This document shows, one piece after another, positions 1-35,098 of a stretch of 35,098 nucleotides of DNA. Below the pieces are notes generated by a model. The model saw only the letters and a program-made list of their open reading frames with translations, made no database searches and was not told the origin of the DNA. This stretch comes from an uncultured Oscillospiraceae bacterium (GTDB lineage Bacteria; Bacillota; Clostridia; Oscillospirales; Acutalibacteraceae). The DNA lies in contig CASDTR010000032.1 in NCBI GenBank assembly GCA_949283785.1, forward strand, positions 1 to 35,098. Direction: 5' to 3'. Position numbers and translations under genes: made by a program. Every line of letters begins with the position of its first letter. The stretch's first letter is position 1.

Positions 1-60
1 TACTGAATCTCAAATTCTTTCAGGGTTCCTTTTTGTCTCTCGTTGTTTAATTTTCAAGGT
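1..60 (-). other. rRNA operon leader (5' of a 16S gene off the left edge)
   Basis: Read on the minus strand, this segment begins ACCTTGAAAATTAAACAAC and ends at the window edge. An ACCTTGAAAA(C/T)TAAACAA-type string is what I recall from 16S leader regions in Firmicutes. Two near-consensus promoters lie directly upstream and point into it. The 16S gene itself is not visible, so this is an inference from the leader string and promoter strength. Confidence 0.5.
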
Positions 61-96
61 CCGTTGTCGCTTCGCCTCGTCGGTTGAAGCCTGATT

Positions 97-125
97 ATTT
101 TATCACAGCTTCTTGCCTTTGTCAA
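97..125 (-). promoter_or_regulatory. Strong promoter, probably the start-proximal rrn promoter
   Basis: On the minus strand a perfect -35 TTGACA (125-120) is followed by a 17-nt spacer and a -10 TAAAAT (102-97). It fires toward the left edge into the putative rRNA leader. A second promoter sits about 100 bp upstream, and tandem promoters are typical of rrn operons. Confidence 0.7.
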
Positions 126-197
126 GAACTTTTTTGAACTTTTCTGTTCTTTTTTTGTTCCCGCTTTTGGGCGCCTCCGTTTTGCGGCGACTTGTAC

Positions 198-226
198 ATA
201 TTACCATAAGGATTTACCTTTGTCAA
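198..226 (-). promoter_or_regulatory. Strong promoter, upstream partner of a tandem rrn pair
   Basis: On the minus strand a perfect -35 TTGACA (226-221) is followed by exactly 17 nt and a -10 TAATAT (203-198). The 'TTGACAAAGG' start is shared with the promoter at 97-125, which suggests the pair arose by duplication or is under common selection. Confidence 0.7.
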
Positions 227-277
227 CACCTTTTAAGAGCTTTGGAAAACGACGCCGGGCGTTTCGCAAAAGGTATA

Positions 278-312
278 AAGACAGCGTAACCGATTACCGG
301 TTACGCTGTCTT
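278..312 (-). terminator. Terminator-like 15-bp hairpin after the 60-aa gene
   Basis: A perfect 15-bp stem (278-292 with 298-312) has a 5-nt loop. On the minus strand it is followed by TTTATACCTTTT. It starts 5 nt past the stop of the small gene at 317-499 and lies upstream of the rrn promoters, so it would keep the two units apart. Confidence 0.65.
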
Positions 313-316
313 GTAC

Positions 317-499
317 TTACCATCTCTTATCTTTATAGATAGGACAGTTTTTGTATTCGTCTCCGTATCCTTTGCATATATGCTTTACCTTCGTGGAATC
401 TACATCCATCTCTATACCAGTAACCTTGCATATATATTTGTCATCGTAGTTTCCAAAAATGGTTCTGCTGTCATAATCTATGTAAGGACAATCTGACAT
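317..499 (-). CDS. Small Cys-containing hypothetical protein (60 aa)
   Basis: I do not recognise this protein. An in-frame ATG lies at 520, but the start at 499 is preferred because AAGGAGGTGAT, nearly the full anti-Shine-Dalgarno complement, sits just upstream of it. The 60-aa product is hydrophilic. It has four cysteines, two of them in 'CPxY/CPIY' contexts near the N- and C-termini, so a small structural zinc site is possible but unproven. It follows the 176-aa gene so closely that its ribosome site lies at the end of that gene, and the two are probably translationally coupled. The pair has a lower G+C content than the genes from 1653 onward. Confidence 0.6.
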   Translation of the reverse strand: MSDCPYIDYDSRTIFGNYDDKYICKVTGIEMDVDSTKVKHICKGYGDEYKNCPIYKDKRW

Positions 500-516
500 A
501 CCTATCACCTCCTTTT

Positions 517-1047
517 TCATTCTCTGCTATTAAGTATTCGTTTCAGAATGCCAGTATTGAAACTATAATCACGCAAAACAAATTTCTCGCCTTCAGATTT
601 AATATTCAATTGGGCAAAGGGCCTATCATTCACCTTAAAATTAACACGATTTATCATATAAGTTATATCAACAGCCTCAAATGCTATTCTGCTTTTTGAA
701 ATCGCAGAAATAATATTTTTGCTCTTTACTAACACCATTTCAGGCTTTCCATTTTTATCATAGGAATATGCCAAATCAGAACCAAAGCTTGTATCTTCTT
801 CCCGATATAATCTTTCCTTTGTCTGATTTTTCATAAAATACTTTTTGTAATGAACCAAATGAGCACTCGAAGACAAATAATCAGCCAAATCGCCGTTAAC
901 AATAACCTTGTCAAATCTCAAAAAATCGTTAAACAGATCTTCAATATACGGGAATTCTTCATCAAAATTCGGATGTTTTTTTCTCAAATAATCAACATTT
1001 TCAATTTTCATATTCTTACCATTCCTGAACATTTTATAAAAGTTCAT
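517..1047 (-). CDS. Hypothetical protein, 176 aa, AT-rich accessory gene
   Basis: I do not recognise the family. The product is soluble, with no signal peptide or membrane segment. It has a charged N-terminal half and a C-terminal part (about 120-170) of short hydrophobic stretches that look like beta strands. The start is uncertain: no good ribosome site precedes the ATG at 1047, and an internal ATG at residue 13 has a weak, distant AGGA. It is followed immediately by the 60-aa Cys protein and is divergent from the XRE regulator at 1188, across a very AT-rich spacer with inverted repeats. That arrangement fits a small regulator-controlled accessory module. The low G+C content suggests recent acquisition. 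Confidence 0.55.
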   Translation of the reverse strand: MNFYKMFRNGKNMKIENVDYLRKKHPNFDEEFPYIEDLFNDFLRFDKVIVNGDLADYLSSSAHLVHYKKYFMKNQTKERLYREEDTSFGSDLAYSYDKNGKPEMVLVKSKNIISAISKSRIAFEAVDITYMINRVNFKVNDRPFAQLNIKSEGEKFVLRDYSFNTGILKRILNSRE

Positions 1048-1187
1048 CTGATTTTTAGTAAATTAATATCTTTGTACTAATTTATTACTATATTCAACAT
1101 TATATAAGAAATATATTAGTATGCCAAGCTAGTTTTAGAAAAATTACAGTAAAATTTGTTTGGAAATCAGTATAAGGAGTTTTCGCT
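1048..1187. promoter_or_regulatory. AT-rich divergent promoter/operator region
   Basis: This spacer separates the minus-strand 176-aa gene from the plus-strand XRE regulator. It contains the inverted pair TACTAAT (1075-1081) and ATTAGTA (1115-1121), plus related TAGTAAAT/ATTTATTACTA strings near 1056-1090. XRE repressors usually bind such paired sites in a shared divergent promoter. No -35/-10 pair is clear enough to place. Confidence 0.4.
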
Positions 1188-1472
1188 TTGAACCGTATAC
1201 GAACTTTAAGAGAAGACAGGGATTTACGCCAGCTGGATGTAGCCAAAGCAACGGGAATCGATCAAAAGACCCTTTCAAATTACGAAACGAGAAAGACTAA
1301 TCCCGACAGCTTTGCAATTATACGACTTGCCGAATTTTTTAATGTTTCAACCGACTATCTTCTCGGCGTAAGCGATTACAATATCGCTTCACATTCTCAG
1401 CTTATGGGTAAAATCGATAAAATACAGGCAGAGCTTGAGGAGATAAAGGATTTCATACAAAAAAACATGTAA
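1188..1472 (+). CDS. XRE-family HTH transcriptional regulator
   Basis: This 94-aa protein carries a classic Cro/CI helix-turn-helix over residues 1-60 (LREDRDLRQLDVAKATG, then DQKTLSNYETRKTNP, ending AEFFNVSTDYLLGVSD). A short coiled-coil-like tail (73-90, IDKIQAELEEIKDFI) probably dimerises it. The start is a TTG at 1188, chosen because AAGGAG lies 8 nt upstream. It is divergent from the unknown gene pair at 317-1047 and is most simply read as their repressor and its own. A terminator follows directly. Its G+C content is low, like its neighbours, which suggests a phage- or island-derived cassette. Confidence 0.85.
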   Translation: MNRIRTLREDRDLRQLDVAKATGIDQKTLSNYETRKTNPDSFAIIRLAEFFNVSTDYLLGVSDYNIASHSQLMGKIDKIQAELEEIKDFIQKNM

Positions 1473-1475
1473 CGG

Positions 1476-1510
1476 AGCCGCTTGTGAAAACAGGCGGTTC
1501 TTTCTTTTAT
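1476..1510 (+). terminator. Rho-independent terminator of the XRE gene
   Basis: A 10-bp stem (1476-1485 with 1490-1499, with two G-T pairs) and a GAAA loop are followed by TTCTTTCTTTT. It begins 3 nt after the XRE stop codon. Confidence 0.8.
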
Positions 1511-1545
1511 TGATACTGCAATACTTGATACGGCAGTCGGAGAAT

Positions 1546-1574
1546 ATAAAAACGCCCGCAGCAATGTGTGGGCG
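1546..1574 (-). terminator. Terminator of the envelope/folate gene run
   Basis: On the minus strand, an 8-bp stem (1574-1567 with 1560-1553, one G-T pair) with a 6-nt loop is followed by TTTTTATATT. It lies about 80 nt past the folK stop and ends the minus-strand run that starts at 6038. Confidence 0.65.
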
Positions 1575-1652
1575 CTGTCTTTAAACATATATTCTCGGGA
1601 TGTGTGCTGTTTACACACATATATAATATGTATTATTTGCTTAATATAAATA

Positions 1653-2141
1653 TCACTGAGTCCTCTCGGCAAAGAGGGTGACGCCGTCCGTTGAAAGCTC
1701 CTTAAGGGAAGGGGCAAAATACAGCGTCGGCGCTCTTCCCGAGGGGAAAAGGTCCTGAAGCGGCAGCAGCACGAAGGCTCTCTCCAAAGCTCTCGGATGC
1801 GGCAGCGAAAGCTCGAAGGAATCCGATTTCACGCCGTCATAGATGATTATATCGAGATCCAGCACTCTGGGTCCGTTCTTTATGGTTCTCTCCCTGCCGA
1901 AGGCGGCCTCTATTCCGAGACATGCGCCCAGAAGCGCCCTGGGGGAAAGGTTGGTATCCACCTCAATGGCGCAGTTGAGGAACTTCGGCTGGTCGGCATA
2001 GCCCACCGGCTCCGTCTCATATATGTTTGAATATTTCTGTATCTTCGTTCCCGGAAGCAGGGATATGGCTCTTACCGCCTTTTCGATAGTATCCATCCTG
2101 TCCCCTAAATTAGCTCCTATTCCGATTACAGCCTGACTCAT
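1653..2141 (-). CDS. folK: 2-amino-4-hydroxy-6-hydroxymethyldihydropteridine pyrophosphokinase (HPPK)
   Basis: HPPK transfers pyrophosphate from ATP to 6-hydroxymethyl-7,8-dihydropterin, the activation step before dihydropteroate synthesis. The 162-aa length is normal. Family signatures are visible in order: GIGANLGDR near the N-terminus, YETEPVG and QPKFLN (about 41-57), the ATP/Mg loop GPRVLDLDIIIYD (about 90-102), LPHPR and RAFVLLPL (about 114-128). The start codon overlaps the folB stop by 4 nt (ATGA), implying translational coupling. It is the last gene of the run folE-folP-folB-folK and is followed by a terminator. The C-terminal 25 residues are poorly conserved. Confidence 0.95.
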   Translation of the reverse strand: MSQAVIGIGANLGDRMDTIEKAVRAISLLPGTKIQKYSNIYETEPVGYADQPKFLNCAIEVDTNLSPRALLGACLGIEAAFGRERTIKNGPRVLDLDIIIYDGVKSDSFELSLPHPRALERAFVLLPLQDLFPSGRAPTLYFAPSLKELSTDGVTLFAERTQ

Positions 2142-2521
2142 AAAATCATATCCTCCCTTTTTCTTGTAAGCTCCACGGCGACATATCGGAATTCCGCCGA
2201 AATGGGAGCCTCAGGTTTTCTCACCCTGACAGTAATTGTCCCCAGGGGCTCATACTCCGCAAAAACCTGCTCTATAATCCTGAAGGCAACACGCTCTATC
2301 AGATCGTATTTTGCCTCTTCCATGACTCTTTTTACGGTCTTTATAATTTTAGCATAGCTTACGGTATTTTCAAGCTCATCCGTCCTTCCCGCCTTTTCGA
2401 GACTCATCTCGGCGGTAAGGTCTATTATAAAATTCTGCCCGTCACGCTTTTCCTCGGGATTTACCCCGTGATAGGAAAATACCTTTAGCCCATTAATAAT
2501 TATTTTATCACACTTTTCCAC
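2138..2521 (-). CDS. folB: Dihydroneopterin aldolase
   Basis: FolB cleaves 7,8-dihydroneopterin to 6-hydroxymethyl-7,8-dihydropterin and glycolaldehyde. The 127-aa length fits the family, which forms octameric T-fold assemblies. Visible motifs are FSYHGVNPEEK with the conserved Glu (about 15-25), GQNFIIDL (about 28-35), TVSYAKI (about 53-59), the LIERVAFRI helix, and VRKPEAPI with the catalytic Lys (about 101-108). It lies 6 nt after folP and overlaps folK by 4 nt. No separate dihydroneopterin triphosphatase is seen in the window. Confidence 0.95.
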   Translation of the reverse strand: MEKCDKIIINGLKVFSYHGVNPEEKRDGQNFIIDLTAEMSLEKAGRTDELENTVSYAKIIKTVKRVMEEAKYDLIERVAFRIIEQVFAEYEPLGTITVRVRKPEAPISAEFRYVAVELTRKREDMIL

Positions 2522-2527
2522 TGTTTG

Positions 2528-3361
2528 TCACCTTTTTCTGTAAACGGCGTCGCACATTTTTGCGGATTCGGCGCTTTGAGCCACATCGTGTACGCGAATT
2601 ATATCGGCTCCTCCCGCCATACAGGCGCAGTGAGCCGCTATGGTACCGATAAGCCTTTTGTCCGCCTGCTCAACGCCTGTGGCCGTACCTATCACTCTTT
2701 TCCTCGACGCGCCCGCAAGCAGCGGGATTTCGGGGATTTTAAGCTCATTCATCCTTCTTATGAGCTCCAGATTATCCTCATATGTCTTTCCGAAACCTAT
2801 TCCCGGGTCGAGGCAGACGCGGGACGCATCTATGCCGAAGCGCTTGCATTCACCGAGTATTTTCCTGAAAAAGGACTTTACGTTTTCCGTAACCCCCTCT
2901 TCATAAACGGTGACCTTATCCGCCGAACCGCCCCCCGTATGCATGACTATCCAGCCCGCCTTATAGTTTTTCACGGCCTCGGCCATTTCCGCGCTGAAAA
3001 CTCCGCTTACGTCGTTTATGATGTCGGCTCCCTTTTTAAGGGCAAATTCCGCCGCCTTCGGATAATATGTATCCACCGAAACGGGGACGTCCAAATTCCC
3101 GAGCACCTCGAACAAAGCCCCCAGCCTTTCGATCTCCTCGTCGGCGGATATTTCGATATGTCCCGGACGGGTGGACTGGGCCCCGATGTCTATTATGTCG
3201 GCTCCCTGAGCCGTCATCTCGCGGGCACGGACCGCCGCTTTTTCGGGAGCGTTCCAGAGTCCGCCGTCGGAAAAGGAATCGGGGGTGATGTTGAGGATAC
3301 CCATTATATATGTCTTTTCCCCTAAGGGAAGGGAATATCTTCCGCAGTTAAAGCTGCTCAT
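2528..3361 (-). CDS. folP: Dihydropteroate synthase
   Basis: FolP condenses 6-hydroxymethyldihydropterin pyrophosphate with p-aminobenzoate. The frame is open to 3490, but the ATG at 3361 is chosen: it overlaps the folE stop (ATGA), has GGAGG 11 nt upstream, and gives a normal 277-aa enzyme. Longer starts would lie inside folE. TIM-barrel motifs in order are MGILNITPDSFSDGG, ADIIDIGAQSTRPG (Gln where many have Glu), SVDTY, ADIINDVSG, DPGIGFGKT and LLAGASRKRVIG, which holds the sulfonamide/pABA-site Lys-Arg. It is the substrate of FolK and the product of FolE and FolB that its operon brings together. Confidence 0.95.
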   Translation of the reverse strand: MSSFNCGRYSLPLGEKTYIMGILNITPDSFSDGGLWNAPEKAAVRAREMTAQGADIIDIGAQSTRPGHIEISADEEIERLGALFEVLGNLDVPVSVDTYYPKAAEFALKKGADIINDVSGVFSAEMAEAVKNYKAGWIVMHTGGGSADKVTVYEEGVTENVKSFFRKILGECKRFGIDASRVCLDPGIGFGKTYEDNLELIRRMNELKIPEIPLLAGASRKRVIGTATGVEQADKRLIGTIAAHCACMAGGADIIRVHDVAQSAESAKMCDAVYRKR

Positions 3362-3927
3362 CAGCTTCTTCCTCCGCACAGAAGGCTCATGACCTCCGAC
3401 CTGGTTCTGGCGTCGCTCTTCATCCTGCCCCTGAGAGCCGAGGTCTGGGTGGAGGAGCCTGCCGCTCTCGCGCCTCGCATTGTCATGCACAGGTGCTCCG
3501 CCTCAACTATGACCGCCACTCCCTTGGGTTCAAGCTCCTTTTCGAGGAAGTCCGCCACCTGCGCCGTGAGGCGCTCCTGAAGCTGGGGCCTCTTGGCAAA
3601 GGCGGAAACTATTCTCGAAAGCTTTGAAAGACCGATGACCTTGCCGTCGGAGGGTATATAAGCTATATGGGCCTTTCCCGTAAAGGGAAGCAGATGATGC
3701 TCGCACATGGAGTAAAGAGGGATGTCCCTGACGATGACCATTTCGTCGTTGTTGCTCTCATGGAAGATTTTCAGATGCTTCGTCGGATCCTCGTTCAGGC
3801 CCGCAAAAATCTCCTCGTACATATTGGCCACCCTGCGGGGGGTCTCAACAAGCCCCTCCCTGTCGGGGTCCTCTCCTATGGCTTCAAGTATGTCCCTTAC
3901 CGCCGCTTCTATTTTTGCCTTATCCAT
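3361..3927 (-). CDS. folE: GTP cyclohydrolase I
   Basis: FolE converts GTP to 7,8-dihydroneopterin triphosphate, the first step of folate and other pterin pathways. The 188-aa length is typical. Zinc ligands are visible in MCEHHLLPF and in [11 protein letters not shown]; the phosphate-site string [11 protein letters not shown] follows. The residues just before it read ARAAG where many homologues carry a basic residue (such as RKPG), a conspicuous but not disabling variation. It is the first folate gene, 19 nt after the transglutaminase-like gene, so it is probably transcribed from the promoter ahead of 6038. An alternative use in queuosine synthesis is possible for FolE-type enzymes, but the folP/folB/folK context argues for folate. 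Confidence 0.95.
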
Positions 3928-3946
3928 TTTTTCACTTTCCTTAATT

Positions 3947-5098
3947 TTAACTGAGCTGTATAAGTACAGTATACTGATTATCGTCCACGTAATATGTCAG
4001 TTCCGAGGGGATTTTTCCTTTGTCGGAGCAAAACATGTACATTAAATCGTACGCCCCGTTTTTATTGAACAGATAATCTGCCGCCGAAGCGTAATCCCCT
4101 TCGTTTTTGAACTTGAATTCCGCTTTGCCGCCCGTATCAACGGCAGCCGCAAGCAATTCTCCCGCTTTGCGCTGTTCATTCTCCGTCCAGGCCTCAAAAT
4201 ATGTGCCCGTCACATGAAAATAGCTGCTGCCCGAATCGGGACAAAGCCCCTGATATTTTTCAAAAATAACATGGTCCTTCAAAATTTCCTCATCGCTTAA
4301 ATAAAAATAAGCATGGCTGCTGACGGAATCGCACTTTTCGTCCCCTGCGTCCCAGGCCACGTCCACATGTCCCGAGCCCCTTTCCGTTGTTACTACGTTC
4401 CAGACATGGAGCATGTCGTCCTGTCCGTCCCGCTTATCCTTGGCCTCTCCGAGAACTATGCCGTTTTCCACCTCGGCGGCATCAAGGAGCATCGCCATAG
4501 CCGCGGTAAAGCCGCTGCAATTGGCCCTCCCGTTAAAAAGTGCTCCGTAGGCGGTGAACACCTCATCTTCAAGGGAATCGGAATAAACCGCCCGCTCCGT
4601 CAGAAGGTCATGGAAATAAAGGGCCTTTTCATAACCGCTCATGTCCTCGGCAAGAGAAACTATACGCTCTGCTTCCTCACGGCATTTTTCCGAACGCTCG
4701 CAGCATTCGTCATAACTGAGCCGATAATTGAGGCTGTAATAAAAGCGTCCGCCCTTCTTAACATAGGAATATTTATCCTCAAAGCAGCTTCTTTCGGGAA
4801 AATCAAATTTTACGGCGGTGAACACCTCTGTCATTTCCTCAGCCGTCACTTCCTCGGACGTGCTGAAATCCGTCTTGTGTCCCTCGTGGTTTTCACAAAT
4901 AAGGCCGTACACATACTTTTCTTTGACGGTGAGCTTCTGATAATTGGTGCCGCTGTATTCCTGAGCGGCTACGGCCTCCTCCGCATTCGGAGTAAAGAGC
5001 TCTCGGATGTCGAAGCCCGTTTCGGGAGATACAAAGACAAAAACTGCGGCGCAGCATACAAGCACCAGAAGCCATGCGGCGGCTTTTTTAAGTTTCAC
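3947..5098 (-). CDS. Membrane-anchored transglutaminase-like (papain-fold) protein
   Basis: The 383-aa protein begins with a signal anchor (Lys-rich start, hydrophobic 8-24) that should place the rest outside the membrane. A transglutaminase-like core spans about 150-275. The putative triad is Cys194 in RANCSGF, His231 in HVWN and Asp246 in GHVDVAWD, the expected order and spacing. Proteins of this type act as cysteine peptidases or transpeptidases on envelope or spore-related substrates. The substrate cannot be told here. The C-terminal 100 residues are unassigned. It lies 16 nt after the LCP-like gene and 19 nt before folE, so envelope and folate genes share a transcript. Confidence 0.75.
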
Positions 5099-5114
5099 CC
5101 TGCACTTCCCTCCG

Positions 5115-6038
5115 TTATCTTATCCGCGAAACGTCCGTGACTGCTTCGTTGGGCTGCCTGTTCTCGCTCTTTATGAAATACTCGAGAACACGCTCGTTTT
5201 TAGAGTAATCCTCAATGGAAATGTTGCTCTTGGTGCAGTTTATGACCGAGGAGAAAAAAGAGTCCCCGTCAAGGATGTTGTCAAGGGTCAAAAGAGCGTC
5301 GGCAAAGGCGCAGAAGGCCTTTCCCTGATTCATAAGCTGCCGTGACCTGCCGCTGTCCGGATACATCAGATATTTGTAGAAACTGCCGCCGCTGACGGTC
5401 TGCTCCCCCGCCTTCAGTGTAAGGCTGAAATCATCTCCCTTGTAAGAGAGGGCTTGATCAAATGTCATGGGGATTCCTCCCAAAACCTTGACTAGATCGC
5501 TCAGGCCGCTTTTGGTTACGGCGATGTATCTGTCCACGGCAACGGAAAGATACTGCTCCGCAGCTCTTGCCGCCTGCTCCATTCCGCCGTAGGCATAATG
5601 GCCCGAAAAGGTGTCGCTCCTGCCGTCAACGGAAACGCTGAAAGAGGGGTCAAAGGTGCATACGGTTATCTTTACCTGCTCCAAATCACAGTGGAAAACA
5701 GCGCCGTATTCTATCCCTTCGCTGCCCGTGCCTACAAAAAGTATATTGACGCTGCCTACAAGCTCGGGCATCTCGGGTGCGACTTCCTCCGGCTCGTTCT
5801 CAGCTTCCGTTTCCGCTTCGGGACTGCCCAAAATTTTGGAAAAGCTGTAATCGTTCGCCTTGAGCAGAATAAAGCCCGAAACTGCGCCGAAAACCACAAG
5901 GAAGCCCACAAGAGCCGCTGTAAACGCCGTAATGCGCCTGCGCTCCTTGCTTCTCTCGGTGACAAATTTCAGATTTCTGTTTTTTCTTTTCAAAACGTCC
6001 ACCGCCCTTTCAGCAGAACAAATGAAAATCTCTTTCAT
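5115..6038 (-). CDS. LytR-CpsA-Psr (LCP)-like membrane protein, divergent
   Basis: The 307-aa protein has a basic cytoplasmic N-terminus (1-36), one membrane segment (37-59), an acidic Glu-rich linker (72-93) and an extracytoplasmic domain from about 94. That domain resembles LCP proteins: an AYGGMEQAARAAEQYLSV helix, VDRYIAVTKSGLSDLVKVLGGIPM, and a late GRSRQLMNQGKAF segment in place of the usual Arg-rich motif. LCP enzymes attach glycopolymers to peptidoglycan. Several canonical Asp/Arg residues are not obvious here, so activity is uncertain. No strong ribosome site precedes the start. It opens the minus-strand run that continues into the transglutaminase and folate genes. Confidence 0.6.
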   Translation of the reverse strand: MKEIFICSAERAVDVLKRKNRNLKFVTERSKERRRITAFTAALVGFLVVFGAVSGFILLKANDYSFSKILGSPEAETEAENEPEEVAPEMPELVGSVNILFVGTGSEGIEYGAVFHCDLEQVKITVCTFDPSFSVSVDGRSDTFSGHYAYGGMEQAARAAEQYLSVAVDRYIAVTKSGLSDLVKVLGGIPMTFDQALSYKGDDFSLTLKAGEQTVSGGSFYKYLMYPDSGRSRQLMNQGKAFCAFADALLTLDNILDGDSFFSSVINCTKSNISIEDYSKNERVLEYFIKSENRQPNEAVTDVSRIR

Positions 6039-6117
6039 TTAAGAAAGCTCTTTTAACGCCGTATCCGCCGACAAAATGATCGCCTGAAAAAGCTCGTCAG
6101 CATCGGCAGTAAAGATT

Positions 6118-6146
6118 ATTATACCCTATGACGCCCGTAAAAACAA
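6118..6146 (-). promoter_or_regulatory. Candidate promoter for the LCP/transglutaminase/folate run
   Basis: On the minus strand a perfect -10 TATAAT (6123-6118) has a weak -35 TTGTTT (6146-6141) at a 17-nt spacing. It would give a leader of about 70 nt before the start at 6038. It partly abuts the queT terminator hairpin. Confidence 0.5.
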
Positions 6147-6150
6147 GAAG

Positions 6151-6176
6151 CCGACGGAACTCTTTAGTTCCGTCGG
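6151..6176 (-). terminator. Terminator of queT
   Basis: A perfect 11-bp stem (6151-6161 with 6166-6176) with a 4-nt loop starts 7 nt beyond the queT stop. On the minus strand it is followed by CTTCTTGTTTTT. Confidence 0.85.
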
Positions 6177-6182
6177 AAAATT

Positions 6183-6710
6183 TTATGTATTCGAGCTTTT
6201 AAAAAGAACCTTTTGAACGCTTGCCTTTTTCAGCACCGCCATAAGGGGGATTCCCAGAATAAGACACACCGCCGCTTCTCCGAGACCTACGGACAGAGCC
6301 GACGCTCCGAAGCCCATCCAGGAAAATCCTTCGGGAAGGAACCAGGCCACCTCGAGGCCTACAATTACGGCATTGGCGATAATGGGGGGCACCGCCGCCA
6401 AAACGGGGATTCCCTTAACGGTGACGTTTCTGAGCATTCTTGAGAAGCAGGCCGCAACAAAGGTCGCCGCCGTTCCGCAGATGACGTCCACCATTCCGTA
6501 GGGGCTTGTGAGATTGCCTAAAAAACAGCCCGCCGTAAGGCCCGGAATGGCCGCAGGGGTAAAGGCAGCGAGGACCGTAAGGGCTTCCGAAATCCTGAAC
6601 TGCACTCCCGAATAGGCAAGTCCCATGGCTGCGGCGGCATATGTGGCCGCGGCGTAGACAGCGGCAATAAGACCCGCCTCCACAAGGTAGTTTACACTCT
6701 TCTTTTTCAT
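6183..6710 (-). CDS. queT: QueT-family transporter, substrate-binding (S) component of an ECF system for a queuosine precursor
   Basis: This 175-aa integral membrane protein has five or six hydrophobic segments. Its N-terminal pattern (AGLIAAVYAAATYAAAAMGL, then YSGVQFRISEALTVLAAFTP) is characteristic of the QueT family, thought to import preQ0/preQ1 or queuine with the shared ECF energising module. No EcfA/EcfT genes are nearby, as expected for a group-II S component. The preQ1-I-like riboswitch directly upstream independently supports the call. GGAG lies 12 nt before the ATG, next to the riboswitch tail. It forms a single-gene unit with its own promoter and terminator. Confidence 0.85.
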   Translation of the reverse strand: MKKKSVNYLVEAGLIAAVYAAATYAAAAMGLAYSGVQFRISEALTVLAAFTPAAIPGLTAGCFLGNLTSPYGMVDVICGTAATFVAACFSRMLRNVTVKGIPVLAAVPPIIANAVIVGLEVAWFLPEGFSWMGFGASALSVGLGEAAVCLILGIPLMAVLKKASVQKVLFKSSNT

Positions 6711-6720
6711 GTTTACTTTT

Positions 6721-6764
6721 CACTCCATAGTTTTATTTTAGGTCAGGATGGTTTCGAACTGACC
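6721..6764 (-). promoter_or_regulatory. preQ1-I riboswitch (translational)
   Basis: In the minus-strand RNA a 6-bp stem GGUCAG/CUGACC (6764-6759 with 6746-6741) encloses a 12-nt loop UUCGAAACCAUC. It is followed directly by an A-rich tail UAAAAUAAAACUAUGGAG that runs into the ribosome site (GGAG, 6726-6723). That is the layout of the very small preQ1-I aptamer: stem, C/A-containing loop, and an A-rich tail that docks as a pseudoknot and hides the ribosome site. The gene downstream is queT, a known partner of this class. I cannot run a covariance model, so fine class assignment is tentative. Confidence 0.75.
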
Positions 6765-6771
6765 GCAGAAT

Positions 6772-6800
6772 ATGATACTACTTAAAGACTTGAATTTCAA
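6772..6800 (-). promoter_or_regulatory. Promoter of queT
   Basis: On the minus strand -35 TTGAAA (6800-6795), a 17-nt spacer and -10 TATCAT (6777-6772) lie just upstream of the riboswitch stem. The RNA would start within a few bases of the aptamer. Confidence 0.6.
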
Positions 6801-6841
6801 GTGCCGTTCTCACAAAGTCTCTTTGCCTTCGCAAAAAGATT

Positions 6842-7345
6842 TTATACGTCTTTGCGCTCTCCGAGACGGCGTATTATCTCCGAAACCGTCTCTTCTATTT
6901 CCAGCCCCTCGCAGTTTACGGTAATATCGGCGTACTTCCTGTAAAGGGGCAGCCTCTCCTCATAGGTGTCCTCAAAGGTACCGTTTAAAACTATGCCCCT
7001 GGAGCTCATATTGCTTATGCGCCTTTTAAGCTCCTCCACGGGCACATCCAGAAATACGCACACTCCGCTCGCCTTGAGCTTTTTCATGGCCCTTTCGCTG
7101 TATACGGCGCTGCCGCCCGTTGAAATTACGCTGTTTGAGCAGTTGGCCGCGCATATGGCCTCCTCCTCGGTCTTCATAAACTGCTCTATGCCGTCTTTAT
7201 CTATAATGTCCTGAAGGAGCCTGCCCGTCATCTGCTGGATAATAAGGTCCGTATCCACAAAGGCGCGGTTCACCGCCTTGGCAAGGATTACCCCCACCGT
7301 ACTCTTTCCGCTGCCGGGCATACCCGTCAAAATAATATTTTTCAT
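6842..7345 (-). CDS. aroK: Shikimate kinase
   Basis: AroK phosphorylates shikimate at O-3 in the chorismate pathway. The start at 7345 is preferred over in-frame GTGs at 7357 and 7354 because GGTGAG precedes this ATG by a suitable distance; it gives 167 aa. Motifs, in order: P-loop TGMPGSGKST, VDTDLIIQ (shikimate/Mg Asp), a STGGSAV turn, FLDVP (Walker B region), the lid Arg in SSRGIVL, and RLPLYRKYAD near the C-terminus. It stands alone on the minus strand about 150 nt after adhE. Chorismate feeds p-aminobenzoate to folate synthesis nearby, but a functional link by position is only suggestive. Confidence 0.9.
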   Translation of the reverse strand: MKNIILTGMPGSGKSTVGVILAKAVNRAFVDTDLIIQQMTGRLLQDIIDKDGIEQFMKTEEEAICAANCSNSVISTGGSAVYSERAMKKLKASGVCVFLDVPVEELKRRISNMSSRGIVLNGTFEDTYEERLPLYRKYADITVNCEGLEIEETVSEIIRRLGERKDV

Positions 7346-7452
7346 CTCTCTCACCACATCTCAGAAATTCCCGCAGCTTCAGGCCGCTGTGGAAAATTAT
7401 ATTAAACTTTTTAACTTTTCGCAAGTGCAAGCAGCGCGGCGCAAAAGAAAAC

Positions 7453-7474
7453 GCCGCAGTTTTTAAGCTGCGGC
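7453..7474 (-). terminator. Terminator of adhE
   Basis: A 7-bp GC-rich stem GCCGCAG/CTGCGGC (7453-7459 with 7468-7474) with an 8-nt A/T loop is followed on the minus strand by GTTTTCTTTTG. It lies 26 nt past the adhE stop. Confidence 0.75.
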
Positions 7475-7500
7475 GGAATTTTGATGGTAAAGCCCTCTTA

Positions 7501-10131
7501 TCAGACTTCCTCGTGGGTGCCGTAGAAGGCGTTGAGATACATCTGCTTTATCTCTTTGAAGAGAGGATATCTGGGGTTCGCGCCAGTACACTGGTCGTCG
7601 AAGGCCTGCTCAACCATCTCGTCGAGAGTCGAGAGGAATTTCTCTTCGTCAACGCCTGCGTCCTTTATGGTCTTGGGGATGCCCACAGCGTCCTTGAGCT
7701 CCGTGATCTTCGTAAGAAGGGTGTTTACCTTCTCCTCGTCGGTCTTGCCTTCAAAGCCCAGGAAGGAGGCTATCTCGGCATATCTCGCCATGGTGTGAGG
7801 ATACTCATACTGGGGGAATGTGCCCATCTTTCTGGGCTGCTCCGCACAGTTGAACATGATTACCTCGTTTATGAGAAGGGCGTTTGCCACGCCGTGGGGA
7901 AGGTGGTGGAAGGCACCCAGCTTATGGGCCATTGAGTGGCATACGCCCAGGAAGGCGTTCGCGAAAGCCATACCCGCCATTGTGGAGGCATCGGCCATTC
8001 TCTCTCTGGCTCTGGGATTTGCCGCTCCCTCGTTATATGCGGCGGGAAGATATGCAAAGATATTTTTCAGGGCCTTGAGAGCCATGCCGTCGGCATAATC
8101 GGAAGCCATTACGGAGACATAAGCCTCGAGAGCGTGGGTCATGGCGTCGATACCCGATGCGGCCGTAAGACCCTTGGGCATATTCATCATCATGTCCGCG
8201 TCGATTATGGCCATGTTGGGCATGAGCTCATAGTCGGCGAGAGGATATTTAATGCCTGTATCCTGGTCGGTGATAACGGCGAAGGGAGTTACCTCGGAGC
8301 CTGTGCCCGCCGATGTGGGAACGGCGATGAAGTTTGCCTTCTCTCCCATTCTCGGGAAGGTGTAGACCCTCTTGCGTATATCCATGAATCTCATGGCCAG
8401 ATCCATGAAGTCAACCTCGGGATGCTCGTACATTACCCACATGATTTTGCCCGCGTCCATTGCGGAGCCGCCGCCAACTGCGATGATGCAGTCGGGCCTA
8501 AAGGCCGCCATCTGGGCGGCGCCTTCCTTGGCGCATGCAAGGGTGGGGTCGGGAGCTACGTCAAAGAACGTGGTGTGCTGTATTCCCAGCTCGTCAAGCT
8601 TATTTGTGATTGTCTTTGTGTATCCGTTATTGTAAAGGAAGCTGTCGGTTACGATGAATACCTTCTTCTTGTTCATAACCTTGCCCAGCTCATCGAGAGC
8701 TACGCCTAAGCAGCCTTTCTTAAAGTATACCTTCTGGGGTGTTCTGAACCAGAGCATATTCTCTCTCCTCTCGGCAACGGTTTTGATATTCAAAAGATGC
8801 TTTACTCCAACGTTTTCGGAAACGGAGTTGCCGCCCCAGGAACCGCAGCCCAGTGTAAGAGAGGGCTTGAGCTTAAAGTTGTAAAGGTCGCCGATGCCGC
8901 CCTGTGAGGAGGGTGTGTTTACGAGAATACGGCAGGTTTTCATTGCGGCTTCAAATTTATTGAGCTTCTCCTGCTGGTTTACAACGTCGATATATATTGA
9001 GGAGGTATGTCCGTAGCCGCCGTCGGCTACAAGTCTCTCAGCCTTTGCAACTGCCTCGTCAAAGGTCTTTGCCTTATACATTGCAAGGACGGGTGAGAGC
9101 TTTTCATGGGCAAATTCTTCGGAGATGTCAACGGACTCCACTTCGCCGATGATGATCTTTGTATCAACGGGAACGTCAACGCCCGCAAGCTTTGCGATTG
9201 TGTGGGCTGACCGGCCGACAATCTTTGCATTGAGAGCGCCGTTGATGAGGATTGTCTTTCTCACCTTCTCGATTTCGTCGTCCTTGAGGAAGTAGCAGCC
9301 TCTGTCGGCAAACTCCTTCTTGACTGCGTCGTATACGCCCTCGAGAACCGTTACCGACTGCTCGGAGGCGCAGATCATGCCGTTGTCAAAGGTCTTTGAG
9401 TGAATTATGGAGTTAACGGCGACTTTGATATCGGCGCTGTCGTCGATGATTACGGGTGTGTTGCCCGCGCCTACGCCTACTGCGGGCTTGCCTGAGGAGT
9501 AAGCAGCCTTGACCATTCCGGGTCCGCCTGTTGCGAGGATTATATCGGCAGTCGCCATAACCTCGTTTGTGAGCTCAAGGGAGGGTGTGTCGATCCAGCC
9601 GATAATTCCCTCGGGAGCGCCTGCGGCAACTGCCGCGTCACGCACGATTTTTGCTGCGGCGATTGTGGAGGCCTTTGCTCTCGGATGGGGTGAGAAGATG
9701 ATTCCGTTTCTCGTCTTGAGAGCGATAAGGGATTTGAAGATAGCCGTGGAGGTGGGGTTCGTTGTGGGGATGACCGCAGCGATAACTCCTATGGGCTCCG
9801 CTATTCTCTTGTATCCGAATTCCTTGTCGTATTCGATAACGCCGCAGGTCTTTGTATCCTTGTAGGCGTTGTAAATGTACTCTGCCGCGTAGTGGTTCTT
9901 GATGACCTTATCCTCTACTACGCCCATGCCCGTCTCTTCCCGCGCCATTTTCGCAAGGGGGATTCTTGCCTTATTGGCAGCGCTGGCAGCTGCGAAAAAG
10001 ATTTTATCGACCTGCTCCTGAGTGTAGGCGGCGAAAACCTGCTGTGCCTGACGGATTTCACTCATCCTTGCGCGGAGCGCGTCAAGATTATCTACAACTG
10101 CGGGGCTTACTGCGGCTTCTTTTTTAGCCAT
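7501..10131 (-). CDS. adhE: Bifunctional aldehyde-alcohol dehydrogenase
   Basis: AdhE reduces acetyl-CoA to acetaldehyde and then ethanol, reoxidising two NADH during fermentation. The 876-aa length is full. The N-terminal CoA-acylating aldehyde dehydrogenase domain (about 15-440) shows PTTNPTSTAIFKS and the catalytic Cys254 in GMICASEQS. The C-terminal iron alcohol dehydrogenase (about 460-870) has GGGSAMDAGK (553-562), PTSAGTGSEVTPFAVI (605-620) and putative iron ligands Asp662, His666, His732 and His746. The start at 10131 has TAGGAGG at a good distance. It is monocistronic with a strong promoter and a Rex-like operator. AdhE enzymes form filaments (spirosomes). The iron site makes the enzyme oxygen-sensitive, fitting an anaerobe. 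Confidence 0.97.
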   Translation of the reverse strand: MAKKEAAVSPAVVDNLDALRARMSEIRQAQQVFAAYTQEQVDKIFFAAASAANKARIPLAKMAREETGMGVVEDKVIKNHYAAEYIYNAYKDTKTCGVIEYDKEFGYKRIAEPIGVIAAVIPTTNPTSTAIFKSLIALKTRNGIIFSPHPRAKASTIAAAKIVRDAAVAAGAPEGIIGWIDTPSLELTNEVMATADIILATGGPGMVKAAYSSGKPAVGVGAGNTPVIIDDSADIKVAVNSIIHSKTFDNGMICASEQSVTVLEGVYDAVKKEFADRGCYFLKDDEIEKVRKTILINGALNAKIVGRSAHTIAKLAGVDVPVDTKIIIGEVESVDISEEFAHEKLSPVLAMYKAKTFDEAVAKAERLVADGGYGHTSSIYIDVVNQQEKLNKFEAAMKTCRILVNTPSSQGGIGDLYNFKLKPSLTLGCGSWGGNSVSENVGVKHLLNIKTVAERRENMLWFRTPQKVYFKKGCLGVALDELGKVMNKKKVFIVTDSFLYNNGYTKTITNKLDELGIQHTTFFDVAPDPTLACAKEGAAQMAAFRPDCIIAVGGGSAMDAGKIMWVMYEHPEVDFMDLAMRFMDIRKRVYTFPRMGEKANFIAVPTSAGTGSEVTPFAVITDQDTGIKYPLADYELMPNMAIIDADMMMNMPKGLTAASGIDAMTHALEAYVSVMASDYADGMALKALKNIFAYLPAAYNEGAANPRARERMADASTMAGMAFANAFLGVCHSMAHKLGAFHHLPHGVANALLINEVIMFNCAEQPRKMGTFPQYEYPHTMARYAEIASFLGFEGKTDEEKVNTLLTKITELKDAVGIPKTIKDAGVDEEKFLSTLDEMVEQAFDDQCTGANPRYPLFKEIKQMYLNAFYGTHEEV

Positions 10132-10218
10132 ATCGAAATTCCTCCTAAGAATTTAATCTGCTTATAATTTTACGGCGGGCTCTTTCGGGTTTATCCCGTA
10201 TTTTTGCCCTTCGCATAT

Positions 10219-10247
10219 ATTCTAATGCATTGTTATTTTTTTGTCAA
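10219..10247 (-). promoter_or_regulatory. adhE promoter
   Basis: On the minus strand a perfect -35 TTGACA (10247-10242) is followed by 17 nt and -10 TAGAAT (10224-10219), leaving a leader of about 80 nt before the adhE ATG. Confidence 0.75.
10230..10247 (-). promoter_or_regulatory. Rex-like operator overlapping the adhE promoter
   Basis: TTGACAAAAAAATAACAA matches the Rex consensus TTGTTAANNNNTTAACAA at 11 of 14 defined positions and has the exact 18-nt frame. It covers the -35 box and most of the spacer, where binding would block RNA polymerase. Rex senses NADH/NAD+ and commonly represses adhE. No rex gene is in the window. Confidence 0.55.
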
Positions 10248-10439
10248 TTGAAGCTGTGACAATGTTTGTTTATTTTTTATCAATTTATATATTCAATTTA
10301 CACAAAGGCGATTTCCTGAATTTGAGCAATTCAACGGTAATATACAATCATGGAAAAAATTTAACGGAAAAGACGATTAAACAGTAAAAAAAGTTAATTA
10401 TGTCTAAAAATGCCGCTTACAGGTAGGCGTGATATGAAA

Positions 10440-10870
10440 AGGGCAGGCAGAGCCCGGTAGCGTGATGCTGCACCCAAGACGCGCACAAAGTAACAGGTAC
10501 AAATAGCATTTGTGCCCGCGATCAAGCAAACAAAAGTGTAAAGCAAAACCCGCCAATCCCAAACAACATCACCCGACGGCCGGAGAAAAGAATTCGTTGG
10601 TAGTAAAGCGTTTACACTTTGAAGGTAATATGTAAGCCTTTCAGACTGCCGTCGGAGGGCGTGCAGCAGGAAAGAAACTTTGCGCTGATAACAGGACGGT
10701 GGTTTGGCAAGGCGACGGGAACCGCCGCAATGCGCTTTTGCCTACTTTTGTCGCTATGGACAAAAGTAGGTGCGGTGCCGCGGCATAGGCGGCGCAGGTT
10801 AAACCTGCAAATAATTCGCGCACTGAGATACGGCGTACTAAAGTATAAGCGCCTGCGGCGGACTTCCTTC
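10440..10870 (+). repeat. Repeat island A: dispersed structured element, plus orientation
   Basis: This non-coding stretch is homologous over about 300 bp to 28185-28620 and in part, inverted, to 24790-24890. Shared landmarks are CCGACGGC (10573-10580) pairing with GCCGTCGG (10648-10655), the string GAATTCGTTGGTA, an AAAGCGTTTACACTTT near-palindrome, a 12-bp hairpin CCTACTTTTGTC/GACAAAAGTAGG (10741-10752 with 10759-10770), the 10-nt palindrome TGCCGCGGCA (10776-10785) and GCAGGTTAAACCTGC (10794-10808). No credible gene lies in the whole gap 10132-11150; the remainder has the adhE promoter, an AT-rich stretch and the M18 terminator. Confidence 0.8.
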
Positions 10871-11050
10871 TTCTTCCATGTTCGGGTAAGAAGAACAAGC
10901 TTATCTTGCCAATCCCTCAGTCAAAGCTGCGCTTTGCCAGCTCCCTTTACACAAGGGAGCCGTTGACAAAACCTTTTTGTTTATCAAAGTGCGGGTAAGG
11001 AGAGCAAGCCCTCAAATAAATACGCCTATCGAAGCTTTGAGAAAGCAAAA

Positions 11051-11078
11051 AGCCGAAGCTCTTTCGTGAGCCTCGGCT
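11051..11078 (-). terminator. Terminator of the prfA-coaE-M18 operon
   Basis: A 10-bp stem (11051-11060 with 11069-11078, one G-T pair) has a loop of 8 nt and is followed on the minus strand by TTTTGCTTTC. It also has a T-rich tail on the plus strand, so it could work in both directions. It lies about 70 nt past the M18 stop. Confidence 0.75.
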
Positions 11079-11150
11079 TTTGCCGTTTTATTTTTCTTCG
11101 CTTTCGCTGTTTTATCGCTTTTGTCCTTTTGGCTTTTCATTTTCGCTTTT

Positions 11151-12554
11151 TTACTTCTCGTTGAAGAAAGCAAGGAAGGCTCTGTAAGCCATATATACGT
11201 CGGTCTTGGAGACAACCTCATATGGCGCGTGCATTGAAAGCACGGGAACGCCCAGGTCCACAACGTCAACGTCAAGGTTGGCGATGTACATGGCGACGGT
11301 TCCGCCGCCGCCTGCGTCAACCTTGCCCAGCTCGCCCGTCTGCCAGATGACGTCCTCCTTATCGAGGAGCCTCGTGATTTTGCCCATGTACTCGGCGCTC
11401 GCGTCCGATGTGCCTGACTTGCCTCTCGCTCCCGTGTACTTTGTTATCACTACGCCCTTATTTATGCAGGCGCAGTTGCGCTTTTCCGTAACCTCGGGGA
11501 AGGTGGGGTCGAAAGCCGCGTTTACGTCGGCGGAAAGGCAGGTGGATTTTCTCAATACGTCTCTTCCCGCAAGTCCCTCCATGTGGGCAAGGTCCTCGAT
11601 GAAGTATTTGAGATATGAGGAGTTGAGTCCCGTATTGCCGTCGCTGCCCACCTCTTCCTTGTCGGCAAGAATGGCCACCGCCGTGTATTCGGGCTCGCAG
11701 TCAAGAGCCGCCATAAGCTCGGGGTAGGCGCAGACTCTGTCGTCGTGGCCGTAGCCGCCTATGAGGCTCCTGTCAAAGCCGATATCCGAAACGGGGAAGG
11801 CGGGCACAAGGCAGAGCTCCGCCCTGATGAAATCCTTTTCCACAATGCCGTATTTTTCAAATAGCATGTTCATTATATTGAGCTTTACCCTGTCGCTTTC
11901 GGCGTCGTCCTTAAAGGGTCTGCTGCCGATTATGACGTTGAGCTCCTCGCCCTTTATAAGCTGACCCGCAGGCCTCTTCATCTGCTCTCCCGCAAGGTGG
12001 GGAAGCAGGTCCGTAATGATGAATTTCGGGTCGTCCTTATCCTCGCCGATATTTACCGTCACCTTGCTGCCGTCCTCCTTTATCACAACTCCGTGGAGGG
12101 AAAGGGGGATTGTGGGCCACTGATATTTTTTGATTCCGCCGTAGTAGTGGGTTTTGAAATAGGCGATTTCGCCCTCCTCATACATGGGGTTGGGCTTGAG
12201 GTCAAGGCGGGGAGAGTCAATATGGGCGGCGGCTATTCTCACGCCCTCTTTCAGGCTCTTTTTGCCTATAACCGCAAGTATCACCGCCTTATCGCGGTTT
12301 ACATAATATACCTTGTCTCCCGCCGAGTAGATTTTCTCCGAATCAAAGGGCACGAAGCCCGCGTTCTTGGCCGCCTCAACGGTGTATTCCGCCACTTCCC
12401 TTTCGGTTTTGGCGGTCTGAAGAAAGTTCATATATCCTTCGCAGAAGCCGTCGGCCTTTTTAAGCTCCTTCTTGCCCAGCTCCTCGCCTGCGTTCACAGG
12501 CTTGTAGAAAAGCTTTTTGGCAAGTTCCTTCGCGTCTGTTTTCTTTTCACTCAT
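11151..12554 (-). CDS. M18-family zinc aminopeptidase
   Basis: M18 enzymes are cytosolic, usually dodecameric aminopeptidases that prefer acidic or hydrophobic N-terminal residues. The 467-aa length fits. The five metal ligands and catalytic residues are visible: His111 in AAAHIDSPRLD, Asp271 in GYGHDDR, Glu300/Glu301 in DKEEVGSDG, Asp343 in LSADVNAAFDP and His442 in LSMHAPYE. AGGAGG precedes the ATG. It follows the lytic transglycosylase by 23 nt and closes the operon that starts with DUF951 and prfA. Aspartyl and leucyl specificities cannot be separated from sequence, so I give no gene symbol. Confidence 0.93.
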   Translation of the reverse strand: MSEKKTDAKELAKKLFYKPVNAGEELGKKELKKADGFCEGYMNFLQTAKTEREVAEYTVEAAKNAGFVPFDSEKIYSAGDKVYYVNRDKAVILAVIGKKSLKEGVRIAAAHIDSPRLDLKPNPMYEEGEIAYFKTHYYGGIKKYQWPTIPLSLHGVVIKEDGSKVTVNIGEDKDDPKFIITDLLPHLAGEQMKRPAGQLIKGEELNVIIGSRPFKDDAESDRVKLNIMNMLFEKYGIVEKDFIRAELCLVPAFPVSDIGFDRSLIGGYGHDDRVCAYPELMAALDCEPEYTAVAILADKEEVGSDGNTGLNSSYLKYFIEDLAHMEGLAGRDVLRKSTCLSADVNAAFDPTFPEVTEKRNCACINKGVVITKYTGARGKSGTSDASAEYMGKITRLLDKEDVIWQTGELGKVDAGGGGTVAMYIANLDVDVVDLGVPVLSMHAPYEVVSKTDVYMAYRAFLAFFNEK

Positions 12555-12577
12555 TTTGTATTCCTCCTGTTAAACGG

Positions 12578-13150
12578 TCATATGCCGTAGAGATTGCTGT
12601 ATATTTTATAGGCCCGCTCCACCTTGTTTACATAGTGAGCGGTATCCCCATAGGGTATTTTGTCAAGGGTCGCCCCGTCTCGGGAATACTCATCGTCGGA
12701 GAGCCAGCCGTTTACGCTGCCCCGCCCCGCATGGTACGCCGCAAGCATCTCGCGCATGGAGCCGAACTCCTCCTGAAGCAGACCCAGAAACAGACAGCCG
12801 TATCTGATATTTGTCTCAGGGTCCTTGAGGGCCTCGTCGGGAAGATCCTCCCCCGTCTTTGTCTGGAGCCACTGAAAGGTCTGGGGCGTGAGCTGCATAA
12901 GTCCCAGTGCTCCCGCTTCGGATTCGGCTTCGGGGTCAAAGCCGCTCTCCGTGTGCATCACCCCGTAGACGAGCGCTAATTCCAGTGAATTTTCCGCCGC
13001 GTATTTTTCCGCCAGCGCAGTATATTCAGGCCTGTAAAGGCTCCTCAAAATCAAAGTGGCGGCGGTGAATATGACGGAGAAAATAACGAGGACGCACGCC
13101 GTAAAAATCAGAATGCCTTTAAAATAAAACTTTGCTTTTCTTTTTTCCAT
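12578..13150 (-). CDS. Membrane-anchored lytic transglycosylase (SLT domain)
   Basis: The 190-aa protein has one N-terminal membrane anchor (about 12-38), then a soluble lysozyme-like SLT domain. The catalytic Glu is in MHTESGFDP, followed by the family strings GALGLMQLTP and NIRYGCLFLGLL; the usual AYNAG motif reads AYHAGRG. Such enzymes cleave the MurNAc-GlcNAc bond of peptidoglycan to form 1,6-anhydro ends. The ATG at 13150 is favoured over a GTG at 13159 because GTGAGG lies 3 nt upstream of it. Either way it overlaps the end of coaE by about 30 nt, a large overlap that suggests coupled translation. Confidence 0.88.
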   Translation of the reverse strand: MEKRKAKFYFKGILIFTACVLVIFSVIFTAATLILRSLYRPEYTALAEKYAAENSLELALVYGVMHTESGFDPEAESEAGALGLMQLTPQTFQWLQTKTGEDLPDEALKDPETNIRYGCLFLGLLQEEFGSMREMLAAYHAGRGSVNGWLSDDEYSRDGATLDKIPYGDTAHYVNKVERAYKIYSNLYGI

Positions 13151-13766
13151 ATGCCTCACTTTCCATTCGGGCGATTACCTCCCTGAGCTGCCGCTTCAAA
13201 TCATAGGGGGGATAATTCCTTATTATCATATGAGCATTATGTATATAATATTGCTCGTCGTGCTGGGCTTTTATTCTCGCTCTTGCCTGTTCCTCGGTTA
13301 TGGAGTCCCGTTTCATTATCCTTTCAAGGCGTATCTCCTCGGGACAGATGACGGCTACGGTAAAGTCGCACAGCCTGTCCTCTCCGCTTTCAAAAAGGGC
13401 CGCGGCGTCTATTACCGCCGCTTTTTTTCCGTTTTTGAAGGCTTCCTCAATTCTTTTTTTCACTCTTTTCGTAATTTCGGGATGGGTCACGGCGTTGAGC
13501 TTTTCGGTGTTTTCGCGGGAGGAAAAGGCCCGCGAAGCAAGCAGCTTTCTGTTGAGCTCGCCGTTTTCGAGAATATCCTCCCCGAAGGTCTCGGCAAGAA
13601 CTGAGAGTACGGGAGAGCCCTTTTCGGTTATCTCTCTGGCTATTTTATCGGTGTCTATTATCTCGCAACCCTCGGCGGAGAGAAGCTGCCCCACGCTGGT
13701 TTTGCCCGCTCCCGTCTGGCCCGTAAGTCCGATTATAATTCCCAATTGTGAATTATTCAACCTCAA
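13119..13766 (-). CDS. coaE: Dephospho-CoA kinase
   Basis: CoaE phosphorylates dephospho-CoA, the last step of coenzyme A synthesis. The 215-aa frame has the P-loop GLTGQTGAGKTS (about 13-24), DTDKIAREI, a VLAETFG segment, HPEI, the VIDAALFESG-type motif and the LRLERIMKRDSITEEQARARIKAQ lid/helix characteristic of the family. The start is unsettled: in-frame TTG codons lie at 13766, 13760 and 13745, and AGGTGATTGAGG upstream best serves the one at 13760. It overlaps the end of the Sua5-type gene by 14 nt and the lytic transglycosylase by about 30 nt, so it sits inside a tightly packed operon. Confidence 0.92.
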   Translation of the reverse strand: MRLNNSQLGIIIGLTGQTGAGKTSVGQLLSAEGCEIIDTDKIAREITEKGSPVLSVLAETFGEDILENGELNRKLLASRAFSSRENTEKLNAVTHPEITKRVKKRIEEAFKNGKKAAVIDAAALFESGEDRLCDFTVAVICPEEIRLERIMKRDSITEEQARARIKAQHDEQYYIHNAHMIIRNYPPYDLKRQLREVIARMESEAYGKKKSKVLF

Positions 13767-14775
13767 TCACCTCGAAGGCCGCCGCTCTCAAAAGTCTGTT
13801 GAGCACGGCAAGTCCGATTTCGTCCGTTGAGGGACATCTGGCGTAGACCCTCCTGGCCCCGATGGCGTCGGTCTCCCTGAGAGCCTCGAAAATCCTTCTG
13901 GACTGGGAAAGGTGATCTTTTTCGGCGCCGTAGGTGACGCAGGGAAGGGAAAAGTATTCTTCCTCTCCCTCAAAGCACATTACGGCGCAGCCGTCCTCAG
14001 AGTGCTCTTCCGCGTATTTTTTAAATCCCTCAAAGCTGCCCTTTACAATTGTCACATGGGCCTTCGGGGCGTAGTGCTTGTACTTCATTCCCGGAGAGGC
14101 CACTTTTCGGCTGTCGTCCACGGGATTCAAAACACCCTTGTCCATGTTCACCTCGCCTAAAACTTCGCGAAGCTGATTATAAGTGATTCCGCCGGGGCGC
14201 AGCAGGGTGGGCACCTCTCCCACAAGAGTGATGACCGTCGATTCAACGCCGTATTCGCAGCTTCCGCCGTCGAACACCGCGTCTATTTTTCCCTCCATAT
14301 CCTCCAGAACCCGCTTTGCGTTAGTGGGGCTGGGCCTGCCCGAGGTGTTGGCCGAGGGCGCCGCAAGGGGGAGTGCGCTTCGCTTTATTATCTCCCGCGC
14401 GTCCTTGTGTGAGGGCATTCTCACGGCCACGGTCTCAAGTCCCGCGCTCACCTCGTCGGGAATAAGGGCGGACTTCTTAAATATCATCGTAAGTGGGCCC
14501 GGCCAGAATTTTTCCGCAAGTATTTTCGCCTTTTCGGGGACCTCCTCCACAAGTGGACAGAGCTCCTCCATGGAGCTTATGTGGACTATGAGGGGATTGT
14601 CCCCCGGCCTTCCCTTTGCGGCGAATATCTTCTTTACGGCTTCCCCGTTAAGGGCGTTTGCCGCAAGGCCGTAGACCGTCTCCGTAGGTATCGCCACAAG
14701 ACCTCCCCTTTTAAGGATTTGTGCCGCTTTGTCGTAATCCTCGTCTTTTCCGCTTTTTAAATAAAGTGTATTCAA
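13753..14775 (-). CDS. ywlC: L-threonylcarbamoyladenylate synthase (Sua5/YwlC type)
   Basis: This enzyme makes threonylcarbamoyl-AMP from threonine, bicarbonate and ATP for the t6A modification at tRNA position 37. The 340-aa length marks the two-domain Sua5 form. The YrdC-like domain (about 8-200) shows GGLVAIPTETVYGLAANA, KGRPGDNPLIVH, FWPGPLT, VAVRMPSH and PLAAPSANTSGRPSPT, and there is a linker and a C-terminal Sua5 domain (about 225-340). The start is a TTG with AGGTGAT close upstream. It lies 14 nt after prfA and overlaps coaE. PrfA next to Sua5 is a common Firmicute arrangement. Confidence 0.93.
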   Translation of the reverse strand: MNTLYLKSGKDEDYDKAAQILKRGGLVAIPTETVYGLAANALNGEAVKKIFAAKGRPGDNPLIVHISSMEELCPLVEEVPEKAKILAEKFWPGPLTMIFKKSALIPDEVSAGLETVAVRMPSHKDAREIIKRSALPLAAPSANTSGRPSPTNAKRVLEDMEGKIDAVFDGGSCEYGVESTVITLVGEVPTLLRPGGITYNQLREVLGEVNMDKGVLNPVDDSRKVASPGMKYKHYAPKAHVTIVKGSFEGFKKYAEEHSEDGCAVMCFEGEEEYFSLPCVTYGAEKDHLSQSRRIFEALRETDAIGARRVYARCPSTDEIGLAVLNRLLRAAAFEVIEVE

Positions 14776-14789
14776 AAAATCACCTGCTT

Positions 14790-15857
14790 TTACTGTGCCT
14801 TCAGCTTTTCCGCCGTCTCCGCCGTTATAAGGGCGTCGATAAGCTCGTCAAGGTCCCCGTTGAGTATGGCCTCAAGGCGGTAAAGGGTAAGGCCTATTCT
14901 GTGGTCGCTGACTCTGCCCTGGGGATAGTTATAGGTGCGTATCCTTTCGCTCCTGTCGCCCGTGCCCACCTGAAGGCGTCTTGCTCCCGCTATCTCCGCG
15001 TTCTGCTTTTCCTGCTCCGCCTCAAGTATCCTGGAACGGAGTATCTTCATGGCCCTGTCCTTGTTTTTGTACTGGCTTCGCTCGTCCTGACACTCGACTA
15101 CAGTGCCCGTGGGGATATGGGTTATCCTGATAGCCGACTCGGTTTTGTTGACATGCTGTCCGCCCGCTCCTCCCGAACGGTAGGTGTCTATCTGCAAATC
15201 GGCGGGGTTAATCTCAACGTCCACCTCCTGAGCCTCGGGGAGCACCGCCACGGTCACGGTGGAGGTGTGTATCCTGCCCTGGCTCTCCGTTTCGGGTACT
15301 CGCTGAACACGGTGGACTCCGCTCTCAAATTTAAAGCGGGAATAAGCCCCCTCGCCCTCTATCATAAAGCTGATTTCTTTGAATCCGCCCAGCTCCGTGG
15401 GGCTTGAGGAAAGTATTTCGGGCTTCCAGCCCTTTGTCTCGGCGTACATGGAGTACATTCTGAAAAGGGTGCCTGCAAAGAGGGCCGCCTCTTCTCCTCC
15501 CGCTCCGCCTCGTATTTCGACTATGACGTTCCTGTCGTCGTTGGGGTCTTTGGGAAGCAGCAGGATTTTGAGCTCCTGCTCCGCCTTCTCCATATTCTCC
15601 CCCGACTCTTCATATTCCTGCTGTACCATCTCGCGGAAATCCTTTTCGAGGCCGCCCTCGTCAAGAAGGGCTTTGGCCTCGTCATGGCTCTCCCTGAGCT
15701 TTTTGTATTCGCGGAATTTTTCCACAACGGGCGTTAAATTTTTGAGCTCCTTCATCAAAGCGGTGTACTGCTCTATATCGGACACCACCTCCACGTCGCA
15801 GAGCTTTTCGTTTATCTCTTCAAATTTCTTTTCAACTGCACTGAGCTTTTCAAACAT
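14790..15857 (-). CDS. prfA: Peptide chain release factor 1
   Basis: RF1 recognises UAA and UAG and triggers peptide release. The 355-aa length is standard. The stop-codon-reading tripeptide PxT appears as PET within [15 protein letters not shown], and the peptidyl-transfer motif GGQ is in [17 protein letters not shown]. The C-terminal QERSQ-type region reads [13 protein letters not shown]. PrmC, which methylates the GGQ glutamine and is often the next gene, is not in this window. The gene is preceded by a weak GGA ribosome site and lies 59 nt after DUF951. Confidence 0.97.
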
Positions 15858-15916
15858 TTCAATTTTCCTTTCGCTTTCCGATTTCCGAATTTATGTATTC
15901 AAATCAGACCGAAAGG

Positions 15917-16105
15917 CTAATCCTCGGCGCCTCGTATTATCTTCTTAATGTTTCTCTCCGCCTTCACGCGGGGCACCATCACCTCACGGCCGCACTTTTC
16001 ACAGCGGATTTTAAAATCCATGCCCGAACGCAGCACCAGAAACCTGTTGCCGCCGCAGGGGTGATTTTTTTTCATTTCCAGTATATCGCCCTTTTGTACG
16101 TCCAT
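15917..16105 (-). CDS. DUF951 small zinc-ribbon-like protein
   Basis: The 62-aa protein matches the DUF951 pattern known across Firmicutes: VQKGDILEMKKNHPCGGNRF at the start, an RSGMDFKIRCEKCGREVMVPR centre with a Cys pair (Cys35, Cys38) plus Cys17, and a basic tail. Its function is unknown; a nucleic-acid-binding zinc fold is plausible. AAGGAG lies well placed before the ATG. It is the first gene of the operon containing prfA, ywlC, coaE, the transglycosylase and the M18 peptidase. Confidence 0.88.
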   Translation of the reverse strand: MDVQKGDILEMKKNHPCGGNRFLVLRSGMDFKIRCEKCGREVMVPRVKAERNIKKIIRGAED

Positions 16106-16167
16106 AATAAGGCTCCTTTCAAAAATTTATTATAATATAAATTAAGATTTAATGCCGTAATCTGCGC

Positions 16168-16392
16168 TTACTCTTCAAGAATATACGCCAGAGCGTATTC
16201 CCTGTACCCGACGGCTTCTGCCAACTTGGCGGACGCATTATTTTCATAGGCACAATCCCACTGCGGACAAATACCTTTAGAGCTTACGAAATATGCTCCC
16301 TTCGACAGGGCAGAAATATCTGTTCCGCAGAACTTTGAATAAAAGCTCTCGGTTATATTTTTAATATTTTCACGGCTTAGCTTTGGGCTCAT
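16168..16392 (-). pseudogene. C-terminal remnant of a GNAT-type acetyltransferase
   Basis: The 74-aa frame (start at 16392 after GGAAGTG; an upstream ATG at 16440 has no ribosome site) ends in GICPQWDCAYENNASAKLAEAVGYREY. That is the closing part of a GNAT fold in which a WDC-A-EN-xSxxLAExxGY helix packs on the acetyl-CoA site. The N-terminal strands and the acetyl-CoA pyrophosphate loop are missing, and I see no matching frame upstream. It is therefore probably a decayed or truncated gene, though a small expressed protein cannot be excluded. It lies just upstream of the DUF951-prfA operon on the same strand. Confidence 0.5.
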
Positions 16393-16744
16393 ATTTTCAC
16401 TTCCGAGATCATGTCGGTTTAATAACACATTGAACTGCAAAAAGAAACCTTCGTTTCGATTTCATTATCCCTTAGCTTAAACATACCATATTATACCACA
16501 TTTTTCCCGCTTCGTCAGCAGCGGGAGATTGGGCGGCGGAATTTATATGTAAAAACATATGAAGCGTAAAGCCGCACAGTACAAAATCGAAAGGCGCGAG
16601 GCTCAGCCCCACGCCTTTATTGAGCGCAGAGCCCTTTTACGGAAAGCGGGGCTTCTCATGGGACAGGTGTCCACCCCGCTGCAATGCGCTTGTTTTCTCC
16701 CCTTTCCATACTATGCGAAATGGGCTTTTGAGAAACTCGGCGCA

Positions 16745-16773
16745 TTGACTAAGAGGCGGCTCAATCGTATAAT
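16745..16773 (+). promoter_or_regulatory. Promoter of the nucleosidase gene
   Basis: TTGACT (16745-16750), 17 nt, then a perfect TATAAT (16768-16773). Transcription would begin near 16780, which supports the GTG at 16820 as the true start and rules out longer N-terminal extensions of that frame. Confidence 0.8.
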
Positions 16774-16819
16774 CTATTTAAATAATATCAACTATTTTAT
16801 CACTGAGGAGCTGATTAAA

Positions 16820-17536
16820 GTGACAAAAACTGTCGGAATAGCCTTTGCGGATTCAATGGAATACCTTCCATTTGAAAAATACGCGAAAAATAAAAATTTT
16901 GTTTCCGAAGAGCGCAGAGGCAACAAGTCCATCGAATTTACCCTTTCGGAAAACGGCCGCGCCTTAAAAATAATAGGCGTCGAGTGCGGCATAGGCAAAG
17001 TAAACGCCGCAAGCTGCGTATCCTTCCTCATAAGCGACGACAAAGCCGATTTCATACTCAACGCGGGCCTTTCGGGCGCCGTGACGGGCCTGAGAAAAGA
17101 GGATTTCGTAGCGGGAGAAAGCTACATCGAGTGCGACTTCGACCTCACCCCCCTCGGCCTTAAATTAGGGGAAAAGCCGGGACAGGATTTCGTATACGAA
17201 GCCGACAAAACCCTGCTGGAGCTCGTGACACAGAGCAAAGGCATCAAGACGGGAAGACTCGGCACGGGAGACCTCTTCCTGGCCGACGAGGAAAAGAAAA
17301 AATTCTTCCTCGAAACCTTCGGCATCTGCGCCTTCGATATGGAGACCGCCGCCATCGCCTCCGTCTGCCATAAGGCGAAGGTGCCCATGCTGTCCCTGAG
17401 AAAGATATCCGACGACGCGGGAGACGCCGCCTCCGACAGCTACCGCGAGATGAACGACAGAGCCGAGGACTCCCTTACAATGGTTCTCGATTCCCTTTTC
17501 TCAAGGATGCTCAAATGTGACGAAATCTGGAAGTGA
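16820..17536 (+). CDS. MTA/SAH nucleosidase-type purine nucleosidase
   Basis: Enzymes of this phosphorylase-superfamily fold split the glycosidic bond of methylthioadenosine, S-adenosylhomocysteine or related nucleosides. The 238-aa frame is counted from the GTG at 16820, which has GAGGAG about 9 nt upstream and a promoter ending at 16773. Motifs: GIGKVNAA (57-64), NAGLSGA (81-87) for substrate binding, DMETAAIA with Glu175 contacting the ribose, and KISDDAG with the catalytic Asp198. The N-terminal string FADSMEYLPFEKY replaces the usual AMEEE, so the exact substrate is uncertain. The Dabb gene follows 13 nt later and is probably co-transcribed. Confidence 0.82.
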   Translation: MTKTVGIAFADSMEYLPFEKYAKNKNFVSEERRGNKSIEFTLSENGRALKIIGVECGIGKVNAASCVSFLISDDKADFILNAGLSGAVTGLRKEDFVAGESYIECDFDLTPLGLKLGEKPGQDFVYEADKTLLELVTQSKGIKTGRLGTGDLFLADEEKKKFFLETFGICAFDMETAAIASVCHKAKVPMLSLRKISDDAGDAASDSYREMNDRAEDSLTMVLDSLFSRMLKCDEIWK

Positions 17537-17549
17537 GGAAAATCAAAAT

Positions 17550-17852
17550 ATGATAAAGCACATAGTAATGTGGAAATTCAGGGAAACCGCCGAGGGCTGC
17601 ACAAAGGATGAGAATATCGCAAAGGTCAAAGCCATGCTGGAAGCCCTTCCCGAAAAGATACCCTATATCAGAAAAATGGAGGTTAGGAAAAACATAAACC
17701 CCAAGGACACCAACTTCGACGCGGTGCTCATAAGCGAATTTGACTCCCTCGAGGATGTGGCCTCCTATACGGTACACCCTGCCCACAAGGAGATTTCCGC
17801 CTTTGTAAAGCTGGTGCGCGAAGGCAGGAGCGCCGTGGATTACGAGATTTGA
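17550..17852 (+). CDS. Dabb (stress-responsive alpha/beta barrel) domain protein
   Basis: The 100-aa protein starts MIKHIVMWKF, the hallmark opening of Dabb proteins, and has the matching late motif YTVHPAHKEI (about 78-87). Residues between form the expected helix-strand pattern. Dabb proteins are dimeric ferredoxin-like barrels; some are enzymes, most have no known role. The ATG at 17550 is chosen over an earlier in-frame codon inside the nucleosidase because GTGAGG precedes it and the family begins exactly here. It is probably co-transcribed with the nucleosidase; no biochemical link is evident. Confidence 0.88.
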   Translation: MIKHIVMWKFRETAEGCTKDENIAKVKAMLEALPEKIPYIRKMEVRKNINPKDTNFDAVLISEFDSLEDVASYTVHPAHKEISAFVKLVREGRSAVDYEI

Positions 17853-17857
17853 TTTTT

Positions 17858-17885
17858 AATTTGTAAACGATTTAATTTACAAATT
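17858..17885. promoter_or_regulatory. 28-bp inverted repeat upstream of the M28 promoter
   Basis: AATTTGTAAA (17858-17867) and TTTACAAATT (17876-17885) form a perfect 10-bp inverted repeat with an 8-nt spacer. It starts 5 nt after the Dabb stop and ends 12 nt before the -35 box at 17898. It could be a weak terminator (AT-only tail GTTTATTATAT) or a dimeric regulator site for the M28 pair. Confidence 0.5.
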
Positions 17886-17897
17886 GTTTATTATATC

Positions 17898-17926
17898 TCG
17901 ACACAAATTCCTTATTTTGATATAAT
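17898..17926 (+). promoter_or_regulatory. Promoter of the M28 peptidase pair
   Basis: TCGACA (17898-17903), 17 nt, then a perfect TATAAT (17921-17926), about 45 nt before the M28 start codon. AGGAAAGAG provides the ribosome site. Confidence 0.7.
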
Positions 17927-17971
17927 GCTTACGATAATATCTGCTTAACGCAGAGGAAAGAGAGTGAAAAA

Positions 17972-19219
17972 ATGAAAGCAAGCGAAAGCACAAAAAATTT
18001 CAGCTCAAAGCTGAAAGAAAACACCAATTACTGCCTGCGTGAAATTAAGCACATCTGCTCAAATTTCGACAAGCGTGGCTCGGGCTCTAAGGGCGAACGC
18101 CAGGCGCAGGAGTATATGGCAACCCGTCTTCAGGATTGGGCAGACGATGTGTCGATCGAAGAGTTTACTCTCCACCCCGCAGCGTTTATGGCCTGGGTCA
18201 TCATCTGCGGCATCGGTCTTATTGTATCGGTATTCCTTTACAATTTCGTATCTCCCCTTATCTCCATGATAATCCTGCTCCTGTGCGGGCTGAGCGTAAT
18301 TATGGAGTTCCTTATGTATAAGCAGTTCATTGACCCCTTCTTCCCCAAAAAGACCTCGGCCAATGTCGTCGCCGTGAGAAAGCCCAAAGGCGAGGTAAAG
18401 CGCCGCATAGTTTTCTCAGGTCACTGCGACGCGGCCCACGAGTGGTATTTCACCCACCTGGGCGGAGCGAAACTCCTTACGACGGTTATCGTAATCGGCT
18501 TCGCAAGCCTTATTTTCGCTATTGTAAGCTCGATTATAGCCGTGGCTCAGGGCAGCGTATTCGCCGCCCCCGTTGACGGCTTTGCCAAAACCCTCGGCAC
18601 AATTCAGTATTTCCTTATCCCCGTAGGCGTCATCGTCCTCTTCTTCACAAACTGGAAGCTGGTAGTTGACGGCGCTAACGATAACCTGACGGGCGTTGTG
18701 GGCTCAATGGCCGTACTCAAGTTCATGGCCGATAACGACATCCGTTTTGAAAACACAGAGGTCCGCGCAGTGCTCACAGGCTCCGAGGAAGCGGGCCTGA
18801 GAGGCGCAAAGGCTTACTCAAAGAAGCACCTCAAAGAGTGTCAGGAGATTGAAACCGCCTTTATCGGCCTCGAGACTTTCCGCGATTTCGAATATCTGGC
18901 GGTTTACAGCAGAGACATGACGGGCACCGTCAAGAACGACCCGAGAGTCTGCGCCCTTCTTAAAACCGCCGCCAAGGAAGCGGGACTTGACCTGCCCTAC
19001 AAGAGCGTTTTCTTCGGCTCATCAGACGCAGCGGCGGTTTCTCAGGCGGGCATCCCCGCCGCCACCCTCGCCTCCATGGACCCCGCCCCCGCCCGCTACT
19101 ACCACACCAGAACGGACACGGCGGACAACCTTGACTCAAAGACAATGCAGGCAGGACTTCACATAGCCCTTGAGGCCGCGTTCCTCTTTGATGAAAAAGG
19201 CCTTCAGGAAAATTATTGA
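17972..19219 (+). CDS. Membrane-embedded M28-family zinc metallopeptidase
   Basis: The 415-aa protein is an M28 (aminopeptidase-type) enzyme whose fold is interrupted by membrane segments. Hydrophobic segments lie at about 72-115 (two) and 167-226 (two), inserted before and after the first metal ligand. Ligands and catalysts: His151 in SGHCDA, Asp237 in GANDNLTG, the Glu272/Glu273 pair in TGSEEAGLRG, a probable Glu301 in GLETF where Asp is more usual, and His378 in YYHTRTDTADNLD. The substrate is unknown. The next gene, 17 nt downstream, is a paralogue that has lost these residues, suggesting a heteromeric membrane complex. Confidence 0.85.
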   Translation: MKASESTKNFSSKLKENTNYCLREIKHICSNFDKRGSGSKGERQAQEYMATRLQDWADDVSIEEFTLHPAAFMAWVIICGIGLIVSVFLYNFVSPLISMIILLLCGLSVIMEFLMYKQFIDPFFPKKTSANVVAVRKPKGEVKRRIVFSGHCDAAHEWYFTHLGGAKLLTTVIVIGFASLIFAIVSSIIAVAQGSVFAAPVDGFAKTLGTIQYFLIPVGVIVLFFTNWKLVVDGANDNLTGVVGSMAVLKFMADNDIRFENTEVRAVLTGSEEAGLRGAKAYSKKHLKECQEIETAFIGLETFRDFEYLAVYSRDMTGTVKNDPRVCALLKTAAKEAGLDLPYKSVFFGSSDAAAVSQAGIPAATLASMDPAPARYYHTRTDTADNLDSKTMQAGLHIALEAAFLFDEKGLQENY

Positions 19220-19236
19220 TTTGACGGTGAAATAAT

Positions 19237-20373
19237 ATGAGCATATCCCCGCAGATTACCGACTTCGTACTCAAAGGGATAAAGCACACCGAGAATAAAA
19301 CCGAAAATTCCGGCTCCGGCAAAAGCCGCGGGCCGGAATTTTATAAATACTTCTCCCGTGAGCTCTCCCAGTGGTGCGACAGCGTCGGACACCATGAAAA
19401 AGACATAATATGCAGCATCTCACAGGCAGGCTCCGTTATAGTTTTTATGATATTTTCCTTTTTATCTCTTGTGCCCTTCATTACGAGAGGCTCCCAAAAA
19501 ATCGGTGCCGCCCTCGCCCTGCTGTTCCCTATCTTCATCCTCCTCGCTCTGGCTGCCGTATACCGCGGTGACGGACTCAAAGGCCTTTTCACCGTTACCG
19601 AAAGCCTTCACACCGTTGTGGGAATAAGGGACTGCAAAAATGAAGCAAAGAAAAGGCTCATACTTGTCTGTTCCTCGGGAGGAGAGAAGGAGAAAAAGCA
19701 CTCCTCCCTGTCCGACAGGATTTTCGTAACGTGTCTGGCTGTTTCAGCTTTCGGAGCCGTGTTTTCCCTCATAACGGTCATAATCGGAGCCGCGGAAGGC
19801 TTCGGGGATTTCAGCTTCAGAGCGGCCCCCTTCCTGCCCCTGTTTATAATTTTCTACACTGTTTCCCTCATAATGTGGAACAAGCGGGAAAGAGCGGAGA
19901 AATCGGGAACCTCCTCCTGCTTCTGCCTTGACGGAGTTTTGAGAAGCCTTGCGGAGGAGGGCATACGCTTTGACGACACTCAGGTTTACTGCGTTATAAG
20001 CGAAGGGGGAAAGCCCGGAATGGCCGCCGCCGCAAAGACCCTGCGGGAGGAATTTCCCTTCGGCGGAGATACGGCCCTTATAGCGGCGGATATAGACGCC
20101 CCCTTCCCTGTGTCGGCGGTGTCGGCCCCCGGGTCGGAGCAGAAGTGGCAGCAGGTGATAAACGATTCCTGCGCGGGACTTAAAAAATCCTCGGACCCCT
20201 CGTCGGCGGGTATTCTCAAATTCTTTTCGGGATTTAAAAACAAAAGCGCCCTTATCGCTTCCCCCGCCTTTTCACAGGCCGCTTTCGGCAAGGAGGAAAA
20301 GGAGCGCCTTGAATCCGTCATGGAGTTTATGAGAAAAGCCGCCCTCATATACGGCGGGTATGAAGAAAGCTGA
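19237..20373 (+). CDS. Catalytically dead paralogue of the adjacent M28 membrane peptidase
   Basis: The 378-aa protein has the same layout as its neighbour: a short soluble start, membrane segments at about 63-108 and 162-213, and a C-terminal soluble domain. The aligned landmarks are degenerate. SGHCDA becomes VCSSGGEK, GANDNLTG becomes SGTSSCFCLDG, and TGSEEAGLRG becomes SEGGKPGMAA, so His, Asp and the Glu pair are all gone. The stretch EEGIRFDDTQV still matches DNDIRFENTEV of the active protein. It is co-transcribed (17-nt gap) and has an intact frame, which argues for a retained non-catalytic role such as partner, inhibitor or substrate adaptor. A terminator follows. Confidence 0.75.
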   Translation: MSISPQITDFVLKGIKHTENKTENSGSGKSRGPEFYKYFSRELSQWCDSVGHHEKDIICSISQAGSVIVFMIFSFLSLVPFITRGSQKIGAALALLFPIFILLALAAVYRGDGLKGLFTVTESLHTVVGIRDCKNEAKKRLILVCSSGGEKEKKHSSLSDRIFVTCLAVSAFGAVFSLITVIIGAAEGFGDFSFRAAPFLPLFIIFYTVSLIMWNKRERAEKSGTSSCFCLDGVLRSLAEEGIRFDDTQVYCVISEGGKPGMAAAAKTLREEFPFGGDTALIAADIDAPFPVSAVSAPGSEQKWQQVINDSCAGLKKSSDPSSAGILKFFSGFKNKSALIASPAFSQAAFGKEEKERLESVMEFMRKAALIYGGYEES

Positions 20374-20403
20374 AATGCGAATATAACGTATAAAAGTTTA
20401 CGC

Positions 20404-20434
20404 CCCTTCCCGTTTCGGGAAGGGACGTTTTTTA
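20404..20434 (+). terminator. Terminator of the M28 pair (convergent with mrp)
   Basis: A perfect 9-bp stem CCCTTCCCG/CGGGAAGGG (20404-20412 with 20416-20424) with a TTT loop is followed by ACGTTTTTTATAA. It may also serve the mrp transcript arriving from the right. Confidence 0.9.
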
Positions 20435-20474
20435 TAAACAGCTTTGCTTGCTTTTATATTTATTTTTAATTTTC

Positions 20475-21308
20475 TCAGCCGAGAATCTCCATGATCTTCT
20501 TTGCGGCCTCGTTTATCTGAGGCGCTTCGGCAAGCTCAACGGCTCCCTTATCCACAAGAGCGGCATTCTGAGGATTCAGTGGAAGCTTCGCAAGTACGGG
20601 CACTCCCAGAGCGTCCGCAACCTGCTGCACCTTGCTCTCGCCGAAAATTGCGTGCTCCTTGCCGCAGTCGGGGCAGACAAAGCCGCTCATGTTTTCTACG
20701 ATTCCGAGAACAGGCACATCCATCATCTGAGCCATGTTGTACGCCTTTTTGACTATCATCGTCACAAGGTCCTGGGGAGTTGTGACAACTACGATGCCGT
20801 CAACGGGAAGGGACTGTAACACTGTCAGGGGCACGTCTCCTGTTCCGGGAGGCATATCCACAAACATGTAATCAACCTCGCCCCACACAACGTCGCTCCA
20901 GAACTGCTTTATAACTCCCGAAATGACGGGACCTCTCCAGACAACGGGCTGGTCATCCTTTTCGAGAAGGAGATTTATGGACATGACCTTTATGCCCGTT
21001 TTGCTCTCACTTGGCATAAGTCCCATTTCGTTGCCTACGGCTTTATCATGGATACCGAAAGCCATCGGTACCGACGGGCCCGTAACGTCCGCGTCAAGGA
21101 CGGCGGTCTGCTTTCCCATATTCTGCACGGCGCAGGCCAGCATTGAAGTTACAAGAGATTTGCCTACGCCTCCCTTGCCGCTCACAACGCCTATTACATG
21201 CTTTACCTGACTGTACTGATTTGGGGGCGCCATAAAGTCGCGCTTGTCGCAGTTTGCGGAACAGCTTGAACAATCCCCCGAACATGATGATTTTGTCTCT
21301 TCACTCAT
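20475..21308 (-). CDS. mrp: Mrp/NBP35-family Fe-S cluster carrier ATPase
   Basis: Mrp/ApbC/NBP35 proteins bind a transferable [4Fe-4S] cluster and assist Fe-S enzyme maturation. The frame has an N-terminal Cys cluster (CSGDCSSCSANC, about 9-20) as in Nbp35. It is followed by the deviant Walker A GVVSGKGGVGKS, a DADVTGPS switch, FVDMPPGTGD and the cluster-binding CPDC near 210. The start at 21308 is favoured over an ATG at 21317, which sits directly against the ribosome site. It is the last gene of the radical SAM / CPBP / tadA / mrp run, where a Fe-S carrier could supply the radical SAM enzyme. Confidence 0.93.
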   Translation of the reverse strand: MSEETKSSCSGDCSSCSANCDKRDFMAPPNQYSQVKHVIGVVSGKGGVGKSLVTSMLACAVQNMGKQTAVLDADVTGPSVPMAFGIHDKAVGNEMGLMPSESKTGIKVMSINLLLEKDDQPVVWRGPVISGVIKQFWSDVVWGEVDYMFVDMPPGTGDVPLTVLQSLPVDGIVVVTTPQDLVTMIVKKAYNMAQMMDVPVLGIVENMSGFVCPDCGKEHAIFGESKVQQVADALGVPVLAKLPLNPQNAALVDKGAVELAEAPQINEAAKKIMEILG

Positions 21309-21349
21309 TTTGCTCATCTCTTTCTAAACGCCTTTCGGCTTTTGTTGTC

Positions 21350-21835
21350 TCATTTTTTCGGCTGCCATTTCTCCCTGCCCTTGCGGCTTTCACGCATACG
21401 GGAAAAGAAGTCTTTAAGCAGCCCCGAACACTCTTCCTCCATAAATCCTCCCTCAACGGGTGGCTTATGGTTATAGGGTAGCTCAAAAAGATTTATAACC
21501 GAGCCGCACGAGCCCGCCTTGGGGTCGTAGGCTCCGAAAATCACACGCCTTATGCGTGAGTTAATTATGGCTCCCGCGCACATGGGACAGGGCTCCAGCG
21601 TCACATAGATTTCACATTCCCACAGCCGCCAGCCGCCTAAATTACGGCAGGCGTTCTCTATGGCCTCGATTTCCGCATGGGCCGTGGCGCTTTTATCTTT
21701 CTCCCTGCGGTTTCTGCCCTCGCCCACTATCTCGCCGTTTCTTACAACTACGGCTCCCACGGGAACCTCCCCTTCAAGAGCGGAGAGGCGGGCAAGGTTC
21801 AGGGCCGCTTCCATAAAAATTCCGTCCTGCTCCAT
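21350..21835 (-). CDS. tadA: tRNA-specific adenosine deaminase
   Basis: TadA deaminates A34 of tRNA-Arg(ACG) to inosine. Zinc and catalytic residues are visible: His53 and Glu55 in TAHAEIEAIE, and Cys83/Cys86 in EPCPMCAGAI. The string VPVGAVVV near residue 25 is typical of the family's substrate pocket, as is FGAYDPKAGSCGS. The 161-aa length is normal. It starts 7 nt after the CPBP gene on the minus strand and is probably co-transcribed with it. Confidence 0.95.
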   Translation of the reverse strand: MEQDGIFMEAALNLARLSALEGEVPVGAVVVRNGEIVGEGRNRREKDKSATAHAEIEAIENACRNLGGWRLWECEIYVTLEPCPMCAGAIINSRIRRVIFGAYDPKAGSCGSVINLFELPYNHKPPVEGGFMEEECSGLLKDFFSRMRESRKGREKWQPKK

Positions 21836-21842
21836 TTCGGCC

Positions 21843-22979
21843 TCATGTAAGCTTGAAGGACTGGAGAGTGGACAAAATCATCAGGAACAGCGCCGCCAGC
21901 AGAGGCGGGGTGCCGATAAATATCTTCCTCTTCTTTCTTTCGGAAAGCTCCGTTCCCGCAACGGGTATGCGCACTCTGTCCTTTGTTGAAAAATACAAAA
22001 CGGTACAGATAAGTCCTGCGGCTATAAGGAAAATCGAATAGAGGATATACACCATATTGAAAGTCGCATCACTCATATTGCTGCTCGCAACGTCCAGCAC
22101 CGCAGATACGAAATTGTTGAAAAAGTGGATTATTATACCCGTCCACATGGAGCCCGTGACAACTACCGCGTAGCCGATTACGATGCCCACGATAAAGGCG
22201 AACACCGCCTGCACGGCGTTGCCGTGCATAAGTCCGAAAACGAGGGCCGACATAACTATTGCAAATTTATCGCCGTATTTTCTAAGGGGCTGCATTATGA
22301 CCCCTCTGAAAGCGAATTCCTCGGTCATAGCGGGGACAACGGAAATATATATGATATAAAGTATCTTTCCGAGCACCGTCTCGGGAGACGAATAGTCGGG
22401 AGAAACCATTTCGAGGCCCCCCGCGCTGAGGATAGCCGCGAGAATTACCACCACATAGTTCGCCAGAAATGAGCCTGTTATGCCCATTACGATAAGCAGG
22501 CCAAAGGAGCGCTTATTGTGGGGCCTGCAATAGGGCAGCGCAAAGGCGGTTCTCTTTCTAAGAGCATAGCAGCTTATGATAAACGGCACCCCTATAAACA
22601 GCAGTGAGGTAAGTATATCATAACCGATCTCAAAAAGCTCGCTGGAATTGTAGGCTTCCCTGAAGCCGGGGATATATCCCGCAAGGCTCAGCAGGAAGCT
22701 CACCACAAAGGCCAGCAATACCCCGATTCCGGACCAGATGCTTATGGTCCTTATACCTGCCCTTTCCCTCTTCATCCTAGGCGTTTCTATCTTCATGTAG
22801 CCCGGGCTGGGACGGTAACCTCCGCCGTAGCCGTATTGGGGCTGATTGGTGCCGTAATTTCCGCTGTTATAGTTGTATCCGTATCCTCCGGAATTGCCTC
22901 CCGGATTATTATAACCGTATCCGTTCCCGTTATTTTCGGAACCGTAATATCCGTTTTGATTGTTGTTCAAGCCAATCAC
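21843..22979 (-). CDS. CPBP intramembrane metalloprotease with Asn/Gly/Tyr-rich N-terminus
   Basis: The 378-aa protein has about eight membrane segments and a C-terminal CPBP (CAAX protease / bacteriocin-immunity) domain. Glu220-Glu221 and Arg225 in MTEEFAFRG, His252 in FGLMHGN and His285 with Asn288/289 in HFFNNF form the usual glutamate/His active site. Such proteins cut prenylated or other membrane peptides, or give self-immunity to bacteriocins. Its first 60 residues are a low-complexity Asn/Gly/Tyr tract, unusual for the family and facing the cytoplasm if the first helix is at 80. It follows the radical SAM gene by 34 nt. Confidence 0.85.
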   Translation of the reverse strand: MIGLNNNQNGYYGSENNGNGYGYNNPGGNSGGYGYNYNSGNYGTNQPQYGYGGGYRPSPGYMKIETPRMKRERAGIRTISIWSGIGVLLAFVVSFLLSLAGYIPGFREAYNSSELFEIGYDILTSLLFIGVPFIISCYALRKRTAFALPYCRPHNKRSFGLLIVMGITGSFLANYVVVILAAILSAGGLEMVSPDYSSPETVLGKILYIIYISVVPAMTEEFAFRGVIMQPLRKYGDKFAIVMSALVFGLMHGNAVQAVFAFIVGIVIGYAVVVTGSMWTGIIIHFFNNFVSAVLDVASSNMSDATFNMVYILYSIFLIAAGLICTVLYFSTKDRVRIPVAGTELSERKKRKIFIGTPPLLAALFLMILSTLQSFKLT

Positions 22980-23013
22980 CTCTTCTGGTTATTACGCCGC
23001 ATAAAATTCAGAA

Positions 23014-24462
23014 TCAGCTCTCTTCCTGCTCTGCGGCAGCCTTTGCGGCCGCCTCCGCCCTTCCCTCGGGGGTATCGCGGTAATACTGGGTCTTTGGCTT
23101 GGGATGAGGCCTTGACGCCCAAATCCTCTCTGCTTCGGGAGCCCACGCCTTGGCAAATTTTTCGCATTTGGCGCACAGCACATCCACTTCCTCGGGGCAC
23201 ACAAGATCTGTAGACTTGGCCCCCGTCTCCTTGACCATTTTCCTGAGATACTCGGGGTTCTCAAGCATGGGACAAGGTCTGAGATGATTGTCGTTAAAGG
23301 GCTGGTTCTTGTAGTATGCCTGGAAAAGAGGATTTTTAAGGGCCTCTATAAGGGTATGGGTCCTGATGTTTGAGTCGGAATAGTGGATAAATACGCAGGG
23401 CTCTATGTCTCCCGCGGAGTTAATATGGAAATAGTTTCTGCCGCCCGCTATGCAGCCGCCCACATATTCGGCGTCGTCCTGGAAATCGAATACAAATATG
23501 GGCTTGCCCTTGTGAGGATCCCTCATCTGCTTCATCCAGGCGTACATATGCTCTCTCTGGGCGGGAGTGGGTATGAGCTCGGGCACGGCTCCGCTGCCCA
23601 CGGGCATATAGTTAAAGTAAAATCCGAATTTTACGCCCTTGGAAATCATAAGGTCGATAAACTCCTCGGAAGTCACCGTATCGACATTTGCGCTCGTATA
23701 GCAAACGGACATACCGAAGATGCAGCCGTTTTTCTTGAGAAGATCCATGGCCGCGATGCTCTTCTGGTAAACTCCTTCGCCTCTGCGGGCGTCGTTGGTC
23801 TCCTCGGTTCCCTCAATGCTTATGGCAAGGGAAAGGTTACCCACTCTCTTCATATCTTCGCAGAATTTCTGGTCCACAAGGGTGGCGTTGGTGTAGGCTA
23901 GGAACACGCAGTCGGGATTGTTTTCGCAAAGCTCGATAATATCGTCCTTGCGTATAAGGGGCTCTCCGCCCGTAAGCATATAAACATGGGTACCCATGGC
24001 CTTGCCCTGGGAGACAATGCTCGCCATCTCCTCGTTTGAAAGGCTCTGCTTGTGGCCGTATTCCGCTGACCAGCAGCCCTTGCACTTTAAGTTGCAGGCG
24101 CTGGTGGGGTCGAAGAGGATTATCCACGGAATGTTGCAGCCGTATTTCTCCCTGTTCTCACGCACCGCCTTGGTGCCCGTAAATCCCGCTCCGAGACCGA
24201 GGGCGATACCCACCTTTTTCAGTGTGTCGTGGTCCGTATCCTTAATTATGTTAAGGCCGAACTGCCTCCATACGTTTTCGGGATCTCTCGCTCCCTGCCT
24301 GATAGCTTCAACGTACTTCTTAGGGAACACACGTCCGCCGAGAGTCGTCACCGTATCCACTATTTTGAGAAAATTTTTCTCGGGATCCCTGTCGATATAT
24401 TTAAGGATTCTGTCAACTAAAACGCCGACAGCAGCCTGCTGCATTTTTTCTTTCGCTTTCAT
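23014..24462 (-). CDS. Radical SAM protein with a Cys-rich, SPASM-like C-terminal region
   Basis: A 482-aa frame is taken from the ATG at 24462, which has GGTGAT 4 nt upstream; GTG/ATG codons at 24471 and 24468 are alternatives. The radical SAM cluster is CNLKCKGC (cysteines at about 123, 127 and 130), followed by the LTGGEPL SAM motif and SIEGTEETNDARRGEG. A GGCIAGGRNYFHINSAGDIEPCVF segment and later CP and CAKC motifs form a SPASM-like auxiliary Fe-S region, as in peptide- or protein-modifying enzymes. About 100 residues precede the core. I see no precursor peptide nearby, so the substrate is unknown. The C-terminal 25 residues are Ala/Glu-rich. Confidence 0.88.
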   Translation of the reverse strand: MKAKEKMQQAAVGVLVDRILKYIDRDPEKNFLKIVDTVTTLGGRVFPKKYVEAIRQGARDPENVWRQFGLNIIKDTDHDTLKKVGIALGLGAGFTGTKAVRENREKYGCNIPWIILFDPTSACNLKCKGCWSAEYGHKQSLSNEEMASIVSQGKAMGTHVYMLTGGEPLIRKDDIIELCENNPDCVFLAYTNATLVDQKFCEDMKRVGNLSLAISIEGTEETNDARRGEGVYQKSIAAMDLLKKNGCIFGMSVCYTSANVDTVTSEEFIDLMISKGVKFGFYFNYMPVGSGAVPELIPTPAQREHMYAWMKQMRDPHKGKPIFVFDFQDDAEYVGGCIAGGRNYFHINSAGDIEPCVFIHYSDSNIRTHTLIEALKNPLFQAYYKNQPFNDNHLRPCPMLENPEYLRKMVKETGAKSTDLVCPEEVDVLCAKCEKFAKAWAPEAERIWASRPHPKPKTQYYRDTPEGRAEAAAKAAAEQEES

Positions 24463-24499
24463 ATTCATCACCCAAAATCTACTTTAACTTATCCTTAAT

Positions 24500-24528
24500 A
24501 TAATATTACATCCGTCCCTCTAAGTCAA
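24500..24528 (-). promoter_or_regulatory. Promoter of the radical SAM / CPBP / tadA / mrp run
   Basis: On the minus strand -35 TTGACT (24528-24523), exactly 17 nt, then -10 TATTAT (24505-24500), about 35 nt before the radical SAM start. Confidence 0.7.
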
Positions 24529-24589
24529 TTCAAAAGATTGCCTCATATGTTTATACATTGTTAATTTATTGTAAAGAAAAACTCCCGAT

Positions 24590-25460
24590 TGTATAAATCG
24601 GGAGCTGGCAAGCTGAGCCCGGCAGCGTGACGCTGCACCCATTCCGCGCACTGAGTTACGGCGGACAATAAATATACCTGCCCGCGGCGGACACGTCCGC
24701 TCCCAATTCGCGGCAAGCTGAGCTTGCATCCATGTCGCGCACTGAATGACAGCGGACAATAAATATAAGTGCCCGCGAAAAGGCTTCATTATTACTAACG
24801 AATTCTTCTTTCTGGCCGTCGGGTGATGTTGGTTGTAATAATTGAGTTTTATTTTGCACTCTGGTTTTCTAAGAAATAGCTGCAAACAGAAAGCAAAACC
24901 TTCTGTTTAAAAGCGAAAAACTTACTCCTTGCTCACCCGCCACAAATGAGAGGATGCAGTCGGGCACCTTACGGCTTTTCGCGTTACGCCTACCATGTCG
25001 GAGAGCGAGGCGGACAAGTCCGCTTGCATTTCGCACATTTAATTATGTGCTGAAAATAAGAAAAATGCCTGCGGTTTAATCAGAGTAAATTTGCGGGCAT
25101 TTACAGCTGTTTTTACCGTAATTCGGTGCGCAACATGCGTGCAGGCTCAGCCTGCCGACGATTTACCGAGACACTTTCTAAAGGCATATAAACTCAGAGC
25201 GAAAACCCTCAAGGCGCGTTCAAATGCATTTTTTGTGCTTTTGCCTCCATGGACAAAAGTACAAATAAACACGCGATAACTTTTTGTTTTCTCGGTTTTT
25301 TATAGAAGTATTACTTTAAAGTCTGTGCTCCTTACCCGCACATAGCCAAAGGAGCAGCTTTGTCGTCTGTGCCGTTGTTTGATGTAATCTTAACCGCAGG
25401 CGCTTATACTTTCGTGCGCTGTATCTGAGCGTGCGGATTATTTGCAGGTTTAACCTGCCC
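24590..25460 (-). repeat. Repeat island B: fragments of the same repeat family, partly inverted
   Basis: This is a gene-free stretch between the radical SAM promoter and the GH5 gene. 24790-24890 is an inverted, shortened copy of the element at 28283-28400 (GCCGTCGG at 24815-24822, then a GTTTTATTTTGC string). 25373-25460 is an inverted copy of the 96-bp unit tandem at 28541. Palindromes are GCAGCGTGACGCTGC (24622-24636), GCGGACACGTCCGC (24687-24700), GCAAGCTGAGCTTGC (24713-24727), GCGGACAAGTCCGC (25010-25023), GCAGGCTCAGCCTGC (25141-25155) and GCAGGTTTAACCTGC (25444-25458). Short open frames here are products of the repeats and are not called. Confidence 0.8.
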
Positions 25461-25514
25461 GTCGCGGGCACTTATAATCGTTTTTACTATAATTCGTATA
25501 ATTCGGTGCGCTGC

Positions 25515-27059
25515 TTAAAAGCGTATCTTCACTTTATGTCTGCCCTTTTTTCCGTAAAGGCGCACAATCCCCGTTTTTGCAAAGGGATAACTCTCTATCT
25601 CTCGGCGGCAGTCGGTTTCGATATCCTTCGGCCTGCCGTGAAGGAAGATCACAGTGGCCTCGTCGTTATCCTCGTTCTGGACGAACTCCATGACAAAGAG
25701 CTTGTCGTCCCTGCTGTAGGCAAAAGAGATAAGATCGCCGTTGGTCCGCTGAGGATAGGGCCTCGAAAGTGATTCTATGACGGGGGATTTCAAAATCTTT
25801 TTGTCGTAGGCCCAGTAGACGCTGCTCCAGTTGTTGCGGTTGAAAAACTCAATAAGGTGGTCTATGTGGCCTATCCACTCGGTTCCGCCCGTAAAGCCGC
25901 CCCATTCGCCCACCACAACGGGCACCTGAAGGCGCTGCTGGCTTCTCATGTGCTCCTCAAAAATCGAATCCGCCCTTTCGTTGCTGGCGTATTTGTAGAG
26001 GGGGGAGTCAACCAGCAGGTCGTAGCCGTGAGGGGCGAAGGCAAGCTGAGCTTCCCTTTTGCCGTTCACCTCAACGGGCGGAGCGCTGTAGGGTATGCCG
26101 AGATTTGAATAATAGGAGTTTTCCATAAGGATTATTCCCTTATCCGTCACCTCTCTGATTGCCGCCGCCCCTTTATTGATAAAGGGAGAATAGTAATTTA
26201 CGTCGAAATCCCTGATAATGTCCTCGCAGGAGAGCACCGCCTCGTGGAAAAGCTCCTTTCGGGACAGTATCTCCCTGAGCGCCGCAAGCTTCGCGGGACT
26301 CGCAACCCGCGCGGCGGTTTTTCCTATGAGCCTGAAAAAGCCCGATTTCTCCCTGCCCTTATCGAAGCAGGAGGAGAGCTCAAATTTTCTCGAAGCTCTG
26401 CCCGCCCTTTGCTCCGCCATTTTCACCGCCGTCTCTATAAGAGTTGTGAATACCTTGCCTCCCGAGGTTCCGGGATATGGCTCGTTCATAAGGTCAAAGC
26501 CGAAATAGGCAGGGCTCTTTGAAAATCTTTCGGCCACATGCCTGAGCATATCGCAGTAGTAGTCCTGAAGGCCCTTGCCGTTTACCTTTTCGTTTCTCCA
26601 GAAGGCGTCAAAGGATTTCTGCACCGCCCTGCCGTAGAAATATCCCTCGGCCCAGATAAAGGCCGCCTTTTTGAACTGCTCGTCACCCGTAAGGCACGCC
26701 CAGTACGGAGCGCCGTCCCCGAGGCCGCTCTTGGGACCGTAAAGATCCTGATGTATGTCTATGAAAAAGTAAATCCCGTACTTTTCGCAGTATTTTACTA
26801 TTTTTTCTATCTCGCCGAGATACTCCTCGTCGTAGACTCCCGGCTCAGGCTCAACCGCGTCCCAGATGACGCCCAGCCTTATGAGGTTAAAGCCCAGCTC
26901 CTTTATCTCACGCAGGGTGTCCTCATCCCATTTGAATTTGTATTTCCTGTCACCGGATAATGTCGGCTTTCCCTTATTCACAAGATTTATGCCGTTGAAT
27001 ATGCACTCTCTGCCCTTCTCATCCCTGAATTTCAGCCCCTCGGTATAAATCCTCTCCAT
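25515..27059 (-). CDS. Cytosolic GH5 glycosidase, endoglycoceramidase-like
   Basis: The 514-aa protein (ATG at 27059 with AAAGGAG 9 nt upstream; the ATG at 27068 abuts that site) has a (beta/alpha)8 GH5 core. The acid/base Glu193 is in FDLMNEPYPG and the nucleophile Glu385 in VVVGEWGGF. Other strings (GFNLIRLGVIWDAVEPEPG, FIDIHQDLYG, GAPYWACL) recall the endoglycoceramidase branch, which releases glycans or sugars from glycolipids; a cellulase-type activity is less likely. There is no signal peptide, so the substrate would be an imported glycolipid or steryl glycoside. It is divergent from the AraC regulator at 27209, its probable controller. A beta-sandwich domain lies at about 430-514. Confidence 0.82.
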   Translation of the reverse strand: MERIYTEGLKFRDEKGRECIFNGINLVNKGKPTLSGDRKYKFKWDEDTLREIKELGFNLIRLGVIWDAVEPEPGVYDEEYLGEIEKIVKYCEKYGIYFFIDIHQDLYGPKSGLGDGAPYWACLTGDEQFKKAAFIWAEGYFYGRAVQKSFDAFWRNEKVNGKGLQDYYCDMLRHVAERFSKSPAYFGFDLMNEPYPGTSGGKVFTTLIETAVKMAEQRAGRASRKFELSSCFDKGREKSGFFRLIGKTAARVASPAKLAALREILSRKELFHEAVLSCEDIIRDFDVNYYSPFINKGAAAIREVTDKGIILMENSYYSNLGIPYSAPPVEVNGKREAQLAFAPHGYDLLVDSPLYKYASNERADSIFEEHMRSQQRLQVPVVVGEWGGFTGGTEWIGHIDHLIEFFNRNNWSSVYWAYDKKILKSPVIESLSRPYPQRTNGDLISFAYSRDDKLFVMEFVQNEDNDEATVIFLHGRPKDIETDCRREIESYPFAKTGIVRLYGKKGRHKVKIRF

Positions 27060-27208
27060 AAACCGCATCTCCTTTCCGTTATATTTTTATTATACAGAAA
27101 CGGGAAAAAAGAAACATATCTTTTTCGGCATGATTTATATACATTACGGACCGATTTGTTTGATTTTTTTTTACGGTGTGATATAATTTTATGTGTGAGG
27201 TGGATAAT
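27060..27208. promoter_or_regulatory. Divergent promoter region GH5 / araC-type gene
   Basis: For the plus strand, TATAAT (27182-27187) with TTGATT (27160-27165) at 16 nt drives the AraC gene. For the minus strand, TATAAT (27094-27089) lies about 30 nt before the GH5 start with no clear -35. About 65 nt between the two promoters are free for regulator binding. The plus-strand start near 27194 rules out an ATG at 27191 as the AraC start. Confidence 0.6.
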
Positions 27209-28015
27209 TTGAAAAAATACCTGAATCCCCCCGACGGCGGAACTGAGTTTTCCCCGCGGCTTGCTGAAATATTCAACGGCGACACATATCAGGCCGCCAA
27301 AACGAACAGCGCGGCTCAGCCTGTGAAAGCCGATTACATACTTATAAGAATAATCGAAGGCAGCATTGTTATAATTCTTAAATCCGCCGAATTTTCCGCA
27401 CAGGCGGGGAGCCTGCTTCTGGCGGACAGCAAGGATTTCGTCGATATTTCGTCACCGTGCGCCTGCTGGATTATGCGCTTCAACTCTTCCTCGGCGCCTC
27501 CCGTCTTTGAAAAAAAGACCCTCTACACGGTGCCATTCGCTCCCGAGGAAACGGAGCTGCTCTCAAAGCTCTTCGATGAAAGGGAGTGGGACGAAAGGCT
27601 TTTTTCCTCTTTTTGCAGCGGCGTTTTCGCCCTGTATTACCTCGAAACGGCGGACAGATATTTAAAGAACAAAAACCCCGTAACGCCCTACCACGCCGAG
27701 ATTTGCGAGACAATTGAATACATAAAGGGGCACTCGGACAGCGTTGGCGTTGCAGAGCTTGCGGAAAAACTCCACCTTTCAGAGAGAATGTTCAGGAAAA
27801 TATTTTCGCAGGAAACGGGCTCCTCCCCCAACGCCTACATACAGAAGGTGCGTCTCGGGAAAGCCAGAGAGCTCTTAAAGGACCCGACTCTTTCGGTGGG
27901 TGAAATCTCCGACATGCTGGGATATTCCAGCCAGTTCCACTTCTGCATTGCCTTCAAGAAGGCCTACGGACTCTCCCCTTCGGCGTACAGGAAAACCCCG
28001 TCGGTGATTTTGTGA
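27209..28015 (+). CDS. AraC-family transcriptional regulator
   Basis: The 268-aa protein begins at a TTG (27209) preceded by GAGGTGG at a good distance. The N-terminal half (about 15-130) resembles a cupin-type sensor (YILIRIIEGSIVIILKSAEF). The C-terminal 100 residues carry both AraC helix-turn-helix motifs: VGVAELAEKLHLSERMFRKIF, then LSVGEISDMLGYSSQFHFCIAFKKAYGLSP. It is divergent from the GH5 glycosidase and most likely activates it in response to a sugar or glycolipid cue. The next 1 kb downstream is non-coding repeat island C. Confidence 0.9.
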   Translation: MKKYLNPPDGGTEFSPRLAEIFNGDTYQAAKTNSAAQPVKADYILIRIIEGSIVIILKSAEFSAQAGSLLLADSKDFVDISSPCACWIMRFNSSSAPPVFEKKTLYTVPFAPEETELLSKLFDEREWDERLFSSFCSGVFALYYLETADRYLKNKNPVTPYHAEICETIEYIKGHSDSVGVAELAEKLHLSERMFRKIFSQETGSSPNAYIQKVRLGKARELLKDPTLSVGEISDMLGYSSQFHFCIAFKKAYGLSPSAYRKTPSVIL

Positions 28016-28139
28016 GGCAGGGTTTTGAAAAAATAAAAATAAAAGTGAAGTCAAAAATCCCGCGAGCTGAGATTCGGCGCCCATATTTCCCTTATATAGA
28101 GGGAGACAGTGGTGAGCGCTGAATTTTAACTTGCGGACA

Positions 28140-28930
28140 TTTTTTGCCTGATGCGACTTGCCGCGCGGACTGAATGAGGATATGTCCGCCGCGGGCAGGC
28201 TGAGCCTGGCAGCGTGACGCGCAGCAAGCTGAGCTTGCAGGCAAACCGCGCACTGAATTACGGCGGACAATAAATATAGATTCCCGCGATTAAATAAACA
28301 AACCAAAGAGCAAAATAAAACTTTTTTATTATATCAAACATCACCCGACGGCAAGAAAAAAGAATTCGTTGGTAATAAAGCGTTTACGCTTTGAAGGTGA
28401 TATGTAAGCCTTTCAGACTGCCGTCGGAGGGCGTTCAGCAGAAAGTAAACTTTGCGCTGATAACGGGACGGTGGTTTGACAAGAAAAAAGCGTTTTTGCT
28501 TACTTTTGTCGCTTCGGACAAAAGTAAGTGCGGTGCCGCGGCATAGGCGGCGCAGGTTAAACCTGCAAATAATCCGCACGTTCAGATACAGCGCACAAAA
28601 GTACAATTGCCTGCGGTTAAGATTACACTAAACAACAGCATAGGCGGCAGGTTAAACCTGCAAATAATTCGCACGTTCAGATACAGCGCACAAAAGTACA
28701 ATTGCCTGCGGTTAAGATTACACAAAACAACAGCATAGGCGGCAGGTTAAACCTGCACCCAAGTCGCAGCAGGCTGAGCCTGGCAGCGTGACGCTGCACC
28801 CAAGTCGCACACGAACTGACGGCGAAAAGCAACTATAACTGTCTGCGTATTTACTCCGATTAAAGCGCAGGCAGTTTTCTCATTTGCAGCACATGGTGAG
28901 TGTGCGGCTCAAAAGCGGACTTGTCCGCCG
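28140..28930 (+). repeat. Repeat island C: the most complete copy of the dispersed repeat family
   Basis: This gene-free stretch between the convergent AraC and TetR genes is homologous to island A. From 28283 it follows 10516 onward: CCGACGGC (28345-28352) pairs with GCCGTCGG (28420-28427), the inner AAAGCGTTTACGCTTT is a perfect palindrome here, and the 12-bp hairpin reads CTTACTTTTGTC/GACAAAAGTAAG, a compensated C-G to T-A change against island A. Palindromes: GCAAGCTGAGCTTGC (28224-28238), GCAGGTTAAACCTGC (28552-28566, 28647-28661, 28742-28756), GCAGGCTGAGCCTGG (28195-28209 and 28769-28783), GCAGCGTGACGCTGC (28783-28797) and GCGGACTTGTCCGC (28915-28928). Confidence 0.85.
28541..28757 (+). 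repeat. Tandem repeat of a ~96-bp unit
   Basis: The unit starting GCATAGGCGGC and holding GCAGGTTAAACCTGC recurs at 28541 (97 bp), 28638 (95 bp) and 28733 (partial). Copies are nearly identical apart from a 2-nt indel (CGGCGCAGG versus CGGCAGG) and single substitutions. A fourth, inverted copy lies at 25373-25460, and a partial one starts at 10794. Confidence 0.9.
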
Positions 28931-28953
28931 ATTCGATGCCCTGCAAAAACTTC

Positions 28954-28983
28954 ACGCCCCCGTGAGTCTCCTCACGGGGGCGT
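28954..28983 (-). terminator. Terminator of the SCP2/transketolase/tetR operon
   Basis: A perfect 13-bp, GC-rich stem (28954-28966 with 28971-28983) with a TCTC loop is followed on the minus strand by GAAGTTTTTGC. It lies 21 nt beyond the tetR stop codon. Confidence 0.88.
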
Positions 28984-29004
28984 ACTGATCTTATTTGTTT
29001 GGTT

Positions 29005-29673
29005 TTATGTCTGCGGCTGCGACGGTTCCACGGCTCTGCGCACGAAATCGGTCATTGACTCTATAAGCTCATCGCTGTTGCCCAGTTCCCTGCTGCCGAT
29101 AAACAGCTTTTTACGCTCCGCATAGTATCCCGAAGCAAAAGAAAACTGATACATCATCACAAGATTGTCGAGCATGAAAGCCGTCGCGTTGACATCAAGG
29201 TCCTTGCGCACTCTGCCGATGGCCTTGTCGTAACCGAGAATTTCACGGTAAAGCCGTACAGTCACCGCCTCAGCATTATCCGATATCCTTTCGGAAAGGC
29301 TGCGCAGGCTCTGGGACGAACAGTCAAGATATATCTGATGCATCTGCGGATACTCCAAGGCGGAATCCCTTGCAAGGCGAAGCATTTCCTCAAAGGCGCT
29401 GACTACGCCCTTAGTGGTATCCACCCCCGAAAGCAGCTTATACATCATCTCGAGACAGTGATCCATAACCGCCAGGAACAGGTCTTCCTTCGACTCAAAA
29501 TAGCTGTACATTGAGCCTATGCTGATACCCGCCGCTTTGGCTATGGTGTTTATGTTCGCCGCGTTGAAGCCCTTGGAGGCAAATTCGTTTATTGCCGCAT
29601 CAAATACCCGGCGCCTTCTTTCCGCCGTAGTGGATTTAAACGGGGAAGTTGCCGTATTCTTTGAATTACTCAT
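29005..29673 (-). CDS. TetR/AcrR-family transcriptional regulator
   Basis: The 222-aa protein has an N-terminal TetR DNA-binding domain (about 18-65): RRRRVFDAAINEFASKGF, then INTIAKAAGISIGSMYSYFESKEDLF. The C-terminal alpha-helical ligand domain is unlike any I can name; it resembles the large fatty-acid/drug-responsive groups. It is the last gene of the SCP2 / aminotransferase / transketolase operon, so it probably represses its own operon. The palindrome at 34549-34564, between the promoter and the first gene, is the obvious candidate site. The ligand is presumably the hydrophobic substrate or product of the pathway (inference). Confidence 0.9.
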   Translation of the reverse strand: MSNSKNTATSPFKSTTAERRRRVFDAAINEFASKGFNAANINTIAKAAGISIGSMYSYFESKEDLFLAVMDHCLEMMYKLLSGVDTTKGVVSAFEEMLRLARDSALEYPQMHQIYLDCSSQSLRSLSERISDNAEAVTVRLYREILGYDKAIGRVRKDLDVNATAFMLDNLVMMYQFSFASGYYAERKKLFIGSRELGNSDELIESMTDFVRRAVEPSQPQT

Positions 29674-29699
29674 GCAATGTCTCCGTTTTAAGAATTATC

Positions 29700-30518
29700 T
29701 CAGCCCTTAGCGAGAGCCGCTACCTCAAGCATGAAGTTGCCTATCTGACCGGCAAACTCGGGAGCACCGTCAAGAATGAGCTTGCCCTCCTTGAGGGAGT
29801 CGAGCATGTCGGCGGTTCCGAAAAGGATGCCCATGGCGTCGTCATAGTTGGGGAAGCGCATAAGGAAGAAGGGCAGCGAACGCTTGTAGGCGCCTCTTCC
29901 CGCCTTGGATTTGCCCGCCTTGATGCGGATATAAGCGGAGCAGTCGGGATCGCAGTCGATAGCCATGGCGTAAACGCGGTCGGGGCTGGGAGTGGTCCAG
30001 TTCTTTATCTCCTCGTGGCCCGCCTTGTTGAGCTGGCTGATACCGCTGGTTATAAGATAGAAGTAGCACTTGCATGTGAGCTTTTTCATATCGGGGTCCG
30101 TGGGGGGCTCTTTGGCTCCCAGAACCGCCGACATCTTGAGAAGCACCTGCACTATCGAAACAAGGGTGGACACATATTTTGCCTTCTTGACCTTGATTTT
30201 CGGAATACAGTCGGGTCCCATCTTGCCCTTAAAGAATTTATTAAGGGCGGGGATGTTCTTAAACTGAAGCTCCACATGAGGGTCACGGTCAACGCGGCCG
30301 GCGTGTACCTGCCAGTCGTCAAGGCCGTTGATGACAAAATGAGTTGCAACCTTTCCCTCGGGCGCGTCGGGGTCAAGAGCGCTGACCTGGACTACCGCAT
30401 GGGTGTTTTTGAACTTTGCCCCAAGGGACGGTATATCCGTAGCGATTACCTTGGCCAGAGGGAGGGCGCAGTTGAGAAATATTTTACTCGAATAAATATC
30501 TTCTTTTGTAACTGCCAT
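29700..30518 (-). CDS. SCP2-like (sterol carrier protein 2 fold) protein, two-repeat
   Basis: The 272-aa soluble protein looks like two SCP2-type halves. The first (about 45-110) includes DPHVELQFKNIPALNKFFKGK and the second (about 215-265) includes RFPNYDDAMGILFGTADML, KEGKLILDGAPE. Both resemble the 'strand, x-F-x-x-x-x-x-L-L-x-G-K, strand, G' pattern of SCP2 domains, which hold lipids, sterols or fatty acyl chains in a hydrophobic tunnel. It is a diverged paralogue of the protein at 33757-34527. There is no signal peptide. It starts 3 nt after the transketolase C-half and precedes tetR, inside the six-gene operon. The family call is from pattern only; a profile search would settle it. Confidence 0.65.
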   Translation of the reverse strand: MAVTKEDIYSSKIFLNCALPLAKVIATDIPSLGAKFKNTHAVVQVSALDPDAPEGKVATHFVINGLDDWQVHAGRVDRDPHVELQFKNIPALNKFFKGKMGPDCIPKIKVKKAKYVSTLVSIVQVLLKMSAVLGAKEPPTDPDMKKLTCKCYFYLITSGISQLNKAGHEEIKNWTTPSPDRVYAMAIDCDPDCSAYIRIKAGKSKAGRGAYKRSLPFFLMRFPNYDDAMGILFGTADMLDSLKEGKLILDGAPEFAGQIGNFMLEVAALAKG

Positions 30519-30521
30519 ATA

Positions 30522-31532
30522 TTACACCTCGTCATCCCATGAATCGTCCTCTTCAAAGTCCTTATGCATAACCTCACGGACAGCGTCGATGATGCCGTTG
30601 GCGTCGATGCCGACCATGGACATAATATCCTCGTGAAGACCGATAGGTGCAAATTTATCGGGATGTCCGAGCTTCTTGAAGGCACAGCCCTTACCGTACT
30701 GGGCGATAACGTCCGCAACGGCTGTTCCGAGACCGTTGATTACGTTGTGGTCCTCGGCGGTGATGATGCGGCGTGTATCGACGATAGCCTTCTGAACAGC
30801 TTCCACATCGAGAGGCTTGAGGGTATGCATGTTGAGAACTCTGACTTTAAGTCCGTCTGTTGCCTCAAGTGATTTTGCCGCCTGAAGAGCCTGATATACG
30901 CAGGAGCCGCAGGCGATAACGGTGATATCCGTACCCTCGTGAACCGTATGGGCCTTTCCCAGCCGGAAGCCGTACTCGGTATCGGTGTAGAGGATGCGGT
31001 CAAATCCGCGGTTGATGCGGATGTAGACGGGGCCGGGGGTCTCATAGGCGGCGCGAACCGCGTTGACCGTCTCCATGCCGTCTGCGGGGCAGATGTACGT
31101 CATGTTGGGGAATGTGAGAAGGCATCCCATATCAACAATGGCGTGGTGGGTGGAGCCCGCCTGGCCGAAGGATGTGCCCGCGTGGCTGCCGATGATTTTA
31201 ACGTTGATGTTCTGATAGCAGATATCGGCGTGGATCTGATCCGCAACGCGCATTGTGGCGAAAGCCGACATTGTGGATACGAAGGGCACAAGACCTGCCT
31301 TAGCCATACCTGCCGCGATACCGAACATATTCTGCTCGGCGATACCTACGTCGAAGAAGCGCTCGGGGAATTCCTTTCCGAAAACGCCTATTTTAGTTGA
31401 ACCGGCAAGGTCGGCTGTAAGCGCGACAACCTCGGGATGTTCTCTTCCCAGTTCGCACATCGCTTTTCCGTAATACTCCGCAGTGGCCATTGCCTCTGAA
31501 CCTACCGCTGTGTAAACAAGTCCTCCTGCCAT
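30522..31532 (-). CDS. Transketolase C-terminal half (split TPP enzyme)
   Basis: The 336-aa protein matches the pyrimidine-binding plus C-terminal domains of split transketolases. Its features are LTADLAGSTKIGVFGKEFPERFFDVGIAEQNMFGIAAGMA with the catalytic Glu66 that activates thiamine diphosphate, SHAGTSFGQAGSTHHAIVD, and the C-domain strings VIACGSCVYQALQAA and RRIITAEDHNVINGLGTAVADVI. The final 14 residues are an acidic tail, which I do not recall from housekeeping transketolases. It follows the N-half with a 2-nt gap, so the two assemble as one enzyme. Housekeeping pentose transfer is possible, but the SCP2/aminotransferase context suggests a specialised ketol substrate. Confidence 0.9.
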   Translation of the reverse strand: MAGGLVYTAVGSEAMATAEYYGKAMCELGREHPEVVALTADLAGSTKIGVFGKEFPERFFDVGIAEQNMFGIAAGMAKAGLVPFVSTMSAFATMRVADQIHADICYQNINVKIIGSHAGTSFGQAGSTHHAIVDMGCLLTFPNMTYICPADGMETVNAVRAAYETPGPVYIRINRGFDRILYTDTEYGFRLGKAHTVHEGTDITVIACGSCVYQALQAAKSLEATDGLKVRVLNMHTLKPLDVEAVQKAIVDTRRIITAEDHNVINGLGTAVADVIAQYGKGCAFKKLGHPDKFAPIGLHEDIMSMVGIDANGIIDAVREVMHKDFEEDDSWDDEV

Positions 31533-31534
31533 GA

Positions 31535-32404
31535 TTACTTCGCCTCCCTTTCTACGCGCTCAACACGTTTTTTATAATACTCATCAAGGTCCTTTGCCGC
31601 CTGGTCGTGAAGGTCCTGGTCGATGGCGCCGTAGTGCCACTTGTAGTTGTTTTCCATAAAGCTGATGCCCGCGCCCTTTACCGTATTGGCGATTATCATA
31701 ACGGGCTTTTCCGTTGCGGCGTAGCCCTTGTCGATAGCGTCCGCAAGCTCCTTGAAGTTGTGTCCGTCAACCTCGTAAACGTCGAAGCCGAATGCTCTCC
31801 ACTTGTCCGCGAAGGGCTCAAGCTTCATCTCGTCCTCGGTAGGGCCGTCCATCATGAGACGATTGCGGTCTACGAAGGAAATCATGTTTGTGGTCTTGAA
31901 CTGACCTGCCGACATGGCCGCCTCCCAGTTGGAGCCCTCGTCGCACTCGCCGTCGCCCAGAAGGCAGAAAGTCATATAATCCTTGCCCTGTACTCTCGCT
32001 GCAAGAGCCGTACCTACGGCAATTGAAAGGCCGTGGCCAAGGGAGCCTGTGGAAGCGTCTACGCCCTTAACCTTATTGCTGTCAAGGTGAACTCCCATCT
32101 TTGAATTTGTAAGGTTGAAGGTTTTAAGCTGAGCGGGGTCGTTCCAGCCCATATCGCAGAGAAGTCCCGCATAGCCGATACCGATATGTCCCTTACTGAG
32201 GATGAAGCGGTCGCGGTCCTCCCAGTCGGGGTCGTCCTTCTTGAGTCTCATGTACTTGTAATAGAGAATTGTAAGAATGTCCATTGAGCTGAGGCTTCCG
32301 CCGATGTGTCCGCTGCCTGCGCAGAGAGTGGTGTCAAGGCAAGTGTGGCGAAGCTGATTGGCTTTTGCTTCAAGGTCAAGCCATTCCTGCTTGGTGAGTG
32401 GCAT
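31535..32404 (-). CDS. Transketolase N-terminal half (split TPP enzyme)
   Basis: The 289-aa protein carries the diphosphate-binding half of thiamine-diphosphate enzymes. GDGECDEGSNWEAAM (150-164) and Asn181 form the Mg/TPP motif, with SGHIGGSLSSMDIL (31-44), FILSKGHIGIGYAGLL (68-82) and STGSLGHGLSIAVG (118-131). SKGHIGIGY differs from the SKGHxxPALY I expect in pentose-phosphate transketolases, near the substrate channel. AAGGAGG precedes the ATG. It is separated from the aminotransferase gene by an 83-nt spacer with a strong hairpin, and is followed within 2 nt by the C-half. DesA of the Clostridium scindens steroid desmolase is also a transketolase N-half. Confidence 0.92.
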   Translation of the reverse strand: MPLTKQEWLDLEAKANQLRHTCLDTTLCAGSGHIGGSLSSMDILTILYYKYMRLKKDDPDWEDRDRFILSKGHIGIGYAGLLCDMGWNDPAQLKTFNLTNSKMGVHLDSNKVKGVDASTGSLGHGLSIAVGTALAARVQGKDYMTFCLLGDGECDEGSNWEAAMSAGQFKTTNMISFVDRNRLMMDGPTEDEMKLEPFADKWRAFGFDVYEVDGHNFKELADAIDKGYAATEKPVMIIANTVKGAGISFMENNYKWHYGAIDQDLHDQAAKDLDEYYKKRVERVEREAK

Positions 32405-32447
32405 ATTGAATAAACCTCCTTATGATTTCAATTTTTATAATTCCAAC

Positions 32448-32472
32448 CGGAGAGAGGGGCTCCCTCTCTCCG
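32448..32472 (-). other. Intercistronic 11-bp hairpin between the aminotransferase and transketolase genes
   Basis: CGGAGAGAGGG (32448-32458) and CCCTCTCTCCG (32462-32472) pair perfectly around a 3-nt loop. On the minus strand no T-run follows directly (GTTGGAATTATAAAAATT), so it is more likely a partial attenuator or an mRNA processing/stability element than a full terminator. Confidence 0.6.
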
Positions 32473-32487
32473 TCAATGCCCGTGATT

Positions 32488-33741
32488 TTATGCGTCGGGA
32501 TTGTTCTTCCTGACGGCCTTGTATGCGTCCTCGGCAATTTCGATTGCGCGGTTTATCTCCTCGTGGGTAAGGGATGCGTTGATGAAGTGGTTGTGGTGGG
32601 AGGTGATGAATATGCCTCTCTGTACGCACTCGGCAACCCATTGCTGGTGGAGCATGAGGGAGTCGTCGTTGGCGGTTCTCAGGTAGAACAGGGAGGGAGC
32701 TCCCGATACCACAAGCTTGAAACCGTGTTCCTCGGCGGCCTTTACGAAGCCGTCCGTAAGCTCCCTTCCAAGTTTGTCGAACATGGCGGGAGTGTTGAGC
32801 TTCTTCATCTTGTTGATGCAGGCGATACCCGCCGCAAAGGGAACGGCGCTCATCCAGTAGCTGCCCGTATAAGTAAGGGAGCTGACCGCATCCTTGAGGG
32901 ACTCGCATCCGCACAGGGCTGAGACGTTGTAGCCGTTTGCAAGGGCCTTGCAGAAGCAGATAAGGTCCGCCTTAAAGCCGAAGAAGTGGTCGGAGCCTGC
33001 AAGGTCAAGGCGGAAGCCTGCACGAACATCGTCGATGATGAGAACTACGCCGTGGTCGTCGCAGAGCTTGCGTACCTTCTGCCAGTAGCCCTCGTCGGGG
33101 AAGAAGTTATCGACGAAGTTGCCGTGCATGTAGGGGGTGGCGATAAGTCCCGCTATTTCGCCCTTATACTCGGTGAACACCTTTTCGAGTGCGGGATAGT
33201 CGTTGAAATCAACGTAGATATTGTTGGCCACTTCCTCTTCCAGGATACCCGGATAGTCGAGCTTCTGGGTCCAGGGAGCGACGCCGTGGTAATAGCCGTT
33301 AAAGAAAACAATCTTCTTGCGCCTTGTGGCGGCGCGGGCCGTCATAACCGCAAGGGACGTTACGTCGCCGCCGTTTTTGGCGAAAAATGCCCAGTCGGCG
33401 CAGGCAACTGTATCAACAAGGAGCTCTGCGAACTCCACCATCTTTGCAGAGGGGATAGTAACGCAGTTCTCTTTCTTGAGCTGCTCGAGAGCGGCGGCGT
33501 CTACGTCGGGGTCGCAGTAGCCCAGAACGTTGGGGCCGTAGCCGCACATAAAGTCGATAAACTCGTTTCCGTCAAGATCCCAGAACTTGCTGCCCTTGGC
33601 GTGCTCGGAGAACATGGGGAAAACGTTGTTGGGAATATAGCAGCCCTCCGACGGTCCCTGATGGCCGTAAATACCGGAGGGGATTACGTTAAAAGCCTTT
33701 TTAAACATTTCATGGCTTTTTTCAAACTTGTAAAGCTTCAT
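32488..33741 (-). CDS. Class-III PLP aminotransferase, glutamate-1-semialdehyde aminomutase-like
   Basis: The 417-aa fold-type I enzyme resembles GSA aminomutase. Features are WDLDGNEFIDFMCGYGPNVLGY (54-75), the phosphate loop KNGGDVTSLAVMTARAAT (122-139; GSA-type enzymes have NSGTEAT here), YYHGV (150-154), LIIDDVRAGFR with PLP-binding Asp237 (234-244), and the Schiff-base Lys265 in FCKALANGYNVSALCG. The NGGD and DDV changes and the lack of any haem genes argue against a role in tetrapyrrole synthesis. It starts 15 nt after the first SCP2-like gene with AGGAGG upstream. It may aminate an aldehyde or ketone made or used by the neighbouring transketolase (inference). Confidence 0.85.
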   Translation of the reverse strand: MKLYKFEKSHEMFKKAFNVIPSGIYGHQGPSEGCYIPNNVFPMFSEHAKGSKFWDLDGNEFIDFMCGYGPNVLGYCDPDVDAAALEQLKKENCVTIPSAKMVEFAELLVDTVACADWAFFAKNGGDVTSLAVMTARAATRRKKIVFFNGYYHGVAPWTQKLDYPGILEEEVANNIYVDFNDYPALEKVFTEYKGEIAGLIATPYMHGNFVDNFFPDEGYWQKVRKLCDDHGVVLIIDDVRAGFRLDLAGSDHFFGFKADLICFCKALANGYNVSALCGCESLKDAVSSLTYTGSYWMSAVPFAAGIACINKMKKLNTPAMFDKLGRELTDGFVKAAEEHGFKLVVSGAPSLFYLRTANDDSLMLHQQWVAECVQRGIFITSHHNHFINASLTHEEINRAIEIAEDAYKAVRKNNPDA

Positions 33742-33756
33742 CCTTGGCGCCTCCTG

Positions 33757-34527
33757 TTATGATAAGTACTGGCTTACTCTGTCCAGTATTCTGTTTGCGT
33801 TGTCTATCATGTTGATCATACCGCTCATTGCGATTGAGCCGTCGCAGATGCAGGCCATTGCGCTGAGCTTGCCGGCAAGAAGGTCGCCCGCAACGTCGAT
33901 GCCGGAGAATTCCATGACCGCTCTCGGATTGTCGCAGCGCTTTTTAAGGGCGATGATCCTGTGGTTCTTTACTCTGAGAGTAAGTCCCACGCTGCCCTTG
34001 ACGTTCATGGCGATGTCGCCGTCGGGGATAAGGTTGGCGCTGAACTTTCCGCTCTGGTCGTTATTGGCTATCTGCGCTATGGCGACGCCCGCAACGTAGA
34101 GGGTAAGTATGGTGCTTATCTCCTTGAATTTCGGGTCCTTCAGATCCTCCTCGGAGGGACGAAGGTATTTTGCAAGAAGGTCCGTCAGAGGCACGAAGCT
34201 CTTGAGAAGGAATTTGATGTGGGTAAATCCCTTGGACGGAATGGGTGTCGTGGTGCCGTCGAGCAGGCCGTTGAACTTTTCGCAGGATGAGAAGGGAAGC
34301 TTGATGTCACAGTTAGGGGCAACCCCGTCTTCCATTCTGCAGCGGCCGTTTTTGAAGAGAAGGGTGGCGGCGGGGCCGTCCTTTACCTCGAAGGCTACTT
34401 TAAGCGGCTTCTTGTTCGTAAGCAGCGCTCTCGCCGCCGGATCAAGCTCGCAGAGATTTTCGCATGCGCCCAAAACTGCGTACAGATTTACATAAGCGGC
34501 AGCTCTGGGATCGGTTTTAGTTAACAC
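33757..34527 (-). CDS. SCP2-like (sterol carrier protein 2 fold) protein, operon-leading paralogue
   Basis: The 256-aa soluble protein has two SCP2-like halves. One is at about 40-105 (VAFEVKDGPAATLLFKNGRC, CDIKLPFSSCEKFNGLLDGTTTP). The other is at about 165-245 (GSVGLTLRVKNHRIIA, AVMEFSGIDVAGDLLAGKL, CDGSIAMSGMINMIDNANRIL), ending in the G-x-x-x-G-x-x-x-x-x-x-N helix typical of SCP2 domains. Its order of elements parallels the protein at 29700-30518. The start is a GTG at 34527 with GGAGG about 9 nt upstream. It is the first gene of the operon, after a long leader with a TetR-type palindrome. The likely role is presenting or buffering a hydrophobic substrate for the enzymes that follow (inference). 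Confidence 0.65.
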   Translation of the reverse strand: MLTKTDPRAAAYVNLYAVLGACENLCELDPAARALLTNKKPLKVAFEVKDGPAATLLFKNGRCRMEDGVAPNCDIKLPFSSCEKFNGLLDGTTTPIPSKGFTHIKFLLKSFVPLTDLLAKYLRPSEEDLKDPKFKEISTILTLYVAGVAIAQIANNDQSGKFSANLIPDGDIAMNVKGSVGLTLRVKNHRIIALKKRCDNPRAVMEFSGIDVAGDLLAGKLSAMACICDGSIAMSGMINMIDNANRILDRVSQYLS

Positions 34528-34548
34528 AATCGTTTCCTCCTTCTTTTA

Positions 34549-34564
34549 GAGTGAGCGCTCATTC
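34549..34564. promoter_or_regulatory. TetR-type palindromic operator in the operon leader
   Basis: GAGTGAGCGCTCATTC contains the perfect 10-bp palindrome TGAGCGCTCA (34552-34561) with two further paired bases outside it. Palindromes of this kind and length are common TetR-family sites. A matching half-site, AGTGAGC (34646-34640, minus strand), lies 22 nt downstream of the -10 box. TetR is encoded at the end of this operon, which makes autoregulation the simplest reading. Confidence 0.6.
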
Positions 34565-34593
34565 GGAGAGGGGTACAGTAACCCTTCATAAAA

Positions 34594-34623
34594 GCACATA
34601 CCCATACCCGCTGCAGTATGTGC
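34594..34623. promoter_or_regulatory. 30-bp inverted repeat in the operon leader
   Basis: GCACATAC (34594-34601) and GTATGTGC (34616-34623) form a perfect 8-bp inverted repeat with a 14-nt spacer that itself holds CCATACCC. It lies between the promoter and the TGAGCGCTCA site and could be a second operator or an mRNA hairpin. Confidence 0.45.
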
Positions 34624-34667
34624 CCGCAGCCGATAAACTGCTCACTGCTTATTTTGAGTTCGAAACC

Positions 34668-34696
34668 ATTTTAACAAAAACCCCCTTTCATGTCAA
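34668..34696 (-). promoter_or_regulatory. Promoter of the SCP2/aminotransferase/transketolase/tetR operon
   Basis: On the minus strand a perfect -35 TTGACA (34696-34691), a 17-nt spacer and -10 TAAAAT (34673-34668) are present. The predicted start is near 34661, leaving a leader of about 130 nt. The region 34700-34960 beyond it is AT-rich and I see no gene in it. Confidence 0.7.
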
Positions 34697-34962
34697 TGAA
34701 CAAGATATGAATGTTAAGTTTAAAAAAATTAATTTACATAAGAAAATTTTATATGTTTTGACGGTAATTTTTTCGGCTTTAGGAGAATATAATGGATATT
34801 TCCCTTTAAAAGTGAGTTATCACTCGATAAGTTGCCTTTCTTCGGACTTTCGGAAAATATTTTCTTTTACCAATTTATTCCGTTATCTTGTGCAAAATAG
34901 ACCTATATCGTAAGATAATTTCTGTTTAAATGACAATTTTTTTGTCGGCTTTAAGCCAATCA

Positions 34963-35094
34963 AAACCACCAGTAAACTGGTGGTTTGCACAGCCCCTAAA
35001 AGGGGCTATTACGGACTTAACCCCTGGAAGGGGTACTGAAAGTTTGACACCGCATTACAATCTCAGGCAGCCGCTAAAGCGGCTGTCTTTTTTG
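34963..35094 (+). mobile_element. Cluster of four hairpins, possible end of an IS200/IS605-type element
   Basis: Four tight stem-loops follow one another: AAACCACCAG/CTGGTGGTTT (34963-34986), AGCCCCT/AGGGGCT (34991-35007), ACCCCT/AGGGGT (35020-35034) and CAGCCGC/GCGGCTG (35068-35085), the last followed by TCTTTTTTG, a terminator. IS200/IS605 elements carry subterminal hairpins recognised by their Y1 transposase plus a terminator that blocks read-through from outside. No transposase gene is inside the window; it would lie to the right. The alternative is simply a terminator array. Confidence 0.4.
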
Positions 35095-35098
35095 CCTA

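What the first reader, a model, noticed from the sequence alone, without database searches (positions are those of the whole stretch)
29005..34564. Six-gene TetR-controlled operon joining SCP2-like lipid carriers with a split transketolase and a class-III aminotransferase
The sequence shows one minus-strand unit (promoter 34668-34696, terminator 28954-28983) coding SCP2-like, PLP aminotransferase, transketolase N, transketolase C, SCP2-like and TetR, with gaps of 2-83 nt. Established: DesA/DesB, the steroid-17,20-desmolase of Clostridium scindens, is a split transketolase that cuts a steroid side chain; Rif15A/15B are split transketolases acting on an amino sugar. Inference: this operon processes a hydrophobic ketol (steroid, sterol, sphingoid or isoprenoid) by TPP-dependent C2 removal or transfer plus amination, with SCP2 proteins holding the substrate. 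I know of no described pathway with this gene set.
Basis: partly seen in the sequence, partly recalled or inferred. Interest (0 to 1): 0.85.

Follow-up and report, generated by a model that had tools for sequence, protein, structure and literature searches.

The report
Gut operon predicted to dismantle sphingolipids
A set of genes conserved across many gut bacteria looks like an unreported route for breaking down the backbone of sphingolipids from food and host cells, by removing its amino group and then cutting off two carbons with a transketolase.

Summary
In detail: six minus-strand ORFs (SCP2-like, class-III aminotransferase, split transketolase N and C, SCP2-like, TetR), gaps 2-83 nt. Both SCP2-like proteins model as SCP2 folds. 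Gene order SCP2-AT-TKN-TKC-SCP2 is complete in 49 of 65 loci; 13 others end at a contig end; 3 carry only SCP2-AT.

The surroundings point to sphingoid bases rather than steroids. Among solved structures the aminotransferase is closest to FumI, which acts on a sphinganine analogue. In three loci a sphingomyelinase-family gene sits inside the operon. In 398 genomes of the family, endoglycoceramidase-type GH5 occurs in 74 of 109 genomes with the aminotransferase and 6 of 289 without. The transketolase is a separate clade that keeps catalytic histidines but has lost an Asp (59 of 59) and an Arg (59 of 59) of housekeeping enzymes.

Proposed: a sphingoid base is deaminated to a 1,3-dihydroxy-2-ketone, a transketolase donor; transketolase passes C2 to an acceptor and releases a fatty aldehyde; SCP2 proteins carry the lipids. 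No activity is shown. C3 stereochemistry and a missing ceramide amidase in this genome are open problems. Eight searches of open-access papers listed no description.

The parts
33757..34527 (-). SCPa: SCP2-like lipid carrier (256 aa), first gene
   Evidence: Pfam SCP2 21.4 bits vs cut-off 21.3; AlphaFold pLDDT 93.3; Foldseek hits are SCP2 proteins and alkylsulfatases with an SCP2-like domain
32488..33741 (-). Class-III PLP aminotransferase, FumI-like
   Evidence: Aminotran_3 135 bits; best solved relative FumI 6hbs, 286 bits, 37% identity
31535..32404 (-). Transketolase N-half (ThDP domain)
   Evidence: Transketolase_N 149.5 bits; best solved relative split TK 6yak; His motifs kept
30522..31532 (-). 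Transketolase C-half, with Ala at the positions taken to be E. coli D469 and R358
   Evidence: Transket_pyr and Transketolase_C; residue comparison of 59 and 25 sequences
29700..30518 (-). SCPb: second SCP2-like lipid carrier (272 aa)
   Evidence: No Pfam hit itself; AlphaFold pLDDT 93.8, Foldseek top hit SCP2 2cx7; homologous to SCPa, hhalign 96.9%
29005..29673 (-). TetR-family regulator
   Evidence: TetR_N 56.8 bits; homologue after the operon in L021-L023, L112 and L120
34668..34696 (-). Sigma-70-type promoter TTGACA-17-TAAAAT with extended -10
   Evidence: similar boxes upstream of L021-L023 and L112 by eye
34549..34564 (.). Palindrome GAATGAGCGCTCACTC, probable TetR operator between promoter and start codon
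   Evidence: core TGAGCGCTCA once in the window, 0.03 expected; near-identical palindromes at the same place in L021-L023 and a longer one in L112, by eye
28953..28984 (-). Intrinsic terminator (14-bp stem)
25515..27068 (-). GH5 of the endoglycoceramidase type (Glyco_hydro_5_C), separate unit downstream
   Evidence: co-occurrence with the aminotransferase
27191..28015 (+). AraC-family regulator, divergent from the GH5 gene
   Evidence: HTH_18 86 bits

Best explanation
The operon is a catabolic unit for sphingoid bases freed from sphingolipids. The FumI-like aminotransferase removes the C2 amino group of sphinganine or sphingosine (HOCH2-CHNH2-CHOH-R), giving HOCH2-CO-CHOH-R, which is the head group of a transketolase donor ketose. 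The modified split transketolase cuts C2-C3, passes the two-carbon ketol unit to an aldehyde acceptor (probably a sugar phosphate, so that it enters the pentose-phosphate pathway) and releases a long-chain aldehyde. The two SCP2-like proteins hold the hydrophobic substrate and product. TetR represses the unit at the palindrome before the first gene. Shown by sequence: gene set, conserved order, folds, residue changes, association with sphingolipid hydrolases. Inferred: substrate, order of steps, C2 acceptor, role and ligand of TetR.
For: AT: best solved relative is FumI (286 bits, next 164; 37% identity), with shared stretches MCxYGPN, DDVRAGFR, TGSxWxSAVP. Sphingomyelinase-family gene inside the operon in L062, L063, L066: the profile of these and L130 has sphingomyelinases as its six best PDB hits, E 9e-9 to 3e-4. 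The same family lies 0.9-1.2 kb from a ceramidase-like gene in L130, L174, L177. Co-occurrence: GH5_C 74/109 AT+ vs 6/289 AT-, genera 22/34 vs 2/101; ceramidase-like 62/109 vs 28/289; SMase-like 23/58 vs 4/182. GH5_C on the operon's contig within about 7 kb in the window, G001 and G017. TK-C: Ala for Asp 59/59 vs 0/25, Ala for Arg 57/59 vs 0/25, catalytic His motifs kept in TK-N; separate clades. SCP2 folds. Alanine dehydrogenase/PNT-family neighbour in 4 loci, which would recycle alanine if pyruvate is the amino acceptor (inference). Passages of PMC5573996: changes at this Asp raise TK activity on aliphatic aldehydes.
Against: No biochemistry. Natural sphingoid bases are 3R (recalled), whereas TK products are 3S. 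The window's genome has no match to neutral ceramidase, PF02275 or the SMase-like profile at E 1e-20, so how it would free a sphingoid base from ceramide is unknown. Clostridium hydrogenum has SCPa-AT and its best TK-C match is 30%, so the AT has a use without this TK. The GH5 is far below NCBIfam's endoglycoceramidase cut-off (112.5 vs 700), sterylglucosidase is among its solved relatives, and in most other genomes it lies on another contig than the AT. Most ceramidase hits are partial and weak; 67 of 90 genomes pass the cut-off, and the ones beside the SMase-like gene in L174 and L177 do not. 25 of 109 AT+ genomes have neither GH5_C nor a ceramidase hit. The GH26 control is also enriched, weakly (12/109 vs 11/289). 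Tests are not corrected for phylogeny or genome size.
Confidence: 0.6

Rival explanations
1. Detoxification only: the aminotransferase and SCPa disarm antibacterial long-chain bases, and the transketolase pair merely clears the ketone.
For: SCPa-AT without TK genes next to it in L026, L027, L068 and G024; in the genomes of L026, L027 and L068 no TK-C match is above 44% identity. FumI-type enzymes detoxify by deamination (PMC9858248 passages).
Against: TK halves lie with the AT in 49 of 65 loci; strong association with sphingolipid hydrolases, which defence would not need.
Confidence: 0.17
2. Synthesis run the other way: TK adds a C2 unit to a fatty aldehyde and the aminotransferase makes an unusual (threo) sphingoid-like amino lipid without serine palmitoyltransferase.
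For: TK is reversible and makes 3S products, which would fit a threo base better than breakdown of natural 3R bases.
Against: Association with sphingolipid hydrolases. No lipid acyltransferase or head-group gene is among the 25 most frequent of the 84 Pfam families of the nearest neighbours (92 ORFs; the rest were not shown).
Confidence: 0.1
3. Steroid or other hydrophobic ketol side-chain cleavage of the DesAB kind.
For: DesAB is a split TK acting on a cortisol side chain (PMC3735941 passages). SCP2 proteins bind sterols. MFS_2 (melibiose-type) transporters, the general type named for desD, lie next to the operon in L032 and L050 and behind it in L111, with relatives in L052, L059, L065.
Against: Steroids offer no role for the aminotransferase. 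No dehydrogenase of the desC (zinc) kind is among the 25 most frequent neighbour families, though no dedicated search was made. The hydrolase association is with sphingolipids.
Confidence: 0.05
4. Amino-sugar or surface polysaccharide module, as TK plus aminotransferase pairs occur in such clusters (recalled).
For: Class-III AT also matches GSA aminomutase and GntE models.
Against: No glycosyltransferase family is among the 25 most frequent neighbour families; SCP2 carriers; FumI is closer than any GSA enzyme among solved structures.
Confidence: 0.05

Closest known systems
FumI, aminopentol (hydrolysed fumonisin) aminotransferase of Sphingopyxis, PDB 6hbs
   Same: Class-III fold, 37% identity over 397 aligned residues, shared subfamily stretches; substrate is a sphinganine analogue
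   Different: FumI belongs to mycotoxin degradation (recalled gene context); here the gene sits with SCP2 and transketolase genes and its substrate is untested
DesAB steroid-17,20-desmolase of Clostridium scindens
   Same: Split transketolase in an inducible operon, proposed to cut a C2 unit from a lipid and feed it to the pentose-phosphate pathway (passages of PMC3735941)
   Different: Aminotransferase and SCP2 genes present; no desC-like gene noticed; direct sequence comparison not done because DesAB sequences were not at hand
Split transketolase of Carboxydothermus hydrogenoformans, PDB 6yaj/6yak
   Same: Same two-chain architecture; best solved relative of both halves
   Different: Thought to be a normal sugar-phosphate transketolase (recalled); the operon's TK lacks an Asp and an Arg that housekeeping TKs of relatives have
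Endoglycoceramidase (GH5), for the neighbouring gene
   Same: Window GH5 has best PDB hits to endoglycoceramidase II and the GH5_C domain
   Different: Below NCBIfam cut-off; no signal peptide seen by eye, so perhaps intracellular

Membership tests
SCP2 | SCP2 fold | tested here: met
   Foldseek of both models, SCP2 proteins at E 1e-4 to 1e-3
SCP2 | Pfam SCP2 score over cut-off | tested here: inconclusive
   SCPa 21.4 vs 21.3 bits; SCPb no hit, 2 of 31 alignment members hit, best E 1.2e-4
Transketolase | ThDP, pyrimidine and C-terminal domains with catalytic histidines | tested here: met
Transketolase | Acceptor-side Asp and phosphate-site Arg of sugar-phosphate TKs | tested here: not met
   Asp replaced in 59 of 59, Arg in 59 of 59 (Ala in 57), a further Arg kept; mapping to E. 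coli numbers recalled
Transketolase | C2 ketol transfer | not testable with these tools
   needs assay
FumI-type aminotransferase | Closer to FumI than to other class-III enzymes | tested here: met
   286 vs 164 bits among PDB sequences
FumI-type aminotransferase | Deamination at C2 of a 2-amino-3-hydroxy lipid | not testable with these tools
   needs assay
DesAB steroid desmolase | desABCD gene set | tested here: inconclusive
   no zinc dehydrogenase among the 25 most frequent of 84 neighbour families, but MFS_2 transporters beside a few operons; no dedicated search
DesAB steroid desmolase | Sequence membership in DesA/DesB clade | not tested
   DesAB sequences not available here
Endoglycoceramidase (window GH5) | NCBIfam equivalog cut-off | tested here: not met
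   112.5 vs 700 bits
Sphingomyelinase (operon gene of L062, L063, L066) | Closest solved relatives are sphingomyelinases | tested here: met
   six best PDB hits of profile A4 (beta-hemolysin counted as sphingomyelinase from memory); single-sequence search of L063 gave none, Pfam gives only Exo_endo_phos

The most novel reading that the evidence does not exclude
A widespread anaerobic pathway of sphingolipid breakdown in Oscillospiraceae-type gut bacteria, without phosphorylation or sphingosine-phosphate lyase: glycan or head group off, amide off, C2 nitrogen off by transamination, then a lipid transketolase that turns the head of the sphingoid base into sugar phosphate and its tail into a fatty aldehyde.
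Probability: 0.55. Interest if true: 0.9.

Novelty: new variant of a known kind. Interest (0 to 1): 0.8.

Why it matters
Sphingoid bases are signalling and antibacterial lipids (recalled) that reach the gut from food, host cells and Bacteroides (recalled). If the reading is right, about a quarter of the sampled genomes of this family (109 of 398) carry a route that removes them and that automatic annotation would call transketolase, glutamate-semialdehyde aminomutase and hypothetical protein. It would be, to my knowledge, the second case after DesAB of a transketolase working on a lipid. It can be tested directly with purified proteins and a cultured strain (E. coprostanoligenes ATCC 51222, locus L077).

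Tried and rejected
Considered and set aside: housekeeping pentose-phosphate transketolase (rejected); SCP2 labels as false positives (rejected); hem-pathway glutamate-1-semialdehyde aminomutase (far below the models' cut-offs; FumI closer). Genes recurring beside the operon as further pathway steps are limited to a few loci: NAD-epimerase 7, class-II aldolase plus second aminotransferase 6, M28 in 4, MFS_2-type in 5, alanine dehydrogenase/PNT in 4. In the census of nearest neighbours (92 ORFs, 52 upstream and 40 downstream, from the loci) no family is in more than 6. Ntn-type ceramide amidase in the own genome: none. A single-sequence PDB search of the operon's phosphoesterase gave nothing; only the profile did. 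Eight paper searches listed nothing on a transketolase or aminotransferase in bacterial sphingoid-base breakdown; listings are capped and hold open-licence papers only. One search was for DesAB, for transketolase residues. Of papers I saw listings with abstract starts, and passages.
Full report
Observation. The six minus-strand ORFs, their gaps (15, 83, 2, 3, 26 nt), the promoter and the terminator are as described. Pfam confirms the aminotransferase, both transketolase halves, TetR and, just over the cut-off, SCP2 for the first protein. The last non-regulatory protein has no Pfam match, but its AlphaFold model (pLDDT 93.8) finds SCP2 proteins first, and the two families are homologous (hhalign 96.9%, E 1e-10). 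The first protein's model (pLDDT 93.3) matches SCP2 proteins and alkylsulfatases, which carry an SCP2-like domain (recalled). Each chain looks like two SCP2 units in tandem, judged from the order of secondary-structure elements.

Conservation. A scan of genome contigs with the first SCP2-like protein gave 65 loci: mostly Clostridia/Oscillospiraceae MAGs, many from gut and rumen samples by their titles, plus E. coprostanoligenes ATCC 51222, Clostridium hydrogenum and a Pelosinus MAG. The order SCPa-AT-TKN-TKC-SCPb is complete in 49 of 65. Three (L026, L027, L068) have SCPa-AT followed by unrelated genes, and 13 end within 324 bases of the last gene found (the script put L026 and L068 in its truncated list, the map shows other genes behind the AT). 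The loci were drawn by SCPa, so its own presence proves nothing; the other four genes are independent. Of these 65, BLAST finds a TetR homologue only in L021-L023; it is also in L112 and L120. Within the window's family the aminotransferase (E up to 1e-60) is in 109 of 398 genomes, one of them by a fragment, and in 34 of 135 genera.

Aminotransferase. Among PDB sequences FumI scores 286 bits, the next (a glutamate-semialdehyde aminomutase) 164. Identity to FumI is 146 of 397 aligned residues. The printed alignment shows shared stretches that the aminomutase lacks. NCBIfam models for the aminomutases and GntE match far below cut-off. FumI-type transaminases remove the C2 amino group of hydrolysed fumonisin, a sphinganine analogue (passages of PMC9858248).

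Transketolase. The genome has two other PF00456 matches: one is a split TK of 40-42% identity, one I take to be DXS. FastTree puts the 59 operon TK-C and 62 operon TK-N sequences each in one clade without any of 25 and 26 other sequences, the own other TK among them (support 0.99). These are distinct sequences of at least 250 aa, split at 50% identity to the window. In TK-C the Asp of GEDG is Ala in 59 of 59 operon sequences and Asp in 25 of 25 others; the Arg of ATRxxYG is Ala in 57 of 59 (Ser 1, Thr 1), Arg in 23 of 25 others (Ser 2); a further Arg is kept in both. In TK-N the catalytic histidine motifs are kept. A TK-C found later in G024, on another contig than the AT, is 54% identical with Ser at the Asp position and was not in those counts. 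The equivalence to E. coli D469 and R358 is from memory. Passages of PMC5573996 state that D469 mutants and the yeast mutant D477E convert aliphatic aldehydes better, that TK is reversible and that its products are 3S.

Sphingolipid context. A GH5 with Glyco_hydro_5_C lies downstream in the window, with endoglycoceramidase II as best PDB hit but below the NCBIfam cut-off. In G017 (L111) such a GH5 lies about 7 kb behind the operon on the same strand, after two MFS_2 transporters, a CDP-glycerol glycerophosphotransferase and a hydrolase-like protein below the Pfam cut-off. In three loci (L062, L063, L066; termite-gut MAGs to judge from their project names, which is recall) a phosphoesterase gene, secreted to judge by eye, lies between AT and TKN. 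A profile of these three plus L130 has sphingomyelinases as its six best PDB hits. In L130, L174 and L177 this family lies 0.9-1.2 kb from a ceramidase-like gene, which passes the Pfam cut-off in L130 (G015) but not in L174 and L177 (30.4 and 25.0 vs 32.1 bits).

Co-occurrence. GH5_C: 74 of 109 AT-positive, 6 of 289 AT-negative genomes; genera 22 of 34 vs 2 of 101; 4 of the 6 exceptions are in AT-positive genera. In most of these genomes GH5 and AT lie on different contigs. Ceramidase-like (E up to 0.001): 62 of 109 vs 28 of 289; four genomes have a full-length strong ceramidase, all AT-positive. Neither GH5_C nor ceramidase: 25 of 109 AT-positive. SMase-like (E up to 1e-20): 23 of 58 vs 4 of 182, taking the 240 genomes to be the first 240 of the 398 (inference from the handles); all four exceptions are in AT-positive genera. 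Control GH26: 12 of 109 vs 11 of 289, genera 8 of 34 vs 5 of 101, so a weaker background of hydrolase-rich genomes exists. None of these is corrected for phylogeny or genome size.

Neighbour census. Of 92 nearest neighbour ORFs (52 upstream, 40 downstream; 180-700 aa) no Pfam family is in more than 6: NAD-epimerase 6, class-II aldolase 4, alanine dehydrogenase/PNT 4, M28 4, MFS_2 2 among the 25 families shown of 84. So no further step is fixed in the operon. Alanine dehydrogenase would fit a pyruvate-dependent transaminase; the MFS_2 transporters resemble in type the one named for desD and could as well import a glycolipid.

Mechanism. Removing the C2 nitrogen of a 2-amino-1,3-diol gives a 1,3-dihydroxy-2-ketone, the head of a transketolase donor. 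Loss of the acceptor-hydroxyl and one phosphate contact with retained ketol-handling residues fits a donor whose rest is an alkyl chain. DesAB is the precedent: a cortisol-induced split TK proposed to cut the C2 side chain and feed it to the pentose-phosphate pathway (passages of PMC3735941). This chain of steps is inference.

Regulation. A palindrome GAATGAGCGCTCACTC lies between promoter and start codon (34549-34564). Its 10-bp core occurs once in the window, 0.03 expected. Close variants lie at the same place in L021-L023 and a longer one in L112, all loci with TetR. The same core lies in L020 (own genome, C58) between a TetR homologue and another class-III aminotransferase.

Weak points. 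Natural sphingoid bases are 3R (recalled), opposite to TK products. The window genome shows no ceramidase, PF02275 amidase or SMase-like gene. C. hydrogenum keeps SCPa-AT without an operon-type TK. No activity has been measured.

Verdict. The structure of the finding is right and conserved, and the substrate is most likely a sphingoid base. The enzymes are known families in a combination for which the searches listed under Tried and rejected found no description.

Noticed in passing
L020 (G000:C58), 413-2595: A TetR homologue (34%) beside a second class-III aminotransferase in the same genome, with the same TGAGCGCTCA palindrome between them: possibly a paralogous regulated unit.
   Followed up: partly
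L027 10001-12030, L026, L068: SCPa-AT pair alone, AT 81-82% identical to the window, in Clostridium hydrogenum, a Pelosinus MAG and a Lachnospiraceae MAG: looks like horizontal transfer of a minimal module; L026 and L027 share a divergent AraC-type gene.
   Followed up: partly
window 17972-19219; L059, L061, L065, L067 upstream of SCPa; L116 15125-16393; L123 15255-16583: M28 peptidase-family proteins, membrane-anchored by eye, near the operon or near the GH5; an untested candidate for the missing ceramide amidase.
   Followed up: partly
L032, L046, L051, L055, L056, L057 upstream of SCPa: Divergent pair of a glutamate-semialdehyde-aminomutase-like aminotransferase and a class-II aldolase, in six loci.
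   Followed up: partly
L024 14884-15903 and six further loci: NAD-dependent epimerase/dehydratase family gene directly after SCPb.
   Followed up: partly
L081 8433-9635 and further loci among the nearest neighbours: Alanine dehydrogenase/PNT-family gene next to the operon in four loci; could regenerate pyruvate from alanine formed by the aminotransferase.
   Followed up: no
L032 7931-9379, L050 1083-2735, L052 644-2314, L059 18781-20343, L065 5454-7010, L111 8760-14705: MFS_2-type transporters near the operon (Pfam-tested in L050 and L111, BLAST clustering for the rest): possible importer.
   Followed up: partly
L060 10827-11425: A ParE-type toxin gene with a small ORF before it, inserted between SCPa and AT.
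   Followed up: partly
window 7501-10131: Bifunctional aldehyde/iron alcohol dehydrogenase (AdhE type).
   Followed up: no
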